DNA of 64,000 nucleotides from NCBI RefSeq assembly GCF_030409315.1, contig NZ_JAUFPS010000028.1, positions 248,001-312,000 of the forward strand, written 5' to 3'. Of the stretch, positions 1 to 64,000 are shown in pieces. Below the pieces are notes generated by a model that was not told where the DNA came from, did no database searches, and saw nothing but the letters and a program-made list of their open reading frames with translations. Numbering within the stretch: the stretch's first letter is position 1; every line of letters starts with the position of its first letter. Source of the DNA: Mucilaginibacter flavus (lineage in GTDB: Bacteria > Bacteroidota > Bacteroidia > Sphingobacteriales > Sphingobacteriaceae). The position numbers were made by a program, and so were the translations under genes.

Positions 1-1
1 T

Positions 2-724
2 ATATTGCCGTTATTTATATGCACCCTCATTTTCATAGGCTTTTATGTTAAGGCCGAAAAGCTGGCCGGAATGCCGCCAATGATGTTATGGTTGCAATTT
101 GCAGGCGCTACATTAGGCATCATGGGCTCTTTATTATTGCCTATGTATACTATTTTTATAGCATACTCTGTAAACAGTATTGAGCATAAGGCCGATACCT
201 GGAAAAGCATTTTCGGACTTCCTATAGCACGCTGGTCGGTTTATGGGGCTAAATATTTATATGCCGCGTTCCTGATATTTTTATGCCTGGCTTTGTTTGT
301 ACTATTTACTATAGGATTTGGTAACCTGTTAAGCGTGGTAAAGCCGAGCTTAAGGTTTGATAACTACCATATGGAAAAAGAACTGGCACAGGTATACTTC
401 AAACTGTTTTTATCATCAATAGGTATCCTTTCTATTCAGTTTATACTCAGTTTAATATGGGCTGATTTTTTGAAACCCATGGGTATAGGTTTTATATGTA
501 CCATAACCGGTGTTATACTGGCTTCAAAAAACTGGGAGTATTGCTACCTGTTCCCATACTCGCACCCGATGGAGGCTATAACCACCATGATGCATCGTGG
601 CGAAGCCGCGGCCAATGGCATTCAGATTGATGTTTTTACCAAGGATGTGTGGGTAAGTCTTATAATAGGGGCGGTTATTTTTATAGCAGGGTATTTTATC
701 GTGTTGAAAAAAAGCGTTAAATAA
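2..724 (+). CDS. ABC-2 type transporter permease, 5'-truncated by the window edge
   Basis: Integral membrane permease subunit of an ABC-2 type transporter, of the kind found in lantibiotic or antimicrobial-peptide export and immunity systems. The frame is open to the first bases, so the start and probably the first membrane helix lie outside the window. At least five hydrophobic segments are visible, including one near the start, a pair around residues 28-58 and the last at about 215-234. The phrase SIEHKADTWKSIFGLP in the loop after the second segment is typical of this permease type. The protein ends in a short basic tail (LKKSVK). The partner ATPase is not in the window and would lie upstream. 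The ABC-2 assignment is fairly safe; the substrate is unknown. Confidence 0.7.
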   Translation: MLPLFICTLIFIGFYVKAEKLAGMPPMMLWLQFAGATLGIMGSLLLPMYTIFIAYSVNSIEHKADTWKSIFGLPIARWSVYGAKYLYAAFLIFLCLALFVLFTIGFGNLLSVVKPSLRFDNYHMEKELAQVYFKLFLSSIGILSIQFILSLIWADFLKPMGIGFICTITGVILASKNWEYCYLFPYSHPMEAITTMMHRGEAAANGIQIDVFTKDVWVSLIIGAVIFIAGYFIVLKKSVK

Positions 725-784
725 AACACGATTTAGGGATTTTGCAGGATTAACGGGGTTTTTTGCTTATCGCAGTTATAATGG

Positions 785-815
785 AAGAGGTTGCCTTTGG
801 GGGGACCTCTTTTTG
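785..815 (+). terminator. Probable intrinsic terminator after the ABC permease
   Basis: A short hairpin (AGAGGT paired with ACCTCT across a G-rich loop) is followed by TTTTTG. It lies 60 bases after the permease stop codon. Confidence 0.5.
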
Positions 816-1156
816 TTATCAGCCTTTTTTTTCGTTCAATATCGTCATTCCCACTTTCAGCGTACCCGGATTTTAGACTACTCGTGAGGCTATGGATATT
901 TAAATGAACTGGCTTTGACAGCCGCCGAATGCTCGACAGGGGTGGGGAGAGCCGGTCCTTAGTTAATTTACCTCATATACGTCTTTCAAATAACCCGAAG
1001 TTTTAGATGTCTCCCCCTTTGTATCTTGAATTTTACAATCTGTACTAAAAACAAGCCAATGCTTCCTGTTCAGGCTAAAAAGGCAGTACGCCACATCGTC
1101 CAGCTTTCGTAATTGTTAAAAAAATAAAGCATTAGTAGCTATTTACACCCATCGTT
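816..1156. other. Non-coding stretch between the ABC permease and the OmpA-like gene
   Basis: No credible gene on either strand. Around 845-860 there is a short fragment (CGTCATTCCCACTTTCA) related to repeat debris seen elsewhere in the window (similar words near 13490). Otherwise nothing was recognised before the promoter at 1157. Confidence 0.5.
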
Positions 1157-1185
1157 TTGCAACATAGTGTTTGGCATTAGCTTTG
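1157..1185 (+). promoter_or_regulatory. Bacteroidota-type promoter of the OmpA-like gene
   Basis: TAGCTTTG at 1178-1185 matches the -7 consensus TAnnTTTG, and TTG at 1157-1159 lies 18 bases upstream. The 5' leader would be about 27 bases. It contains a 7-bp inverted repeat (TAGTATA at 1193-1199, TATACTA at 1208-1214) ending two bases before the ATG, which could be an operator or an mRNA hairpin. Confidence 0.6.
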
Positions 1186-1216
1186 TAAACGGTAGTATAT
1201 ATACACGTATACTATT

Positions 1217-1897
1217 ATGAAATCGTTAAAAATCAAGATCGCTACATTCAGTTTAGCCCTGGCAACCATTGGCATTTTAGGTGCCGGCTGTAATTCACTT
1301 ACGAAAACACAAAAGGGTGCCGCTATTGGCGCAGGGGCTGGCGGTACAGTAGGCGCTTTTATTGGTAAAGCTGCGGGTAACACTGCCTTAGGTGCCATTA
1401 TTGGTGGCGCGGTTGGTGGCACTGCCGGTGCTTTTATTGGCCGTAATATGGATAGGCAAGCTGCCGAAATTAAACAAACTGTTCCCGGCGCTACTGTAAC
1501 CCGTGAAGGCGAGGGTATCCTGGTAAAATTCGACTCTGGTATTTTATTTGATACCGACAAATCTGCCCTGAAACCAGAGGCACAGGCTAACCTGCAAAAA
1601 TTGGCTGCATCGCTTCAAAACAATCCCGAAACAAACATTACTATCATTGGCCATACCGATAATACAGGATCAAACGCGCACAATATGGATCTATCTGTAC
1701 AACGTGCCGAATCTGTAAAATCATACATCGTAAGCTATAATGTAGCTGCTTCGCGCCTGCAAACCATTGGTAAAGGCGAAACCGAGCCAATTGCAGATAA
1801 TACTACTGCTGCCGGCCGGGCTCAAAACCGAAGGGTTGAGATCACTATTGTGGCAAACTCAAACATGAAAAACCAGGCTAAACAAGCCGGTCAATAA
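1217..1897 (+). CDS. OmpA-family lipoprotein with glycine-zipper segment
   Basis: Peptidoglycan-binding outer-membrane lipoprotein resembling YiaD. The first 25 residues are a lipoprotein signal ending in the lipobox LGAGC, with the lipidated Cys at about residue 25. Residues 34-76 form a glycine zipper (repeated GxxxG with GAFIG twice), which probably inserts in or packs against the membrane. Residues 100-213 are the OmpA C-terminal domain. It shows the usual ILFDTDKSALKP start, the IIGHTDNTGS diaminopimelate-binding loop and the NRRVEI end. The length of 226 residues is normal for the family. It is probably monocistronic, between its own promoter and a strong terminator. Family assignment is secure; the physiological role, presumably envelope integrity, is inferred. 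Confidence 0.92.
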   Translation: MKSLKIKIATFSLALATIGILGAGCNSLTKTQKGAAIGAGAGGTVGAFIGKAAGNTALGAIIGGAVGGTAGAFIGRNMDRQAAEIKQTVPGATVTREGEGILVKFDSGILFDTDKSALKPEAQANLQKLAASLQNNPETNITIIGHTDNTGSNAHNMDLSVQRAESVKSYIVSYNVAASRLQTIGKGETEPIADNTTAAGRAQNRRVEITIVANSNMKNQAKQAGQ

Positions 1898-1930
1898 TAT
1901 AAGTTAATATTTTAAGATCAAGTTAATCAG

Positions 1931-1960
1931 AAAACCTGCCCGCGAGGGGCGGGTTTTTTT
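1931..1960 (+). terminator. Intrinsic terminator of the OmpA-like gene
   Basis: AAACCTGCCC pairs with GGGGCGGGTTT around a short GCGA-type loop and runs into seven T residues, about 35 bases after the stop codon. Confidence 0.85.
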
Positions 1961-2079
1961 GATTTATAATAATGTTATTTCTGGTGTATACAAAGTTGCA
2001 CATATACAATTCTGTATATGTGCAAGCTAACCGCCAACTACTCCAGATGCTTATTGATACTTTTACTACAAAAAACTAT

Positions 2080-2110
2080 TTGTAATCAATAAGTTAATCG
2101 CCTATTTTTG
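2080..2110 (+). promoter_or_regulatory. Promoter of the HYC_CC_PP operon, very close to the start codon
   Basis: TTG at 2080-2082, a 20-base spacer and TATTTTTG at 2103-2110 fit the Bacteroidota consensus. The ATG is at 2115, so transcription should begin at or within a base or two of the start codon, giving a leaderless message. Confidence 0.55.
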
Positions 2111-2114
2111 TTTT

Positions 2115-2504
2115 ATGCTAAAAAGATCTGGAGCGATATTGTTGACTATGCTGTACGTGGTTACGGTGATGGGCTTTGCGCTTAATCTGCATTATTGCGG
2201 TAACCAGGTTGCATCGGTAAAAATCAACGCGCCGGCCATCAATTGCGGCATGGATAAAGCTGCGGGCAAAATGAAGTGCTGCAGGGATAGCCAGCTACAG
2301 GTTAAGGTTAAGGACGTTCATGAAGGGCAGGCTGCTTCGGTTTTGGCCAAGCTGTTTGGTTTTGAAATGCCCAACCTGTCTTTTGGTGCTTATTTCTTCT
2401 CATCGCAGGAGTCGGTATTTGAACATTTCTTTAACAAAGCGCCACCCGATCGGCCCACGCAAAGTATTGCCACCTTTATCAAAAACTGCATTTTCAGGAT
2501 CTGA
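2115..2504 (+). CDS. HYC_CC_PP family small envelope protein
   Basis: A 129-residue protein with an N-terminal hydrophobic signal or anchor (residues 5-25). It has the three short motifs that define this Bacteroidota family. HYCG is at about residue 27, a CC pair at about residue 55 (KMKCCRD), and PP near the C-terminus (KAPPDRP). Conserved cysteines and the gene that follows, which has a heavy-metal-associated domain, suggest a role in metal handling in the periplasm; this is inference. The start at 2115 gives a complete signal peptide. The next Met, 11 codons later, would truncate it. It begins an operon with the next two genes (gaps of 74 and 22 bases). Confidence 0.75.
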   Translation: MLKRSGAILLTMLYVVTVMGFALNLHYCGNQVASVKINAPAINCGMDKAAGKMKCCRDSQLQVKVKDVHEGQAASVLAKLFGFEMPNLSFGAYFFSSQESVFEHFFNKAPPDRPTQSIATFIKNCIFRI

Positions 2505-2578
2505 TCAATTAATTGAATACTTAACACCCGGTAATTTTACCACCAGTTTATTTTGTACAATTAATTTAAAAAGAACAC

Positions 2579-3076
2579 ATGAAAACGCTTAAAATATTCA
2601 TCCTTATATTATTACTCTCTGCTACCGTAGCTAAAGCCCAATTTACCAAAGCCGAATTACAGGTTAGCGGCCTTACCTGCGCCCTTTGCGCAAAATCGAC
2701 AGAGAAAGCTTTGCGCACACTTCCTTTTGTTGGCGATATTAAAACCGATTTGATCCGCAATACATACCTCATTACTTTTAAAAATGATGTACCTGTAAAC
2801 TTTGAGCAAATCAGCAAAAAAGTACAGGGGTCTGGTTTTTCTGTAAACAGTCTTAAAGCCACCTATAATTTTGATAATACCAAAGTTGCTAATAACCTTT
2901 TTAGCTATGGCGGTGATACTTATAAATTGCTGGGCACAGCCGATAAAACTACAGGCAATGTAGAGTTCATTGTTGTCGACCAGGGTTTTGCCCCGAAATC
3001 GGTATCCAAAAAATACCTTGGCCAGGTTGCCGACACCGCGCCGGCGTCGGGTCGTATTTATCATTTGGCTATATAG
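2579..3076 (+). CDS. Secreted heavy-metal-associated (HMA) domain protein
   Basis: A 165-residue protein with a cleavable signal peptide (residues 1-21, ending AKAQ). One HMA fold follows at about residues 23-93. The metal-binding motif GLTCALC carries the two cysteines, three residues apart, that usually bind Cu(I) or a similar soft metal. About 70 residues after the HMA domain do not match anything I recognise. HMA domains usually occur in cytosolic chaperones and P-type ATPases. Here the signal peptide puts the domain in the periplasm, as is common in Bacteroidota beside HYC_CC_PP genes. Probably co-transcribed with both neighbours; likely a periplasmic metal carrier. Confidence 0.8.
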   Translation: MKTLKIFILILLLSATVAKAQFTKAELQVSGLTCALCAKSTEKALRTLPFVGDIKTDLIRNTYLITFKNDVPVNFEQISKKVQGSGFSVNSLKATYNFDNTKVANNLFSYGGDTYKLLGTADKTTGNVEFIVVDQGFAPKSVSKKYLGQVADTAPASGRIYHLAI

Positions 3077-3098
3077 ATCAATCGTAACCTCCTTTTTT

Positions 3099-3899
3099 AT
3101 GAAGATCTTATTTTTGGCTATCTGCCTAACGGCTATGGCGTGCCCTGCTTTTTCGCAAGAGTTATATGTAAACACAGAACCTGCCAGTAATATGGCCACC
3201 GGCTCATTAGGGATACGTGTTGAAAACCAGGGATTCTTTAGTCCAACATATAAAAACCGCAGTACCATTGAAGCCATGTATGGTGTAAGCCGACACCTGA
3301 TGGTACATGGCTCGGTTTATGCGTCTGATTATTACAGCAACAGTCAGCATTTTGAGGGCGGTAGCGTGTATGCCAAGTATCGCTTTTTATCTATTGATAC
3401 CGTTCAGAAACATTTCAGGGGCGCGGTGTTTGCCAAGCTGGCCAGCATCAATAATCCGGTGCCTAACCAGGAAATCACTTTAGAAGGCGATAACAGCGGC
3501 CTGCAAAGCGGCGTAATATTTACCCAGCTTTTGCATAAACTGGCCCTATCCGGCTCGGCAAGTTACCTGCGGGCATTTGATAACCGGGGAGGCTATAATT
3601 TGCCCGGCGGGCAGACCAGGAACGCGGCGGCTTATACCCTATCTGCCGGCTACCTGGTACTGCCAAAAAACTACCGCGATTACAAACAGGTAAATATGAA
3701 CCTCTATGTTGAGCTATTGGGCAAAACCAATCCCGGCCATGCGCAAAGCTACCTGGATGTTGCGCCAGCGGTACAATTCATTTTTAACAGCGTTTGCCGG
3801 TTAGATTTTTCGTACAGAACACCGCTGTATAACGATATGGAACGCAATTCCAAAAACATGTATTTGGTTAGGTTGGAGTACAATTTTTTTAATTTGTAA
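3099..3899 (+). CDS. Outer-membrane beta-barrel protein of unknown function
   Basis: A 266-residue protein starting at the ATG at 3099, because this gives a clean signal peptide (MKILFLAICLTAMACPAFSQ). A longer upstream frame has no signal and overlaps the previous gene. The mature part consists of alternating-residue segments rich in Tyr, Ser and Asn and ends in LVRLEYNFFNL, a terminal aromatic strand typical of outer-membrane barrels. It follows the HMA gene by 22 bases and is probably the last gene of the HYC-HMA operon. That would suit a metal-related outer-membrane role, but nothing in the sequence proves it. Confidence 0.7.
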   Translation: MKILFLAICLTAMACPAFSQELYVNTEPASNMATGSLGIRVENQGFFSPTYKNRSTIEAMYGVSRHLMVHGSVYASDYYSNSQHFEGGSVYAKYRFLSIDTVQKHFRGAVFAKLASINNPVPNQEITLEGDNSGLQSGVIFTQLLHKLALSGSASYLRAFDNRGGYNLPGGQTRNAAAYTLSAGYLVLPKNYRDYKQVNMNLYVELLGKTNPGHAQSYLDVAPAVQFIFNSVCRLDFSYRTPLYNDMERNSKNMYLVRLEYNFFNL

Positions 3900-3945
3900 G
3901 AAGGCTTTGGGAAATAATTTAAAAAAACTCAAAGCATAACGGAAC

Positions 3946-4033
3946 CGTCATTATGAGGTACGAAGCAATGCCTAACTGTGCAGATTCATTTTGTAAGTAG
4001 GGAGGGATTGATTCGTACCTCGTTATAATGACG
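3946..4033. repeat. Imperfect inverted repeat (REP-like element)
   Basis: The left arm at 3946-3969 begins CGTCATTATGAGGTACGAAG. The right arm at 4007-4033 is its near reverse complement, with a few mismatches and a small insertion, around a loop of about 37 bases. It lies between the ends of two convergent genes. A degraded relative with words such as TAATGACG and GGTATGAAGCAAT is at about 48940-49010. Confidence 0.75.
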
Positions 4034-4063
4034 TTTTTTGAAAATATCGGATTTTTCCAAAAC

Positions 4064-4090
4064 AAAAAAGCCAGACTTTTCAGTCCGGCT
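4064..4090 (-). terminator. Intrinsic terminator of the tail-specific protease gene
   Basis: Read on the minus strand, AGCCGGACT and AGTCTGGCT form a stem with a GAAA loop and are followed by six T residues, about 30 bases after the stop codon. Confidence 0.85.
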
Positions 4091-4118
4091 CAAATATGTT
4101 TGTCAAAAGCTACGCTTA

Positions 4119-6263
4119 TTAAGGACGTGTGCTGGTGTATTTTGAACCTAAGCTGATATAATCAGTAAGGATCTGTCCTGCTTCGCGTTTTACAAAATCC
4201 AGGTCTTCGTCTTTAGCTTTTTTATCGCCTTTTTTAAGCGCAGGCAAACCTAAGGCTACACGGCGTAAGTTGTTGCGCTCAAAGGCTTTTTGCTCATCTG
4301 TATCACGTTGTTTTTTCAACTCGCTTTCGTTTAGGGTTACGCTGGTTTCGGTATCGTGTTTTTTGTAATCGGCAATGTCTTCCAGCATGTATTTGTAGCT
4401 GTCGCTGGTAGCCATACGCTGATCATGCATTTTTTTCAAAGTTGGCAGTACCGATGTAAAGTCGCCAGCCTTGGTAAAGTCGCTTTTTTCAATAACATCA
4501 AATGGCATAGCCGATGGCTCTGTGTCTTCGCCATATTTATCCATCGGGATAACCGATGGGAACTGAATATCCGGCGTTACACCTTTATGCTGGGTTGAAT
4601 TACCACTTACACGGTAAAACTTAGCTATAGTTAAGTTAAGCTGACCATAGGTGCTTTGGCTGCCCGTTGATACCGGCATTGCTTTGCCATTTGGCGATAC
4701 CCTGTTTGCCAACTGGCTGATTTTATCTTTTAGCGGCGTGCCCAAAATTCTATCAAGGTCGATAGCGTTTTGAACCGAACCTTTACCATAAGTTTGAGTA
4801 CCTAAAATCAACCCACGGCCATAATCCTGTATCGCGCCAGAGAAGATCTCGGATGCCGAAGCGCTGAAACGATCGACCAAAATACCCAGCGGACCAGAAT
4901 AAGTAATTGAAGGATCTTCGTCTTTTTCCACATCAACCTGATCTTTGGTATCACGTACCTGCACAACCGGGCCCTGTTTAATAAATAAGCCGGTTAATTC
5001 GATGGCTTCCATTAATGAACCTCCACCATTTTCACGAAGGTCAATTACCACCCCATCAACATTTTGCTGTTTAAGGCTATCTAATAAAAGCTTAACATCG
5101 TGTGTGGTACTTTTGTAGTTAGGGTTACCCGCTTTATAATCGTTATAGTCTATATAGAAGGCTGGTATCGAGATCACGCCGATTTTCACCGATTTACCGT
5201 TATTATCATAGGTGCGGATTTCTTTTTTAGCTGATTGGTCTTTCAGGATGATTTTTTCACGCACCATTTCAACTACTTTAGGCTTGGCACTCGCGTTGGC
5301 GCCGGCCGGCAATAATTCCAACCTTACCGTGGTACCTTTTGTACCCCTGATGATGGCGATAGCGTTTTCAACTCTCCAGCCAACCACGTTTTGAAACTCT
5401 CCGGTTTTGCCTTGTGCTACACCAACAATACGGTCATCAACACTAATTTGCTTGCTTTTATCTGCAGGACCGCCCGGCACAACCGATTTAATGGTCACAT
5501 ATTCGTTTTCAACCAAGAGCGATGCGCCAATACCTTCTAACTGGCGAGACATTTCTATGTTAAAATTAGCCGCGTTTGCAGGGTTGAAGTAGTTGGTGTG
5601 TGGGTCGATAGCCTCGGTAAAGGCATCCATAAAATATTGAAACACATCCTGGTTTGAAAGCTTGTTAGCCTGGGTAATCAGGTTTTCGTAACGTTTTTTA
5701 AGTGTTTCTTTATTTTTGACCATATCTGGTTTAGCCAGTTTCAGGTTAAGCAGATCGTATTTTACGCGCTGACCCCACATTTGGTCCATTTCGGCTTGTG
5801 ATGCAGGCCAGGGCAGTTTATCGCGGTCGTAAACAAATGATTCTTTTTTATCGAAATCAAAATTGTCATTTAAATGGGCAAGCGAATAATTTACATGCTC
5901 CAGGTACCTTTTCTGAAAAACATTAAATATGTAAAAGGCATCGTTTAGGTTGCCATCTTTAATATCATCATCCAAAACAGTTTTATATTTCTGAAAATCC
6001 TTGATATCTGATGCTAAAAAATAGCTATGGTTTTCATCAAGCGATTTAATGTAACGATCAAAAATCACTGCAGAAATGGAATCATTCAGTTCAACCTTTT
6101 TATAGTTGTAGTTGGTGATCAGTTCGGCAATTTTTTTGCAAACTATAACCTGTTGCTCATCCGGTGTAAGATCGGCTTTGCTTACTTTAACAGGTTTCGC
6201 GGGCGATGCTTTACATGCAAGTGCAGCGGCCAGTAATACTAATAAATATACTTTCTTAAACAT
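4119..6263 (-). CDS. prc: Carboxy-terminal (tail-specific) processing protease, S41 family lipoprotein
   Basis: Periplasmic serine protease that trims or degrades proteins from an exposed C-terminus. The start at 6263 was chosen because it yields a lipoprotein signal (MFKKVYLLVLLAAALAC); the frame stays open 14 codons further but without a signal. An N-terminal helical domain is followed by a PDZ domain (about residues 235-320, with IGASLLVENEYVTIKS). The S41 catalytic core follows, with VVIDLRENGGGS, the serine in RFSASASE and the lysine in TYGKGSVQ, the expected Ser/Lys dyad. A long C-terminal helical extension completes the 714 residues, as in the large Prc/Tsp type. Flanked by terminators, so probably monocistronic. 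Confidence 0.93.
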   Translation of the reverse strand: MFKKVYLLVLLAAALACKASPAKPVKVSKADLTPDEQQVIVCKKIAELITNYNYKKVELNDSISAVIFDRYIKSLDENHSYFLASDIKDFQKYKTVLDDDIKDGNLNDAFYIFNVFQKRYLEHVNYSLAHLNDNFDFDKKESFVYDRDKLPWPASQAEMDQMWGQRVKYDLLNLKLAKPDMVKNKETLKKRYENLITQANKLSNQDVFQYFMDAFTEAIDPHTNYFNPANAANFNIEMSRQLEGIGASLLVENEYVTIKSVVPGGPADKSKQISVDDRIVGVAQGKTGEFQNVVGWRVENAIAIIRGTKGTTVRLELLPAGANASAKPKVVEMVREKIILKDQSAKKEIRTYDNNGKSVKIGVISIPAFYIDYNDYKAGNPNYKSTTHDVKLLLDSLKQQNVDGVVIDLRENGGGSLMEAIELTGLFIKQGPVVQVRDTKDQVDVEKDEDPSITYSGPLGILVDRFSASASEIFSGAIQDYGRGLILGTQTYGKGSVQNAIDLDRILGTPLKDKISQLANRVSPNGKAMPVSTGSQSTYGQLNLTIAKFYRVSGNSTQHKGVTPDIQFPSVIPMDKYGEDTEPSAMPFDVIEKSDFTKAGDFTSVLPTLKKMHDQRMATSDSYKYMLEDIADYKKHDTETSVTLNESELKKQRDTDEQKAFERNNLRRVALGLPALKKGDKKAKDEDLDFVKREAGQILTDYISLGSKYTSTRP

Positions 6264-6335
6264 ATCTTTTACTGTAGTTAAATCGGGAGTGTTGTAAAAC
6301 ATCAATATTGGTGCCTAAATAATAATTGCTAATGT

Positions 6336-6365
6336 AAAAAAAAGAGACAGGCAAATTGCTGTCTC
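6336..6365 (-). terminator. Intrinsic terminator of the TPR gene
   Basis: On the minus strand GAGACAG pairs with CTGTCTC around an eight-base loop and is followed by a run of eight T residues. It separates the TPR gene from the protease gene. Confidence 0.85.
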
Positions 6366-6448
6366 CTAATAACAATAACAATTATACGATAATGTTTTAC
6401 TTGTAGTATACAAGCAAACGCATTTTACGCTATTGTTACACAAAAAAA

Positions 6449-7090
6449 TTATTTTATCACCTTTTTAGGCTCCAAACTATCGGTTTCCGCATAACGGATT
6501 TCGGCCCTGGGGTTTGATTTATTGTCTTGCAAATAGCGCGCTTGTTTGTTAACGGTTGCAACATCGGCTGTAAGGCCATGGCTGGCGGCCATATTTCGGG
6601 CTTCGTCAAGATCCTGCATGGCCTGGGTATAATCGCCGTAACCTGCCTTTACCGTTGCAAGACCTATTAAATTGCTAATGGTGTGCCTATCGTCGTTTTG
6701 CTGGCGCGATATCTGCAAACTTTGTAACAGATACCATTTAGCTTCTGATAAACGGTTTTGTTTCAGGTACATCTGTGCCAGATCGCTAAAATTATAGCTT
6801 GCGGCGTTGTAAACCCTGAAGCGCATATTGTGCTGCGCTGTTTTCATTACTGCCATTTCTTGCAGATAAAGCGAATACGAAGCCAACTGAAGATTGATGT
6901 TGCTTATTTTATGCTTGCCAAGCTGGGCCACCGGCAGTCCCTTAATGGAATGATCCTTTGGCTCATCAATTTGCGGAAAGCGCTCGTGCTTTTTAAATAC
7001 GCTGCTTATGGTATTTACAGGCTTTTGCCACCACTGCGCTGATGCCGAAATGCTTGCGGAACATAAGATAACAAGTAAAAAATACTTCAT
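6449..7090 (-). CDS. Secreted tetratricopeptide-repeat protein
   Basis: A 213-residue protein with a signal peptide (ending SASAQ at about residue 19). At least three degenerate TPR units cover about residues 75-195, visible in phrases such as FSDLAQMYLKQNRLSEAKWYLLQSLQ-like helices and GLATVKAGYGDYTQAMQDLDEA. TPRs mediate protein contacts, so it is probably a periplasmic scaffold. Which proteins it binds cannot be said. It has its own terminator and is not in an operon with the protease downstream. Confidence 0.7.
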   Translation of the reverse strand: MKYFLLVILCSASISASAQWWQKPVNTISSVFKKHERFPQIDEPKDHSIKGLPVAQLGKHKISNINLQLASYSLYLQEMAVMKTAQHNMRFRVYNAASYNFSDLAQMYLKQNRLSEAKWYLLQSLQISRQQNDDRHTISNLIGLATVKAGYGDYTQAMQDLDEARNMAASHGLTADVATVNKQARYLQDNKSNPRAEIRYAETDSLEPKKVIK

Positions 7091-7346
7091 TTAATCTTTT
7101 ATGTCTGAGTTTAATAAATTAATCAGTAAACAAATATACTTATTAAAGCGTGTTAAACAATACCGCTAACCCGGTAAATATCAACCACTTTAAAAGACAA
7201 TCGAATTTAACGGAATGTAATCATCAAATGTTATATTCAGTTTATTCAGAAAGGCATAAAGTGCTGGTTATAAGGCAGAATGAATTTTTCTTTTGAGTAA
7301 AAAAGTTTAATTGAAATGTTCTTTATTCCCGATTGACCGTATGAGT

Positions 7347-8189
7347 TTAGTCAAAAACTTCCGTTTCGCCATCGCACAAAGCCCAAACCATGTAGGGGTG
7401 TGTATCGGCATGGTAAAAGTTACCATCGGCAGATATACCTATGATACCCGCAAAACCGTCAAATGGTTTTAATTCATCTAAAGTTTTATCGCTCGCTGCA
7501 GATAATGGCATACCATCGGTAACACGGGTTACGATTTTTGTGGCTACAGAGCCGCTCACAATATCCTCGCCAACGCCTGTACAGGAGATACCGGCAAAAC
7601 CATTGGCGTAGTTACCGGCCGTAGTAGCAGAATCACTTACCCGGCCCGGAATTTCAAAACCTTTGCCACCGGTAGAGGTTGCCGCGGCGATATTGCCGTA
7701 TAAGTCAAGTGCCACACACCCAACGGTGCCCAGGCGAATAGAGTCGCTTAGTTTTTGCTCGTACTCGCGGCGGCGTTGTGGCGTTTCGGGGTTGTAATAA
7801 CCGATGCCGTTGTTGGTAGCGAAATCTTTTGCGCCTTGTCCGCTTAAAACACGGTCGTCATAAGCCATCAGCTTTTCGGCAATGCAAATGGGGTTTTTTA
7901 CGTCCTCAATATTAATTACGCCCGAAAATTTTTGTGTTTTACCATCCATCAGCGAAGCGCTTAAACGGATTTTGCCATCGCTCTGAATTTGTGAACCCGT
8001 ACCGGCGTTAAACAAATCGCAATCTTCTAACAAGCGAACGGTATACACTACGGTTTCTAAAGCGGTATGGCTCAACAGGTATTTATGACCTGCCTGCACA
8101 ATATCTTTTAAAGCCTGTTGTTTGGCGTGCTTTACTTCCTGGTTGGTTTGCGATTCGCTGAAAAAACCGCCGTGTATGATGATCTTCAT
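7347..8189 (-). CDS. iaaA: Isoaspartyl peptidase / plant-type L-asparaginase
   Basis: Ntn-hydrolase of the plant-type asparaginase family that cleaves beta-aspartyl dipeptides and often L-asparagine. It is made as a precursor and cleaves itself before the nucleophile threonine, seen here in LGTVGCVALD at about residue 154. The DLYGNIAAATSTGG stretch after it and the N-terminal IHGG motif are typical. Its 280 residues and lack of a signal peptide indicate a cytosolic enzyme. It sits downstream of cyanophycinase, which releases beta-Asp-Arg dipeptides from cyanophycin. This enzyme would split those dipeptides, so the pair makes a complete breakdown route. The gap of about 150 bases holds an inverted repeat, so co-transcription is uncertain. 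Confidence 0.9.
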   Translation of the reverse strand: MKIIIHGGFFSESQTNQEVKHAKQQALKDIVQAGHKYLLSHTALETVVYTVRLLEDCDLFNAGTGSQIQSDGKIRLSASLMDGKTQKFSGVINIEDVKNPICIAEKLMAYDDRVLSGQGAKDFATNNGIGYYNPETPQRRREYEQKLSDSIRLGTVGCVALDLYGNIAAATSTGGKGFEIPGRVSDSATTAGNYANGFAGISCTGVGEDIVSGSVATKIVTRVTDGMPLSAASDKTLDELKPFDGFAGIIGISADGNFYHADTHPYMVWALCDGETEVFD

Positions 8190-8204
8190 AAGATAGCCCC
8201 CCGA

Positions 8205-8342
8205 AGCCTCCTCTAAATCTCTCCCTAAAGGGTGAGACTTTAAAAAGCCTCTTTTTGATCTGTAAGATTACAGATGTTCTTTTAAAAATATTTCGCCCTG
8301 TTATTCTAAAGTCCTCCCCTTCACGAGGATTTAGGAGGGGCT
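8205..8342. repeat. Inverted repeat between cyanophycinase and isoaspartyl peptidase genes
   Basis: The left arm (8205-8242, AGCCTCCTCTAAATCTCTCC...) matches the reverse complement of the right arm (8307-8342, ending GGATTTAGGAGGGGCT) with several mismatches. The right arm touches the stop codon of the upstream gene. It may act as a processing or partial termination site. Confidence 0.65.
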
Positions 8343-9259
8343 TATTGCAGGTCGCTATCAGGCGCGCTTATAAAAACGCCTTCTTCAACCTTAACTGTCT
8401 TTTTTATCAGTAAACGATGGTGTGATAGATCGTATTTATCATAAATAGACATTACATGCACCTTCAAATTATCAATAGAAACCGGCGAGCCAATTTCTAC
8501 ATCGTATATATTGGTAGCTACAATATTCCTGCCATCAACCAAAATAATTAAGCCCGAACCTATGGCTTCCATGCAATTACCCTCGGTAATCAGCAGGCCT
8601 GCATCTTCGCCAAGGCCAATGCCTAAAATACCGGGATTGGTTGCAACAGCGTACATTAACCTGCCTATACGGCCACGTTGTACAAAATGGGTATCAACAA
8701 TTACGGAGTCAACAAAACCAAGTCCGGCAGTAATCTGCACCTCGCCTTTAATGAGCGCCTCGTTACTCTGTCCGCGATAGATCATATGGGTTGAGGCCGC
8801 CGCTGCCCCTGCCGATGTACCCGCTATCACAAAGTTTTCGTGCTGGTAGCGTTTTTTCAGGATCTGCAAAAACTCGGTGCCCCCAAAAATTGCCGTAAGC
8901 CTTAACTGGTCGCCACCGCTAAACATCACTACATCTGCCTTACGGATACGTTCCAGGTATTCTTTTTTGGCAGCATCCTCGCGGGTTTTAATGTGCAATA
9001 CATTAACATGTGGTACATTTAACTGCCCAAATGCTTTGATATACTCATCGCCCACCAACTCTGGTATTTGCGATGCCGTGGTAATAACTTCAACTACTGA
9101 ACCTTCGTGCCTGGCAGATTCTGTGATGATCCGCTTTAAAATGCCCTGTTCAAAAAATTTAATATAATCCGGCTGCAAAATATGTTCCTGTATGGTAACA
9201 TTACTGCCCATATCAACAGCGCCGCCAATAATTATCAGTTTTCCTTTCGGGACAATCAT
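8342..9259 (-). CDS. cphB: Cyanophycinase
   Basis: Cytosolic serine exopeptidase of family S51 that degrades cyanophycin (multi-L-arginyl-poly-L-aspartate) to beta-Asp-Arg dipeptides. The nucleophile-elbow motif GTSAGAAAAS at about residue 147 carries the catalytic serine. The N-terminal LIIIGGAVD and the VVMFSGGDQLRL segment are characteristic, and 305 residues is close to the usual length. No signal peptide, so the enzyme acts on intracellular granules. It is divergent from cyanophycin synthetase and upstream of isoaspartyl peptidase, which supports the call. The 321-base region shared with cphA could coordinate synthesis and degradation. Confidence 0.93.
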   Translation of the reverse strand: MIVPKGKLIIIGGAVDMGSNVTIQEHILQPDYIKFFEQGILKRIITESARHEGSVVEVITTASQIPELVGDEYIKAFGQLNVPHVNVLHIKTREDAAKKEYLERIRKADVVMFSGGDQLRLTAIFGGTEFLQILKKRYQHENFVIAGTSAGAAAASTHMIYRGQSNEALIKGEVQITAGLGFVDSVIVDTHFVQRGRIGRLMYAVATNPGILGIGLGEDAGLLITEGNCMEAIGSGLIILVDGRNIVATNIYDVEIGSPVSIDNLKVHVMSIYDKYDLSHHRLLIKKTVKVEEGVFISAPDSDLQ

Positions 9260-9285
9260 GTTTTTTTAGTTTTTAGTTGATTGGA

Positions 9286-9420
9286 TTGGATTAGGTTGAT
9301 TGAGTTAGATTAAGTTGAATAGGTAAATATTTTGGCTTTCGGGTTCAAATTATCAACCCTATTAAATCAAAAAACTTATTCAATCTGCGCTAACCAATCA
9401 ACTCAATCAACCTAATCCAA
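9286..9420. repeat. Inverted repeat in the cphB-cphA divergent intergenic region
   Basis: A perfect 21-bp inverted repeat with core TTGGATTAGGTTGATTGAGT (9286-9306 and reverse complement at 9400-9420), extended imperfectly on both sides by further TTGATT units. It fills much of the 321-base region between the divergent genes (9260-9580), where I see no convincing promoter consensus and no gene. Confidence 0.8.
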
Positions 9421-9580
9421 CTCAATCAACTCATCCATAAATACAAATTACGATAAAATGCTCCAAAAACACAGGCTGTTGTAAACAAATAATGCCTTTT
9501 AGCCTTTAAAAGTTTTAAATAGCCTTTTAAGTTTCATAGTTTTAAGCAAAAAAAGCTGCTTAAAAAATTTGTAACATAGT

Positions 9581-12208
9581 ATGAACATCGAGAATATACA
9601 AGTATTGCGTGGACCGAACATTTGGAGTATCCGGCGCAAAAAATTAATACAAATGCGGCTTGACCTGCAGGAGATGGAGCTTAAGCCCACCAACGAAATT
9701 GAGGGCTTTTATGAACGGCTTGAAAAGCTTTTGCCATCCCTGTACTCGCACCGTTGTTCGCCAGGTGTACCGGGTGGTTTTTTTCAGCGTGTTGTTGCGG
9801 GTACCTGGATGGGGCATGTTATTGAACACATCGCGCTTGAAATTCAAACGCTGGCTGGTATGAATACCGGCTTTGGCCGCACCCGTGAAACCAAAACCAA
9901 AGGTGTTTATAATGTGGTATTTGCTTATATAGAAGAAAAGGTAGGCGTTTTCGCGGCCGGATCGGCTGTACGGATTGCCGAAGCCCTGATAGCGGGCGAG
10001 GATTATAACCTGGATGCCGATATCCAGGAAATGCGCGAGATTCGTGAAAATACCCGCCTGGGGCCAAGCACGGGATCAATAGTGGAAGAGGCTATTGCCA
10101 GGGATATCCCATGGATCAGGCTTAACAACCAATCTTTAGTGCAATTGGGCTACGGTAAAAACCAGGTTCGCTTTCGTGCTACCATGACCGAAAAAACCAG
10201 CTGCATTGCCGTTGATATTGCCAGCAACAAAGAGGAAACCAAACGCATGCTGGAAGAGCAGGCAATCCCCGTTGCCAAGGGTATAACCATATCATCGGTT
10301 GCCGGTGTGGCTGAGGCCATTCGTAAGGTGGGCTTCCCGTTGGTATTTAAGCCTTTGGATGGTAACCACGGCCGTGGTATTTCTATCAATATTAAAACCG
10401 AAGAGGAGGCTATTGCCGCCTTTGAGCATGCCGCTAAAATATCGCGCCGCGTAATTGTGGAACGCTTTGTTACCGGGTACGATTTTAGGGTACTGGTAAT
10501 TGATAATAAAATGGTAGCCGCCGCCCTGCGCGATCCCGCGCATGTAAAAGGCGACGGCATATCAACCATACAACAACTGATTGATAAAGAAAACCTTGAT
10601 CCACGCCGTGGCTACGGGCACGAAAATGTATTAACCCTTATCTCCGTTGACCGTGATACGCTTGATCTGTTAGAGAAAAAAGGTTATACTTTAGATACCG
10701 TACCGGCTAAAGATGAAAAAGTATTTGTAAAATCGACCGCCAACTTAAGCACCGGCGGTACCTCTGTTGATGTTACCGATCATGTACACCCGCAAAACAT
10801 TTTTATTTGCGAACGGATCTCCAAAATCATAGGTCTGGATATTTGCGGTATAGATATTATGGCGCAAAACCTGCATGAACCCCTTACCGAAAACGGCGGC
10901 GTGATACTGGAAGTTAACGCCGCGCCCGGTTTCAGAATGCATATAGCGCCGAGCGAGGGTTTGCCACGTAACGTTGCCGGTCATGTGCTGGATATGCTTT
11001 ATCCTACAGGCAAATCATCGCGCATACCCATTATTGCTGTTACCGGTACCAATGGTAAAACAACTACCACCCGTTTAATAGCGCACATTGTAAAAAACAA
11101 CGGGCACCGGGTGGGCTTTACCACATCTGATGGTATTTACGTGCAAAACACCATGATGCTAAAGGGCGATACTACAGGCCCGGTAAGCTCGGAGTTTATA
11201 TTGAAAGACCCTACAGTTGATTTTGCCGTTTTGGAAACTGCCCGTGGTGGTATCCTGAGGTCGGGTTTAGGCTTTGGCTTTTGCGATATCGGCGTAGTAA
11301 CCAACATTCAGGAAGATCACCTTGGCCTGGCCGATATTCATTCGCTTGATGATTTGGCACGTGTAAAAAGCGTGGTGCTTAACTCGGTTAAAAAAGATGG
11401 CTGGGGTGTTTTAAACGCCGATAATGAACATTGCGTGCGTATTGGCAACAAAGCCGATTGCAACATCGCTTACTTTAGTCGTAACGAAAATAACCCCATC
11501 ATTAAATCGCATTGCCGTAAAGGCGGCATAGCAGCCATTTGCGAAAACGGCTTTATCACGATTCAAAAAGGCGATTGGAAAATACGTGTACAACGTACCA
11601 TATTAATCCCATTAACTTTTGGCGGTACCGTTCCGTTCATGATTGAGAATGTGCTTGCGGCAACGCTGGCTACCTTCCTGTGGGGCTTTAAGACCGAGGA
11701 TATCAAAACATCGTTAGAAACCTTTATCCCATCGGCTGCGCAAACGCCGGGCAGGATGAACATCTTTGAGTTTAAAGATTTCCGTTTCATGATTGATTTT
11801 GCCCACAACCCCGATGGTTATAATGGCATCAAGGAGTTTTTAAGGCATATCGATTCGCCGTTTAAAATTGGCATTATAGCCGGTACCGGCGATAGGCGCG
11901 ATGATGACATCCGCGAGCTTGGTAAAATAGCCGCCGAAATGTTTGATTACATTATCCTTAGGCAGGAAAAACACCTGCGCGGCCGTACTGCCGATAATAT
12001 CTTAACCTTGCTAAAAGAAGGTATCCACTCGGTTAACCCCGATAAACCATTGGAAGTGGTACCAAAAGAGGTAGATGCCATTAAACATGCCATGAGCCTG
12101 GCCAAACCGGGTACATTTATTACCGCGCTTAGCGACGTGGTGGACAACGCTATAGAAACTGTGCAAAACTACCAGGAACAGGAGCGAAACGGCTTATTTA
12201 ACGTTTAG
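9581..12208 (+). CDS. cphA: Cyanophycin synthetase
   Basis: Makes the storage polymer cyanophycin by adding Asp to the backbone and Arg to each Asp side chain, using ATP for both steps. Three parts are visible: an N-terminal CphA domain (residues 1-160); an ATP-grasp domain (about 205-475, with VFKPLDGNHGRGIS and ILEVNAAPGFRMH); and a Mur-ligase-like domain (about 480-870) with the P-loop AVTGTNGKTTTTR at about residue 487 and DFAHNPDGY in its C-terminal part. The 875 residues match the usual length. The start at 9581 gives MNIENIQVLRGPNIWS, the common CphA beginning. A clear bidirectional terminator follows. Confidence 0.97.
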   Translation: MNIENIQVLRGPNIWSIRRKKLIQMRLDLQEMELKPTNEIEGFYERLEKLLPSLYSHRCSPGVPGGFFQRVVAGTWMGHVIEHIALEIQTLAGMNTGFGRTRETKTKGVYNVVFAYIEEKVGVFAAGSAVRIAEALIAGEDYNLDADIQEMREIRENTRLGPSTGSIVEEAIARDIPWIRLNNQSLVQLGYGKNQVRFRATMTEKTSCIAVDIASNKEETKRMLEEQAIPVAKGITISSVAGVAEAIRKVGFPLVFKPLDGNHGRGISINIKTEEEAIAAFEHAAKISRRVIVERFVTGYDFRVLVIDNKMVAAALRDPAHVKGDGISTIQQLIDKENLDPRRGYGHENVLTLISVDRDTLDLLEKKGYTLDTVPAKDEKVFVKSTANLSTGGTSVDVTDHVHPQNIFICERISKIIGLDICGIDIMAQNLHEPLTENGGVILEVNAAPGFRMHIAPSEGLPRNVAGHVLDMLYPTGKSSRIPIIAVTGTNGKTTTTRLIAHIVKNNGHRVGFTTSDGIYVQNTMMLKGDTTGPVSSEFILKDPTVDFAVLETARGGILRSGLGFGFCDIGVVTNIQEDHLGLADIHSLDDLARVKSVVLNSVKKDGWGVLNADNEHCVRIGNKADCNIAYFSRNENNPIIKSHCRKGGIAAICENGFITIQKGDWKIRVQRTILIPLTFGGTVPFMIENVLAATLATFLWGFKTEDIKTSLETFIPSAAQTPGRMNIFEFKDFRFMIDFAHNPDGYNGIKEFLRHIDSPFKIGIIAGTGDRRDDDIRELGKIAAEMFDYIILRQEKHLRGRTADNILTLLKEGIHSVNPDKPLEVVPKEVDAIKHAMSLAKPGTFITALSDVVDNAIETVQNYQEQERNGLFNV

Positions 12209-12220
12209 CAACTTACCACA

Positions 12221-12265
12221 AAAAAAGCCGGCCTGCATGCTATAGTTATGCAGGCCGGTCTTTTT
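12221..12265. terminator. Bidirectional terminator between cphA and the convergent glycosyltransferase-like gene
   Basis: An 11-bp perfect stem (CCGGCCTGCAT and ATGCAGGCCGG) with A residues before it and T residues after it can stop transcription from both sides. Confidence 0.9.
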
Positions 12266-13042
12266 TTATTGATCTTGTACAAGGGAGTGCCAATCTGTAA
12301 GCGGCCCCAGATAATGTGTTTCAAGGTGGGTTGAAAAGCCCGGCAAAGCCACGATTAAAACTCGTTTTTTTACCACAAAGTAGTTTCTTAGTACACGCCA
12401 AAGCACTTTACGAAGCCGTTTGGTTTTAATAAACGGTAAATGAACATGTTTTGTTAAAGCCAAAAACATTTCAAAATCATCGGGGATCTTGGTTTGCGTA
12501 AATTTCCAGATCAATTTCCTATCGGCCTTTAACACCGATATATGGGTGGCAAAGGTCATGGTTGTAGAGTTGGTTGTTTTCCAATGGCAGGTTTTAGATA
12601 AGTAGATTCTGCCTTTTTCGCTATTATTGGTAATGATGGGATTTAGACCACCATCGTTATAACTTATATATTTATCTGGGTTATTATAAAGCGTAACGTA
12701 ATCTGCAATAGGCAAACCTTCCAATAAAGCTTGCTTAGCCAGTGGCAGATGCCAGTAATCATCCTCTACCAAATAAACCTGGTCGCTATCTGTAAAGTGA
12801 GTTATGGCAAAATCAACAATATAATTAAATGAACCCGAATTACCCAGGCTGGTTAACACAGGGTCAATACCTAATTTTTTTATCCCGGTTATGGTTTCCG
12901 GGCTGCAGTTATCGGCAAAAACAGTTAAACCTTCTGCTCCAAATACACTGATAAAATTTTTGAGGCAGTTTATTTTGGTGGCGCCCTCTATTTTATCCTT
13001 TACCCGGCCCGCGTCAGAAATTCTGTATAAATTGTAGAGCAT
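12266..13042 (-). CDS. Glycosyltransferase-like protein (GT-A fold, tentative)
   Basis: A 258-residue cytosolic protein without signal peptide. The N-terminal half looks like a GT-A nucleotide-sugar-binding fold. LTVFADNCSPETI and the acidic motif YLVEDDYWH at about residue 90 resemble the DxD-type metal-binding strand. The C-terminal part is basic (TKRLRKVLWRVLRNYFVVKKR), which might hold it at the membrane. Similar proteins in Bacteroidota are usually listed as glycosyltransferase or hypothetical. No other cell-envelope genes are adjacent, so acceptor and sugar are unknown. It reads toward cphA and shares its terminator. Confidence 0.5.
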   Translation of the reverse strand: MLYNLYRISDAGRVKDKIEGATKINCLKNFISVFGAEGLTVFADNCSPETITGIKKLGIDPVLTSLGNSGSFNYIVDFAITHFTDSDQVYLVEDDYWHLPLAKQALLEGLPIADYVTLYNNPDKYISYNDGGLNPIITNNSEKGRIYLSKTCHWKTTNSTTMTFATHISVLKADRKLIWKFTQTKIPDDFEMFLALTKHVHLPFIKTKRLRKVLWRVLRNYFVVKKRVLIVALPGFSTHLETHYLGPLTDWHSLVQDQ

Positions 13043-13074
13043 TTGTTTTTATATATGATAAGAAGTAGATAAGA

Positions 13075-13082
13075 CAAAAGTA
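13075..13082 (-). promoter_or_regulatory. Possible -7 element for the glycosyltransferase-like gene
   Basis: On the minus strand TACTTTTG fits TAnnTTTG, about 33 bases before the ATG. No TTG at good spacing was found, so this is tentative. Confidence 0.35.
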
Positions 13083-13588
13083 CGTGTTTTAGGCAAAAAT
13101 ATTGCGCGGCAGCCTGGTTTTAAAGGTCCGTTTAAAAATGATAAAAAGAGGGTGGTTGCCAGGGGGGATGGTGAAGCAGTGATGTGCTTTAAAATATTGT
13201 CAATGCGGAATGCCGTAAAGCATCTTTTTTGTTAAAAGAATGGGCAACCTGTAGTGCGAAGAAGGCTCTCCGTTTTTACCCCTCACGTATTCGGTTCAGA
13301 CGATTGCGAAGAATTTGAAAGTTGGGCACAATCCACCCCGGCGAGGCTGCGCCTGCCGCCCCTCCGGCTAAAGCCGATTAGAAGGGAAGAGGAGCGCGGC
13401 TTCGTAGGGGTGAGTCGCTTCTTGGTTATTTTACACCAGGTACTATCCGCTTGCTTTTAATACAATGGCAGGGTGAATAAGATGATTTAATGTCATTTCC
13501 ACTTTCACGGTCTGAAGATTTTATCACTTGCAAAAACGCTTTATTCTCTTTTTAAATGTGCGCTAAACACTTTATGCATCATATAAAC
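13083..13588. repeat. Gap with an inverted-repeat element (core 13333-13417)
   Basis: The left arm CCACCCCGGCGAGGCTGCGC at 13333 faces the right arm GGAGCGCGGCTTCGTAGGGG at 13391, which continues as TGAGTCG. The arms are imperfect complements with nested GC-rich pairing between. The outer sequence GGGGTGAGTCG is shared with the element at 39149-39295. No gene is credible in this gap; a 68-codon frame across the repeat is not a plausible protein. The rest holds short AT-rich sequence and nothing recognised. Confidence 0.6.
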
Positions 13589-15928
13589 TTACGGCTTTTT
13601 ATTACCTGTGTTATATTTAGCTGTACGCGCATCATTAATAATACCTTTCCAGTTTAAGCCATAGCCAAAATCGTAAACGTGGCCCTGATCGTCGGTATAG
13701 CACTTCATATCATGGGGTACGTCTTCAAACTGCGCTTCTACCGTTAACATATCTGCAGGCATCTGCAAAGGCAGTAATGCCGATGGCTCATTTTTACCGG
13801 TCAGGATATCCAATGTAGCCTGGCCTTGTACGCCAAAATCAACCACAATAGCATCTGCATCTTTTTCAAACTCCGAGAGCACCATTGGGTTTGACATATT
13901 TACCGATACAATTACCGGCTTACCTTTCATCGCCTTATAGGTTTCGGTAACCATAGCCCAATCGGTAATGTTGATAGCCGTTGATGATTTGTCTTTATAG
14001 CTGCGATTGGTAAATTTCTCTAAAGGGTCGCCGCCTGCTATGCTTACCGCGCGGGCTGTTGTTGCTTTATATTCGCCATATTGCAGGTTAACCGGCACAT
14101 AACCATTGCCGCCGTTTTTGGCATCTTTGCTATCGTATCCGCCGCCACTGTTTGGGCTGGCGATAAATACCAGGGCATAGTCGGCTTCATCAGGGTTTTC
14201 GGTTACTTTAAAGTATTTTTTTACCGTTTCCATATTAACCGGGTATTCCAGTTTTTCGGGAGTTTCCATACCCAAAAAGTTTCTGCCTGCCGGGGTAAAT
14301 TTTTTAGGCACATAAACAGTTTTGCCGATTTGCAAGGGTAAAACGTTAGCCTTGTTTTTGAGCATCACGATTGATTTAAGCTGAGCCTCATAACCAGCGG
14401 TCATAAACTCCGGGTTACCAACAACACTTTTTGAAGCTTCGGGATCTAAATAAGGGTTTTCAAATAAGCCGGTCCTGAAAATATTACGCAACAACCTTAC
14501 GGCCGACTGCTCAAACCGGGCACGCATAAAAGCTTCGCCATGTTCTTTAACCCCCATTTGGTAGGCTGCAATTACGGGCGCTACTTCGTTGTTGCCCCCA
14601 AACTGATCAACACCTGCCATCAATATCTTGTAATGACGCTGAGCCACGCTAAGGCCCTCTACACCCCATGATTTGCCAGACAGGAACACATCCACAGCGG
14701 TTTCATCGCCGGTTACCAGCCAATCGGTACAAACAACGCCATCAAAATGATATTTTTTGCGCAACAGGTCATTGATGATGTAGGAGTTGTAGTTGTTAGC
14801 AACGTTCTCGTGATTTTTGGTATCCTGTTTATAAGAAATGGTGTAATAAGGCATTACCGATGCGGCCATCCCTGTTTTACCATTTAGTTTGAAAGCGCCT
14901 TCGGTAAAAGGGATCAGGTGTTGGTTAAAGTTATTGCCCGGATATACCGCGTATTTACCATAACCGTAGTGCGCATCCCGGCCCCCTTCGCCGGCACCAC
15001 CACCCGGCCAATGTTTTACCATGGCATTTACGCTACCAAAGCCCCAGCCGCCGTTAATTTCTTTATCGCCCAATGAAGTTTGAAAACCATCAATATACCC
15101 GCGGGCCATATCGGCAGCAAGCTGCGGATCTTCGCCAAAAGTGCCGCTTACCCGCCACCAGCGTGGATCTGTAGCAATATCAACCTGTGGCGATAAAGCG
15201 GTAGCGATACCCAGGGCCCTGTATTCCAGGGCAGCGATATGGCCAAAGCTTTCTACTATTTTAGGATCAAACGTAGCCGCAAAACCCAATGAGCCGGGCC
15301 ACATAGAAATGGCACCACCCGCGCCGGCATTAAATTCGGCAGTTGCTAAGGTGCCATGTCTTGGATCGGAACTGTTGTTATTCGGGATGCCCAAACCTAA
15401 ACCTTCTACAAAAGCCTGGGCGTTGTTGTTCCATTGCGCGGCAATCTCGGGGCTTTGCACCGATGTGATCAGCACGTGCCTTACATTATCTTTTGCTAAA
15501 AACTCTTTTTGCTGATCAGAAAGATCATAAGGTTTGGCACCGCTTTCGGCAAAGGCTTTGCCACCATATGTGCCTTTGAACGGACCAGCCGGCGCAGCCG
15601 GGATAGGCTGATGTTTGCTGTACAGCATTAAACCGGCTATTTGCTCCACGCTCATTTTTGCTGCCAGGTCTTTTGCCCGCACATCAACCGGTAAACGCCA
15701 GTCTTCATATTTATCAAGCTTGCCGTTTTTGTTCAGGTCCTTAAAGGCCAGCCCGTCAACGGTCAATATTTTTACGCCCGATGTGGTGGCATAGCCCAAT
15801 TGCTGACCGCCTGTATTGGTCACAAAAACAATATCACCGGTCTTTTTTTCGGTCCACTTAGTTTGGGCCATAGCCACGGTAGCCGGCAACAACGATAGCA
15901 GCGCGATAAATTTGAGTTGATTAGCCAT
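13589..15928 (-). CDS. GH3 family beta-glucosidase-type hydrolase, secreted
   Basis: Periplasmic exo-acting glycoside hydrolase of family 3. A signal peptide (residues 1-21, ending AMAQ) is followed by a short N-terminal segment with an EF-hand-like calcium loop (DLNKNGKLDKYEDW at about residue 60). The GH3 TIM-barrel comes next, with KHWPGGG and the nucleophile aspartate in VVCTDW at about residue 399. The C-terminal alpha/beta sandwich begins near IVMLKNKANVLPL. There is no fibronectin-like domain, unlike the GH3 gene upstream. The 779 residues are normal for this type. Probably acts with that second GH3 (206-base gap, same strand) on beta-glucan fragments; exact linkage preference is unknown. 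Confidence 0.92.
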   Translation of the reverse strand: MANQLKFIALLSLLPATVAMAQTKWTEKKTGDIVFVTNTGGQQLGYATTSGVKILTVDGLAFKDLNKNGKLDKYEDWRLPVDVRAKDLAAKMSVEQIAGLMLYSKHQPIPAAPAGPFKGTYGGKAFAESGAKPYDLSDQQKEFLAKDNVRHVLITSVQSPEIAAQWNNNAQAFVEGLGLGIPNNNSSDPRHGTLATAEFNAGAGGAISMWPGSLGFAATFDPKIVESFGHIAALEYRALGIATALSPQVDIATDPRWWRVSGTFGEDPQLAADMARGYIDGFQTSLGDKEINGGWGFGSVNAMVKHWPGGGAGEGGRDAHYGYGKYAVYPGNNFNQHLIPFTEGAFKLNGKTGMAASVMPYYTISYKQDTKNHENVANNYNSYIINDLLRKKYHFDGVVCTDWLVTGDETAVDVFLSGKSWGVEGLSVAQRHYKILMAGVDQFGGNNEVAPVIAAYQMGVKEHGEAFMRARFEQSAVRLLRNIFRTGLFENPYLDPEASKSVVGNPEFMTAGYEAQLKSIVMLKNKANVLPLQIGKTVYVPKKFTPAGRNFLGMETPEKLEYPVNMETVKKYFKVTENPDEADYALVFIASPNSGGGYDSKDAKNGGNGYVPVNLQYGEYKATTARAVSIAGGDPLEKFTNRSYKDKSSTAINITDWAMVTETYKAMKGKPVIVSVNMSNPMVLSEFEKDADAIVVDFGVQGQATLDILTGKNEPSALLPLQMPADMLTVEAQFEDVPHDMKCYTDDQGHVYDFGYGLNWKGIINDARTAKYNTGNKKP

Positions 15929-16133
15929 GAAGATTTATATTGGTTGGTTTGTATTTGTAAATTAAGCAAATAACAGGTATTTATTTCAGCTGTCTTAATT
16001 CTAACATCTTGACTCTTGCTCCTGTACCTGTAAAAGCCTTTGCAACCAGAGTTACAAAGGCTTGATAGTTTAGTTAATATATGTTTGTGTGTTCTTTAGT
16101 CTTGATTCCTGACTCTAATCTCTTGACTCTATT

Positions 16134-18515
16134 CTACTTCTTCATTTCATTAATAGCCACCTGCGGAGTAAGTACTTTATTTACTTTCTCTACAGTGATA
16201 TCTTTAGCCAGCTTGAATGAAGCTTTTTCTTCAATTTGCCTTGATGATGAGCCTACTCTTACTTCGTACTTACCGGCATCAGCTATCCAGGCCTGGTGGC
16301 TGGTGTAAAAAGAAGCCAGATCGGCCGCTTTAATGGTAAAGCTGATTGTTTGCGATTCGCCGGCTGCCAGCAGGCGGGTTTTGGCGAAAGCTTTTAGTTC
16401 CTGCTGTGGTTTATCCAGGTCCTTTTTAGGCGCGCTTAAGTATAACTGTACCACCTCTTTACCTGCAACATCGCCGGTGTTTTTTACAGTTACAGTAGCG
16501 GTAATAGTATGCGTAAAGTTAGCCGAGCTTAGTTTAAGATCGCTGAATTTAAATTTGGTGTATGATAAACCGTAACCAAACTCATAAGCCGGTTTAACAT
16601 CGGCAATATCATAATAGCGATAGCCAACATAAATGCCTTCTTCATAGGTTACCTCGGCAGGTTTTTCTGCAGGTGTACCCGGGAAGTTATTGGCCGATGG
16701 CACGTCTTTATAATCCATAGGAAAAGTGGTTGCCAGTTTACCAGAAGGGTTAACCGCGCCGCTTAACACATCGGCAATGGCGTTACCCGCCTCAAGACCT
16801 GGTTGCCATGCTAATAAAACGCCATCAACTTCATCGCGCCAGCTGGCTACTTCAATTACACCGCCAATGTTAAGCACCACTATTACTTTTTTGCCTTTGG
16901 CATGAAAAGCCGCGGCAACACCACGAATCAAACCTTTCTCGGCATCGTTAAGATAATAATCACCTTCTAATTTCCTATCGGCACCCTCACCTGCATTGCG
17001 ACCAATGGTGATCAACGCTTCATCGGCCCCGTTTGCTTCATCGATAACTATGTTGGCCACATCCATTTCGGGAATTGGAGCCGGATGATCAAAAAAGTTT
17101 TTAGGTTTTGGCTGCTTGGCTTTCATATCTGCCAGGTAAGCGGCATAATTTTTTGAAAGTGTTTCCTGTACTTTGAAACCCGCGTTGCTTAAGCCCTGCA
17201 TTAATGAAATGGTATAAGCCTTGTTTACATCACCACTGCCTGTACCGCCGGCGATGATATCATACGAGGTATTGCCAAATACGGCTATGCGCTTTGCTGG
17301 TGCAAAAGGCAAGGCATGGTCATCATTTTTAAGTAAGATCATGCCCTGAGCGGCGGCTTCACGCGATACCTTGGCATGGGCCACCAAATCGGGCTTATCA
17401 GAGTATTTGTATTTGGTGAACGATGGCGATTTAACAATTACATTTAAAATGCGCTCTACGTTTTCATTCAATTGTTTGATGCTTAATGAGCCATCCTTAA
17501 CGGCGGCTACAATAGCTTCAGATTTATCGGGACTGCCCGGCATAATCAAATCATTACCGGCTTTCATTTGCGCTACCGCGTCTTTGCCGCCAAACCAATC
17601 AGTCATTACAAAACCTTTCAGTTTCCATTCGTCTTTTAAAACGGTAGTCAGCAGGTCGCGGCGCTCAGATGTAAAAGTGCCGTTGATTTTATTGTAAGAT
17701 GACATCACTGTCCACGGTTGCGATTTTTTTACGGCCAGTTCAAAGCCTCTTAAATACAACTCGCGCATGGCTCTTTCGCTTACAATGGTATTGATAGAGT
17801 TACGGCTCGTTTCCTGGTTGTTTGCCGCGTAGTGTTTAATAGAGGTACCTACACCGTTTGATTGAATACCATTAACAATAGCGGCAGTCATGCTGCCGGC
17901 TACCAAGGGATCTTCTGAATAATACTCAAAGTTACGGCCACCCAACGGGTTACGGTGAATATTCATCCCTGGCGCTAATAAAATATCTACACCATACTCG
18001 CGCACCTCGTTACCAAAGGCCACGCCTACTTTGTTTACCAGTTGCGTATCCCAGCTTGATGCCAATAAAGTAGCAACCGGGAACGCGGTAGCATAGTAAC
18101 TTACAGATTTATCGCCATTGCGGAATGGTTCGATACGCAATCCAGCCGGCCCGTCAGATACGGTCATTGAAGGAATACCCAAGCGGGCAATACCATGCGT
18201 ACGACCCGCAGCGCCAGGTACTTTTTCGGGAATGTTATAAGCATCAGGATCAGACGGAGGCAATTTAAACCCACCAATATCAACAGACTCTGGCTTTTTA
18301 CCTTTGGCTGGTGGCGGCACGCCGGGCATTTTAAAACCCATACCCACTACTAATTTTGATTTTTCTTCCAATGTCATGGCAGCTACTATCTGCTTAACAT
18401 TGTTTGCTCGCAATTGCAGCGGCTGTTTTTTTGTTTGGGCTTGTGCCGATGAGCCGAAACTGCCGGCAGTGCACATAAATGCAATAGCAACACTAAGTCT
18501 GTAGCTTATTTTCAT
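16134..18515 (-). CDS. GH3 family beta-glucosidase with fibronectin type III-like domain
   Basis: Secreted GH3 hydrolase, 793 residues, signal peptide ending SAQAQ at about residue 27. The TIM-barrel contains SDGPAGLR, KHYAANNQE and the nucleophile aspartate in FVMTDWFGG at about residue 300. The sandwich domain starts at MILLKNDDHALPF. A fibronectin type III-like domain closes the protein (about residues 660-735, NTGDVAGKEVVQLYLSAP). This order is that of BglX-like beta-glucosidases. It lies upstream of the other GH3 on the same strand and may share transcription with it. Substrate is inferred as beta-linked glucose oligomers, for example from the GH16 and GH30 enzymes encoded elsewhere in the window. 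Confidence 0.93.
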   Translation of the reverse strand: MKISYRLSVAIAFMCTAGSFGSSAQAQTKKQPLQLRANNVKQIVAAMTLEEKSKLVVGMGFKMPGVPPPAKGKKPESVDIGGFKLPPSDPDAYNIPEKVPGAAGRTHGIARLGIPSMTVSDGPAGLRIEPFRNGDKSVSYYATAFPVATLLASSWDTQLVNKVGVAFGNEVREYGVDILLAPGMNIHRNPLGGRNFEYYSEDPLVAGSMTAAIVNGIQSNGVGTSIKHYAANNQETSRNSINTIVSERAMRELYLRGFELAVKKSQPWTVMSSYNKINGTFTSERRDLLTTVLKDEWKLKGFVMTDWFGGKDAVAQMKAGNDLIMPGSPDKSEAIVAAVKDGSLSIKQLNENVERILNVIVKSPSFTKYKYSDKPDLVAHAKVSREAAAQGMILLKNDDHALPFAPAKRIAVFGNTSYDIIAGGTGSGDVNKAYTISLMQGLSNAGFKVQETLSKNYAAYLADMKAKQPKPKNFFDHPAPIPEMDVANIVIDEANGADEALITIGRNAGEGADRKLEGDYYLNDAEKGLIRGVAAAFHAKGKKVIVVLNIGGVIEVASWRDEVDGVLLAWQPGLEAGNAIADVLSGAVNPSGKLATTFPMDYKDVPSANNFPGTPAEKPAEVTYEEGIYVGYRYYDIADVKPAYEFGYGLSYTKFKFSDLKLSSANFTHTITATVTVKNTGDVAGKEVVQLYLSAPKKDLDKPQQELKAFAKTRLLAAGESQTISFTIKAADLASFYTSHQAWIADAGKYEVRVGSSSRQIEEKASFKLAKDITVEKVNKVLTPQVAINEMKK

Positions 18516-18582
18516 GATTAACGGTTAAAGAAATGGTGCCTAATAATTGGTTATAACTGGTTTATCGACAGTAAATAGTAAC

Positions 18583-18603
18583 ATTGTGTCAATATTACAC
18601 AAT
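18583..18603. promoter_or_regulatory. Short perfect inverted repeat upstream of the GH3 gene
   Basis: ATTGTGT and ACACAAT (7 bp each, 7-base spacer) lie 68 bases upstream of the GH3 start, a size and place that would suit a dimeric repressor or activator. No regulator gene is adjacent, so the role is speculative. Confidence 0.35.
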
Positions 18604-18939
18604 AGTATATATTAACTTTTGTAATTGCAAGTTTTATAGATAAAGAGATAATATAAATTGATGGAGGGTTATTTTAGGCGGATGGAGGGGGAAATACAGA
18701 AAATAGCCGAAGTTTTTTCGGAACTCTATTTTATTTCCTCACAACCTGCGGAGGGAATGCGTGTAAAGGCACTAAGGGACAATCTACAAGCGATAAAACC
18801 AATGGATGCTGAACGGCAGCTGATTTAGCCCCTAACTCCCCTTCCCCGAGGAAGGAATCGCACAATCCGCTCTTTTTAAAAGTTGAGGAGTAAACTATTG
18901 CGGCCATATAAATCGCACAATAAAGCGGGTAATTTTATC
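18604..18939. other. Non-coding gap with a small dispersed repeat
   Basis: No gene was seen. The word AGGAAGGAATCGCACA at 18849-18864, followed by a CTCTTTT-type stretch, recurs at 53252-53267 with similar flanks (CCCTTCC before, CTCTTTTAAA after), so it is a small degenerate repeat. The remainder is AT-rich sequence. Confidence 0.5.
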
Positions 18940-19749
18940 CTACCTCTTCTTTTTAAACCAGGGCACAAACACACTGGTGCTGGCCTGGTACGCTTTAAAT
19001 GCCGCGCCTTTTGAGCGTAGGGATTGTTCTTCGGTGGCGGGGATGCCGGTAACTTTTAATAACAGGTATAGAATAATTGCCGGACTGATTATCGCCAGAT
19101 AACCATACGGCGAACCTAACGCGAAAATGAAATAAGAAAGCCACATGAGCCATTCAAAAAAGTAATTAGGATGGCGCGAGTAATACCACAATCCTGTTTG
19201 GCATATTTTACCCTTATTGGCAGCATCTTTTTTAAAGAAGGCCAGTTGCCTGTCGGCGATGGCTTCGCCGGTTACGCTGATGAACCATAGTATAAATCCG
19301 GCATATTCAAATGGCGATAATACTTCTTTTGTATTTAGGCAAACAATGAAAAACGGAATAGCCAATAATACATTGGATATAGCCTGGAACTGGAAGAAGA
19401 AAAAGAATTTCTTTTCGGCAATGGGTGCCCATTCCTTGCGCAGTTGCTGGTAACGGCCTTCCTCTTCATCCAGATGCCTGATGATGCGGGTAGCCAGGTG
19501 CGTTCCCAAACGTACGCCAGCTATAACTACCATAGCGCAAATGAGCATCTTTCTATCGTGATAGCCTGGAGCTAATAAAAACAGGATGATGGCGATAACC
19601 GGGAAATTGTAACTCCAAAAGATATCAACCACCCCGGCGTTTTTTATCTTATACGCCCAAAGCCATACCAGCACCATAATAATGCAGCAAGCCAGCAGGC
19701 TATAAATAACCAAACATAAAAGCGAACTATTCCCCATGTTTTTTACCAA
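18940..19749 (-). CDS. DUF1295 family membrane protein (steroid 5-alpha-reductase-like)
   Basis: Polytopic membrane protein of 269 residues related to the 5-alpha-reductase and isoprenylcysteine methyltransferase superfamily. About seven hydrophobic segments are visible. The motif YYSRHPNYFFEW at about residue 190 is the conserved RHPNY signature of DUF1295, thought to contribute to NADPH binding. Substrate in bacteria is not known; a lipid is likely. The start overlaps the end of the upstream DUF1475-like gene by 23 bases, so the two are co-translated, and a peroxiredoxin gene precedes them on the same strand. Confidence 0.85.
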   Translation of the reverse strand: MVKNMGNSSLLCLVIYSLLACCIIMVLVWLWAYKIKNAGVVDIFWSYNFPVIAIILFLLAPGYHDRKMLICAMVVIAGVRLGTHLATRIIRHLDEEEGRYQQLRKEWAPIAEKKFFFFFQFQAISNVLLAIPFFIVCLNTKEVLSPFEYAGFILWFISVTGEAIADRQLAFFKKDAANKGKICQTGLWYYSRHPNYFFEWLMWLSYFIFALGSPYGYLAIISPAIILYLLLKVTGIPATEEQSLRSKGAAFKAYQASTSVFVPWFKKKR

Positions 19750-20065
19750 ATAATTCTTTTAAACCTTCGCCCGGTTTAAGCCGGAATAATTGAATGAGTA
19801 CAAAAGCGCAACTGGCAATACTACCCAGGGCAAACAATAATATCAGCCATAAAATCTTAATGAAGATACTTTTTTCTTTGTAGCAAACCCAAACAAATAT
19901 TACGAGTACATTGGCATAAAAATCCCAAAGGGTAGCCCGCATCCAGGGGATGCCACCCAGGTAGTCCCAGTTGGTAAACAAGTTGCTGTTTAAGCTGGTC
20001 GTTATCACAACGTAACACATCCATACAAAAACAATGCTGAAAAGAACTTTTAAAAAGTTGATCAT
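19727..20065 (-). CDS. DUF1475-like small membrane protein
   Basis: A 112-residue protein with three hydrophobic segments (about residues 5-22, 48-66 and 70-92). The phrase TLWDFYANVLVIFVWVCYKE is typical of DUF1475 proteins. No catalytic residues can be named. Its last codons overlap the start of the DUF1295 gene, and it follows the peroxiredoxin gene by 13 bases, so all three are probably one operon. The link to DUF1295 suggests a shared, uncharacterised membrane-lipid function. Confidence 0.65.
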   Translation of the reverse strand: MINFLKVLFSIVFVWMCYVVITTSLNSNLFTNWDYLGGIPWMRATLWDFYANVLVIFVWVCYKEKSIFIKILWLILLFALGSIASCAFVLIQLFRLKPGEGLKELFGKKHGE

Positions 20066-20078
20066 TGCCGACGACTGT

Positions 20079-20609
20079 TTATTTGGATTTGGCCGCGGTG
20101 ATGAATTTCAGGGCATCGTCGGCATGTTCTTTACCCTGCATCATGGCTTCGTGGGTGTAAACTATTTTGCCTTTCAGGTCAACCACAAAAGTTTCGCGAC
20201 CTGTCATGAAAAACTTCTTATGGATGCCAAACATATTGTAAACCTTGTTGTCTGGGTCGCTCAGTAGCGTAAATGGAAGTTTATAATGATCGGCAAAGCC
20301 TTTGTGGCTGGCAACCGTGCCGCCGTTTATACCAATAACCATAGCGCCCGCTTTGGTAAACTGATCGAAACTATCTCTAAAGGCGCAGGCCTCTTTGGTG
20401 CAAACCATGCTTTCATCTTTGGGATAAAAATAGATTACCAATACTTTTTTGCCCACATAGTCGGCAGTTTTAAATTCCTTGCCGTTTTGATCAAGCAGGG
20501 AGAACGATGGCGCGTTATCGCCGGTTAATAGTTCTTTGCCGGTTTGTGCCTGTGCCGCGCACGAAAACAGGAACGATGCGCCCAGCAGTATGATGAGGTA
20601 TTTAAGCAT
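20079..20609 (-). CDS. Exported peroxiredoxin (BCP/AhpC-TSA family)
   Basis: Thiol peroxidase that reduces peroxides. The thioredoxin-like domain covers about residues 28-170, with ILLxxNAPSF-like strands near the start. The motif YPKDESMVCTKEACAFRD carries the peroxidatic cysteine (VCT) and, five residues later, a second cysteine in the position used by BCP-type enzymes. The start at 20609 gives a signal sequence (MLKYLIILLGASFLFSCAAQAQ) that could be a lipoprotein signal (LFSC) or a plain one (AQAQ). An ATG 12 bases upstream is also possible. The frame stays open further upstream without adding domain. Likely protects the envelope from oxidants. Confidence 0.85.
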   Translation of the reverse strand: MLKYLIILLGASFLFSCAAQAQTGKELLTGDNAPSFSLLDQNGKEFKTADYVGKKVLVIYFYPKDESMVCTKEACAFRDSFDQFTKAGAMVIGINGGTVASHKGFADHYKLPFTLLSDPDNKVYNMFGIHKKFFMTGRETFVVDLKGKIVYTHEAMMQGKEHADDALKFITAAKSK

Positions 20610-20732
20610 AGTGGTGTTCATTTCCATAACGTACGAGATTTGTGGCAGCCAGCGATTTAATTGCTGATAAAATAAAAAAGCCACCACTTTGTTTTAAAGT
20701 GATGGCTGTATATTAAGCATGTAACAAAGTTT

Positions 20733-21617
20733 TTATACCAGGTTCTTTTTGATATAAGTAATGCTTTTGGTGATGCTGTCAAAAGGATCGCCGGGGCAAA
20801 TATCCTGCTCAACAAAAAAGTATTTCATACCTGCTTTTTTCGATTCGGCAAGGATCTTTTTAAAGTCGATAACGCCATTGCCTACTTCGGTAAATTTCTT
20901 TTCGGGTGTTTTATCCATATCCTTCATGTGGAATAATGGGAAACGGCCCGGGTATTTGTTAAAAAATGCGATAGGGTCTTGTCCTGCTTTGTTCATCCAA
21001 TAAAGATCCATTTCCATTTTCACCAGGTCGGCATCGGTATCGTTCAATAATATTTCGTACGGGTACTGGCCGTTATCCTGTATAAATTCAAAATCGTGGT
21101 TGTGGTAACAAAGCTGAATACCCGCCTGTTTACAGGTTTGGCCAGCTACAGTTAACATATCGGCTACTTTTTTGTAATGGTCAAGGTCGCCACGTTCTGC
21201 CTGCGACAGGTAAGCGCAAACCATGTATTTTAAACCTACGGAGGCGGCATCGTCAACGGCTTTTTTCCAGTCGTTAAGAATGGTCCCCATTTGTGATGCT
21301 CCGTTAACCTGCTCCTGGCCTAAGCGGTAGTGGGCACTTGGCATCATTAAGCCGGCTTGTTTAAGCGCGCTGGCAAAGCCCTTGGCATTCATGCCGTAAA
21401 ATAATTCGCTGCCGGTGTAGGTAGCGCCCTCTACTGAGTTATAACCTATTTTGGCCACTTTTTCTAAAGCTGCTACAGGATCTTTAGCCATAGCATCACG
21501 TACGGTGTATAATTGCAGGCCTATTAACTTTTTGTCGTATGCAAACAAATTAGGTGCAGCCAAAAGTCCGGCAGATAAAACCGCCGAAGTTTTTATAAAT
21601 GAACGTCTGGTAATCAT
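20733..21617 (-). CDS. Tat-exported sugar phosphate isomerase/epimerase-like TIM-barrel protein
   Basis: A 294-residue protein of the xylose isomerase-like TIM-barrel superfamily. The N-terminus MITRRSFIKTSAVLSAG is a Tat signal (twin arginine, then a hydrophobic stretch ending near residue 26), so the enzyme is folded before export. Barrel features include LQLYTVRDAM, the metal-ligand region LCYHNHDFEF and MEMDLYWMNKAG, and FVEQDICPGDPF at the end. Close relatives in Bacteroidota occur with sugar-utilisation genes, but the substrate is not predictable. It is followed on the same strand, after 45 bases, by the peroxiredoxin gene region. Confidence 0.85.
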   Translation of the reverse strand: MITRRSFIKTSAVLSAGLLAAPNLFAYDKKLIGLQLYTVRDAMAKDPVAALEKVAKIGYNSVEGATYTGSELFYGMNAKGFASALKQAGLMMPSAHYRLGQEQVNGASQMGTILNDWKKAVDDAASVGLKYMVCAYLSQAERGDLDHYKKVADMLTVAGQTCKQAGIQLCYHNHDFEFIQDNGQYPYEILLNDTDADLVKMEMDLYWMNKAGQDPIAFFNKYPGRFPLFHMKDMDKTPEKKFTEVGNGVIDFKKILAESKKAGMKYFFVEQDICPGDPFDSITKSITYIKKNLV

Positions 21618-21818
21618 AGCTCTGAGTTTAATAATTGATTATGATTGGTGTTTTATGATTGGTTAATGTAAATATAGTGTATTAGCTACACCAAAACCAA
21701 AGACTAATATTAAATACAATGGTTTAATTAAACCCCATAGGTGAAATACAGTCATATTGTTACGAACCGCTATCAACCTAAATTGATTTACCATCTTTTT
21801 CACCTTACACAATTACTC

Positions 21819-22462
21819 ATGAAACGCCCTGCAAGTTTAGTTTTCATTATTTTACTGTGCTGTTCAATACGCGGCTATGCGCAATCAAATAATTTGGTGA
21901 TCAGGCTGCGAAGTATGCAGGCTACAGCCAACCTGGCCGATGACGATCCTAACAAAGATTCCTTTGGTTTAAATATAGGCTATGGCAAATGATCCCCGGC
22001 AATCATTTTGGATACGACGTTACCGCATTTGCCGACTTTATGAACTACAATTATTATTTTGACAGCAATAAGCGCTTTGAAGGAACAACCCTGTACACCG
22101 GCCTTGCTGTAGGCCCTCATTATACTTTTAATCCGCAAAGCGATGTGCAGTTTTCTGTCGGGTTTTCGCTAAAGATGGGTTATAACTGGGGCTATGGTAT
22201 TGTAAAAGAATATAGTACCCAACATGATGATTACCGTTTTCGATTAGAGCGGAATGTTGTAAACGGCGGCTATTCTGTAGCTTTTGCTCCTATGGTAAGC
22301 CTCAGTACACCTTTTGACATTGGCACCCTTGGGCTCGAATTAGGTTACGATAGCTCAAACTTTGGCCAGGGCATCAATAAGCTGCGTTCAAGCTATTATT
22401 CGCCTTTAAAATACAATTCTGGTTACTTGTTTTTGGGTGTGTTTATCAGGCTGCATCACTAA
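21819..22462 (+). pseudogene. Outer-membrane beta-barrel protein gene with an apparent frameshift at about 21988
   Basis: Two reading frames together look like one outer-membrane barrel. The first (21819-21992) has a signal peptide (MKRPASLVFIILLCCSIRGYAQ) and runs to SFGLNIGYGK before a stop. The second begins in the overlapping ATG at 21989 and carries on at once with MIPGNHFGYDV and strand-like segments, ending SGYLFLGVFIRLHH. One extra A in the AAA run at about 21986-21988 would join them as GYGK-MIPGNHFGYDV, a natural barrel hairpin. Either a 1-base deletion has broken the gene, or there is a sequencing error, or less likely the ribosome slips or reinitiates at the ATGA. The start at 21819 is chosen for the signal peptide. 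Function unknown. Confidence 0.65.
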
Positions 22463-22594
22463 TAGCTGGATTATCAATGTATCCCTTAATTAGCATATCT
22501 ATCAATTAAGTAGTTGTTTTTACATGCTAACAACATTCTTTTGTATAAACTTGCATTATATACAGTTGTTTATCCTAAACAACCCTTATAAAAC

Positions 22595-23425
22595 ATGAGT
22601 CAAGATTTTTACGAGAATATATTTGCCAAACAGCAAAATTTGGAATATGTGCCCTCAAACAAGGAGATCACCAGGTGGGCGCTGCGGGTTATTCATTTAT
22701 TATATCCCGAACAAACAGCTAAAATGTTTGCCACCGTTGAGGAGTTAAAAGCTGAGTTTGTTTTGCTGGAGGCCGAACTTCATAGCATTATGGAGGCCAC
22801 CAAAGCCTGCAGCGATTGTGATAATAAGAAACGGGCTGCCGGTTTTTTTGAGAATTTGCCAAAGCTTTACCAGGTACTTAATACCGATATCCAGGCTATT
22901 TTTAATGGCGACCCGGCCGCGCGCAGCGAGTTTGAGGTCATTCGTACCTATCCTGGTTTTTTTGCGATATCGCTTTACCGGCTTGCCCATCATTTGTACA
23001 TAAGCGATGTCCCACTCATCCCTCGTATCCTTACGGAGTTCGCGCATTCTAAAACAGGTATCGACATTCACCCGGCGGCTGTTATAGGCGAATATTTTTA
23101 TATCGACCATGGTACGGGCATTGTAATTGGCGAAAGCTGCCATATCGGAGCGCATGTTAAATTGTACCAGGGCGTAACCTTAGGTGCCTTAAGTGTAGAT
23201 AAAAGCATGGCCTTTACCAAACGCCACCCTACAGTAGAAGATAATGTAGTGATTTACTCCGGAGCCACCATTCTTGGTGGCGAAACCGTTATTGGCCATA
23301 ACAGCGTAATTGGCGGCAACGTTTGGCTCACCAAAAGCCTGCCGCCTAACTCAAGGGTTTACCATACACCCAGTATCCGCATCCTTAAAAAATTATCAAG
23401 AAGAATTTTTGGCGAGAAAAAGTAG
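22595..23425 (+). CDS. epsC: Serine O-acetyltransferase
   Basis: Cytosolic enzyme that acetylates L-serine with acetyl-CoA, the first step of cysteine synthesis. An N-terminal helical domain (about residues 1-165) leads into a left-handed beta-helix of hexapeptide repeats (about 165-260). Visible there are [25 protein letters not shown]-type repeats and GVTLGAL, including the catalytic histidine in YIDHGTG. The 276 residues agree with the long EpsC type common in Bacteroidota. Cysteine synthase is not adjacent. A short C-terminal basic tail follows the helix. Assignment is secure. Confidence 0.93.
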
Positions 23426-23510
23426 ATAGGGAGTTTGCTTATCGGGCTAAAAATTGATCGGACGTTATTCTGTTATGCTTACCCAAAAAACTGTTTAAAA
23501 CTTATCCCAC

Positions 23511-23670
23511 AAAGTTTGGCTAAAGCCATCTTGTTGGGTGCTGTTCTTCCGTTCCATAAATGGGACGACAATGAATTTTGAATCGTTTGGTTTTGTTTTT
23601 CATTCATTGCCGTTGGGCTTCAGCCAACGGTTCATGTGAATAGGTGATTAAAGGGCTTTAGCCAAAGCTT
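23511..23670. repeat. Palindromic repeat element with nested hairpin
   Basis: The outer arms TTTGGCTAAAGCC (23515-23527) and GGCTTTAGCCAAA (23654-23666) are perfect 13-bp complements and extend imperfectly. Inside, CCGTTGG (23610-23616) and CCAACGG (23624-23630) form a second hairpin. It lies in the 270-base gap between two convergent genes. Confidence 0.75.
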
Positions 23671-23695
23671 TGCCAATCAGTGTTTATAAGAGCGG

Positions 23696-24748
23696 CTATT
23701 CTACCAAGCTCACCAGCACACAGCTATGCTGCCCCATTTTGTGGGTATTATAAATGAGGATATTCTTCACCCCATTAAAATCGCCTTGCTTTTTAAGCAT
23801 ATGCTGCGGAACGTTTAACCCATTACCTAAAAAATTACTGGCCAGCCAAAGCGCGAACGATGATGCTGTCGGATACTCGCCGCACATGTGTTTAAACCGG
23901 GCAACCGGTACCTGGTTATCCAGTAAGGTTTCACATGCCAGGTAAAAGGGCAATGTACGCGCATCTCCATTTTCGCCGCTGAGCAGCAGGTCTATCTTTT
24001 CGCCATTAGGCAGGTTTTGGGATATAAAGCTTTTAATCCGCTCCCGTACAATCACGGTGTCTGTGCTATGTATGGTGGTTATAGCGGTAAGTTTAGCAAG
24101 TGCTCCTGTTTTGCTGCCGCTAACGGTAAACATGGTAGCGCCCTCGCCCGATAAACTCCCATTGGTGGTTGAATTGTAAAGCTCATCATTTTGGCAGGCT
24201 TCTTTTTTGAACCAGCCGCCCAGCGTATCAAGCGTATAATTATTTGCCGATATTTCATCAACGCCGCCCAAAAGATAGGTATGGCCGGGGTTTTCGTTAA
24301 TCAGCATGGCTGCATCTATAACCGCATTTTCAAAGGCCAGGCCCCGGTGTACGTGGGTTAGGTTATAGTTTTTATTATTGTTGATGAGCGCTATTTGGGA
24401 TGATATGGTATTGGGCGTTCCCTGTACAAAGCTGCCGGGCGTAAGCATATCTTCATTATATTCGATAATCTGGTTCAGAAATTTGCCATTCTCTTCCATG
24501 CCGCTTACCTGGGTGCCAATGATAATGCCATCGGGTTTAGCCTCATCGGCTAATAACGGTAATGCAGCACCCGAACCCATGCGGGTACTTTTGCTCATGC
24601 GCCGTAATGCGTTGCCGTTAAAGTGCGGGTATTTTGGTTCAATGGCATAAAGCTTATTATCCACAGAAAGATGAAGCTGCTCAATATCAATATCGCCAAA
24701 GGTTTGCTGGGGCGATATACAGGCGGCTTTATGGATATAGAACATCAT
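23696..24748 (-). CDS. Chain-length-factor-like ketosynthase homologue (degenerate active site)
   Basis: A 350-residue thiolase-fold protein that lines up with the ketosynthase encoded just upstream but lacks its catalytic triad. Where the partner has TACSSS, this one reads NLTHVHRGLAFENAV; the two catalytic histidine regions are replaced by LLSGENGDART and KHMCGEYPTASSF. This is how chain-length factors in type II polyketide and aryl-polyene systems look. They pair with an active ketosynthase and set product length. The start overlaps the ketosynthase stop codon (ATGA), consistent with translation in equal amounts. Last gene of the dialkylresorcinol/flexirubin-like operon. Confidence 0.75.
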   Translation of the reverse strand: MMFYIHKAACISPQQTFGDIDIEQLHLSVDNKLYAIEPKYPHFNGNALRRMSKSTRMGSGAALPLLADEAKPDGIIIGTQVSGMEENGKFLNQIIEYNEDMLTPGSFVQGTPNTISSQIALINNNKNYNLTHVHRGLAFENAVIDAAMLINENPGHTYLLGGVDEISANNYTLDTLGGWFKKEACQNDELYNSTTNGSLSGEGATMFTVSGSKTGALAKLTAITTIHSTDTVIVRERIKSFISQNLPNGEKIDLLLSGENGDARTLPFYLACETLLDNQVPVARFKHMCGEYPTASSFALWLASNFLGNGLNVPQHMLKKQGDFNGVKNILIYNTHKMGQHSCVLVSLVE

Positions 24749-25935
24749 GGCTTCGAAAATACTAAGGATGTGCAGTTACCTCCAAAACCAAATGAATTTG
24801 ACATTACGTGGGTAATAGCTGCCGGCCGATGGTCCAATACGGGCTGCAGCCCGATATCCGCGATTGGTTGGCTAAAATTAAGGTTGGGGTATAATTCCTG
24901 CCTATCAATATTTAACACACTGTATACCGCCTCAATTGCGCTGGCCGCCCCGAGGGTATGCCCGGTGAAGCCTTTGGTTGATGCAAAATTTGGCAGCGTG
25001 CCAAACAGGTTTAACATGGCCCGGCTTTCTACCTCATCGTTATTTTCGGTACCGGTACCATGAGCGTTTATAAAATCTATATCCGCCGGTTTTAATCCCG
25101 CACTATCCAACGCGCTTTTCATGGCCAGGTATGGGCCATCGCCTTCTGGTGATAAGGATGACGGATGGTAAGCGTCATTGGCATTGCCATAGCCGCTTAC
25201 CTGCGCGTAAATCTTTTTGCCCGCAGCATCGCTTTCCTTTTCCAATACCAGGAATGCCGCGCCTTCGCCTAAATTTAAACCTTTGCGGTTTTGATCAAAA
25301 GGTGTACAAGCCTCATCCGAAAGGATGCGCAGGGCATTAAAGCCATTAACGGTGAATTTGGCCAGGCTATCGGCACCGCCAACAATTACCCGGCTGGCAA
25401 GCCCAGTCTTAATGAGCCTGCAACCGTACATAATGGCGTTGGCCGATGAGGAGCAAGCCGTGTTCATGGTATTAACTACGCCGGTTATGTTATACCTGTT
25501 TTGAATAAACAGGTTTACCGATGCGTAATCAAATGATTTTACGTATTCAATATTTTCGGTATCGCCGTGGGTGTTGGCATACAGTTCGTCGGTAAGGCAC
25601 ATGCCGCCAACGGTTGTGGCCCCAACAAGGGCGGTATCATGTGCTGATAATTCATCAACGGTAAGGCCGGCATCGGCAATGGCTTCATTAAACGCGTGTA
25701 ACGCAAGCAGCGTGGTACGGGTTACGCCGGGTTGTGTAACGTTAAGTTTGATTTTAAGTTCATCGGTGTTAATCAACACTTCGCCAAAAGGCAGCAAACC
25801 GGCATAGCGCGATGGGAAATTGCCCCCGCCTTTAATGATCCCGGTTTTACCACTTACCAACGCGGCATGGTTTTCTTGTACCGAGTGCCCAATAGCACTG
25901 ATCACCCCCATCCCGGTTACAACAATCCTGTTCAA
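24745..25935 (-). CDS. Beta-ketoacyl-ACP synthase (FabF-like KS of a secondary-metabolite operon)
   Basis: Condensing enzyme of 396 residues. The active-site cysteine is in MNTACSSSANA at about residue 161. The two catalytic histidines are in INAHGTGTENND and KGFTGHTLGAAS. It would elongate an acyl chain on the carrier protein encoded 12 bases upstream, together with the chain-length-factor homologue that overlaps it downstream. In flexirubin and aryl-polyene clusters such a pair builds the polyene chain. The place in a biosynthetic operon, not near fab genes, argues against a housekeeping role. Confidence 0.9.
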   Translation of the reverse strand: MNRIVVTGMGVISAIGHSVQENHAALVSGKTGIIKGGGNFPSRYAGLLPFGEVLINTDELKIKLNVTQPGVTRTTLLALHAFNEAIADAGLTVDELSAHDTALVGATTVGGMCLTDELYANTHGDTENIEYVKSFDYASVNLFIQNRYNITGVVNTMNTACSSSANAIMYGCRLIKTGLASRVIVGGADSLAKFTVNGFNALRILSDEACTPFDQNRKGLNLGEGAAFLVLEKESDAAGKKIYAQVSGYGNANDAYHPSSLSPEGDGPYLAMKSALDSAGLKPADIDFINAHGTGTENNDEVESRAMLNLFGTLPNFASTKGFTGHTLGAASAIEAVYSVLNIDRQELYPNLNFSQPIADIGLQPVLDHRPAAITHVMSNSFGFGGNCTSLVFSKP

Positions 25936-25947
25936 TTTTGCAGCTTT

Positions 25948-26211
25948 TTATTTTTGCCCGTTTGCTTTTATGTATTCGGCCATGGTGTTTACATCAACCA
26001 ACACTTTACGGCCTTCTTTAGGGTCTTGTATGTTGATGCCGTATTCGCGTTTCAGCAAAACAATAAGTTCCAGTGAATCGATGGAATCAAGGCCCAGACC
26101 GTCGCCAAACAATGGCTCATCGTCTTTAATATCTGCCGGGGTAAGATCAGTTAAGTTTAGAAATTGAATGATCTGAACTTTTAACTTCTCTTTTAATTCT
26201 GCTGTTTCCAT
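25948..26211 (-). CDS. Acyl carrier protein
   Basis: An 87-residue carrier protein with the phosphopantetheine attachment serine in GLGLDSIDSLELIVL at about residue 40. It is acidic and four-helical, as expected. It sits between the ABC permease and the ketosynthase genes, so it presumably carries the growing chain for the dialkylresorcinol/polyene product. Its length and the extended GDGLGLDSIDS motif are closer to the aryl-polyene/flexirubin carriers than to the housekeeping AcpP. A phosphopantetheinyl transferase is not in the window. Confidence 0.92.
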   Translation of the reverse strand: METAELKEKLKVQIIQFLNLTDLTPADIKDDEPLFGDGLGLDSIDSLELIVLLKREYGINIQDPKEGRKVLVDVNTMAEYIKANGQK

Positions 26212-26217
26212 CTTTAT

Positions 26218-27501
26218 CTATATTAAATTTTTTCTTTTTAAACCTACGTAGGTAAGTGCCTGGAAAACCAGCGTAATACCAATTAACGGGACGATGCTGA
26301 TCACCACGTCTTTTAACCCCGCACCCTCCAAAAACAAACCGTAATATGCCTCAATGCACCAGTGCAACGGTGATAAGGCGCTTATTGTTTTTAAAGCCCC
26401 CGGCATGGCAAATGATGGTACCATTAAACCACCAATGGCCGATAATATCACAATGGATACCGCCCCAAAACCGTTGGCCTGCTCCTGCGTATGTGCAAAT
26501 ACGCCCACGCATATGGCATAACTTACCGCGCAATAGCCAACCGCTATGGTTACTACTACCAGCCCCAAAATATCGGCAGGTAAATTAAGCGCTGGCAAAT
26601 TAATATACGGAAAAAACCATAACCCCAAAGAAAATATCACCAATGCCTGGAACAATGTAACACATAAATAGGTGATTTGCTTTGATAGCAGGCCTACCGC
26701 AAAATTGGTGGGCAATGTTTTTAGCCTGATAAAACTACCGCTTACTTTTTCGCGCACCACGCTACCACTTAATGACATGATGATGAAAAACATGGCGAAG
26801 ATTGTCCATGCCGGCACATTATGTTGAGTGGCGTTCGGCGCTTTGTTACTACCGTTTTTTGAGACGGGTACCTGGTTAATAGCTGCTTTGCCGTTCAGCA
26901 TTTCGTTTTCTAACGCTGCAGGCATTTCCTTTTCATTGATGGCAAAGTACAGGGTACGCAGAGTTTCCCGGCTCTCAACAATTTGCAAGGCACTGCCCAA
27001 AGCCCCGTTTACCGAAAAGCGGATAGACTCGGGGATTGACGGGTTATAATACAACGTAAGCGGCGTAGCTGCCGAAAGTTTAACCTCTTTAGCCGAATCG
27101 GCCTGCAAACCAAAACTTTTCAGGGCTTTGTTTGATGAGCCTTTGGCCTTGGCTTCAATCTTCTGCGTAAAATCTGCCGGGATGGTGATGGCCAGCATGG
27201 CATCATTGGTGTGCATCCCATCGGCAATTTGCTGCGGGTTTTGATTGCCGGGTACCTGCGCTACCTTAAACATTCCAATTTTATTGATGGTGGCTATCAG
27301 TTGTGTGCTCAGTTTTCCGGCATCTTTATTACAAACTACTACGGTAAGCTTGTTTTTATTCATGAGCTGAAAAGTGCTGTTCTGGATGCTGGTTACCACA
27401 ATAACCAATATCACCGGCATAATAAACATGAGCGAAATGCCCACCTTATCGCGCAGCAAAATTCTTACATCTTTAATGATAGAGGCCCGGAGCTTAAACA
27501 T
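26218..27501 (-). CDS. ABC-2 type transporter permease of the biosynthetic operon
   Basis: Membrane subunit of 427 residues. One helix near residues 20-42 is followed by a large extracytoplasmic domain (about 43-230) and five or more helices (about 230-425), the usual layout of the YhgE/Pip and ABC-2 group. GFGAVSIVILSAIGGLMVPSFAMP and LSPLHWCIEAYYGLF are typical of the C-terminal half. Its start codon overlaps the stop of the ATPase gene (TGATG), so the two are translationally coupled. It probably exports the finished lipid-like product or places it in the outer membrane; the substrate is inferred from the operon only. Confidence 0.87.
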   Translation of the reverse strand: MFKLRASIIKDVRILLRDKVGISLMFIMPVILVIVVTSIQNSTFQLMNKNKLTVVVCNKDAGKLSTQLIATINKIGMFKVAQVPGNQNPQQIADGMHTNDAMLAITIPADFTQKIEAKAKGSSNKALKSFGLQADSAKEVKLSAATPLTLYYNPSIPESIRFSVNGALGSALQIVESRETLRTLYFAINEKEMPAALENEMLNGKAAINQVPVSKNGSNKAPNATQHNVPAWTIFAMFFIIMSLSGSVVREKVSGSFIRLKTLPTNFAVGLLSKQITYLCVTLFQALVIFSLGLWFFPYINLPALNLPADILGLVVVTIAVGYCAVSYAICVGVFAHTQEQANGFGAVSIVILSAIGGLMVPSFAMPGALKTISALSPLHWCIEAYYGLFLEGAGLKDVVISIVPLIGITLVFQALTYVGLKRKNLI

Positions 27502-28256
27502 CAGTTGCGGTACTCCTTCCCGGTTAAGTTTAAAAACAGCTCCTCCAAATCCTGGTGACCGTACTCTTCCAACAGGTTATCCAATTTACCTTCCCGTACA
27601 ATTTCACCTTTATCAACCAGGGCAATCTGCTCGCATAAACCCTCGGCTTCGCTTAGCTGATGCGATGTATAAATAAGTGTTGTGCCGTTATTATTGAGTT
27701 GTTTTAAGTAGTCGATAATGGCATGGCGGGTTTGTACATCTACCCCAACTGTAGGTTCATCTAAAAATAGTATCTTGGGGTTGTGGATAACGCCGATAGC
27801 CAGGTTAACCCGGCGTTTCATTCCGCCCGAAAAATTTTCGACCGCTTTATGACTTACTTCAGTCAGGCCTAAAATCTCCAATAACTCTTCAGAGCGTTGG
27901 GCTATTTGTTTACGGTTTAACCCGTACCAGGCTCCAAAAAATTGTAAATTTTCAATTGGGCTTAGTTCCTGATAAAAGGAAAAATCCTGTGGTACAAAGC
28001 CAAACAGTTTATTTACCGTTTTGCTTTTTGTGCCGATTTTATGGCCCAATAGCTCAATACTGCCGGTATCTGCAATCAACAGCCCCGTCATAAGGTTCAT
28101 GAGGGTGGTTTTACCTGCACCGTTTGGTCCGAATAATCCAAAACGCTCGCCCTCAGCAATCTTTAAATTAAGATCATGATAAGTAACCCCCGAATTACCG
28201 GGATAATGAAAACCAAGGTTTTCGATATTTACCGCGAGGGACGTGTTGGTTACCAT
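27501..28256 (-). CDS. ABC transporter ATP-binding protein of the biosynthetic operon
   Basis: A 251-residue ATPase subunit. The Walker A motif GPNGAGKTTLMN lies at about residue 40, signature FSGGMKRRVNL at about 143, Walker B ILFLDEPTVGVD at about 163 and the H-loop TSH at about 197. It overlaps the upstream BtrH-like gene by seven bases and the downstream permease by one base, so it is firmly within the operon. With the permease it makes an exporter of the ABC-2 class. Confidence 0.95.
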   Translation of the reverse strand: MVTNTSLAVNIENLGFHYPGNSGVTYHDLNLKIAEGERFGLFGPNGAGKTTLMNLMTGLLIADTGSIELLGHKIGTKSKTVNKLFGFVPQDFSFYQELSPIENLQFFGAWYGLNRKQIAQRSEELLEILGLTEVSHKAVENFSGGMKRRVNLAIGVIHNPKILFLDEPTVGVDVQTRHAIIDYLKQLNNNGTTLIYTSHQLSEAEGLCEQIALVDKGEIVREGKLDNLLEEYGHQDLEELFLNLTGKEYRN

Positions 28257-29260
28257 TTAATATTTTTGAGGATGGTAAATGCTTTCTTTTCAATTTCGGC
28301 AATTTGTAACAGGTAATCGCCCATTACATTAAAATCTTCCTGGCTGCCAATGCGGCCTTTGTATATGCCTGCGGCCTGCACGGCTGCTGTACGCCATAAG
28401 TCGCCACTTTGGGTAAACATTTCGGATGCTTTTAACAAATCGGCATTAGGTAGGTAATCATTAGCCTGCTGCAAAAAGGCAGCGTAGATATACCTGAAAC
28501 CACCACCGCCGGTGCCAATTTCTTCCTGCATGCGAACCAGTTGGGCAAGGTACAAGCCAGCGGTTTTTAGTCCGAGTTTATCGCGCCAGGCTTTGATTTT
28601 TCGGCCGGTGTATCTTATCCCGCTTACACCCGCGAAAGGGCCGGGGATAGAGATCATATTAAAAGCATTCTTTTTGATGCCGCTTTTAATAGCCTGCCTT
28701 ATCTGATAGTCGGTGATTTGCTTTTGATTGCCAGGATAATACAATTGCCCTTTTGGTGCCAAGGCACCTTTAGCAAAGCGGACGCGCTCCAGCTCATAGC
28801 TTGTTAAAGTAGTAGCGTGTTCCATAATAGGATCGCTAATGAGGTAATTATCGTCTTCTTTGCCAAAAACAATCAAATTGTGGGCATTGAAGTGAAACCT
28901 GTACTCTTTAGGGAAATATGATAAATAATACACTCCTACCTGCGCGCCAACAGGTTGCCCGGCTTCCAGGCTCTCCATTAAAGCCGCTTCAGCTTTTTCT
29001 TTTGAGCTGAATTTTTTTTGAACCACTGGTATGCCCAGCGATTTGCAGGTACGGTTAAATATAAAACCCGGCATCGAGCGAAATGCTATGGCCGGTCCGT
29101 TGTTTATTTTTATCAGCGGTACGTATACAAAAAACAGTCCGGCACCAATACCAAAAGCCAGTGGCTCGGTAATTTTTCCGTTCGATATCTTTTTTAATAA
29201 ATTACTGGTAACGCCCGATTCGCAATGTGCAGCTTGTCCGTGTTCAAAATCAATCTTCAT
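28250..29260 (-). CDS. BtrH N-terminal domain protein (C39-like fold, DUF4872-type)
   Basis: A 336-residue protein resembling BtrH, the butirosin acyltransferase that moves an amino-acyl group from a carrier protein to an aminoglycoside. Near the N-terminus HGQAAHCESG carries a cysteine in a papain-like position. HFNAHNLIVFG supplies a candidate histidine and NYLISDPI an aspartate. The C-terminal half is helical. In flexirubin-type clusters a BtrH-like gene regularly lies beside the ABC exporter. It may transfer or release the acyl product from the ACP; this is inference. Start at 29260 (MKIDFEHG) chosen; an ATG six bases upstream is also possible. It overlaps the gene before it. Confidence 0.75.
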   Translation of the reverse strand: MKIDFEHGQAAHCESGVTSNLLKKISNGKITEPLAFGIGAGLFFVYVPLIKINNGPAIAFRSMPGFIFNRTCKSLGIPVVQKKFSSKEKAEAALMESLEAGQPVGAQVGVYYLSYFPKEYRFHFNAHNLIVFGKEDDNYLISDPIMEHATTLTSYELERVRFAKGALAPKGQLYYPGNQKQITDYQIRQAIKSGIKKNAFNMISIPGPFAGVSGIRYTGRKIKAWRDKLGLKTAGLYLAQLVRMQEEIGTGGGGFRYIYAAFLQQANDYLPNADLLKASEMFTQSGDLWRTAAVQAAGIYKGRIGSQEDFNVMGDYLLQIAEIEKKAFTILKNIKW

Positions 29261-29657
29261 GCACATCCATACTTTTTAGCTCGGCAACCTTTACATTAAA
29301 GGCTTCGGCATATTTTTTTAAATCTTTTTCTGATAATTTATTAAATACATCGGGTTTCAGGTGGCGCTTAATCTGCCATTTCCAAAAACCCGTATAATCT
29401 GCAACAATACTTGTATCCATTAACCGCAATTCCATAAAAAACAGCAACGGACTGGCCTCGCCGTTCAAAACCTTTTGTTTTGCCTGCGCAATGCGGCCCT
29501 GTATTTCTTCCCAGGCCACATCAAGCGCCGTGATTTTTACATCCCAGCCATCGCTTAAAGTAGTTACGTATTTACCCGTGCTATCGGTTGCGTAGCAAAC
29601 TTCTTTTGTGATTTTACCAAGCGAACTTAAATCCTGGGGTACGTTTTCCTGTTTCAT
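29250..29657 (-). CDS. Conserved hypothetical protein of the dialkylresorcinol operon
   Basis: A 135-residue soluble, mostly helical protein with no signal peptide, membrane segment or motif I recognise. Its end overlaps the BtrH-like gene and it starts 12 bases after the DarB-like gene, so it is fixed in the operon. Features include a mixed N-terminal region with two aromatic strands (YVTTLSDGWDVKITALD) and the segment FFMELRLMDTSIVADYTGFW, followed by a charged helix. A small accessory protein in this position occurs in related clusters as far as I recall, but I cannot assign a function. Confidence 0.7.
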   Translation of the reverse strand: MKQENVPQDLSSLGKITKEVCYATDSTGKYVTTLSDGWDVKITALDVAWEEIQGRIAQAKQKVLNGEASPLLFFMELRLMDTSIVADYTGFWKWQIKRHLKPDVFNKLSEKDLKKYAEAFNVKVAELKSMDVHED

Positions 29658-29669
29658 GGTTTATAAGCC

Positions 29670-30818
29670 TTAAACAACCGTAAGCATGGCATACATGTAA
29701 GAGAATCTGGAGCTTTCGGGCACCAACAACAAAATCTTTTCGCCAACTTTTAGTTTGCCGCTATGGAATAATTCGTTGATCATTAAATAAACCGAAGCCG
29801 CGCCAACGTTACCCACGGTATATAGGTTCATAAACCATTTTTCGTAAGGGATACCGCCACCATAGATCTCAATCATTTCATAGATCTTCGGGCGGAAAAA
29901 GTCGCTGCTGATGTGGGGTAAAAAATGATCGATATCATTAACGCCCAAACCGCGTCGTTCAAAAATCTCTTTTATCTTTTGTCCACCCAGCGGTACAATA
30001 TTATCGCTTAGCAAGCTGATATCCTGTTTTACGCTGAAGATAGATTTATTCATCACCTCCTCTGGCGTAAAATCCATAAAGCCTTTCAGGCTACCATCCG
30101 GCTGCTTTTCGGCGCCCATATACATACAGGCATCCATTTCATTGGCGTAGGATACACCTTCAATCCAATCTAACCGTAAGCTGATGCCGGTTTCGTTAGG
30201 TTTATCGGTCATTAAAAATGCCGATGCACCGTCGGACAGCATCCACCTTAAAAAATCCTTATGAAATGCGATGTACGGGTTCTCGGTAAGTTCCTTGAGT
30301 TTTTGCGCTTCTTCTTCAAACACATCAGATACCAACAGGCCCGAAAACCTTTCAGACCCGGTAGCAACCGCTTGTTTGGCTTCGCCCGATTTGATGGCCA
30401 TGTACGCATATTTTAAAGCATGCATACCCGCGCAGCAAACACCGGCCGGCGATACTACTTCAATAGCGCCGGTTTCTGGCAGCCAGCCATGCGCCATTAC
30501 CCCGTGGCTTGGCATCATCTGATCTGGTGATGAAGTACCGCATGATAGCAAATCTGTATCCTCAATTTTTGCCGAAGTGTTTTTAAACAATTCTTTAACA
30601 GCCAAGGCAGTCATTTGCGCGTTGGTGTGGGTAGCTTTATGGTTTTTATCTAACGCGTAGTACCTGGTTTTGATCCCATTATTCCTCAAAACAATCTTTT
30701 TTGATTTGGAGGGTTTGTTGTCGATATAACCCAGGTACAGCTCCATGTCATCACTTGCAACAGGCTCGTTAGGCAAAAAAGCAGATGTGGTGTTTATATA
30801 AACCTCGTTAAAAGACAT
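29670..30818 (-). CDS. darB: DarB-like ketosynthase (FabH-type) for dialkylresorcinol formation
   Basis: KAS III-type condensing enzyme of 382 residues. The catalytic cysteine is in AGVCCAGMHAL at about residue 128. The histidine is in DHFLPHISSDFF and the asparagine in TVGNVGAASVY, giving the Cys-His-Asn triad of this family. In dialkylresorcinol and flexirubin synthesis DarB joins two beta-ketoacyl units into a cyclohexanedione, which DarA then oxidises to the resorcinol ring. The gene right upstream is DarA-like, which supports this role over fatty-acid initiation. Seven bases separate the two genes. Confidence 0.8.
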   Translation of the reverse strand: MSFNEVYINTTSAFLPNEPVASDDMELYLGYIDNKPSKSKKIVLRNNGIKTRYYALDKNHKATHTNAQMTALAVKELFKNTSAKIEDTDLLSCGTSSPDQMMPSHGVMAHGWLPETGAIEVVSPAGVCCAGMHALKYAYMAIKSGEAKQAVATGSERFSGLLVSDVFEEEAQKLKELTENPYIAFHKDFLRWMLSDGASAFLMTDKPNETGISLRLDWIEGVSYANEMDACMYMGAEKQPDGSLKGFMDFTPEEVMNKSIFSVKQDISLLSDNIVPLGGQKIKEIFERRGLGVNDIDHFLPHISSDFFRPKIYEMIEIYGGGIPYEKWFMNLYTVGNVGAASVYLMINELFHSGKLKVGEKILLLVPESSRFSYMYAMLTVV

Positions 30819-30825
30819 GCAGATG

Positions 30826-31725
30826 TTAATTTAGTTGTAAATAATAATTCTTTTTAGCCTCAATCCGTTGGCCAAAAAATGGTTTTATAAAAATCATATC
30901 CAGTATAAGCAGGATAGGCGCTCCCACAAACAGGGCAACAAAAAGATAATATTTAAATGCCGCTATCCATGGTGCCTTATTTTTGCGTTTGGCAATAATT
31001 TTGGCCCATACCGCGAAAATGATTTTAGCTTTTCCTTCTATAAACATCAGGGGGTAGTTAATGTTTACGGCATTTTGGTTCATAAATGCATCCTGCAGGC
31101 TATCCCAGTAATTCAGCTCCATGTGGCCGGTTATAGTGCGGCCAAATTTAGCAACGTCAATAATTTCCTGCTCATCAATACCCGGCTTAGGGAATATATT
31201 CAAATAACGCTCTTTTTTACCCGTTAGCATCCAGTAAAAAATGGTGATAAAACTTATGGGATTCAAATGCCTGTCGACCAACGCAATATTACCAACTAAT
31301 TTTGCGCTGGTATTTTGTATCGATTTACGGAAACGCTCAAAAGCATTGAGCCACATGTTGCGTGCCGCGCTAATGGTTACCACGGGTGTACCCGCCAATA
31401 CTTTAACCAGGTCGGGATGATTGATAAGGGAGTTTGAAGGGATACTTGGCGATAAAAACCAGGGTTGATAGCCAATGATAATCAAATCGTATTTAGATTC
31501 TTTGAGCGTAAAAGGTTGGATCTCGGCAGGCACGCTGAGTACACAATCTGGCATCACACTAAAAAAGGTTGAACCTTTCCATGGGAAGTTATAGCTGTTC
31601 ACCATTTTAATGGCCACCTTCTCTACCAAATAACCGGCATCAATTATGGGCTGCGTAAGCGAATCAATGATTTCGCCCATCTGGCCCGATTGGGTGTAGT
31701 AAATGGCTAAAACTTTTTTGCTCAT
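30826..31725 (-). CDS. darA: DarA-like dialkylresorcinol aromatising/condensing enzyme
   Basis: A 299-residue protein with an N-terminal flavodoxin-like fold: VLAIYYTQSGQMGEI is the phosphate-binding loop for FMN and LIIIGYQPWFLSPSIPS a second flavin loop. A hydrophobic hairpin near the C-terminus (about residues 255-285) would attach it to the membrane. This layout is that of DarA, which with DarB forms 2,5-dialkylresorcinols, the lipid half of flexirubins. The DarA name rests on fold, length and the DarB-like neighbour. Other flavodoxin-like reductases are a less likely alternative. Confidence 0.75.
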   Translation of the reverse strand: MSKKVLAIYYTQSGQMGEIIDSLTQPIIDAGYLVEKVAIKMVNSYNFPWKGSTFFSVMPDCVLSVPAEIQPFTLKESKYDLIIIGYQPWFLSPSIPSNSLINHPDLVKVLAGTPVVTISAARNMWLNAFERFRKSIQNTSAKLVGNIALVDRHLNPISFITIFYWMLTGKKERYLNIFPKPGIDEQEIIDVAKFGRTITGHMELNYWDSLQDAFMNQNAVNINYPLMFIEGKAKIIFAVWAKIIAKRKNKAPWIAAFKYYLFVALFVGAPILLILDMIFIKPFFGQRIEAKKNYYLQLN

Positions 31726-31731
31726 TGCGGT

Positions 31732-32226
31732 TTAGTTTAGGTCTTCGGCCTTCAAAACTTTTGATGTTTTGCTATAATCAACAATAGCCCGCTGCACAAC
31801 CGGCGATAGGGTTTTAAAGTTTTTTACTACCAGCTCTTTATCTTTTTCAATATCAGCCTTGTAATGCACAATTTTAGGCGCTTTTTCCTGTATCACCAAA
31901 CGTAAAAAATGCAGATCGGTGTTTTCGGGTTCGGCAAGCAGGGCGGTTTCCAATTTAATTCTGCCGGCTTTAAAGAAGGCTAACTTATCTTTGGGTTTAC
32001 CGGCCAGGCTTGCCTTTTTCATCAACAAAGCACCCTCATAACCATTATTGCCGGCATCGGCCAAAACAGTAAGTTCCTGGTTTATTTCGTCGATATTATC
32101 AGAAGCCATGGCCTTGTAAAAAGGAGCCTTCTCTAACTTTTGCGCGCGAACGGTAGTGCAATTCAGTATAAAAACAAACAAAAAGGCGCAGGCAACAGCC
32201 AAACGTATTTTCAAATAATTTCTCAT
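31732..32226 (-). CDS. Periplasmic hypothetical protein, first gene of the dialkylresorcinol operon
   Basis: A 164-residue protein with an N-terminal signal sequence (MRNYLKIRLAVACAFLFVFILNC), possibly a lipoprotein signal. The rest is helical and lysine-rich, with TPR-like or coiled character (LLMKKASLAGKPKDKLAFFKAGRIKLE). The start at 32226 gives the signal; the frame stays open 27 codons further but that part lies upstream of the promoter. It ends six bases before darA. I do not recognise the family. A role in handling the lipid product at the membrane would fit the context but is a guess. Confidence 0.65.
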   Translation of the reverse strand: MRNYLKIRLAVACAFLFVFILNCTTVRAQKLEKAPFYKAMASDNIDEINQELTVLADAGNNGYEGALLMKKASLAGKPKDKLAFFKAGRIKLETALLAEPENTDLHFLRLVIQEKAPKIVHYKADIEKDKELVVKNFKTLSPVVQRAIVDYSKTSKVLKAEDLN

Positions 32227-32235
32227 AAACCTTAC

Positions 32236-32266
32236 CAAATGTAATAAATAAAACAAGCTGTACAAA
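32236..32266 (-). promoter_or_regulatory. Promoter of the dialkylresorcinol/flexirubin-like operon
   Basis: On the minus strand TTTG (32266-32263), a 19-base spacer and TACATTTG (32243-32236) fit the Bacteroidota consensus. The first ATG is at 32226, so the leader is only about five bases. Confidence 0.6.
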
Positions 32267-32419
32267 CCAATTGAGGCATTGGTATTATAGCCATATGCCC
32301 AACCCATTTAAGCTCATTTAGTTTTTTATTTTTTTTACCAATGGCTATCAATGTATTAGTAACAGAGGTATAAATTGATAAAAGGTTTAATTTGCGGGTT
32401 ATGCAAAGGCCCCCGGGCA

Positions 32420-32449
32420 TTGCCTCCTGACTTTCCTTTTATATATTTG
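32420..32449 (+). promoter_or_regulatory. Promoter of pnuC, adjacent to the start codon
   Basis: TTG at 32420-32422, a 19-base spacer and TATATTTG at 32442-32449 match the consensus well. The ATG at 32457 is where transcription should start, which implies a leaderless message. Confidence 0.6.
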
Positions 32450-32456
32450 AAGGTAA

Positions 32457-33074
32457 ATGCAAGTCCTCTCCATTGGCAGTCACATCATCCGGGAAATTAA
32501 GCAAACCAGTTACCTGGAATGGCTTGGCGCTGTAACTGGTATTGGTTGCGTGTACCTGGCCGCCAGGCAAAATATCTGGAACTGGTTAATTGGTATTATC
32601 AGTGTACTGGCTTACCTCATTGTTTTTTTTGAAAACGGGTTGTTTGGCGATGCCGGGTTGCAAATCTACTTCCTGGGCACGGGGATTTATGGCTGGTACT
32701 TTTGGCTCCGTAAAAAAGAGCGGCAGGAAAAGCCGGTTATTAGCCTGAATTTTAAAGAGTATAGCCTAATAATATTGGCTACGTTGGTCCTGGCGGCATT
32801 GCTTGGTTTGTTCCTTCAAAAACTCACACCAAGTAAGGTGCCTTACATCGATGGTTTTTGCACCTCGGTAAGTTTTATGGCGCAACTGCTCATGACCCGT
32901 AAAATTCTTCAAAACTGGGCGCTTTGGGTATTTGTTGATATTTGCTACATACCGCTGTACATTTACAAAGGCCTGTACGTTACCGCAATTTTATACATCA
33001 TCCTGTTGGTACTGGCCAGCACAGGCTATCGCGACTGGTACCGGGAGTACAAAGCTTTAAAACCGGTGCAATAA
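32457..33074 (+). CDS. pnuC: Nicotinamide riboside (or related vitamin) transporter of the PnuC family
   Basis: Membrane protein of 205 residues with about seven helices. YLEWLGAVTGIGCVYLAARQ at residues 20-40 and NIWNWLIGIISVLAYLIVFF after it are the PnuC hallmark. The internal GLQIYFLGTGIYGWYFW motif, with the two aromatic residues that line the substrate pore, is present. PnuC proteins move nicotinamide riboside by facilitated diffusion, and the nucleoside is trapped by phosphorylation in the cell. No kinase gene is adjacent. I looked for a TPP-type riboswitch upstream, which would imply thiamine (PnuT), and saw none. The stop codon directly abuts the stop of the convergent modC gene. Confidence 0.88.
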   Translation: MQVLSIGSHIIREIKQTSYLEWLGAVTGIGCVYLAARQNIWNWLIGIISVLAYLIVFFENGLFGDAGLQIYFLGTGIYGWYFWLRKKERQEKPVISLNFKEYSLIILATLVLAALLGLFLQKLTPSKVPYIDGFCTSVSFMAQLLMTRKILQNWALWVFVDICYIPLYIYKGLYVTAILYIILLVLASTGYRDWYREYKALKPVQ

Positions 33075-33692
33075 TTATTCAAATACCAATTCATCGGCAG
33101 CCCAGCCATCCAGCTCTTGTGGATTATGGCTTACTATAATGGTGGTGGTGCCTAACTGTTTCAAAACTATTTTCAGTCCGGCTATCAATTCGGTTTTCAT
33201 TTTTGGGTCGAGGGCCGAGAAAGGTTCATCCATCAACAGCAATTTGGGTTTGGTGGCCAGCGCTCTTAATATGGCTAAACGCTGTTGCTGCCCGCCAGAT
33301 AGGTATTCTGGTTTGTGGGTTTCCAGTGTATCCAATTTGCCCAATACCAATAAGCGTTTTACCCAAAGTTCATCAGTGGTAGCGTATTCCAGGTGTTGCC
33401 TCACGGTCATGTTAGGGAACAGCGCGTATTGCTGAAACACAAAACCGATATTCCTTTGCTGCGTTGGGATGTTGATTTTAGTTCCCGCATCAAACCAGGT
33501 AGTCCCGGCAGCAACTATTCTTCCCTTTTCGGGGATTGTTAAGCCCGCTATCACTTTCAAAAAAGTAGTTTTCCCCGAGCCGGATGGCCCGTATATTTTG
33601 GTTACGCTACCTGCGGCAAACTGATGATTAACCTTCAGCACCTGTTGGCCTTGATAGGCTTTAAGCTTTTTTTCAATGTTTATGCTGATCAT
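33075..33692 (-). CDS. modC: Molybdate ABC transporter ATP-binding protein (short ModC)
   Basis: A 205-residue ATPase with Walker A GPSGSGKTTFLK (about residue 36), signature LSGGQQQRLAI, Walker B LLLMDEPFSALD and H-loop SHNP. It stops right after the nucleotide-binding domain. The C-terminal TOBE/Mop domain that senses molybdate in longer ModC proteins is missing, so it lacks that regulation. It overlaps modB by four bases (ATGA), and the order modA-modB-modC on one strand supports molybdate or tungstate uptake over other anions. Confidence 0.88.
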   Translation of the reverse strand: MISINIEKKLKAYQGQQVLKVNHQFAAGSVTKIYGPSGSGKTTFLKVIAGLTIPEKGRIVAAGTTWFDAGTKINIPTQQRNIGFVFQQYALFPNMTVRQHLEYATTDELWVKRLLVLGKLDTLETHKPEYLSGGQQQRLAILRALATKPKLLLMDEPFSALDPKMKTELIAGLKIVLKQLGTTTIIVSHNPQELDGWAADELVFE

Positions 33693-34366
33693 CCTAAGGG
33701 GCTTTTGGCTTGATATTTATTAAATACAAAAACCGATATCACCAGTACAAACGTAATGGAAAACAAAATAAGCGAATAATTATTGGCCGAAGCATAATCC
33801 ATTTTTTCTACCGAATCATAAACCGCTATAGAGGCAACCCTGGTTACGCCCGGGATATTGCCGCCTATCATCAGCACCACACCAAACTCGCCTAAGGTAT
33901 GTGCAAAAGTAAGCACAATGGCCGTTAATAAAGATGGTTTAATATTGGGCAGCAGCACGCTTTTAAACGTTTGCCATGGGCTTTTACCTAATGTATACGA
34001 TGCTTCGGCTAATGAAGCAGGCAATTGTTGCAATGCCGATTTTACCGGCCCAACCATAAAAGGCATGCTGTAAATTACCGATGCCAAAACCAACCCCTGG
34101 AACGAAAATACAAACTGCACATCGAAACTATCATGCAGCCATTTACCAATGCCGTGCTGCGGACTAAATGCCAGCAATAAATAAAAACCCAACACCGATG
34201 GTGGCAGCACCAATGGCATGGTAATAATAGCCTCAATAATGATTTTAAAAAATGTTTTACCCCGCGAAAGCCACCAGGCAAACGGAACGCCAATAACAAT
34301 TAGCATAGCCGTAGTGATGCCTGCTAATTTTAAGGTGAGCCAAATGGGCGATAGGTCCATTAACAA
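33689..34366 (-). CDS. modB: Molybdate ABC transporter permease
   Basis: Inner-membrane permease of 225 residues with five to six helices. The ABC-coupling motif is visible in EASYTLGKSPWQTFKSVLLP at about residues 140-160, and FAHTLGEFGVVLMIGGNIPG is the typical ModB segment after it. The start lies nine bases after the modA stop codon and the end overlaps modC. The product carries molybdate needed for the molybdenum hydroxylase encoded at 56263-60041; the two loci are not adjacent. Confidence 0.93.
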   Translation of the reverse strand: MLMDLSPIWLTLKLAGITTAMLIVIGVPFAWWLSRGKTFFKIIIEAIITMPLVLPPSVLGFYLLLAFSPQHGIGKWLHDSFDVQFVFSFQGLVLASVIYSMPFMVGPVKSALQQLPASLAEASYTLGKSPWQTFKSVLLPNIKPSLLTAIVLTFAHTLGEFGVVLMIGGNIPGVTRVASIAVYDSVEKMDYASANNYSLILFSITFVLVISVFVFNKYQAKSPLG

Positions 34367-34375
34367 AAATAACGC

Positions 34376-35152
34376 TTATTGTACACGGTAGCCATAGCTT
34401 TCAAAAATACTTTTTGCAGCGGGGCTTAAAATGTACCGGTAAAACTTTTCAGCAACGGGATTGCCGGCGCTGTGTTTTAATATCACCATGCCTTGTAAAA
34501 TAGGGGAGTAATCTTTTGGATCAATAATTTTGTAAAACAACTGCGTTTTGCCCGCGGCCTCTTTGATAAACGCCTGGGTGGTAAAGCCAACATCGGCCAC
34601 ACCGGTGCTTATGTAAGTGTTAACCTGCGATATGCTTTCGCCATATACTATTTTTGATTTTACATCATCCAAAATACCCTTACGCTGCAAAACCTCTTCG
34701 GCTGCTTTACCATAAGGGGCGATGGAGGGGTTGGCTATAGCTATCTTTTTAACCCTTGCCGTTAACAAAAGCCGCTCCCAGTTATTAAAGCCGATATCTT
34801 GCGAGCTGCAGATAATTAAACTGCCTTTGGCATACACCACCGGCTTTTGCAGGGCGAAGCCATTTTTAAATAAAGCATCAGGGAAACTCATATCTGCCGA
34901 AAGGAACACATCAAAGGGCGCGCCGTTGCTGATCTGTGCTACCAGCTTGCCCGATGAACCAACAACAGGATCGATAGTAATGCCCGTTTTTTGTTTAAAA
35001 TCTTTTTGCAAAACCTCAATTACCGTTTGCAGGTTGGCAGCCGCGGCAACCCTCACATTTTGAGCCAAAGCCGGTAAATGTGCCAAAGCGCAAAAGGCAA
35101 ATAAAAAAAATATGTTTTTTATTGCCTTGTTATTGTATTGCTGATGTTTCAT
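34376..35152 (-). CDS. modA: Molybdate-binding periplasmic protein
   Basis: Substrate-binding protein of 258 residues with a signal peptide ending ALAQ at about residue 30. VRVAAAANLQTVIEVL starts the mature protein. VVGSSGKLVAQISNGAPFDVFLSAD holds the anion-binding serines and is the family signature, and GVADVGFTTQAFI is in the second lobe. First gene of modABC. The upstream stretch (35153-35270) holds no clean promoter consensus. Molybdate versus tungstate cannot be decided from sequence alone. Confidence 0.93.
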   Translation of the reverse strand: MKHQQYNNKAIKNIFFLFAFCALAHLPALAQNVRVAAAANLQTVIEVLQKDFKQKTGITIDPVVGSSGKLVAQISNGAPFDVFLSADMSFPDALFKNGFALQKPVVYAKGSLIICSSQDIGFNNWERLLLTARVKKIAIANPSIAPYGKAAEEVLQRKGILDDVKSKIVYGESISQVNTYISTGVADVGFTTQAFIKEAAGKTQLFYKIIDPKDYSPILQGMVILKHSAGNPVAEKFYRYILSPAAKSIFESYGYRVQ

Positions 35153-35362
35153 CGCTTTTTGTTTTTTCTGTTAAGCCTGCAAAGGTTTACTTGGTATTAA
35201 AGCGTATCAATAACGCCAAAACAAAGCCTTTGATACGATAACACCACAAATATATACTTGTTAAGCGGTTAATTGATTTATATATTAGTGATGCTTAATC
35301 ACCAATTTAACCCAAATTTAATATCAATTGAAAACAATTTAACCTGTTTTTATAAACCCGTT

Positions 35363-36850
35363 ATGAAAATAAATTTAACCAGAACTGTTATTACCTCCAT
35401 TGTTACCCTTTGCGTTTTTAGCGCGGCATCGTGTGGTAAAAAATCGTCTGCAGGCACTGTTACCCCTACTAATCCAACTACCCCAACTACGCCAACCACA
35501 CCGCTTAGTAGCGATGTGGCCATGTGGCTTACCACTGCCGATCAAACCAACGTGTTTAGCAAGCAAAACGTGTCAATTAACTTTGGTACCAGCGCTGCTT
35601 CGGGTCCGCTCATCAATATCGATGCGGCAACTACTTACCAAACTATTGACGGTTTTGGTTATTGCCTTACCGGCGGCAGCGCCCAGGTAATTAACCTGAT
35701 GAGCGATGCGCAAAAGAACGATTTGCTTACCGATTTATTTGCTACCGATGGCACGCACATTGGTGTAAGTTATTTAAGAATAACCATCGGCGCATCAGAC
35801 TTAAGCGCTTTTGATTATACTTACGATGAGGTAACTCCCGGCCAAACCGATGTCGACCTCAAAAGCTTCTCTATCGACCAGGAAAAAACTGACCTGATCC
35901 CTATCCTGAAAAAGATCATCGCCATAAATCCCGCTATTAAAATATTAGCTACGCCCTGGACGGCCCCTACCTGGATGAAAACCGCGCCGCTTGGCGAAAA
36001 CGGCTTTAAAGGTGGCAGCTTAAACACGGCCTATTATGATACTTACGCCAAATATTTTGTAAAATACATACAGGCCATGAAAGCCCAGGGCATAACCATT
36101 GATGCCGTTACGCCGCAAAATGAGCCGCTAAATGCCTATAACAACCCGGCCATGACGATGCAATCAAACGAGGAGGCCGATTTTGTAAAAAACAATCTTG
36201 GTCCGCAGTTTAAGGCAGCAGGCATAACAGCCAAAATTATTGTTTACGATCATAATGCCGACCATACCGAGTACCCTACCGATATTTATAAAGACGCGGT
36301 AGCTAACCCTTACATTGATGGTTCGGCATTTCATTTATATGCGGGCAGCATTAATTCTGTTTCGGCCGTGCACGATGCTTATCCAGCTAAAAACCTTTAT
36401 TTTACAGAGCAGTATACCCCGGCAACGGGTGGTTTTGGTGGCGATTTATCGTGGCATGTAACCAACCTTATTGTGGGGGCTACCCGCAACTGGTGCCGCA
36501 ATGTGCTGGAGTGGAACCTGGCTACCGATCCATCGTTCGGGCCGCATACAAACGGGGGCTGCGATGGTTGCAAGGGGGCCTTAACCATCAATTCGGCAAC
36601 ATCGGTTACGCGCAACGTATCGTACTATATTATTGCCCATGCATCTAAATTTGTGAGGCCCGGCGCTGTGAGGATAGCGTCTGATTATCTATCAGCCTTA
36701 CCCAACGTAGCTTTCAGAAACACAGATGGTTCAACGGTGTTGATCGTATTAAATTCGGGTACCAGCCAACAAAGTTTTAGTTTTAAAATTGGCGGCAAAA
36801 CAGCCACTTCAACTTTGGATGCGGGCGCGGTTGCTACATATGTATGGTAA
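35363..36850 (+). CDS. GH30 family glycoside hydrolase lipoprotein
   Basis: Exported hydrolase of 495 residues. The start at 35363 gives a lipoprotein signal (MKINLTRTVITSIVTL..AASC) followed by a Thr/Pro-rich linker. The catalytic barrel contains the acid/base glutamate in [13 protein letters not shown] at about residue 254 and the nucleophile glutamate in LYFTEQYTP at about 348, both as in GH30. GYCLTGGSAQVINLM near the N-terminus and the C-terminal beta-sandwich (VAFRNTDGSTVLIVLNSG) complete the fold. It lacks the beta-trefoil found on the paralogue at 39824. GH30 enzymes of Bacteroidota often cleave beta-1,6-glucan, which is likely here but not certain. Confidence 0.92.
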   Translation: MKINLTRTVITSIVTLCVFSAASCGKKSSAGTVTPTNPTTPTTPTTPLSSDVAMWLTTADQTNVFSKQNVSINFGTSAASGPLINIDAATTYQTIDGFGYCLTGGSAQVINLMSDAQKNDLLTDLFATDGTHIGVSYLRITIGASDLSAFDYTYDEVTPGQTDVDLKSFSIDQEKTDLIPILKKIIAINPAIKILATPWTAPTWMKTAPLGENGFKGGSLNTAYYDTYAKYFVKYIQAMKAQGITIDAVTPQNEPLNAYNNPAMTMQSNEEADFVKNNLGPQFKAAGITAKIIVYDHNADHTEYPTDIYKDAVANPYIDGSAFHLYAGSINSVSAVHDAYPAKNLYFTEQYTPATGGFGGDLSWHVTNLIVGATRNWCRNVLEWNLATDPSFGPHTNGGCDGCKGALTINSATSVTRNVSYYIIAHASKFVRPGAVRIASDYLSALPNVAFRNTDGSTVLIVLNSGTSQQSFSFKIGGKTATSTLDAGAVATYVW

Positions 36851-37007
36851 GTTTTTGAACTTTATAAAAGATATTAAAAAGTAATAGGAAACATAGCCGC
36901 AATTTGATAAAAAAGTGTTTTAAATAACTGTATTATATACCTTTAATAGGAATATAAAAATAAAAATATTATCATTGTACCCGGCCTGACGCTAACCAAC
37001 TAACCAG

Positions 37008-37044
37008 CTTTCGTGCCTGCAAAACCAAGTTGCAGGTACGAAAG
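37008..37044 (+). promoter_or_regulatory. Hairpin-forming inverted repeat upstream of the 7TM sensor gene
   Basis: CTTTCGTGCCTGC (37008-37020) and GCAGGTACGAAAG (37032-37044) pair over 13 positions with one G-T mismatch around an 11-base loop, ending 23 bases before the ATG. It may be an operator, possibly for the DNA-binding domain encoded by the gene itself, or an mRNA structure controlling translation. Confidence 0.45.
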
Positions 37045-37067
37045 ATACTTACCCTGTTTACCTGTGT

Positions 37068-38978
37068 ATGTACAAACTTTTAACAAGAGTATTTACAACT
37101 TTTTTCCTGTTATTTTTTTGCAACACAATACGCACATCGGCTCAAACTGTTGTACAGCTTAATGATAGCGTAAAGCAACATATATTTGAGTACAAGCAGG
37201 TTTACTACTTTGAAGATACTACCGGCAGAGTGCCTTTTAACCAGGTAAATATCTCCGCTTTTGACGCCCGTTTTAAAGTAAACCCCGAGCCAACCCCGGT
37301 AACACGCAACATCAATTCTGCTTATTGGTACCGCATCAAAATAGGCGGTAACCTTAACACCAAAAACAACTGGCTGCTGGAGTTTTTTGATCAAACTATT
37401 GATAGTATTACCGTTTATTCGCCCAACGCGCAACATCAATATACAGCCACGCTTTTAGGCAGCAACCGCCCGTTTGAAGCCCGTTTTTATCACCACAAAA
37501 ACTTTAGTCTTAATTTGGTTAACCCCAAAACCGGCGATGCGGTTTATTATATCCGTATCCGGTCGCACCATTCGGTAAACGTAATTATGGTGTTGCGTAC
37601 CGTAAGCTGGTTTATAAGTTACGCCCTGGATGAGTATTTCTTTTTCGGCGTTTTTTACGGGATGATATTGGTTTTTGGGCTATATAACCTCATGATGTTT
37701 GTGGCCATGCGCAAGGTGCAATACCTGTACTACATCGCCTATAATATCAGCATCGGCCTTTATGAAATGTGTGCCGATGGTATTGCCTACCAGTACATTT
37801 GGCCCAACAACCCGGTTTGGAACCACTATGCCTATGGCATAGCCCTTTTTGCTGCCAGTATTTTCGCGGTGTTATTTACGCAAAGCCTGCTCAATTTAAA
37901 AATCAACGCGCCACGTTTATATAAAGCTACCAGTTGGATTATTGCCTTAAGAAGCTTGTTTTTTCTGGCCTGCCTTACCATCAATAACAGCTGGTTTAAT
38001 TACAAGATTATTGAGTTTATACCGCTGTTACTGGCCTTTTACAGCGGGTGCTACACTTGGGTTAAAGGCTATAAGCCGGCAAGGTTTTTTGTGATAGGCT
38101 ATTCGTTTTTATTAACCGGCTTTATCATAAAAAGCTGTATTGCGCTAAACTGGTGGATATTGCCGGTTACCGAGTTTGCCTACTACAGCCTGAGCGTTTG
38201 TTTTATTACCGAAATGCTGTTTATTTCTTTTGCCATAGGCGATAGGGTGCGGATACTGAAAAAGCAAAAAGATGACGCCCAGCTGGCTATTATTGCCCAG
38301 ATGAAACAAAACGAGGAGTTGAAAGACAACCTCAACAAACGCCTGGAAGAGCAGGTGCAGGAACGTACTAAAGAGCTCGTTGAAAAATCATCAATGATTG
38401 CCGACCAGAACGAAGAGTTACGTTCTGTTAATGAACTTTTACAGCAACAGGCCGAAGAAATTTCGAGAATGAATGTGTTATTGGAGAAGGATAATATCAT
38501 TCTGCACAACGACATTGAGAAAGTAACGCATGACCGTGTAATGTCGGCCGAGGTTGACTTTGAAGAGTTTAGCAAAATTTACCCCGATAGGGAAACCTGC
38601 TTTAAATTTCTGAGCGATTTGAAATGGGAAAACGGTTATGCCTGCCGCAAATGCAGCGGAACCCATTACGGCGGCGGTCATTTACCTTACAGCAGGCGCT
38701 GCTCCAAATGTGGTTATGAAGAATCGGTAATAGCCTACACCATTTTACAAAACACCCGCATCCCCACCAATAAAGCCTTTTACATGATCTTTTTGATGTA
38801 CTCCACCAAAGGAAAGATCTCCTCACATAAATTATCAGAAATCCTGTCTATCCGCCAAAGCACCTGCTGGGCTTACAGCACCCGCATTAAAAAAGCCATG
38901 GAAGCCCGTAAAAAAGAGATCAAAAACGCCGGGGCCAAGGGTTGGAGCAAGCTGGTAATTGATAATAGCGCGGATTGA
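37068..38978 (+). CDS. 7TMR-DISM membrane sensor fused to an IS1595-type transposase DNA-binding region
   Basis: A 636-residue membrane protein. A signal peptide (to about residue 25) precedes an extracytoplasmic beta-sandwich of the 7TMR-DISMED2 type (about 30-165), which in this family often binds carbohydrate-like ligands. Seven membrane helices follow (about 185-395), then a coiled coil (about 398-485). In place of a kinase or cyclase, the output part (about 500-636) is a zinc ribbon (cysteines at about 526, 529, 545 and 548). After it comes the helical segment that in IS1595-family transposases joins the ribbon to the DDE domain (AYTILQNTRIPTNKAFYMIF, then KISSHKLSEILSI). The DDE nuclease is absent, so this is not a transposase. 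It sits between two GH30 genes. A membrane-tethered DNA-binding regulator is the likely role, by inference. Confidence 0.8.
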   Translation: MYKLLTRVFTTFFLLFFCNTIRTSAQTVVQLNDSVKQHIFEYKQVYYFEDTTGRVPFNQVNISAFDARFKVNPEPTPVTRNINSAYWYRIKIGGNLNTKNNWLLEFFDQTIDSITVYSPNAQHQYTATLLGSNRPFEARFYHHKNFSLNLVNPKTGDAVYYIRIRSHHSVNVIMVLRTVSWFISYALDEYFFFGVFYGMILVFGLYNLMMFVAMRKVQYLYYIAYNISIGLYEMCADGIAYQYIWPNNPVWNHYAYGIALFAASIFAVLFTQSLLNLKINAPRLYKATSWIIALRSLFFLACLTINNSWFNYKIIEFIPLLLAFYSGCYTWVKGYKPARFFVIGYSFLLTGFIIKSCIALNWWILPVTEFAYYSLSVCFITEMLFISFAIGDRVRILKKQKDDAQLAIIAQMKQNEELKDNLNKRLEEQVQERTKELVEKSSMIADQNEELRSVNELLQQQAEEISRMNVLLEKDNIILHNDIEKVTHDRVMSAEVDFEEFSKIYPDRETCFKFLSDLKWENGYACRKCSGTHYGGGHLPYSRRCSKCGYEESVIAYTILQNTRIPTNKAFYMIFLMYSTKGKISSHKLSEILSIRQSTCWAYSTRIKKAMEARKKEIKNAGAKGWSKLVIDNSAD

Positions 38979-39603
38979 AACCTTTATTTCTTCAATAGAA
39001 ATCTGCTGATTTTACAACGCCCGATGTTAATTCTTTTCTTCCTTTTTTTAGAAGCTGTTTAAAAACGGATACGAAAAGAAATTATAGCCCAAAATCGCCA
39101 TTGCTTCGTTATTCCTTCTACCTATGGCTTATCGTTTAAACGCTGATTACGACTCACCCGGTCTACGCTTCGCTGGACCACCCTCTCTCCGGCAAGCCGC
39201 AAAGAGGGTTAAAGAAACAAAAATCTTCTTGCCCCTCTATGCGACGCAGTCGGAGAGAGGGGCAGACGGGCGTAGCCTCGTCGGGGTGAGTCGTCTGCGC
39301 CTTGTTCACATCATGCTGTCCTCCAGATATCGGGAATCTTACCAGAGGCAATAACAATCTGTTTTCTTATTTTTAAACCCCTCTCTTAGTGTTGCCTAAA
39401 CACTATAGCTCTATTTAAATCCAACATCCTTGTTTTTTCTTTAAAATTAATTGCGAAGTAAGCGTATCGCAAAAAAAAAGCTATTTCCTAAAATATCGTT
39501 TTAAAGCGTTTTAGTATTGGTTTTTAATATTTATGCTCCTGTTGTCTAAGCGTATCGAAACATTCATAATGTACTATATATCAGTTATTTATAAATATTT
39601 TAC
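38979..39603. repeat. Long gap containing an inverted-repeat element (39149-39295)
   Basis: The element begins ACGACTCACCCGGTCTACGC and ends GCGTAGCCTCGTCGGGGTGAG followed by TCGT, its imperfect complement, with further nested pairing inside (CCTCTCTCCG against CGGAGAGAGG). It shares its GGGGTGAGTCG end with the element at 13333-13417. A 76-codon frame across it is not a plausible protein. From about 39360 to 39600 the sequence is AT-rich and nothing was recognised. Confidence 0.7.
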
Positions 39604-39635
39604 TTGCTTATTACGTTTAAAATAGCATAAATTTG
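39604..39635 (+). promoter_or_regulatory. Promoter of the GH30-trefoil / GH16 genes
   Basis: TTG at 39604-39606, a 21-base spacer and TAAATTTG at 39628-39635 match the Bacteroidota consensus. The leader to the ATG at 39824 would be about 185 bases, long enough for post-transcriptional control, although no known riboswitch was recognised in it. Confidence 0.55.
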
Positions 39636-39823
39636 TTTTACAGTTATAAACCATATATACACCTGCCTTCCAGAAAAATAGTTTTAAGCACAGCCTTTTC
39701 GCTGTAGCTTAAGTATTGATGTTTTAAGCATTGGTTAAGCATTTTTGTGGACTTAGCCTTTGCGTAGCCGGTGTTTTGTGGTGGATTTTACCGTGCAAAT
39801 CAATTAAACCAAATAGTAATTTT

Positions 39824-41704
39824 ATGAACATCAACTACAATTTAAAGCGATTGGCAGTCCTCACCCTGCTACCCGCAACATTGCTGTTTTCCTGTAAAAA
39901 AGATGCCAATACAGGGGCGGCCAAAACACAGGAAACAAGCAGTGGTACCGTTAGCCGCGCCGCTAATGAGGGGGTAAACGCCTGGGTAACCACATCCGAT
40001 CAATCCAAACTATTACAGGCCCAAACCAGCTTCAATTTTGCTGCCGATGCCGGCACTAATGCTACTACAGTAACCGTGGATGAAAACACAACTTACCAGG
40101 GCATAGATGGTTTTGGCTTTACCTTAACCGGCGGTAGCGCCAGTTTATTGAACGGACTTGGCGGTAACCAGGCCGCGGTTTTAAGCGAACTTTTTGGAAC
40201 CGCCAACGGGCAAATCGGTATCAGCTATCTGCGTATCAGCATCGGCGCGTCTGATTTAAGTTCAAGCGATTTTACTTACGACCAGGTTTCCGGCGACGTA
40301 AACATGAACAGTTTCAGCATCAGCCAGGAAAACACCGATCTGCTGCCTATTCTTAAAAAAATCATCGCCATAAATCCATCTATCAAAATTATAGCCACCC
40401 CATGGACGGCCCCAACCTGGATGAAGGTTAACACCACAGGAAATAACGGCTATACCGGTGGCAGCTTAAACACCGCGTACTACGATGCCTACGCCCGGTA
40501 CTTTGTAAAATATTTACAAGCCATGCAGGCACAAGGCATCACTATTGATGCTATTACGCCTCAGAACGAACCGCTTAATCCATATAATAATCCAAGTATG
40601 GTGATGCAGGCCAGCGAGGAAGCTAACTTCATTAAAAATAATCTTGGTCCGCAAATAAGGGCGGCTGGTTTCGCCACCAAAATCATCGCCTATGATCATA
40701 ATACGGATAGGATTGATTATCCAGAGGCTGTTTTAGCAGATGCCGGTGCAAACCCTTATGTTGATGGTTCGGCATTTCACTTGTATGCGGGTGCCATTGC
40801 TTCATTAAGCGATGTGCATAACGCGTATCCCGCTAAAAACGTGTACTTCACCGAGCAATGGGTAGGCGCGCCAAGCAATTTTGGCGGCGACCTTTCATGG
40901 CATGTAAACAACCTGGTAATTGGCGCTACGCGTAACTGGAGCCGCAACGTTTTGGAATGGAACTTAGCGGCAGATGTTAACTACAATCCGCATACCGCCG
41001 GTGGTTGCAGCACCTGCGTAGGTGCTATAACCGTAAGCGGCACATCCATTACCCGCAATGTGGGTTATTACATTATTGGTCACGCGGCACGTTTCGTTCG
41101 CCCGGGAGCTGTAAGGATCTCCTCAAATCTATCCGGCGATATCCAGAACGTGGCTTTCAAAAATTCTGATGGCAGCAAGGTACTTGTCGCGTTAAACAGT
41201 GGGTCGGCCAGTGTTACCTTCAAAGTGAAATGGGGTGCCGAATCTTTCACTTACACCCTGGCAGCAGGCGCGGTAGCTACTTTTAAATGGAGCGGCACGC
41301 AATCAAGCGGTTCATCATCCGGCGCGCCTATCGGTTCGATAATTACCCTCAAAGGCATCAACAATCAATATGTAAGCAGCGAGAACGGCACTACAGCCAT
41401 GAACTGTAACCGCCCAACCGCATCGGCATGGGAGCAGTTTACCGTGGTTGATGCCGGTGCGGGCAAAATAGCGCTGCAGGGGATGGGCAAATACGTATCG
41501 AGCGAAAACGGTACCCAGGCCATCACCTGTAACCGTGCCACTTACGGCGACTGGGAAAAGTTTGACTGGGTAGTAAACGCCGATGGTACAATTTCCTTGC
41601 GCGGCAACAACGGCAAATACGTAAGCAGCGAAAACGGTACCCAGGCCATGACCTGTAACCGGGCAAGCATATCTGGCTGGGAAGCGTTTGGCGTAAATAA
41701 ATAA
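39824..41704 (+). CDS. GH30 family glycoside hydrolase lipoprotein with C-terminal beta-trefoil module
   Basis: A 626-residue lipoprotein; start at 39824 gives the lipobox LLFSC followed by KKD. The GH30 barrel is closely related to that at 35363, with acid/base glutamate in [13 protein letters not shown] (about residue 249) and nucleophile glutamate in VYFTEQWVG (about 344). After the beta-sandwich a Ser/Gly linker ([13 protein letters not shown]) leads to three repeats of about 40 residues (505-626). Each has YVSSENGT, a CNR and a WE.F element, forming a fascin-like beta-trefoil. The same module ends the GH16 protein downstream, so it is probably a carbohydrate-binding domain, perhaps of the CBM92 type that binds beta-1,3/1,6-glucans. 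Likely acts on surface-bound fungal-type glucan. Confidence 0.92.
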
Positions 41705-41705
41705 A

Positions 41706-41803
41706 AAATGTAGAGACGCAATATTTTGCGTCTCCTGCTTGCAAATCAGACTTGCAAATTTGCTTGCCTGGTGGGAGACGCAAAATATTGCGTCTCTACA
41801 TTA
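41706..41803. repeat. Palindromic element with perfect 29-bp arms, each arm itself a hairpin
   Basis: The arms (41707-41735 and 41774-41802) are exact reverse complements. Within each arm GAGACGCAA and TTGCGTCTC form a second palindrome around TATT. The element begins right after the GH30 stop codon and ends 50 bases before the GH16 start. It could form a large cruciform and may act as an mRNA stabiliser or partial terminator between the two genes, or be a small mobile repeat. Confidence 0.9.
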
Positions 41804-41851
41804 AAACATAAATCCCTGCAATCCACCAATTATTTACCAAATACAAACATT

Positions 41852-43078
41852 ATGAAAACAATCTTAAACTTAAAAAAGGGTGCCTACGCGCTGCTGGCCA
41901 TAGCAGCTATGGCCACATCCTGCAAAAAAGACCTCAACCATGCATCATCACCGGCCAATGTAGCTGCGGCTCAGTCCAATCAAACTACTACACCAAGAGC
42001 GGCCACGCTTGTCTGGAGTGATGAATTTAACGGTACCAGCGTAAACACCGCCAACTGGAACATCGACAATGGCAACCCCGGTGTAAACAACGAGAAAGAG
42101 TATTACCAGGCCGCGAATGCAACGGTATCGGGCGGTTATTTAACCATTACAGCGCGTAAGGAAACCGTGGGCGGTCAGCCGTATACTTCGGCCAAATTAA
42201 CCACAGCAGGCAAATTTCAGCCCACTTACGGGCGTATTGAAGCCAGCATTAAACTGCCTGCCGTACAAGGCACCTGGCCTGCGTTTTGGATGTTGGGCGC
42301 TAATATTGGCACCGTAGGCTGGCCACAATGCGGCGAAATTGACATTATGGAGCAGGTAAATACCTCTAACACTATATTGGGTACCATGCACTGGTATGTT
42401 AACGGGCACTCGCAATATGGTGGCAGCACCACCACATCGCCAACGGGATTTCATACTTACGCGGTGGAGTGGGATACCAACTCTATCCGCTGGTATGTTG
42501 ATAATACCTTGTATGTAACCGGCAATATCGCTGGCAACATTAACAACACCGGCGCTTTCCATAATCCGTTCTTTATTATTCTTAACCTGGCTATCGGCGG
42601 CGATTTGCCGGGCAATACCATTAATGATGGTGCCCTGCCCTGCAACATGGTGGTTGATTATGTGCGTGTTTACAACCTATCGGGCAGTAGTACTTCGCCG
42701 CCAATAGGCTCAAACATCACCCTTAAAGGTTTTAACAATCAATATGTAAGCGGCGAAAACGGTACACAGGCCATGAATTGTAACCGTGCTACCGCTTCGG
42801 CATGGGAAACTTTTACCGTGGTTGATGCCGGCGGTGGTAAAGTTGCCCTGCAAAGTATGGGCAAATATGTGAGCAGCGAAAACGGTACGCAGGCTATTAC
42901 CTGTAACCGCACCGCGATTGGCGATTGGGAAAAATTTGATTGGATTACCACCTCTGATGGTAAGGTAACCCTTCGGGGCAATAATGGCGATTTCATATCG
43001 AGCGAAAACGGCACGCAACCCATGACCTGTACCCGTACAACAGCATCGGGCTGGGAAGCTTTTGGAATAAATCAATAG
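41852..43078 (+). CDS. GH16 family beta-glucanase (laminarinase-like) lipoprotein with beta-trefoil module
   Basis: A 408-residue lipoprotein; start at 41852 gives a signal with lipobox MATSC followed by KKD. The longer open frame upstream runs through the palindromic repeat and is not coding. The GH16 jelly-roll (about residues 55-280) has the catalytic motif GEIDIMEQ at about 160, where the two glutamates are nucleophile and acid/base, and WPAFWMLG before it. This form of the motif is typical of endo-beta-1,3-glucanases. After a short linker the three-repeat trefoil (about 287-408) follows, close to that of the GH30 upstream even at DNA level. Expected to cut beta-1,3-glucan at the cell surface. 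Confidence 0.94.
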
Positions 43079-43093
43079 TTATCATTTATATTG

Positions 43094-43129
43094 GCCTGCC
43101 TTTTATAAACCAAAGGCAGGCTATTTTTT
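43094..43129 (+). terminator. Intrinsic terminator after GH16
   Basis: GCCTGCCTTT (43094-43103) and AAAGGCAGGC (43112-43121) make a 10-bp perfect stem followed by six T residues. Confidence 0.9.
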
Positions 43130-43134
43130 ACCTG

Positions 43135-44025
43135 ATGAAGAAATTTACCTGTTTTTTAATGGTGATGCTGTGCGGTACCAGGGTGTTGCATGCGCAGTCG
43201 GTTGATCAAAAATTGCAGGTGGCCGTATCAAGTGGGTATCAGCAGGAAAACTTCCGCTGGTCAATCTCGGGTAGCATCAACGGGCAAAATCCTAATGTGC
43301 TATCGGAGTTAAAGTGGATGAAGGTTGGCGGTCAAAACGCTACAGCCGCAATCAGCTGGAATTTTTACAGGCGTTTTGCTGTTTATGCCGATTACTCCCG
43401 CCAATTTATATCAACAGGAACAGTAAATGATTCGGATTACGGCAGCGATAACCGAACCAATCGTACCTATAATGAAACTTTCAGTGCCAACAAAGGCAAT
43501 ACCCAGCTATGGCATTTGGGCGCCGGTTACGTTATTTTTAATAATGACAGGTTTAGCCTTACCCCATATATCGGCTACGCGCAAAGCAAAGAAAACCTGC
43601 GCCTGTTAGGTAGCCCCAACAGCAATCCCGGTTTAAACAGTTCATACGCGCCATACTGGAAAGGCGGTTTCCTCAAATTAAATTCCACCGTTAAACTAAT
43701 CAACAAATTAGCTTTTAAGGCCGATGTTACCTATCACCAGTTAAGCTATACCAGTAATGGCGACTGGAACCTAATTACCAGTTTTAAGCACCCCGTAAGT
43801 TATCACCATAATGCCAACGGCTATGGCATCAACGCCGGCGGCAGGCTTAATTACCGTATTATCTCATATCTCGCCGTATATGTTGGCGGTACTTATTTTA
43901 ACTGGCAAACCGGCAATGGTACAGATCAGCTTTACCTTAACAGCGGCGAAGTTGATAAAACCCAGCTAAATGAAGTTAAGCGCAATGGCTTTGAGGTTTA
44001 TGGCGGCTTGAGTATCAGTTATTAA
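43135..44025 (+). CDS. Outer-membrane beta-barrel protein of unknown function
   Basis: A 296-residue protein with a signal peptide (ending LHAQS at about residue 22) and about ten amphipathic strands rich in Tyr, Asn and Ser. The end FEVYGGLSISY, with a terminal aromatic residue, is the usual barrel-assembly signal. Segments such as RRFAVYADYSRQFIS and NDRFSLTPYIGYAQSK resemble other Bacteroidota porin-like proteins. It starts just after the GH16 terminator, so any transcription from that operon would be read-through. It may admit glucan oligomers, but no evidence beyond position supports this. Confidence 0.7.
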   Translation: MKKFTCFLMVMLCGTRVLHAQSVDQKLQVAVSSGYQQENFRWSISGSINGQNPNVLSELKWMKVGGQNATAAISWNFYRRFAVYADYSRQFISTGTVNDSDYGSDNRTNRTYNETFSANKGNTQLWHLGAGYVIFNNDRFSLTPYIGYAQSKENLRLLGSPNSNPGLNSSYAPYWKGGFLKLNSTVKLINKLAFKADVTYHQLSYTSNGDWNLITSFKHPVSYHHNANGYGINAGGRLNYRIISYLAVYVGGTYFNWQTGNGTDQLYLNSGEVDKTQLNEVKRNGFEVYGGLSISY

Positions 44026-44097
44026 TGCCGATGTGTTTTGCATTTTCATGCACAAGCAAACATTCCTTTTATTATTTTAGGGCACAAATCTATACCG

Positions 44098-44814
44098 ATG
44101 GAAGTGCACCACCATACACATACCGACAGATCAAAACTTAAACATTACCTTTTTGAATTTTTTATGCTTTTCCTGGCCGTCTTTGCGGGCTCGGTTGCCG
44201 AGTACCAGCTGGAGCATATTAACGAGCACAGCCACGAAAAAGAGTACATGGAAAGTATGGTAAAAGATCTGAAATCGGATGCATCCGATATGCGGCAGAC
44301 CCTTGCTTTTGATGCGCGGAAACTTAAGGGGTTGGATAGCATGATTAATATTCTTTCTACGCCAACCATATCGGTTACAGAAATTACCCACATGCATAAA
44401 TTGGGGTGGGCTATATTGGTTAATTACCCTGTATCGTTTTCAACCGGTACGCTTACACAGCTTAAATACTCTGGATCATTAAGATTGGTAAGAAACCAGG
44501 CCGTTGTGGATAGCATCATGAGTTATGACTCAAACATTACCCAGATTGATGGCCAAAGGAAAGGTTATTCTGAATATACCAAAGAAGGCATCGATAAAAT
44601 GAGCGAGATGATGGACCTCCGTTATATCGTTGCCGATGGCAAAATACCTGGACCCAAAATAAGTGCCTCGTTTGCGGCAAACACCTTTTCACTGGCCAAT
44701 AAAGCGGCATTGATAAAAGGCGTAGTATCATCCTATGATAATATGCTGAAACAGCAATTGCAACATGCCGATTTGTTGATTAAGCTGATTGATAAGGAAT
44801 ATGGACGGGAATGA
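44098..44814 (+). CDS. Membrane-anchored protein with His-rich N-terminus, unknown function
   Basis: A 238-residue protein. The N-terminus is short and histidine-rich (MEVHHHTHTD), one membrane helix follows (about residues 18-38, EFFMLFLAVFAGSVAEYQLE), and the rest is a helical extracytoplasmic domain (HEKEYMESMVKDLKSD). The start at 44098 avoids an extra 20 residues with no counterpart. The layout recalls DUF6090-type Bacteroidota proteins, with one N-terminal helix followed by an EY.ESL.KDL-type segment, but I cannot confirm that family. It follows the barrel gene by 72 bases. The histidines could bind metal. Function unknown. Confidence 0.65.
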   Translation: MEVHHHTHTDRSKLKHYLFEFFMLFLAVFAGSVAEYQLEHINEHSHEKEYMESMVKDLKSDASDMRQTLAFDARKLKGLDSMINILSTPTISVTEITHMHKLGWAILVNYPVSFSTGTLTQLKYSGSLRLVRNQAVVDSIMSYDSNITQIDGQRKGYSEYTKEGIDKMSEMMDLRYIVADGKIPGPKISASFAANTFSLANKAALIKGVVSSYDNMLKQQLQHADLLIKLIDKEYGRE

Positions 44815-44902
44815 TAACTACGCTATAAAGTTTCAATGCAAATAATCCATTAGCGAGATTGGAATGTTTAAAATTTAATTTTTGGGTATTGGTACCTTAG
44901 AT

Positions 44903-45613
44903 ATGACATACGCGGATTTATTAAATGACGAAAACTGGAAATTAAAAAGAAAGGAAATCATACAGAGGGATGGATCAAAATGTCAATGTTGTCAAAACTT
45001 AAATCTATTAGTAGATACTAATATTGGTATCCTTAATTACAGTAGGAAAAATGATAATGGAGTTTTTTTTGAATTTTATGCAAGTGATAAACTAAAAGGG
45101 ATTATCCATCAAACTATATTTTTGAAAAAAGGATCTTATTTATTTCCGTTCAAAATACCAAATCAATATATTGGTTATGTTGATACCAATTCCATAGATA
45201 AAAACTGGGGAAAAGTTATTGCAATACGCAATAGAACTGAATTAAAAGAGGAATTGCCTTTTACAATATTTGAATCTGGGTTTATCGAAAAAGCTTTGAC
45301 TCTAAATAAAAAAAAATCAAATGATTACGAATGGAGGCATGTACCAGCTTTACATGTTCACCATACTTATTACCAAGTTGACTTAACACCTTGGCAGTAT
45401 CCGAATCATTCGTTAATGACTCTTTGCTGGGTATGCCATGAACGTCTTCATAAAAATGCTCTTATTCCATTTCGAGATAAAAATGGTGAAGAAATAGCGA
45501 AGTTAACCCCGTGCTTAAAATGCCACGGCGCCGGATATTTTCCTCAATGGAGACACATTGAACAGGGAATTTGTTTCCAGTGTGGTGGAGCGAAATATCA
45601 AGAGTTAATTTAG
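44903..45613 (+). CDS. HNH-endonuclease-like protein with zinc-binding motifs, probably acquired by transfer
   Basis: A 236-residue soluble protein. An N-terminal CQCC pair at about residue 31 and the C-terminal LHVHHTYY, NHSLMTLCWVCHERLHK region form the HNH pattern (His-His, Asn, Cys-x-x-Cys-His, His), expected to bind zinc and cleave nucleic acid. After it CLKCHGAGYFPQW and CFQCGG add a DnaJ-like zinc finger. The DNA is far more AT-rich than its neighbours (one 60-base line near 45061 is 23% GC, against 45% near 46741), which points to recent transfer. Stand-alone HNH proteins may be defence, repair or restriction nucleases; no partner gene is adjacent. The ATG at 44903 is preferred over an upstream TTG. 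Confidence 0.7.
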   Translation: MTYADLLNDENWKLKRKEIIQRDGSKCQCCQNLNLLVDTNIGILNYSRKNDNGVFFEFYASDKLKGIIHQTIFLKKGSYLFPFKIPNQYIGYVDTNSIDKNWGKVIAIRNRTELKEELPFTIFESGFIEKALTLNKKKSNDYEWRHVPALHVHHTYYQVDLTPWQYPNHSLMTLCWVCHERLHKNALIPFRDKNGEEIAKLTPCLKCHGAGYFPQWRHIEQGICFQCGGAKYQELI

Positions 45614-45722
45614 TATAAACGTACCCTGTTTTTTTCTCATTACAAAATGTAAGGATTGCATTATTACGCGCCGGCGTTAATGATTATTTTAGGGCATTAT
45701 AAACCATTGTATTCCCTGTGCC

Positions 45723-47711
45723 ATGAAGATCAAACTATTACTTTCACTTTGCCTGTGCATGCCCCTAACTGTCGCGTTTGCCCAATCAACAAAAAGCTAC
45801 CATGTAAAATCGCCGGATGGCAAAATTGACTTGAGCATAGCCGCCGGAACTACCATCAGATGGGCTGCCAAATACCAGGAAACCGAGGTGATCATGCCGT
45901 CATCCATATCCATGACGCTGGCGGGTGGTGAGGTATTAGGTAAAAACGCGGCGGTAAAGAGCAGCAAAACCTCATCAGCCGACGAGTATTTTAACACGCC
46001 CCTCTACAAAAAGGATAAAGTACGTAATCAATATAACCAAATAGCCATCAACTTTAAAGGCGACTACAGCCTGGTGTTCCGGGCTTATAACGATGGAGTA
46101 GCCTACCGTTTCATCACCCAAAAGAAGGGAGATATCACTATTGAAAATGAAGAGGCTAATTTTAATTTTAAGAATGATGACAAAGCCTTTTTACCCTTTG
46201 TAAACGATTTCAGGAACAAGGATAAATGGACAACATCTTTTGAAGCCTTGTATGATAACATCAATATATCGGCAATAAAAAAAGATACGCTGGCCTTTTT
46301 GCCCGTTTTAGTTGATGTTGCAAATCCTATCAAAGCCGCCATTTTGGAGGCCGACCTGGAAAACTATCCCGGGATGTATTTAACCAACGATGGTCAAAAT
46401 TCCAAAAACCTGAAAGGAGCTTTTGCGCAATACCCAACTGTTGAACATACGGGTGGCTACGCCAACATGAACTATGTGGTTAATGGCAGGGCTAATTATA
46501 TTGCTAAAACCGCAGGTAGCCGCAGCTTCCCGTGGCGGGTGGTGATTATCAGCACCGAGGATAAGCAATTAGCCAATAGCGATATGGTTCAGAAATTATC
46601 GTCGCCATCGCGTGTGGCCGATATCAGCTGGATAAAACCCGGCAAGGTAGCCTGGGATTGGTGGAACGATTGGAATATCAGCCATGTTGATTTCAAAGCA
46701 GGCATCAACAACCCCACCTATAAATACTACATCGATTTTGCATCGGCCAATAAAATTGAATATGTGGTATTGGACGAGGGATGGTCGAGCAATGTGGATC
46801 TGAACCAGATCTCGCCCGAAATCAACCTGTCCGAACTACTGGATTACGCCAGACAAAAAAATGTAGGCCTCATTTTGTGGACCAGCTGGTATGCCCTCAC
46901 CCGTCAAACGGATGCCGCTTTAGCAAAATTTTCGGCAATGGGTGTAAAAGGTTTCAAAATCGATTTTATTGACCGCGACGACCAGAAAATGGTATCCTCT
47001 CTTTATGATATCGCCCAAAAAGCCGCCGACCATCATTTAATAGTTGATTACCATGGCATGTACAAACCAAGCGGCATCCAGCGTACTTACCCTAATATTC
47101 TGAATTTTGAAGGTGTAAAAGGTTTGGAAAACTTGAAATGGGGTGTGGTTAATCATCCGGGGTATGATGTAAGCATCCCGTTTATCCGTATGCTCTCCGG
47201 CCCAATGGATTATACACCCGGCGCTATGCGCAATGCCAGCAAAACCAATTATCGCCCGGTTAATGGTAACCCCATGAGCCAGGGTACCCGCAGCCACCAA
47301 TTGGCCATGTACACCATATTTGAAGCCCCACTCCAAATGATGGCCGATAACCCTACCATTTACACCAAAGAGCAGGAAAGTACCGATTTTATTGCCGCCG
47401 TACCCACCACCTTTAACGAAACCGTAGCCCTTGACGGCAAAGTGGGCGAATATGTAGCCATTGCCCGCCGCAAAGGCACAACCTGGTTTGCCGGCGCTAT
47501 GACCAACTGGGATGCCCGCGATTTAACCATTGATCTTTCCTTTTTAGGCGAGGGAAGTTACAAAGCGATCATTTTTGAAGATGGGGTAAATGCCGATAAG
47601 GATGCCACCGACTATAAACGGACTGTAAGCGCAGTAACATCAAAAGATAAGCTAACGATAAAACTGGCATCGGGAGGTGGTTGGGCTGCGCGGTTTGAGA
47701 AGGTGAATTAA
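45723..47711 (+). CDS. GH97 family glycoside hydrolase, secreted
   Basis: A 662-residue enzyme with a signal peptide ending AFAQ (about residue 21). An N-terminal beta-sandwich (about 25-280) precedes the catalytic barrel (about 285-560) and a C-terminal sandwich. WDWWNDWN, VVLDEGWSSN and FKIDFIDRDDQ mark GH97. The aspartate in KIDFIDRD corresponds by position to the nucleophile of the retaining alpha-galactosidase branch rather than the inverting alpha-glucosidase (SusB) branch. Alpha-galactosidase is therefore favoured, but this needs alignment. It is monocistronic as far as can be seen, with a palindromic repeat after it. It does not fit the beta-glucan set and probably serves another substrate. 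Confidence 0.92.
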   Translation: MKIKLLLSLCLCMPLTVAFAQSTKSYHVKSPDGKIDLSIAAGTTIRWAAKYQETEVIMPSSISMTLAGGEVLGKNAAVKSSKTSSADEYFNTPLYKKDKVRNQYNQIAINFKGDYSLVFRAYNDGVAYRFITQKKGDITIENEEANFNFKNDDKAFLPFVNDFRNKDKWTTSFEALYDNINISAIKKDTLAFLPVLVDVANPIKAAILEADLENYPGMYLTNDGQNSKNLKGAFAQYPTVEHTGGYANMNYVVNGRANYIAKTAGSRSFPWRVVIISTEDKQLANSDMVQKLSSPSRVADISWIKPGKVAWDWWNDWNISHVDFKAGINNPTYKYYIDFASANKIEYVVLDEGWSSNVDLNQISPEINLSELLDYARQKNVGLILWTSWYALTRQTDAALAKFSAMGVKGFKIDFIDRDDQKMVSSLYDIAQKAADHHLIVDYHGMYKPSGIQRTYPNILNFEGVKGLENLKWGVVNHPGYDVSIPFIRMLSGPMDYTPGAMRNASKTNYRPVNGNPMSQGTRSHQLAMYTIFEAPLQMMADNPTIYTKEQESTDFIAAVPTTFNETVALDGKVGEYVAIARRKGTTWFAGAMTNWDARDLTIDLSFLGEGSYKAIIFEDGVNADKDATDYKRTVSAVTSKDKLTIKLASGGGWAARFEKVN

Positions 47712-47748
47712 GGTCTTGTTACAAGCCCATAATAAGATGTAGATCCCA

Positions 47749-47779
47749 GACTTACGAAGTTTTAAAAACTTCGTAAGTC
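47749..47779. repeat. 31-base near-perfect palindrome, copy 1 of 2
   Basis: GACTTACGAAGTTTT and AAAACTTCGTAAGTC are reverse complements around one base. The same core ACTTACGAAGT...ACTTCGTAAGT recurs at 60121-60153. It lies between convergent genes and may serve as a bidirectional terminator. Confidence 0.85.
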
Positions 47780-47835
47780 TTTCGTCGCTTTGCTAATCTC
47801 GTGCTGTCGAATTTACAAGTGGCAGTTGCAAATCG

Positions 47836-48408
47836 TTACCGCTTCCTCACCAACGGTACCTGTAAATTAGTTGGCCTGTTCTCCGGCTTGTCAAAAGCAC
47901 GTCCATCTACATTTTTGCTGCCGTTAAAAAACAGGTCGTTATAAATATAGATGAGGTCATAATCAACATAAATTTGTCCTTCGGTAAGACCAAACGCAGG
48001 GAAAGCTTTGTCTTTTACATCCTGCATTACATTTAGTTCCCATTTGTTAAAAACGGCGGAGGGAATTTTGTTGACGGCATCGGCAAAGCCCTGGTGCAGG
48101 GGCGTAACTTCGTAAGCTTCATCGGCAACATAATCAACCTGGTAAGCGCCCTGGGTAATAGGGTGCTCATCCCGGAAAATGATGTGACCCTTAATTTCAA
48201 TTTTCACCAGCGGCACTTTACCGTTCGGATCGGCATAGTTGATAACTATGCATTCAAATTTATCGCCGGTTTTATATTTAAAAACACGGGTAAGGTAAAA
48301 CGGCTGGATGACACCTGTTGCCGATGGACTGATACTCGGCCTTACCTCTGGCGTAATGCTTACCCACTCGCCGCCTATAATGTATTGTTTAATTTGTTCT
48401 GCCGTCAT
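47836..48408 (-). CDS. Conserved hypothetical protein divergent from an HxlR regulator
   Basis: A 190-residue soluble protein with mostly beta structure and no signal peptide. It begins MTAEQIKQYIIGGEWVSITP. The start at 48408 was chosen because a longer frame would overlap the divergent regulator gene by 80 bases and adds 58 residues with no domain character. Features include PFYLTRVFKYKTGDKFECIVINYAD-type strands and a C-terminal VDYDLIYIYNDLFF. I do not recognise the family. The position, divergent from an HxlR gene with 94 bases between, suggests it is the regulator's target and part of a redox or xenobiotic response. Confidence 0.7.
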   Translation of the reverse strand: MTAEQIKQYIIGGEWVSITPEVRPSISPSATGVIQPFYLTRVFKYKTGDKFECIVINYADPNGKVPLVKIEIKGHIIFRDEHPITQGAYQVDYVADEAYEVTPLHQGFADAVNKIPSAVFNKWELNVMQDVKDKAFPAFGLTEGQIYVDYDLIYIYNDLFFNGSKNVDGRAFDKPENRPTNLQVPLVRKR

Positions 48409-48414
48409 TGTGCG

Positions 48415-48448
48415 TTTGTTTTTAGTTATAGTAAAGTTGGTATCTTTG
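48415..48448 (+). promoter_or_regulatory. Promoter of the HxlR regulator gene
   Basis: TTTG at 48415-48418, a 22-base spacer and TATCTTTG at 48441-48448 fit the Bacteroidota consensus, 55 bases before the ATG. It lies in the 94-base region shared with the divergent gene, where an HxlR dimer could control both. Confidence 0.5.
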
Positions 48449-48502
48449 TCTATATCAAACAAGTAGTCTGTATAAGGCATCATAGTACATTTTTTTAGAC
48501 CA

Positions 48503-48847
48503 ATGGCCAGCATCCGTAAAAACAAAGATTTTAACCCCAATAATTGCCCGGTAACGCATTGCCTCAATCTTATTGGCGGCAAATGGAAAATCTTGCTTAT
48601 TTACGCCATCAGTAAAAACTGTAACCGCTTTAGCAAGCTACAGCGGGCTATCCCACTTATCAGCAAGCAAATGCTGGTAAACCAACTACGTGAACTGGAA
48701 GAAGACCAGATCATTGAACGCATTATTTATGCCGAAATCCCTCCGCGGGTGGAGTATAAGGTTACAGACTATGGCATGTCTTTAATGCCGGTTATTGGTG
48801 TTTTGCAGCAATGGGGTTTGCAGGATCTGGAGCGGTTATCGGCTTAG
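48503..48847 (+). CDS. HxlR-family transcriptional regulator
   Basis: A 114-residue winged-helix protein of the HxlR/MarR-like group, which respond to electrophiles or redox stress, often through a cysteine near the N-terminus. The signature CPVTHCLNLIGGKWKILLIYAI covers residues 14-35, then the recognition helix region SKLQRAIPLISKQMLVNQLREL and the wing PRVEYKVTDYG. Two cysteines at about 14 and 19 are candidates for redox sensing. Divergent from the unknown gene at 47836-48408, which is its likely target. An AhpD-like gene follows 240 bases downstream and may be related. Confidence 0.92.
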   Translation: MASIRKNKDFNPNNCPVTHCLNLIGGKWKILLIYAISKNCNRFSKLQRAIPLISKQMLVNQLRELEEDQIIERIIYAEIPPRVEYKVTDYGMSLMPVIGVLQQWGLQDLERLSA

Positions 48848-49086
48848 GTTTTTTTAATTATATCAGAAAGGGAACCGTTGTTGCGTTATAAAATTCGTAG
48901 ACGATGAGGAGGAAAATGGCTATAACCTTTAACCCGTCGTAATGACGAAACAAGTTCCGGGATGGCTTCCGTTCTTATCAGTTGTCAAGGTTAGGTATGA
49001 AGCAATAACCGCATCTTAACTTGTTTTTTCTCCCGCCTTGTCCTATTTTTTTTACCCCGGTCGTCATATCTGTAAAATCAAAAAAA

Positions 49087-49560
49087 ATGGAACAACGATT
49101 GAATTTTTATCAAAAAGGGCATAACGCCCTGGGGGGTATGTATGCCTTAAGCCAATACCTGTCAAAATCGCCGGTTGAAAGATCGCTCCTGGAGCTTATT
49201 CATTTCAGGGTATCGCAAATAAACGGCTGTGCTTATTGCCTGGATATGCACTCCAAAGATCTGCGCGCCGCGGGCGAAACCGAACAGCGGCTTTATGTTT
49301 TAGATGCTTGGCGCGAAGCCCCATTTTACAGCGATCGGGAACGCGCGGCCCTGGCCTATGCAGAAGCCATTACTAAACTTACGGGCGCAAACGTACCTGA
49401 TGATGTTTATGAGGAGGCGTGCCGGCAATTTACCGACACCGAACTGATAGACCTCACCCTATCTATTGTACAGATCAATAGTTTCAACAGGCTCAACATC
49501 ACATTTCGTATTAAAGCGGGCGGCTACAAAGTTGGCGAACACGCGGCTTTAACTACCTGA
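49087..49560 (+). CDS. Carboxymuconolactone decarboxylase family protein (AhpD-like)
   Basis: A 157-residue helical protein of the AhpD/CMD group. The motif ISQINGCAYCLDMHSKDLRAAG-type region at about residue 45 carries the CxxC pair and the histidine that give AhpD-like proteins disulfide-reductase or peroxidase activity. The start at 49087 matches the typical MEQRLNFYQKG beginning. An upstream extension of 22 codons has no homology-like character. Such genes are often under HxlR regulators, and an HxlR gene lies just upstream. Probably a cytosolic alkylhydroperoxidase-type enzyme. Confidence 0.88.
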   Translation: MEQRLNFYQKGHNALGGMYALSQYLSKSPVERSLLELIHFRVSQINGCAYCLDMHSKDLRAAGETEQRLYVLDAWREAPFYSDRERAALAYAEAITKLTGANVPDDVYEEACRQFTDTELIDLTLSIVQINSFNRLNITFRIKAGGYKVGEHAALTT

Positions 49561-49626
49561 TCTCAATCGCCTATTAATTAACAATTTGATAAGCTTTTAA
49601 TAACACAGGGGCTTTTTTGCAGCAAG

Positions 49627-49634
49627 TATCTTTG
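49627..49634 (+). promoter_or_regulatory. Possible -7 element of the DUF5690-dehydrogenase gene
   Basis: TATCTTTG matches TAnnTTTG about 100 bases before the ATG. No TTG at suitable spacing was found. Confidence 0.35.
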
Positions 49635-49734
49635 TTTTTTTACGTTAAGATGCTTTTGCTCCATAAATCCCCCTGTGTTTATTTTAATTACCATTGCGGA
49701 TCATTTGATGCAAAAGTGTTTCAAATAATGGTTC

Positions 49735-52095
49735 ATGCAGCAAACTGAATCGCCGGTACGGTTAAAGCGGATTTTTGCCAATCCCGGCTGGGCTTTGGTG
49801 GCCGCCTTTGGTACTTATTTTTGCATGTATGGTTTCCGCAAACCTTATACTGCTGCTACTTATGCCGATGCTTCCTTTTTAGGATTTAACTATAAAATTC
49901 TGCTCATCATCGCTCAAACCATAGGCTATGTGATAGCCAAATGGGTAGGCATCAAAATAGTATCCGAAATTAAGCACAATCAACGGATCAAAGCCATTTT
50001 AGGCCTCATTCTTTTTGCCGAGCTAATGCTGCTTCTCTTCGGCATAGTGCCACGCCCTTTTAATATTGTTTGTTTATTGCTGAACGGTTTCCCGCTTGGC
50101 GTCATCTTTGGCCTGGTGCTGGGCTTTTTGGAAGGGCGCAAAAACACCGAGTTTTTGATTGCCGGTCTTTGTGCCAGCTTTATAGTATCAGATGGGGTAT
50201 CCAAATCTGTAGGCGCCTTGCTGTTGAGTTACAATGTATCAGAAAACTGGATGCCCTTTTTTGCCGGACTGGTATTTTTAGTCCCCACGCTTATTTTTAT
50301 TGCTATGCTGGCCTGCGTGCCGCTGCCATCGGCTGCAGATATAGCCACCCGGTCTGCCCGCGAACCGATGAAGGCTGCCGATAGGTGGTGCTTTTTCTGG
50401 AAATATGCCCCGGGTTTAATCGGCATCATAGCGGTTTACCTGTTTGTTACGTTATTGAGAAGCGTTCGGGCCGATTTCGCGGTTGAACTTTGGGCAGGTT
50501 TAGGCTTTCATCAAACCCCGGCATTGTTCACCCAGTCGGAGTTATTGGTTTCCTTTGGCGTTATCATTGTTAATGGCACGGCGGTTTTAATACTAAACCA
50601 TTACAAGGCATTCCGTTTTTCGCTGTTCATCTGTATGGCTGGTTTTGTCATTTTACTCGCTTCTGTTTTCGGCCTCAGTCACGGGCTTAATACATTTTTA
50701 TTTATGGTGATGCTGGGCCTGGGCGTTTACCTGCCCTACGTAGCTATCCACACCATTGTATTTGAACGACTGATAGCCATCACCCGCGAAAAAGCCAACG
50801 TTGGCTTCCTGATGTATATTGTTGATTCGGTTGGGTATACCGGTTACATCGGTTTAATGTTTTTGAGATATGCCGCGCCGGCGGGCTACTCTATCCTCAA
50901 CATCTATCTCAAAATTTGTATTGTGCTGGGCGTGGTGTCCGGCCTGATCGTACTGTTTTGCTTCTGGTATTTTAAAATAAAACTTAAGGGAATGACTAAT
51001 AAACAAACCAACTTTCCGCAGGGTAAGGCTGCTGTATTTAACGGCGCTGGCCTGCCTTTTGAATTTATTGACAGGCAGGTGCCTTTTATAAAACCCGGCG
51101 AAATACTGGTTAAAAACCTGTATACCACACTTTGCGGCAGCGATATCCACACCTATTGTGGCAGGCGTATTGAGCCCGCGCAAGTGGTTTTAGGCCATGA
51201 GATTGTTGGCGAGATTTTATGGATAGATCCTGCCCATAACGGTAAAGATTTTAACGGCAATACCGTTAAGGTTGGCGACAGGATCACCTGGTCTATATTT
51301 TCGGTACCGGCAGATGTAACTGCTCCGCGTGTGGATATGCCTCAAAAAAGCGATCAGCTGTTTAAATACGGCCACGCTCTTGCCATTGGCGATGATGTGT
51401 TTAACGGCGGCCTGGCAGATTATTGCGTATTACATGCCAATACCGCGTTATTAAAAATATCTACAGAGATTGCTATACCCGTTGCCGCCACCATCAGCTG
51501 CGCGCATGCCACGGTAACCGGTGCATTAAGAATAGCCGGCGATTTAAAAGATAAAAAAGTACTGATTTTTGGCGCTGGCTTGTTGGGACTGTCATGCGTT
51601 GCCATGTGTAAGGAAGCCGGTGCCGGTTGGATAGGTTTAATTGATAACGATGAAACCCGCTTACACTGGGGCGAGAAATTTGCCGCCGATGATACGTACA
51701 CTTTCCCATCGGCAGATAACCTGGATACCCTGCCATGGCCCGAAGTTGATTTTGTGTTTGACATGACCGGTGTGCCACAGGCCATGAAAACCGGGTTAGA
51801 TTCATTGGCACTTGGTGGTATTGCTATTTGGATAGGCGCTGTGTTCCCCGAGAAGCCGGTACCTGTTGACGCGCAAAAAGTGGTGCGTAAACTATTACAG
51901 ATTCGCGGATTGCATAATTACAATTACCAGGATTTTGTGAACGCTACGGCTTTCATCGAAAAAAATCATCTTAAATATCCTTTTGAAGCTTTAATTGAAA
52001 AAGAATATTCGTTGGATGAGGTTGCCGAAGCCTTTACATTTGCAAGGGCCAGTAAGCCGGTAAGGGTAGGTGTTAGAATAAGCGATCCGGCTTAA
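49735..52095 (+). CDS. DUF5690 membrane protein fused in frame to a zinc-dependent alcohol dehydrogenase
   Basis: A 786-residue two-part protein. Residues 1-415 form a membrane domain with about twelve helices (GTYFCMYGFRKPYTAATYAD near the start, VDSVGYTGYIGLMFLRY later) and match DUF5690, a transporter-like family. From the internal Met at about 420 (codon at 50992) to the end is a medium-chain dehydrogenase. It has TTLCGSDIHTYCGR and VVLGHEIVGEI for catalytic zinc and IFGAGLLGLSCVAM for NAD(P). This resembles the HpnZ-type dehydrogenase linked with phosphonate breakdown. The two parts are normally separate genes; here no stop lies between them. A PhnX-like hydrolase follows, so the locus probably imports and degrades an organophosphonate. 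Confidence 0.85.
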   Translation: MQQTESPVRLKRIFANPGWALVAAFGTYFCMYGFRKPYTAATYADASFLGFNYKILLIIAQTIGYVIAKWVGIKIVSEIKHNQRIKAILGLILFAELMLLLFGIVPRPFNIVCLLLNGFPLGVIFGLVLGFLEGRKNTEFLIAGLCASFIVSDGVSKSVGALLLSYNVSENWMPFFAGLVFLVPTLIFIAMLACVPLPSAADIATRSAREPMKAADRWCFFWKYAPGLIGIIAVYLFVTLLRSVRADFAVELWAGLGFHQTPALFTQSELLVSFGVIIVNGTAVLILNHYKAFRFSLFICMAGFVILLASVFGLSHGLNTFLFMVMLGLGVYLPYVAIHTIVFERLIAITREKANVGFLMYIVDSVGYTGYIGLMFLRYAAPAGYSILNIYLKICIVLGVVSGLIVLFCFWYFKIKLKGMTNKQTNFPQGKAAVFNGAGLPFEFIDRQVPFIKPGEILVKNLYTTLCGSDIHTYCGRRIEPAQVVLGHEIVGEILWIDPAHNGKDFNGNTVKVGDRITWSIFSVPADVTAPRVDMPQKSDQLFKYGHALAIGDDVFNGGLADYCVLHANTALLKISTEIAIPVAATISCAHATVTGALRIAGDLKDKKVLIFGAGLLGLSCVAMCKEAGAGWIGLIDNDETRLHWGEKFAADDTYTFPSADNLDTLPWPEVDFVFDMTGVPQAMKTGLDSLALGGIAIWIGAVFPEKPVPVDAQKVVRKLLQIRGLHNYNYQDFVNATAFIEKNHLKYPFEALIEKEYSLDEVAEAFTFARASKPVRVGVRISDPA

Positions 52096-52146
52096 AACAA
52101 TTGATTGAGTTTAAAAAAGTATTAACAAACAAAAAATAAGAGTATT

Positions 52147-52821
52147 ATGATAAAAATGGTTGTGTTTGATATGGCCGGAACTACCATAGATGAAAACAAT
52201 GTAGTTTATAAAACGCTTCAAAAAGCGATCAATGAAGCCGGTTTTAACTTTACCCTTGATGAAGTATTGGCACAAGGTGCCGGGAAAGAAAAATTCCAGG
52301 CTATTAAAAGCATATTGGCCACTTATGCCGATAATACCGACGAGCAGTTAGCCAGCGATATATATAGCAAATTTGTAGTGTACCTGAGAGACGCTTATGC
52401 CAGCATCGAGGTTTTTCCGCAAAATAACGCGGTTACCTTATTTGACGCGCTAAGTGAAAAAGGTATTTTAACCGTACTGAACACCGGTTACAACAAAGAA
52501 ACCGCCGAATCGCTGATTGATAAACTGGGTTGGGAAAAAGGCCACACGTTCGACGGCTTGGTTACCGCTACCGATGTAGACAAAAACCGCCCAAACCCCG
52601 ATATGATTTGGCTGGCCATGGAGCAATTTGGCATTACCGACGCAAGTGAAGTAGTAAAAGTTGGCGATTCGATCATCGACATTGAAGAAGGCCAAAACGC
52701 GGGCTGCGGCATAAGCGTTGGCATTACTACCGGTGCCCACACCAGGGCGCAATTAGAATCGGCCAATCCGGAAGCGATTATCGACGATTTGTTAGAGTTA
52801 TTGCCTTTGCTGGATAAGTAA
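52147..52821 (+). CDS. PhnX-like HAD hydrolase (phosphonatase-like)
   Basis: A 224-residue HAD-superfamily hydrolase. The nucleophile motif VVFDMAGTTIDE is at residues 5-16, motif II in VLNTGYNKETA, a lysine in NRPNPD-type motif III, and VKVGDSIIDIEEGQNAGC is motif IV. The DMAGT (rather than DxDGT) form is that of phosphonoacetaldehyde hydrolase and its PhnX-like relatives, which break C-P bonds. The Schiff-base lysine of true PhnX should be checked by alignment. It starts 51 bases after the fused transporter-dehydrogenase gene, so the two are probably one operon. Confidence 0.85.
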   Translation: MIKMVVFDMAGTTIDENNVVYKTLQKAINEAGFNFTLDEVLAQGAGKEKFQAIKSILATYADNTDEQLASDIYSKFVVYLRDAYASIEVFPQNNAVTLFDALSEKGILTVLNTGYNKETAESLIDKLGWEKGHTFDGLVTATDVDKNRPNPDMIWLAMEQFGITDASEVVKVGDSIIDIEEGQNAGCGISVGITTGAHTRAQLESANPEAIIDDLLELLPLLDK

Positions 52822-52875
52822 GTTTATACCTCAGCGCAGGGTTTTAAACGTTGAGTTTTCGAGAGTTTTTTTGAT

Positions 52876-53152
52876 CCCTCCCAACGGGCTACTGTGTGTA
52901 CACATCTTTTTTAATAAAGAAAAATGTCATTTCGAACGAGCAAGGGTAGGGAACAGTGGGGGGCGAGGAGAAACTATCTCTTGAGCGCCGCGAAAAATCT
53001 TATACGATTTGCATGGCCGAATGTCCACTTTTAGAAGATTTCTCCTCACCTCCGGCGCGCAATCCCACCCTTGCTCGTTCGAAATGACAACGTTTTTTAT
53101 TTATGTGTTAAAAAGTAAAAGATATGTACACACAGTAGCCTAACGGGAGGGG
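52876..53152. repeat. Nested inverted-repeat element of about 277 bases (MITE-like)
   Basis: The outer arms start CCCTCCCAACGGGCTACTGT and end with the near complement ACAGTAGCCTAACGGGAGGG. Further in, TGTCATTTCGAACGAGCAAG (from 52925) faces CTTGCTCGTTCGAAATGACA (ending 53089), a 23-bp perfect match when extended. Inner GGAGAAA and TTTCTCC also pair. No protein is encoded. The structure is that of a small non-autonomous mobile element or a nested insertion of two palindromes. Confidence 0.85.
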
Positions 53153-53566
53153 TGCGGTTGAAAAGGAGCGCAAATGCAGGGAGGGGTTTCTAAAAGCGGC
53201 CGGAAATGCGGCCATGGATAGTTGATCAAACCCCTTCCTCTACCTTCCCCAAGGAAGGAATCGCACATTCCCCTGCTCTTTTAAAGCGTTTCGAATAGTA
53301 GCAGTCAAAGTCATTAAGTTAAGAGCTTGATAGGTTGCTCCATCGGAGCAAAAGCTTTGTAGCATATCAAAATTAAGGTTTTTTGCGTGCCGTAGGTACG
53401 CCACACAGGTTCGGTATCTATAGCACGGGGCGTATCCCCTACAAAGTTTCACACACCCTACGGAGGAAATCCTTTAACTTAATGACATTACCTCCTTTAG
53501 CTTTGCCCACCTGCTAATCCCCATCGTCTTTACCAATCCTCCGCAATTATTGCTTTATTTGCGTTG
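53153..53566. other. Non-coding repeat-derived gap
   Basis: It contains the second copy of AGGAAGGAATCGCACA (53252-53267; see 18849) and a stretch with GTGCCGTAGGTACGCCAC (from about 53388) and GCACGGGGCGTATCCCCTAC that looks like degraded palindromic repeat. A 70-codon minus-strand frame here (53240-53452) is built from these repeats and is not a plausible gene. No promoter consensus was recognised before 53567. Confidence 0.5.
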
Positions 53567-54019
53567 ATGAGTGATCTTAAAAAAGAATTGTACAATTTAT
53601 GTGTTGCTTACGTGCGCCGTAGCATGGATGCTGCAGAACTGGCTATACAGGAGGCCCAGCAATCATCAAATGATGATACCAAAAGCAGCGCCGGCGATAA
53701 GTACGAAACCGGGCGCGAAATGGCACAACAGGAAACCAACCGCAACCTGGCGCAATTGAACGAAGCCAACAAACTCATGGTGGCCTTAAATCGCATTGGC
53801 GTTAGCGGCACAGCCACAATTGCCGAACCTGGCAGCGTAATCATTACCAATAACGGAAACTTTTACCTGGCTATTAGTGCGGGCAGCTTACAGGTGGGTG
53901 GTAAAACCTATTTCGCGGTGTCGCCCGCGTCGCCGGTTGGTCTTAAGTTTAGTGGTAAATCTGCCGGCGATACTTTTTCGCTCAACGGTAAAACCTATAT
54001 TATTGAGGCAGTAAGCTGA
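53567..54019 (+). CDS. GreA/GreB-like small protein
   Basis: A 150-residue cytosolic protein in two parts. The N-terminal coiled coil (about residues 1-75) carries SSNDDTKSSAGDKYETGRE. The small C-terminal beta domain (about 80-150) contains AEPGSVIITNNGNFYLAISA and ends SPASPVGLKFSGKSAGDTF. This coiled coil plus FKBP-like layout is that of GreA/GreB transcript-cleavage factors. The acidic pair DD at the tip region corresponds to the GreA active residues, although placement needs a structural check. Proteins of this kind are sometimes labelled 3-oxoacyl-ACP synthase, which nothing in the sequence supports. It may bind RNA polymerase. Start at 53567 preferred; an ATG one codon earlier exists. 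Confidence 0.6.
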   Translation: MSDLKKELYNLCVAYVRRSMDAAELAIQEAQQSSNDDTKSSAGDKYETGREMAQQETNRNLAQLNEANKLMVALNRIGVSGTATIAEPGSVIITNNGNFYLAISAGSLQVGGKTYFAVSPASPVGLKFSGKSAGDTFSLNGKTYIIEAVS

Positions 54020-54287
54020 TGATAAAAATGACGATAATAAACCAGGCAAAAACAACCGGTATTATTATCGTGAAACCCCAAAAAACTATTTGTTTGAATA
54101 ATAAACCTGCTTGTTTTTATATTTTTTTGAATTAAATAACACGGCAAATAATATCAGTAATTGCCAAACTGCTGTTTTACAACTTAAAAGGGATGGTTTT
54201 TAACCCAAAAACAATAAAATTTAACTTTTTTTAAAAATAAAAGCAGGTATTCATAAAATGATGCAGTAATCATCAAATATCTATTAC
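54020..54287. other. AT-rich leader/spacer upstream of the RRM gene
   Basis: No gene was seen. The sequence is strongly AT-rich with long T and A runs (for example around 54115-54135 and 54225-54240). With the promoter element at 54288 it forms the 329-base region before the RRM gene. Confidence 0.5.
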
Positions 54288-54295
54288 TATATTTG
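54288..54295 (+). promoter_or_regulatory. -7 promoter element of the RRM gene
   Basis: TATATTTG matches TAnnTTTG exactly, 53 bases before the ATG; no clear TTG lies at the ideal distance. Confidence 0.45.
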
Positions 54296-54348
54296 ATGTT
54301 AACAAAACTGGGCAATTAAACAACCTTGCCTTTATAAATTAAAGATTG

Positions 54349-54729
54349 ATGAACATATTTGTAGGAAGCCTTCCTTTTCAATTAGAGGAAGCCGATTTAA
54401 AAGAGCTTTTTGAAGCGTACGGTGAAGTTAGCACTGTAAAGATTATTATTGACAGGGAATCTGGCAGAAGCAAAGGTTTCGGATTTGTTGAAATGCCCGA
54501 TGACGAGGCTGCACAAACAGCTATCACAGGCTTAAACGGTTCTGATGTTAGAGGCAGGTCAATCGCGGTTAGCCAGGCAGAAGACAAAAAACCAAGAGAT
54601 AACAGAGGTGGCGGTGGTTATGGTGGCAACCGTGGCGGCGGTGGCGGCTATGGCGGCGGCAACCGTGGCGGTGGCGGCGGTGGCTACTCAAAAGATAGCA
54701 GAGGCGGCGGCGGTGGTGGCCGTTGGTAA
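54349..54729 (+). CDS. RNA-binding protein with RRM domain and Gly/Arg-rich tail
   Basis: A 126-residue protein. One RNA recognition motif (residues 1-80) shows RNP2 as MNIFVGSLPF and RNP1 as SKGFGFVEM, both with the aromatic residues that stack on RNA. The tail (about 85-126) is a low-complexity GGYGGNRGGG-type repeat that could drive RNA annealing or condensate formation. Such RRM proteins are common in Bacteroidota, where they may take on roles that Hfq has elsewhere; this is an inference. The ATG at 54349 is used rather than a TTG one codon before. It is monocistronic, with an unusually perfect terminator hairpin. Confidence 0.93.
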   Translation: MNIFVGSLPFQLEEADLKELFEAYGEVSTVKIIIDRESGRSKGFGFVEMPDDEAAQTAITGLNGSDVRGRSIAVSQAEDKKPRDNRGGGGYGGNRGGGGGYGGGNRGGGGGGYSKDSRGGGGGGRW

Positions 54730-54738
54730 ATTATAAAT

Positions 54739-54778
54739 AAAGTAAATGGCCGGATAGCTATATCCGGCCATTTACTTT
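54739..54778. terminator. 18-bp perfect hairpin after the RRM gene
   Basis: AAAGTAAATGGCCGGATA and TATCCGGCCATTTACTTT pair exactly around a GCTA loop. It is AT-rich at the base and GC-rich at the tip, so transcripts from either direction would carry A and U flanks. A strong bidirectional terminator between the RRM and histidine kinase genes is likely. Confidence 0.85.
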
Positions 54779-54882
54779 GTATGATACATCTACTACTACT
54801 TATCTATTCTCTTTCCGGGTATTTGCTTTAGCAGGTTTTAAACCTGAATGCTATTTTTTTACCCAAATTTTTCCTGGTTTTA

Positions 54883-56100
54883 TCATTTGCGCGTAGGTGC
54901 CTGTGGCAACTTTACTTCAAAAGTTGCACCATCGCTGGGTGTGGAGGTGATATTAAATGAGCCTTTAAGGCTTTCTATAAGGTGCTTTACAAGCGCAAGG
55001 CCAAACCCGTACCCATTTTCGCCTACGGTGCCATTGGTTGATGTTGCACTGCCTTGTAAAATGCTGGCTATTCCCGCGGCATCTAAGCCAACGCCAGAGT
55101 CTTTAACCTTTATTTGTAGGGTATTTTGCTCATCGTTTTCAACCAGGTCAAGGCTCACCGTTACGGTACCGTTAACGGGTGTAAACTTAATGGCGTTTGA
55201 AATAAGGTTGCCGGTAATCTGCAATAGCTTGTTTTTTGAAAAAGGAATAGTTTCTGATGCTGAAGAAGTATTTACCGTAAACTTAATTTGCTTGTTCATA
55301 GCCTGGGGCACATATAATTTTTCAAGCTTATCTTTAAAAACTACCTGGTTAAACTCATTTCCTTTTAGTTCAATTTCCTTTTTCTCTTTTTTATCGGCAC
55401 TCAAAATCTCGTCGGCAAGTTCCAGTATGGATCGCCCGCTTTTATGAATCAGGTTCATAAACTCCAAAATCTCGTCCATCTGGTTTTCATCACCCTGCTC
55501 CTTAATAAGCTGGGCCAGACCAATAATACCACTCAGCGGACCGCGGATATCATGCGCAACCTTTTTTTGAGTTTGCACAGCTTCTGATAGGTTGTTTTTT
55601 AACCCATCAATCACTTTCATGTATTTTAGCCGGTTAATAATTTCGCCTGCAATAATTCTCAGCAGCTCTACCTTCTCGGGATTAAGATCTTTTGACGAGT
55701 GTTTATCAACAACGCAAAGCGCGCCAATGTTATGGTTATCAATATTTAGGGGGATGCCGTAATAATAGCGCATTTCGGGGCCGCCGGTTACATAAGGGCG
55801 ATCTTTAAAGCGTTCGTCAGTGCTCAGGTCGGGCACTTCCATATCTTCGTTGCCCATCAGCACATACTGGCAAACAGATTCTTCGCGGGGCATCTGTTCA
55901 AGCTCAAGGTTGTGGGTTGATATGGTCCATTGCGTGTAGGAGTCAATCAGGTTAACCAACGACATTTCTGTACCGGCAACCCTGGCCGCCAGTTTGGTTA
56001 AATCCTTAAAGCTATCTGCATGAGCAGCATAATCAATATCCAGATCAGACAATGCCATGAGCCTGTCCATCTCATTTTCAGGAATGGGTGGAGTAATCAT
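54883..56100 (-). CDS. Cytosolic GAF-domain sensor histidine kinase
   Basis: A 405-residue kinase with no membrane segment. The GAF domain covers about residues 20-170, with PREESVCQYVLMG and YYGIPLNIDNHNIGALCVVD, a form common in signal-responsive kinases. The dimerisation helix contains the phosphorylated histidine in KVAHDIRGPLSGIIGLA at about residue 186. The ATP-binding domain has the N box ITGNLISNAIKFTP, G1 VKDSGVGLDAAG and G2 GENGYGFGLALVKH. No response regulator gene is adjacent, so it is an orphan here. The signal sensed by GAF is unknown; soluble small molecules are usual. Confidence 0.92.
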   Translation of the reverse strand: MITPPIPENEMDRLMALSDLDIDYAAHADSFKDLTKLAARVAGTEMSLVNLIDSYTQWTISTHNLELEQMPREESVCQYVLMGNEDMEVPDLSTDERFKDRPYVTGGPEMRYYYGIPLNIDNHNIGALCVVDKHSSKDLNPEKVELLRIIAGEIINRLKYMKVIDGLKNNLSEAVQTQKKVAHDIRGPLSGIIGLAQLIKEQGDENQMDEILEFMNLIHKSGRSILELADEILSADKKEKKEIELKGNEFNQVVFKDKLEKLYVPQAMNKQIKFTVNTSSASETIPFSKNKLLQITGNLISNAIKFTPVNGTVTVSLDLVENDEQNTLQIKVKDSGVGLDAAGIASILQGSATSTNGTVGENGYGFGLALVKHLIESLKGSFNITSTPSDGATFEVKLPQAPTRK

Positions 56101-56262
56101 ATAATCAATTGGTTAAACAATAATACGATAAAAGGCCCCTCTTTGTTATATCATATCCGTGTTTGTTTTATTCGCCTGAAGAAACGCTCTTCCTGCAAAA
56201 AAGATTTTCATTTCAGGTATATTATTAAAATGTTTAACTTAACATGATAAAGCCGGTTATAA

Positions 56263-56898
56263 ATGAAAAGTGATAAACCCACTCCCGAAACCACGGATGT
56301 AAAGGATAGTTCGCGTAGAGATTTTCTTAAACAATCAACCTTACTTACTGCAGTAGCTGTAACGCCGGTGGTGGCCATCAAAGCTGCCAACGATCATATG
56401 GACGAACATCTTGCCGCTGTTTTTGAAAAAATGCCGCTAAAGATGGAGGTAAACGGCAAAACGGTAAACCTATCTGTTGAGCCACGGTCAACCCTGTTAG
56501 ATATTTTGAGGGAGCAGCTCGATTTAACCGGCACCAAGAAAGGCTGCGATCATGGCCAATGCGGCGCATGTACGGTACATGTTGACGGACATCGCATTAA
56601 CTCCTGCCTTACCTTGGGTATAATGATGAGCGGTAAAAAGATCACCACCATTGAGGGCCTGGCCAAGGGCGATCAGCTGCACCCCATGCAGGAAGCTTTT
56701 ATTAAGCACGATGGTTTTCAATGCGGCTATTGTACACCGGGGCAAATCATGTCGGCGGTATCCTGTATTCGCGAGGGCCATGCCGGTTCGGAGCATGAAA
56801 TACGTGAGTACATGAGCGGTAATGTTTGCCGTTGCGGGGCTTACCCCAATATTGTAAATGCCATTTTGGAAGTGAAAGATGGAGGGTTTGCAGTATGA
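56263..56898 (+). CDS. Molybdenum hydroxylase iron-sulfur subunit with Tat signal (PaoA-like)
   Basis: A 211-residue subunit of a xanthine dehydrogenase/aldehyde oxidoreductase family enzyme. The N-terminus has a Tat signal (DSSRRDFLKQSTLLTAVA at about residues 16-33), so the whole complex would be exported folded. The plant-type 2Fe-2S cluster is bound in GCDHGQCGACTVH, and the second cluster in QCGYCTPGQIMSA and VCRCGAYPN. It passes electrons from molybdopterin to FAD. Its stop overlaps the start of the FAD subunit (ATGA). The small, large and FAD subunits follow in the order of the PaoABC periplasmic aldehyde oxidase. Confidence 0.93.
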   Translation: MKSDKPTPETTDVKDSSRRDFLKQSTLLTAVAVTPVVAIKAANDHMDEHLAAVFEKMPLKMEVNGKTVNLSVEPRSTLLDILREQLDLTGTKKGCDHGQCGACTVHVDGHRINSCLTLGIMMSGKKITTIEGLAKGDQLHPMQEAFIKHDGFQCGYCTPGQIMSAVSCIREGHAGSEHEIREYMSGNVCRCGAYPNIVNAILEVKDGGFAV

Positions 56899-57884
56899 AG
56901 CAGTTTCAATACGTTCGCCCGGCTACTATACAGGCAGCCCTCGATGTAATAAGCAAGCCCGGCTCAAAGATTATTGCCGGCGGCACCAACCTTGTTGACC
57001 TGATGAAGCGGGGCGTAACCGCGCCGGATAAAATAGTGGATATAAACCACTTGCCGTTAAAAGGAATCAGCGAGCCCATAGGGAATGTCATGACGGTATC
57101 AATAGGTGCTTTGGCGCTAAATAGTGAAGTTGCCGAAAATAGCCGGATAAAAGAGTTATTCCCCTTACTATCCATGGCGCTTAATGCAGGCGCTTCTCCG
57201 CAATTGCGTAATATGGCAACCGTTGGTGGCAATATGATGCAGCGTACACGATGCGGCTATTTTTATGATACTACCATGCCCTGCAATAAACGGCAGCCCG
57301 GCACTGGCTGCGGTGCTATGGAGGGTGTTAACCGCATGCACGCCATTTTTGGCGCAAGTGATCAGTGCATTGCGGTGCACCCAAGTGATATGTGCGTGGC
57401 GCTTGCCGCGTTGGATGCTACAGTTGAAGTTGCAGGTAAAAAGGGAAAACGCTACATCCACTTTGCCGATTTTCATCGCCTGCCTGGCGAAAAACCGCAA
57501 ATAGATAACAATCTTGCTCCTGATGAATTAATTGTACGGGTAATTATTCCCACTAATAATTTTTCAAGAAACAGCTACTATCTAAAAATTCGCGACAGGC
57601 AATCTTATGCCTTCGCGCTGGTATCTGTAGCTGCGGCTTTGGAGATAGATAACGGAATAATAAAAAATGCCCGGCTGGCCATGGGCGGCGTTGCCCATAA
57701 ACCCTGGCGACTATTTGAAGCCGAGCAATTCCTTGTCGGCAAAACAGCATCCGAAGAAAATTTTGCCAAAGCTGCCGGGCTTGCCATGAAGGGGGCTGTT
57801 GGTCACGGCGGTAATTCATTTAAATTAAAACTGGCTCCGGCTACTATCACCGAGGCTTTAAAACACGCGGCAGGCTTAGTTTAA
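56895..57884 (+). CDS. Molybdenum hydroxylase FAD-binding subunit (PaoB-like)
   Basis: A 329-residue subunit. The start at 56895 was chosen because it gives the normal MKQFQYVRPATIQAAL beginning and an ATGA overlap with the iron-sulfur gene. FAD-binding motifs are KIIAGGTNLVDLMKRG near residue 30 and NMATVGGNMMQRTRC near residue 110. The cysteines in RTRCGYFYDTTMPCNKR and GTGCGA may bind the extra 4Fe-4S cluster present in PaoB-type subunits. It has no own export signal and would travel with the Tat-tagged partner. The C-terminal CO-dehydrogenase flavoprotein domain is complete. Confidence 0.92.
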   Translation: MKQFQYVRPATIQAALDVISKPGSKIIAGGTNLVDLMKRGVTAPDKIVDINHLPLKGISEPIGNVMTVSIGALALNSEVAENSRIKELFPLLSMALNAGASPQLRNMATVGGNMMQRTRCGYFYDTTMPCNKRQPGTGCGAMEGVNRMHAIFGASDQCIAVHPSDMCVALAALDATVEVAGKKGKRYIHFADFHRLPGEKPQIDNNLAPDELIVRVIIPTNNFSRNSYYLKIRDRQSYAFALVSVAAALEIDNGIIKNARLAMGGVAHKPWRLFEAEQFLVGKTASEENFAKAAGLAMKGAVGHGGNSFKLKLAPATITEALKHAAGLV

Positions 57885-57890
57885 CATCCT

Positions 57891-60041
57891 ATGAAAAAAG
57901 CGATCAATGTAACTATGCCCTCTTCAGCAGAAGGCATGAGTCGGGTAGACGGCCGGTTAAAAGTAACCGGTGCCGCTAAATACTCGGCAGAATATACAAT
58001 GCCAGGCCTCACCTACGGGGTTTTGGTAGGGAGTACCATTACCAAAGGACATATTTTAACCATAGATACCAAAGCTGCCGGGCGCGCACCGGGAGTACTG
58101 GCGGTAGTTACCCATTTAAATAGCCCCAAAGTACCCGGCGATCAGCCAGAAAAAGGAAAACCGGTGCCGGATAAAGGCGCGTTAAAAGTGTTTTACGACA
58201 ATAAGATCTACTACAACGGTCAGCCCATCGCTGTGGTAGTTGCCGATACTTTTGAGCGGGCCTTGTATGCCGCATCATTGGTAAAAGCTCAATACAAAGC
58301 AGAAAAGCATATCACCAACCTGCCCGATAACCGCGATAAAGGTTTTGCACCACGTGGCGAAGGCGTTTACAAGCGGGGAGCGGCAGATGCCTGGCAATCG
58401 GCACCATTTAAGGTAGAGCAGGAATATATTGTACCCACAGTAACCCATAACCCCATGGAGCTGCATGCCATTATAGCCCGTTGGGATGCTGATGATAAAC
58501 TAACCGTGTGGGATAAAACCCAGGGCGTTAACGATACCCGTGATGATTTGGCCCGGCTGTTTAAAATCCCGGCGGCAAATGTATTGGTACATTCGCAATT
58601 TGTGGGCGGTGCATTTGGAAGCGCCCTGCGTACCTGGCCGCATGAGGTTGCGGCTGTTTTAGCAGCCAAAGTTGTTAGCAAGCCTGTGAAGGTAGTTTTA
58701 AGCAGGGCAGATATGTTTACCTCGGTAGGTTACCGCCCTTTTACCTGGCAAAAAATTGGCATAGGTGCTACTGCTGATGGCAAACTCACCGGCATTACCC
58801 ATGAGGCGGCCGGGCAAACATCATCTTACGAAAACTTTACGGAAGGCCCCGTTGGTGTTAGTCAAAACATGTACGCCTGCCCCAATGTTAACACCAAATA
58901 TAACCTGGTATCGCTGGATATTGCCACGCCCACCTGGATGCGCGGGCCTGGTGAAGCTACCGGGGCGTTTGCTTTAGAATCGGCGTTAGATGAGCTGTCA
59001 TACGCTGTAAATATCGATCCGCTTGAGCTGCGGATTAAAAACTATGCAGAGGTTGAACCCAGCAGTGGCAAGCCTTTCTCAACTAAATTTTTGAAAGAGG
59101 CTTACCAATTAGGTGCAGATCATATTGGTTGGGGCGACCGGAAACAGGTACCACGATCTGTTAAACAGGATGGTTGGTACGTAGGCTATGGCATGGGCAG
59201 CGGTATGTTCGGTGCTTACCGCTCCGGCGCAACGGTACGGGCTAAAATGATGGCCGATGGTACGCTGATCCTGCAAACAGCCGTAAGTGATATCGGCCCC
59301 GGAACCGGCACAGCTATGACCATTATTGCTGCCGAACAAATGAATATCCCTGCAGATAAGATCCGCTTTGAACTTGGCGATTCATCCTTACCGCCCGCGC
59401 CTACACAAGGCGGTTCGGCAACGGTAGCCAGTGTTGGGCCGGCAGTGGTAAAAGCCTGTACCGATTTGAAGGAAAAATTCCAAAAACTGATTGGTAACGG
59501 CGGTGAAGATCATCCGGATTATGCCAAAGTTTTAAAAGAGCATAACCTGCCCTCGCTGGAAGTTACCAGCTCATCAGATGGCGGTAACGGGATGGAAAAA
59601 TATGCCATGAACTCCTGGTCGGTGCATTTTGTAAAGGTTTTGGTAAACGCGGCCACCGGCGTTGTTAAGATAGATAAGGTAGCCTGCGTATCAGATTGCG
59701 GTAAGGTTATCAGTCCTAAAACAGCACGCAGCCAGGTAATTGGCGGCGCTATAGGCGGTATCGGTATGGCTTTGATGGAGGAATCAATTATTGACCATCG
59801 CTACGGCCGCTACATCAACAATAATTTTGCCGATTACCACGTACCGGTTAACGCCGACATCCCACAAATAGATGCCCTGTTTATCAACAAACCTGATCCT
59901 ATTATCAACGTAATGGGTGCGAAAGGTATGGCCGAGATAGCGCTCATTGGCATGGCCGCCGCAGTTGCCAACGCGGTTTATAATGCCTGTGGAAAACGAG
60001 TTAGGGATTTGCCAATCACGCCGGATAAGGTGATGGGGTAG
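57891..60041 (+). CDS. Molybdenum hydroxylase catalytic (molybdopterin-binding) subunit (PaoC-like)
   Basis: A 716-residue catalytic subunit that binds the molybdenum cofactor and oxidises an aldehyde or heterocycle. Motifs include GRLKVTGAAKYSAEY at the start, VGGAFGSALRTWPHE and WMRGPGEATGAFALE in the substrate and cofactor regions, QGGSATVASVGPA, and the catalytic glutamate in GAKGMAEIALIGMA near the end. It starts six bases after the FAD gene. No XdhC-type maturation gene follows in the window, although these enzymes usually need one. Moco supply would depend on modABC at 33075-35152. The substrate cannot be predicted; aromatic aldehydes are typical of the Pao group. Confidence 0.93.
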   Translation: MKKAINVTMPSSAEGMSRVDGRLKVTGAAKYSAEYTMPGLTYGVLVGSTITKGHILTIDTKAAGRAPGVLAVVTHLNSPKVPGDQPEKGKPVPDKGALKVFYDNKIYYNGQPIAVVVADTFERALYAASLVKAQYKAEKHITNLPDNRDKGFAPRGEGVYKRGAADAWQSAPFKVEQEYIVPTVTHNPMELHAIIARWDADDKLTVWDKTQGVNDTRDDLARLFKIPAANVLVHSQFVGGAFGSALRTWPHEVAAVLAAKVVSKPVKVVLSRADMFTSVGYRPFTWQKIGIGATADGKLTGITHEAAGQTSSYENFTEGPVGVSQNMYACPNVNTKYNLVSLDIATPTWMRGPGEATGAFALESALDELSYAVNIDPLELRIKNYAEVEPSSGKPFSTKFLKEAYQLGADHIGWGDRKQVPRSVKQDGWYVGYGMGSGMFGAYRSGATVRAKMMADGTLILQTAVSDIGPGTGTAMTIIAAEQMNIPADKIRFELGDSSLPPAPTQGGSATVASVGPAVVKACTDLKEKFQKLIGNGGEDHPDYAKVLKEHNLPSLEVTSSSDGGNGMEKYAMNSWSVHFVKVLVNAATGVVKIDKVACVSDCGKVISPKTARSQVIGGAIGGIGMALMEESIIDHRYGRYINNNFADYHVPVNADIPQIDALFINKPDPIINVMGAKGMAEIALIGMAAAVANAVYNACGKRVRDLPITPDKVMG

Positions 60042-60120
60042 GTCGAGCGGGGGACAAAGGCGAGAAATTTACGAGGAGAAAAAAACGCAGCCTTTGCAAG
60101 CGGGCGTAACAAAGCGAAAA

Positions 60121-60153
60121 AAACTTACGAAGTTTTTAAAACTTCGTAAGTTT
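60121..60153. repeat. 33-base near-perfect palindrome, copy 2 of 2
   Basis: AAACTTACGAAGTTTT and AAAACTTCGTAAGTTT are complementary around one base. It is the same family as 47749-47779 and again lies between convergent genes, followed by T residues. Confidence 0.85.
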
Positions 60154-60176
60154 GGGATAACCATGGCGTTAGTTTA

Positions 60177-61433
60177 CTATTTCAATTTAGCCAAAGCCTC
60201 TTTTACTCTTGGCACCAGTTGCTGAATATCTTCCAAAGTGCTTGCACCTACCGAAGCCCTAAACCAGTTTACATCCTCATCGGTACCAAAGGCCGAGAAT
60301 GGCACCAACGCAACTTTGGCTTCTTTAATCAGGTAAAAATTGATATCGGCAGAATTGTTTAACACCTTGCCATCCGGCGTAGTTTTGCCGGCGTAATCAA
60401 TTTTAAGGGTTAGGTAGATGGCCCCCATTGGCTGGATAGAATCTACACTAAAACCTTCGGCTTTCATGGCCTGGAAACCTTCATGTAAGGTGCTCAGGCT
60501 GGCCTGAATTTTTCCTTTCAGGTCGTTTAAATAAGTATCAACAGCCGGGGTATCTGTAATGAAATGAGCCATGGCAACCTGCTCGGCTTTAGGTGCCCAG
60601 GCACCCATGTGGCCAACAATGGCTTTCATGTTATCAATAATATTTGCCGGGCCAAATCCCCAACCTACGCGTACGCCTGTGGCTGCGAAGCATTTTGATG
60701 AGCCATCAACAAATACAGTGTATGGTTTAAGCTCGGGGCGCAAAGTAACGGGATCATAGTGTTTAAAATCGCCAAAGGTTAATTGCGAGTAAATTTGATC
60801 GTACAATAAGTACAACGGTTTTTCGCCAGCCGCGCGATTTTTGTTTTCGGCAATAACCAGGTCGCAAATTTCTTCCAGGTCCTTTTTGTTGAACATGGTA
60901 CCCGTAGGGTTCAACGGCGAGCAAAGTGCTAATAAAGTAGCGCCTTTAAGGTGAGGTGCAATTTCATCGGCCGTCGGCATAAAGTTGTTTTCGGGCTTGG
61001 TTTCAACAATGATGGCGTTAGCGCCGGTAAGGTCGCTGTAATGATTATTGTTCCATGATGGTGCCGGGAAAACTACTTTATCGCCCGGATCAACCAACGC
61101 CAAAAACGTTGAATAAATTAAGGGACGTGAGCCGCCCGAGATCAGGATCTCATTGGCTTTATAGTTTAAACCCATCCTGCTGCTTAAAAATGCCGAAACA
61201 CTTTCGCGAAGGTTAAGCATGCCATCGGCAGGCGGATAGTTGGTTTGGTTTTGGTTATATGCCGTAACTATGCCTGCTTTCAGGTCGTTTGGAATAGGGT
61301 AAATATTGGAGTCAAAATCGCCAATGGTAAGGTTGGCAATGTTCTGGCCTTGTCTTTTTAATTCGTTTATCTCGCCCGCGATCTTGATGATCTCAGATCC
61401 GCGTAAATTTTGAGCTAATACAGAAACACTCAT
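60177..61433 (-). CDS. PLP-dependent aminotransferase (class I/II)
   Basis: Fold type I aminotransferase of 418 residues. The PLP lysine is in FVDGSSKCFAATGVRVGWGF at about residue 248. ISGGSRPLIYSTFLALVDPGD, CSPLNPTGTMF and the C-terminal FRASVGAST, with the carboxylate-binding arginine, are all typical. The start at 61433 gives MSVSVLAQNLRGSEIIKIAG, the usual helix. The substrate is not clear: an aspartate- or aromatic-type amino donor is expected for this subgroup. It is on its own between the palindromic repeat and its promoter element. Confidence 0.92.
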   Translation of the reverse strand: MSVSVLAQNLRGSEIIKIAGEINELKRQGQNIANLTIGDFDSNIYPIPNDLKAGIVTAYNQNQTNYPPADGMLNLRESVSAFLSSRMGLNYKANEILISGGSRPLIYSTFLALVDPGDKVVFPAPSWNNNHYSDLTGANAIIVETKPENNFMPTADEIAPHLKGATLLALCSPLNPTGTMFNKKDLEEICDLVIAENKNRAAGEKPLYLLYDQIYSQLTFGDFKHYDPVTLRPELKPYTVFVDGSSKCFAATGVRVGWGFGPANIIDNMKAIVGHMGAWAPKAEQVAMAHFITDTPAVDTYLNDLKGKIQASLSTLHEGFQAMKAEGFSVDSIQPMGAIYLTLKIDYAGKTTPDGKVLNNSADINFYLIKEAKVALVPFSAFGTDEDVNWFRASVGASTLEDIQQLVPRVKEALAKLK

Positions 61434-61453
61434 GGTATGGATTTTATGAGCGG

Positions 61454-61461
61454 CAAAGATA
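61454..61461 (-). promoter_or_regulatory. -7 promoter element of the aminotransferase gene
   Basis: On the minus strand TATCTTTG fits TAnnTTTG, 20 bases before the ATG; the upstream TTG is poorly placed. Confidence 0.4.
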
Positions 61462-61560
61462 GTTTTTTTGGAGCAAGGATTTTTGGAGTAAGGAGCAAAG
61501 ATTGTTGGAGTAAAGATTTTGGATCAAGAATAAAGATGAAGAAAGAATAATTGGCTATAA

Positions 61561-61594
61561 ATACAAAAGCAATCCAAACGGGTTGCTTTTGTAT
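61561..61594. terminator. Probable terminator hairpin after the desaturase gene
   Basis: ATACAAAAGCAA and TTGCTTTTGTAT pair exactly over 12 bp around a short loop, 62 bases after the desaturase stop. The flanking sequence forms a looser inverted repeat (GGAGCAAGGATTTTTGGAGT near 61470 against TCCGAAAATCCTTACTCC near 61640). The T run is imperfect. Confidence 0.55.
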
Positions 61595-61655
61595 ATGTCT
61601 GTATCTATAAAAGAGTCAAAAAGTCCTTATTCTTTGCTCCGAAAATCCTTACTCC

Positions 61656-62390
61656 CTATAAATACGCTTTCCTCAACCTAATGATATGCATCCAGTGCAT
61701 TACTTTCATTACGGGGTAAACCGGGTCGATCTCGAACCATTTGGCACCAAAGTTGGCACGGTTGGGGCGTTTGTGATGATTGTTTTGGAACAACTCTCCT
61801 AACATCAGGAAATCAAACGGGGTTGTATTTTTTGATTTGTCGCCGTTATCAAAGTTGGCGTAACCGTATTTGTGACCGCACCAGTTAACAATAGCGCCAT
61901 GGATAGGGCCCATCAAAAAGTGAATAGGGATTAACAGGTAAACCCATGGGTTGGTTGCAAACGCAACGTAAAAAGCTACATATAAAACACCGAAGGCTAC
62001 GCGCGATATCATTGATGAACCAATGAAATCAACAGTTTTCCATTCGGGGATATTTCCTTTAAAGCGCTCTTCAGGATCTTTCAAGCGGCGCTCGTGCATA
62101 CGATAGCTTTTTGCCGTGTAAACCATCATCTGGAAAACATCTTTGAAAAAGTGAGGAGAGTGTGGGTCCTTTTCAGTATCACTGTAAGCATGGTGCTCGC
62201 GGTGCATAATGGCGTAGGCCCTTGGGTTTAAAAACGACGATCCCTGGCAAATGAATGTTAGCAGGTAAAATGTTCCTTCAAAAAACTTGTTGGTAGTGAA
62301 CATTTTGTGTGACGCGTACCTGTGTAAAAAGAACGTTTGAAAAAATAGCGACAGAAACCAGTGCGCTATGAAGAATACTATTATTATCAC
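61656..62390 (-). CDS. Membrane fatty-acid (acyl-CoA type) desaturase
   Basis: Di-iron membrane desaturase of 244 residues that inserts a double bond into acyl chains. The three histidine boxes are visible: HRYASH at about residue 24, HREHHAYSD at about 65 and QNNHHKRPNRANF at about 210. A further histidine motif (WCGHKYGYANF) is as in stearoyl-CoA type enzymes. Four hydrophobic segments form two hairpins. The protein is shorter than eukaryotic relatives but normal for Bacteroidota. Probably adapts membrane fluidity to temperature; electron donors are not encoded nearby. Confidence 0.92.
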   Translation of the reverse strand: MIIIVFFIAHWFLSLFFQTFFLHRYASHKMFTTNKFFEGTFYLLTFICQGSSFLNPRAYAIMHREHHAYSDTEKDPHSPHFFKDVFQMMVYTAKSYRMHERRLKDPEERFKGNIPEWKTVDFIGSSMISRVAFGVLYVAFYVAFATNPWVYLLIPIHFLMGPIHGAIVNWCGHKYGYANFDNGDKSKNTTPFDFLMLGELFQNNHHKRPNRANFGAKWFEIDPVYPVMKVMHWMHIIRLRKAYL

Positions 62391-62432
62391 TGAATTATAA
62401 TTAGAATAATGAACTGTTATTTATAATCTTTC

Positions 62433-62440
62433 CAAAGATA
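62433..62440 (-). promoter_or_regulatory. -7 promoter element of the desaturase gene
   Basis: On the minus strand TATCTTTG matches TAnnTTTG, about 43 bases before the ATG; no well-spaced TTG was found. Confidence 0.4.
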
Positions 62441-62538
62441 CGATTAAAACCGACAAAAAGTTTTGATGGCACCCAATTGATACGAATTAGTTGGTAAACA
62501 GCTTCAAAATAAAACGCCGGATTGTGCCGGGATATTGT

Positions 62539-64000
62539 TTACTGTTTGGCAAAAGCCAACCCATCAATTGTTACCGTGCTTACTTTGCCCAATTCATCAA
62601 TATTAAAAGTAGCGGTTACTTTACCGTATTCTTTACGGGCATATGGGCCTCTAAAGGTATCGTAGTTCCAACAGGTAGCTTCGGCAGTGATAAACTGGTT
62701 GATGTTGAGGGATAATTTATCGCCGTTGGCAGTTATAATTACCGAGCCATAAAGCGGATCGGTATAAGTGCCTGCGTATTCTTTAACATCTAAAGTTGGG
62801 TGCGTACCCATCACTCGTTTTGCCTCATATTCTTTATCTGCTTTTTCGCCCTTTGCATGGATGCCGTTGTACAGCGTCAAGAAATCTTTGCTCCAATCGG
62901 TAGTGCCGCCCAGGGAGAAATAGTCAAAAGCTTTAAACATCAGCGCGTGCCGTACCTCGGCGTGGTCGAGATTGGCCAGTACGTAAACCCCAATCTTTTT
63001 ATCGGTGATCATCCCGTTAATGGCAATAAGGCCACCCAGGCTGCCGGTATGGAAATCTACCTTTTGCCCTTTATAATCCTGCTGAAACCACCCCAGCCCG
63101 TAGGTGATCCAATGCGGTTTGGTAATGCGGGCAGTTGGATAAAATTCCTCTTCGGATACAAATGTTTGGGGTTTAAGCAGCATTTTCCAGCTTTCGGGTT
63201 TAAGTAAGCGCTGGGTGCCGTACTTGCTGCTGTCCAGCATGCAGTTTACCCATTTGGCCATATCATCCACGCATGACCATACACCGCCAGCCGGAGAAAT
63301 AGCATCCGTCATATCTTTTTCAATCACCACAATATTGCTGTCAATTTTAACATGTGCCTCGGTTTGGTTGGGCATGTTTTTGGCTTGCGAGAAGGTAGGC
63401 ACTGTACGGGGCATTTTTAGCGGAGCGAAAATCCTTTTCTGAATAAAAGTTTCCCAGGGCATGCCGCTTGCTTTTTCAATTACCTTACCCGCGGCCATGT
63501 AAAATATATTCTGGTATACAAAGCCGGCCCTGAAACCGTACTGAGGTTTAACGAGACGCATTCGATGCAGAATTTCGGTAGATGGAATATTCATCATCCC
63601 CCACAAAAAATCGGTATTGCCGATGCCGCTGTCATGCAAAAATAAATCGCGCACGGTAAGCTCACGGGTTACGTAGGGGTCATATAATTGAAAGTCGGGC
63701 AGGTAATCGGTTACCTTATCGTCCCAGTGCAGTTTACCCTCGTCGACAAGCATGGCGGCGCAGGCGGCTGTCATTGCTTTGGTAGTTGATGCTATGCCAA
63801 AGACGGTTTGCGAGTTTACCTTGCCCGGTTTACCCAATTCCCGTACGCCGTAACCTTTGGAAAATATGACCTGATTATCTTTAACCACGGCAATGGCCAG
63901 GCCGGGTACATGCCAGTCGGTAACGGCTTGCTGCACGTACTTATCAAATTCTTTAATATCAGGGGTACTGGTTTGCGCCTGGGTTAAAACGGGAATCAAA
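62539..64000 (-). CDS. Serine hydrolase of the class C beta-lactamase family, 5' end outside the window
   Basis: At least 486 residues of a penicillin-binding-protein-like serine hydrolase. The catalytic SxxK is in GIASTTKAMTAA at about residue 71, the YxN equivalent in VYQNIFYMAAG at about 162, and the HTGSLGG segment stands in for the KTG motif. After the hydrolase domain (about 15-370) comes a C-terminal DUF3471-like beta domain (about 395-486). The frame runs to the window edge, so the signal peptide is cut off; the first visible residues (MIPVLTQAQ) look like the end of one. Acts in the periplasm as an esterase, peptidase or beta-lactamase-like enzyme; substrate unknown. Confidence 0.88.
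   Translation of the reverse strand, partial: LIPVLTQAQTSTPDIKEFDKYVQQAVTDWHVPGLAIAVVKDNQVIFSKGYGVRELGKPGKVNSQTVFGIASTTKAMTAACAAMLVDEGKLHWDDKVTDYLPDFQLYDPYVTRELTVRDLFLHDSGIGNTDFLWGMMNIPSTEILHRMRLVKPQYGFRAGFVYQNIFYMAAGKVIEKASGMPWETFIQKRIFAPLKMPRTVPTFSQAKNMPNQTEAHVKIDSNIVVIEKDMTDAISPAGGVWSCVDDMAKWVNCMLDSSKYGTQRLLKPESWKMLLKPQTFVSEEEFYPTARITKPHWITYGLGWFQQDYKGQKVDFHTGSLGGLIAINGMITDKKIGVYVLANLDHAEVRHALMFKAFDYFSLGGTTDWSKDFLTLYNGIHAKGEKADKEYEAKRVMGTHPTLDVKEYAGTYTDPLYGSVIITANGDKLSLNINQFITAEATCWNYDTFRGPYARKEYGKVTATFNIDELGKVSTVTIDGLAFAKQ

Follow-up and report, generated by a model that had tools for sequence, protein, structure and literature searches.

The fungal 1,6-beta-glucan locus of B. thetaiotaomicron, BT3309-BT3314, runs in the order regulator, SusC, SusD, GH30_3 and then, further on, GH3, and its regulator is called 'SusR type' (PMC5481569). 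SusR-like proteins (SusR/BT3705, BT3309) are membrane proteins with a periplasmic sensor and a cytoplasmic DNA-binding end, often encoded beside susCD (PMC3878776, PMC5481569); their predicted sites are direct repeats with a long spacing, 67 or 77 bp, and SusR activates its operons, according to PMC3878776. Hybrid two-component systems (HTCS) rely on a histidine kinase, a receiver and an AraC domain (PMC3878776). ChiS of Vibrio is a membrane sensor which itself binds DNA to switch on a glycan programme, and its DNA-binding domain is also found with 7TMR-DISM; the abstract of PMC8092284 states that this domain is non-homologous to any known DNA-binding domain, and the word 'transposase' is absent from that text.

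Here we analyzed a 636-aa protein encoded on the plus strand at positions 37068-38978 of the window (the whole 64-kb stretch of DNA under analysis), which combines a 7TMR-DISM sensor and an IS1595-type zinc ribbon/HTH, both recognized by Pfam and NCBIfam searches, with a putative coiled coil read from the sequence between them. We consider it probable that this protein, termed the regulator below, sits in the membrane and controls transcription of beta-glucan utilization genes as a one-component regulator, having an output derived from IS1595 which binds paired boxes. The new element would be that a glycan regulator bound to the membrane has an output stemming from a transposase, along with a predicted operator of its own; no publication on the fusion of a 7TMR-DISM sensor with an IS1595 module was found in the open-access literature searched, which does not show its absence elsewhere.

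Architecture of the regulator and origin of its output module

The protein starts with a putative N-terminal leader (residues 1-26, 37068-37145), which a simple hydropathy scan did not flag at its cut-off, followed by a 7TMR-DISMED2 periplasmic sensor domain (residues 43-176, 37194-37595; Pfam, E 9.4e-27) and a 7TMR-DISM_7TM membrane domain (residues 189-393, 37632-38246; Pfam, E 6e-44). Both domains score above the Pfam cut-offs, bearing out the sensor that the first-pass annotation had recognized, and they fulfil the definition of a 7TMR-DISM receptor, a DISM extracellular domain plus a 7TM bundle. Such proteins have their DISM domain in the periplasm and their C-terminus in the cytoplasm. 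When compared with the profiles of solved chains, the sensor domain distantly resembles sensor domains of the RetS type (3jyb, 9jpe and 2xbz, E 0.03-0.05). A putative coiled coil (approximately residues 396-490, 38253-38537), read from the sequence as was the leader, gave weak profile matches to coiled-coil chains (E 0.24 and 0.74). The C-terminal module consists of the IS1595-type zinc ribbon (residues 508-550, 38589-38717, with C526-C529-C545-C548), identified by Pfam, alignments and comparison with transposases, and of a helix-turn-helix-like region (residues 562-619, 38751-38924) equivalent to positions 1-59 of the IS1595 transposase profile; the term 'HTH' is our reading of these residues, and solved structures related to the module were searched for with chance-level matches only. 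All these features lie on the plus strand.

With a sensor and a DNA-binding-type domain in a single polypeptide, the protein qualifies by its sequence as a one-component membrane regulator. It is like HTCS in being a single membrane protein, encoded in utilization loci, that would link a sugar sensor in the periplasm to DNA; however, no histidine kinase, receiver or AraC domain was detected in it by Pfam at E <= 1, thus the domain set of HTCS is not met. The same sensor domains are found in other 7TMR-DISM receptors, sibling proteins being ~21-30% identical over the sensor, but the 20 siblings which we chose by hand within the genus have C-termini that, on inspection by eye, read as histidine kinase modules, whereas the regulator family ends in the transposase-derived module. 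ChiS is regarded as a functional parallel by analogy, without any comparison of sequences.

Single-sequence profile scores for the output domain are weak and stay under the curated cut-offs: Pfam Zn_ribbon_IS1595 matches residues 508-550 with E 7e-4 (20 bits, cut-off 25.4), and positions 1-59 of the 215 of NCBIfam transpos_IS1595 match residues 562-619 with E 2.5e-7 (30.8 bits, cut-off 75). Comparison of the 64-kb window with three IS1595-type transposases of 305-331 aa (L225-L227) gave 38-44% identity over regulator residues ~496-615 at E ~1e-28, the aligned stretch encompassing ~115 residues, and a profile of the regulator family matches the three at E ~1e-38. Two of these transposases, L225 and L226, carry a DDE_Tnp_IS1595 domain, L227 being the third relative used. 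As judged from these alignments, the homology of the C-terminal module to IS1595 transposases is firm, and the regulator satisfies the part of the IS1595 description that calls for an N-terminal zinc ribbon and a helical region homologous to members, which is the zinc ribbon with linker helices claimed beforehand. One refutation test proposed with that claim, lack of any IS1595 similarity in residues 500-636, was run, and similarity was found. None of the four ribbon cysteines, previously reported as intact, varies in either of two alignments, which have 43 and 55 rows and some genomes in common.

The regulator differs from IS1595 transposases in having no DDE nuclease, in being fused to a receptor and in being present as a single copy in its own genome, where the gene is conserved in place. 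The DDE nuclease, whose absence had also been claimed, was found neither in the protein nor in the downstream DNA using Pfam, NCBIfam and tblastn, so that the full description of an IS1595 transposase is not met; tblastn with the three transposases yielded, outside the module, only matches of E >= 2. A second refutation test, recovery of a DDE domain by correcting a frameshift after 38978, was likewise carried out and no DDE part could be restored. A GWSKLV-like C-terminal tail is common to relatives of the regulator, and a frameshifted complete transposase is ruled out by this conserved C-terminus and by the lack of downstream DDE sequence.

In a tree of 63 modules, 33 regulator modules cluster together with a single short protein (support 94/87, slightly below the star given by the program), in a group which adjoins six IS1595 transposases and one further short protein; on this tree 2 changes suffice for the regulator label vs a mean of 21 in shuffles. 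A single origin of the regulator modules is shown in only 4% of the bootstrap trees because the short protein falls inside the group, and from these sequences it is not ruled out. Within the same group sits a 1090-aa Desertivirga protein in which the module follows seven stretches of Reg_prop repeats and a Y_Y_Y domain, a propeller sensor which we take to be of the HTCS type. The joining of the module to such a propeller, inside the regulator group, supports its being a transferable output.

Conservation of the regulator and its gene neighbourhood

Among 100 relatives, 51 single matches reaching query residue 631-636 were counted manually; 36 of the 61 same-genus genomes, counting the own genome, and one genome of another family (G074) account for them, and in two more same-genus genomes (G050, G057) the regulator appears in two matched pieces. 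A genome scan returned 449 pattern stretches, 382 of them encoding some relative (tblastn E <= 1e-3), and the best 80 of the 382 were analyzed (L085-L164). These 80 relatives are 55-95% identical to the regulator, that of M. dorajii being the nearest (95%), and 79 are essentially full length (from residue <=25 to >=630), the remaining one being cut by a contig end. They belong to Mucilaginibacter, Pedobacter, Arcticibacter, Desertivirga, Chitinophaga and Dyadobacter, plus a few other Bacteroidetes. The C-terminal module alone occurs in at least 114 of 301 genomes of the bacterial family at E <= 1e-25, and in a sample of the phylum 40/395 genomes match it at E <= 1e-6, with regulators, transposases and short proteins mixed. 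Pairwise dN/dS against M. dorajii is ~0.01-0.08 in the four regulator domains, which we read from the alignments as conservation under purifying selection; a large share of these loci are closely related, so they do not count as independent. The case is larger than the first-pass annotation held, one of a widespread regulator family and not of a one-off capture, and conservation across relatives excludes a recent capture.

The location between two GH30 genes that had been pointed out is correct. The first one (35363-36850, within ORF 35273-36850; best solved relative 5ngk, E 4e-101) and the second one (39824-41704, within ORF 39731-41704), which has a C-terminal fascin/DUF7910-like domain, are probable targets, and a GH16 gene starting 21 bp after the second (41726-43078, from the start given by the ORF caller) is a possible co-target; the three were identified by Pfam and lie on the plus strand. 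The best solved relative of both GH30 enzymes of the window, 5ngk, is the structure of the endo-1,6-beta-glucanase BT3312 (PMC5481569). GH30 proteins of the regulator loci resemble this enzyme in sequence; one from Pedobacter reached E 2.5e-121 on the BT3312 NCBIfam model, yet remained below its cut-off.

The window has no susCD beside the regulator gene. In 43 regions of ~11-20 kb, those of 42 relatives and the window, GH30-cluster proteins were labeled in 33, SusC in 22, SusD in 20, GH16 in 20 and GH5 in 19; labels were taken from the window's Pfam matches and manual reading, single members being checked afterwards. For the best 80 of the 382 loci, a GH30 lies within ~9 kb of the regulator in 72 (one is a 102-aa fragment), and the same loci contain SusC in 39, SusD in 39, GH16 in 38, GH5 in 27 and GH3 in 13; several of these loci are cut by contig ends and many are from the same species as the 43 regions. 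The usual order in Pedobacter, Chitinophaga and Dyadobacter is regulator-SusC-SusD-GH30, sometimes with GH3 interposed. As a control, the loci of the 20 siblings mentioned above had GH30 in 0/20, SusC in 2/20, SusD in 1/20 and GH3 in 1/20. The genomes searched contain from 0 to 8 GH30 matches each.

Paired boxes and the inverted repeat

An alignment of 29 regulator-susC gaps under 800 bp (L131-L164) revealed a direct repeat, GGTATTTAAGCGTATCA, present between the two genes as two copies in the same direction. A mismatch search found both copies in 20 of the 29 gaps, 89-93 bp apart and in 14 of them at exactly 92 bp; these 29 loci are mostly from Pedobacter and not independent. A weight matrix (PWM) was built from 44 box sites, leaving the window out. 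In the 64-kb window there are exactly two matches at PWM >= 10, each upstream of a GH30 gene, compared with 0.3 matches per window in ten local shuffles. One is the predicted operator box GGTATTAAAGCGTATCA (35193-35209, plus strand), 153 bp before the ATG of the first GH30 gene, with 0 mismatches and a score of 30.0, the maximum; a partial inverted copy, 2 bases shorter, faces it on the minus strand (35230-35245), as read from the sequence and without statistics. The other match (39541-39557, PWM 19.4) is the downstream copy before the second GH30 gene and lies 88 bp from an upstream copy (39453-39469), which was recognized through the paired core pattern and keeps only the core AAGCGTATCG; both copies are on the plus strand, with their cores at 39462-39469 and 39550-39557. 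The upstream copy is too weak for this pair to pass the full 17-mer PWM pair test.

Moreover, 46 loci that played no part in building the matrix (L085-L130, 43 from Mucilaginibacter) contained 10 pairs in 10 loci, with copies 86-95 bp apart and all 10 before a GH30 gene; the remaining 36 had no box pair at the threshold used. The other 34 loci gave 31 pairs in 30 loci, located before SusC (27), GH30 (2), GH3 (1) and an unlabelled gene (1). Nine alternative spacing bins gave 0-4 pairs, and no pair was found in 354 kb of control loci. Single boxes scoring >= 12 numbered 23 in the 46 unused loci, where 13 precede GH30, 4 GH5, 2 GH16 and 4 none of the labelled genes. In 23 of the 27 pairs before SusC, 75-171 bp separate the end of the second box from the called start of susC, and a conserved block downstream of the boxes is, from its sequence, taken for the promoter. 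A related repeat is kept at 88-91 bp in the diverged paralog loci L072, L073, L076 and L081; no clear repeat was seen in the paralog loci L064, L077, L078 and L083 nor in L235/L236, in a comparison that did not include L082, L237 and L238. In its position beside susC/susD and its long-spaced direct repeats the regulator family fits the description of SusR-like regulators, with a spacing that differs from that predicted for SusR.

Evidence for a regulon beyond the regulator locus is suggestive only. Ten places in the own genome match the box with <=1 mismatch; two of them precede GH30 (C21:283193, in the window, and C26:71635, which has a second, weaker copy 88 bp upstream) and eight do not. 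The paired core pattern, searched over 100 genomes, had matches in 40. Among 30 genome-wide pairs from genomes also searched for GH30, seven lie <1 kb upstream of a same-strand GH30 domain, against a rough estimate of ~0.005 expected; five of the seven, one of them C26:71556-71651 of the own genome, lie at a distance from the regulator genes that were entered. The 23 pairs not near GH30 look mostly like chance matches, an impression that was not checked. Remote GH30 genes carry the pair in 5/20 cases in regulator-bearing genomes, compared with 1/16 regions where no regulator was detected in the genome (the genome of the single positive region being 58% complete), so the association between motif and regulator presence is weak.

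The operator does not seem to derive from the ends of an insertion sequence, a possibility rejected since no terminal inverted repeats were found around the three near IS copies (L225-L227) and there were no strong boxes in their flanks; for the same reasons, an inherited DNA specificity is unsupported. A repeat search in the 219 bases upstream of the regulator gene, no wider flank being covered, returned a hairpin and short pairs only.

This hairpin is the inverted repeat which the first-pass annotation had placed 23 bases before the start of the regulator gene and suggested for ChIP or footprinting (37008-37044, plus strand; arms 37008-37022 and 37030-37044). The repeat is indeed there; a role as operator is not favoured, because the arms change together in 13 close orthologs, with 93.8% of the cells paired and changes on both sides in 7 of the 15 pairs. 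The covariation score was 0.371 vs 0.238 when shuffled, and 0/500 shuffles were as high; this result is somewhat favoured by the relatedness of the sequences and by the use of a structure drawn from the window itself. A protein site would keep its letters and not the pairing, thus the covarying stem-loop is probably, on this comparison, a hairpin of the 5' leader RNA. Rfam gave no match at the hairpin and one chance-level match elsewhere.

Proposed mechanism and alternative explanations

We propose that the periplasmic 7TMR-DISMED2 domain and the 7TM bundle would sense a beta-glucan oligosaccharide, a ligand which is inferred, and that the coiled coil would couple sensing to a cytoplasmic output whose dimeric state is also an inference. 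This output would be the zinc ribbon plus HTH of the N-terminal DNA-binding region of an IS1595 transposase, taken over probably once and without the DDE nuclease. It may bind the two direct-repeat boxes (consensus GGTATTTAAGCGTATCA), placed ~88-92 bp apart upstream of susC or GH30, with looping of the DNA between two bound boxes, and the bound regulator would most likely activate the susC/GH30 genes. The earlier proposals that a transposase DNA-binding part was taken over, that one protein leads from a membrane sensor to DNA and that it controls the flanking glucanase genes are all supported by the conservation, the neighbourhood, the controls and the operator-like motif, DNA binding and control being unmeasured.

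The 'SusR type' regulator of the similarly ordered BT3309-BT3314 locus (PMC5481569) and the long-spaced repeats predicted for SusR (PMC3878776) could indicate that an ordinary SusR-family or HTCS protein has been misread here. We find this very improbable, given the lack of the three HTCS domains and given that the sole SusR-like candidate found by context, L241, is a DUF6377 protein with a different C-terminus and without 7TMR-DISM or zinc ribbon; the family profile reached E 0.4 on it and blastp gave nothing below E 3, similarity of the C-terminal modules being undetectable. That DUF6377 marks the SusR family is inferred, and with L241 as the reference the regulator meets neither part of the SusR description, a DUF6377-type region and a SusR C-terminal DNA-binding domain. 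SusR membership is rejected on this one context-found candidate; other context candidates (L221, L223, two in L224, and L243) are unrelated proteins. By analogy, the regulator may work like SusR without being one. Still less credible is a functionless transposon fragment, caught behind a sensor gene by chance or already in decay: the Pfam zinc-ribbon score below its cut-off would agree with it, but it is refuted by conservation, that is, by the full-length regulator in 36/61 same-genus genomes and in 79 of the best 80 of 382 relatives, the low dN/dS and the invariant cysteines.

More serious, though unlikely in our view, is the explanation that the paired boxes are the site of another factor, such as a neighbouring two-component system, the regulator being a mere neighbour or acting through protein contacts of its zinc ribbon/HTH. 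Binding of the boxes by the regulator is unmeasured, a box pair also occurs at one GH30 gene whose genome has no detected regulator, and in 13 of the 29 motif loci, all Pedobacter among those listed, the regulator is immediately preceded by proteins of 224-226 aa and 434-441 aa; among the best 80 of the 382 loci, these 13 are the only ones with such a pair, which was identified by lengths and starts (L140 reads as response regulator plus histidine kinase) without a domain search. However, the other 16 motif loci and the window carry the box without that pair directly before the regulator, which weakens the two-component version and does not close it. The descent of the output domain from a transposase DNA-binding region, the persistence of related repeats in the four diverged paralog loci and the absence of box pairs from sibling receptor loci also point away from another factor. 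A somewhat stronger doubt concerns the sign, which cannot be read from sequence: the output could be a repressor released on glucan sensing, and the distance of the second box from susC does not exclude repression. On the other hand, the boxes lie upstream of the conserved block taken for the promoter (no promoter program was used), and SusR, a membrane regulator of Bacteroidota, activates its operons (PMC3878776), an analogy by which we hold activation by the regulator to be more likely than repression.

A more tentative suggestion is that the regulator belongs to a class of its own among the glycan regulators of Bacteroidota, one that uses a domesticated IS1595 DNA-binding module with interchangeable sensors, in which a membrane dimer might bridge boxes ~90 bp apart and so reuse the logic of transposase synapsis. 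In this proposed class the sensor is 7TMR-DISM in most members and the HTCS-type propeller in Desertivirga. A further type of polysaccharide-locus regulator would then stand beside SusR, HTCS and the ECF sigma/anti-sigma systems, and the family would clearly illustrate, in bacteria, how the DNA-binding domain of a transposase has become the output of a signal receptor. The concrete operator prediction makes the receptor, its site and its target genes testable in laboratory strains and, should the proposal be true, beta-glucan regulons would become predictable in this part of the Bacteroidota.

Upstream elements and neighbours of the regulator gene

Shortly before the start codon of the gene encoding the 7TMR-DISM regulator lies a stem-loop (window 37008-37044) supported by covariation in 13 close orthologs (alignment A4); an Rfam search gave no match at this stem-loop, which is possibly a leader RNA element. 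Upstream of the gene, a conserved block common to many of the aligned orthologs (TTAAATAACTGTAT...TTTAATAGGA...ATTGTA, window 36920-36979) is probably its promoter. On the 3' side, the gap that follows the gene contains, as seen by eye, inverted, repeat-like sequence at window ~39150-39300.

At L140 (6862-8904) and 12 other Pedobacter loci the regulator is directly preceded by a two-component-like gene pair, assigned by protein length and reading. Many of the regulator-susC gaps (L131-L164) contain a palindrome-like CTGATTATCAG situated between the two predicted operator boxes.

C-terminal domains of the glycosidases

Both the second GH30 protein and the GH16 protein carry a fascin/DUF7910-like domain at the C-terminus (window about 41360-41704 in the GH30 gene, about 42737-43078 in the GH16 gene); among known structures, the one in GH30 is related to domains from a GH18 enzyme (7zoi/7zoh).

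The zinc ribbon/HTH module outside the regulator

Nine matches to the module were found in genome G257, in frames of 306-337 aa; these copies, L225, L226 and L227 among them, are IS1595 transposases near the regulator module. Copies in genome G017 are situated at contig ends, which suggests that they are repeated elements there. At L230, L231, L232 and L233 the zinc ribbon/HTH occurs by itself, in proteins 154-202 aa long that lack the nuclease part; they display close likeness across four genomes of one genus (g45) and are possibly separate domesticated regulators.

The module was also found with a different sensor. A 1101-aa frame containing it (G813, contig C12, position 1003165) remains only a candidate propeller fusion, its domain layout being unchecked. 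In Desertivirga arenae, a protein (L144:648-3920) joins the module to a Reg_prop/Y_Y_Y propeller sensor, which we take to be of the type used by hybrid two-component systems; judged from its predicted domains, this fusion is a second sensor type joined to the transposase-derived output.
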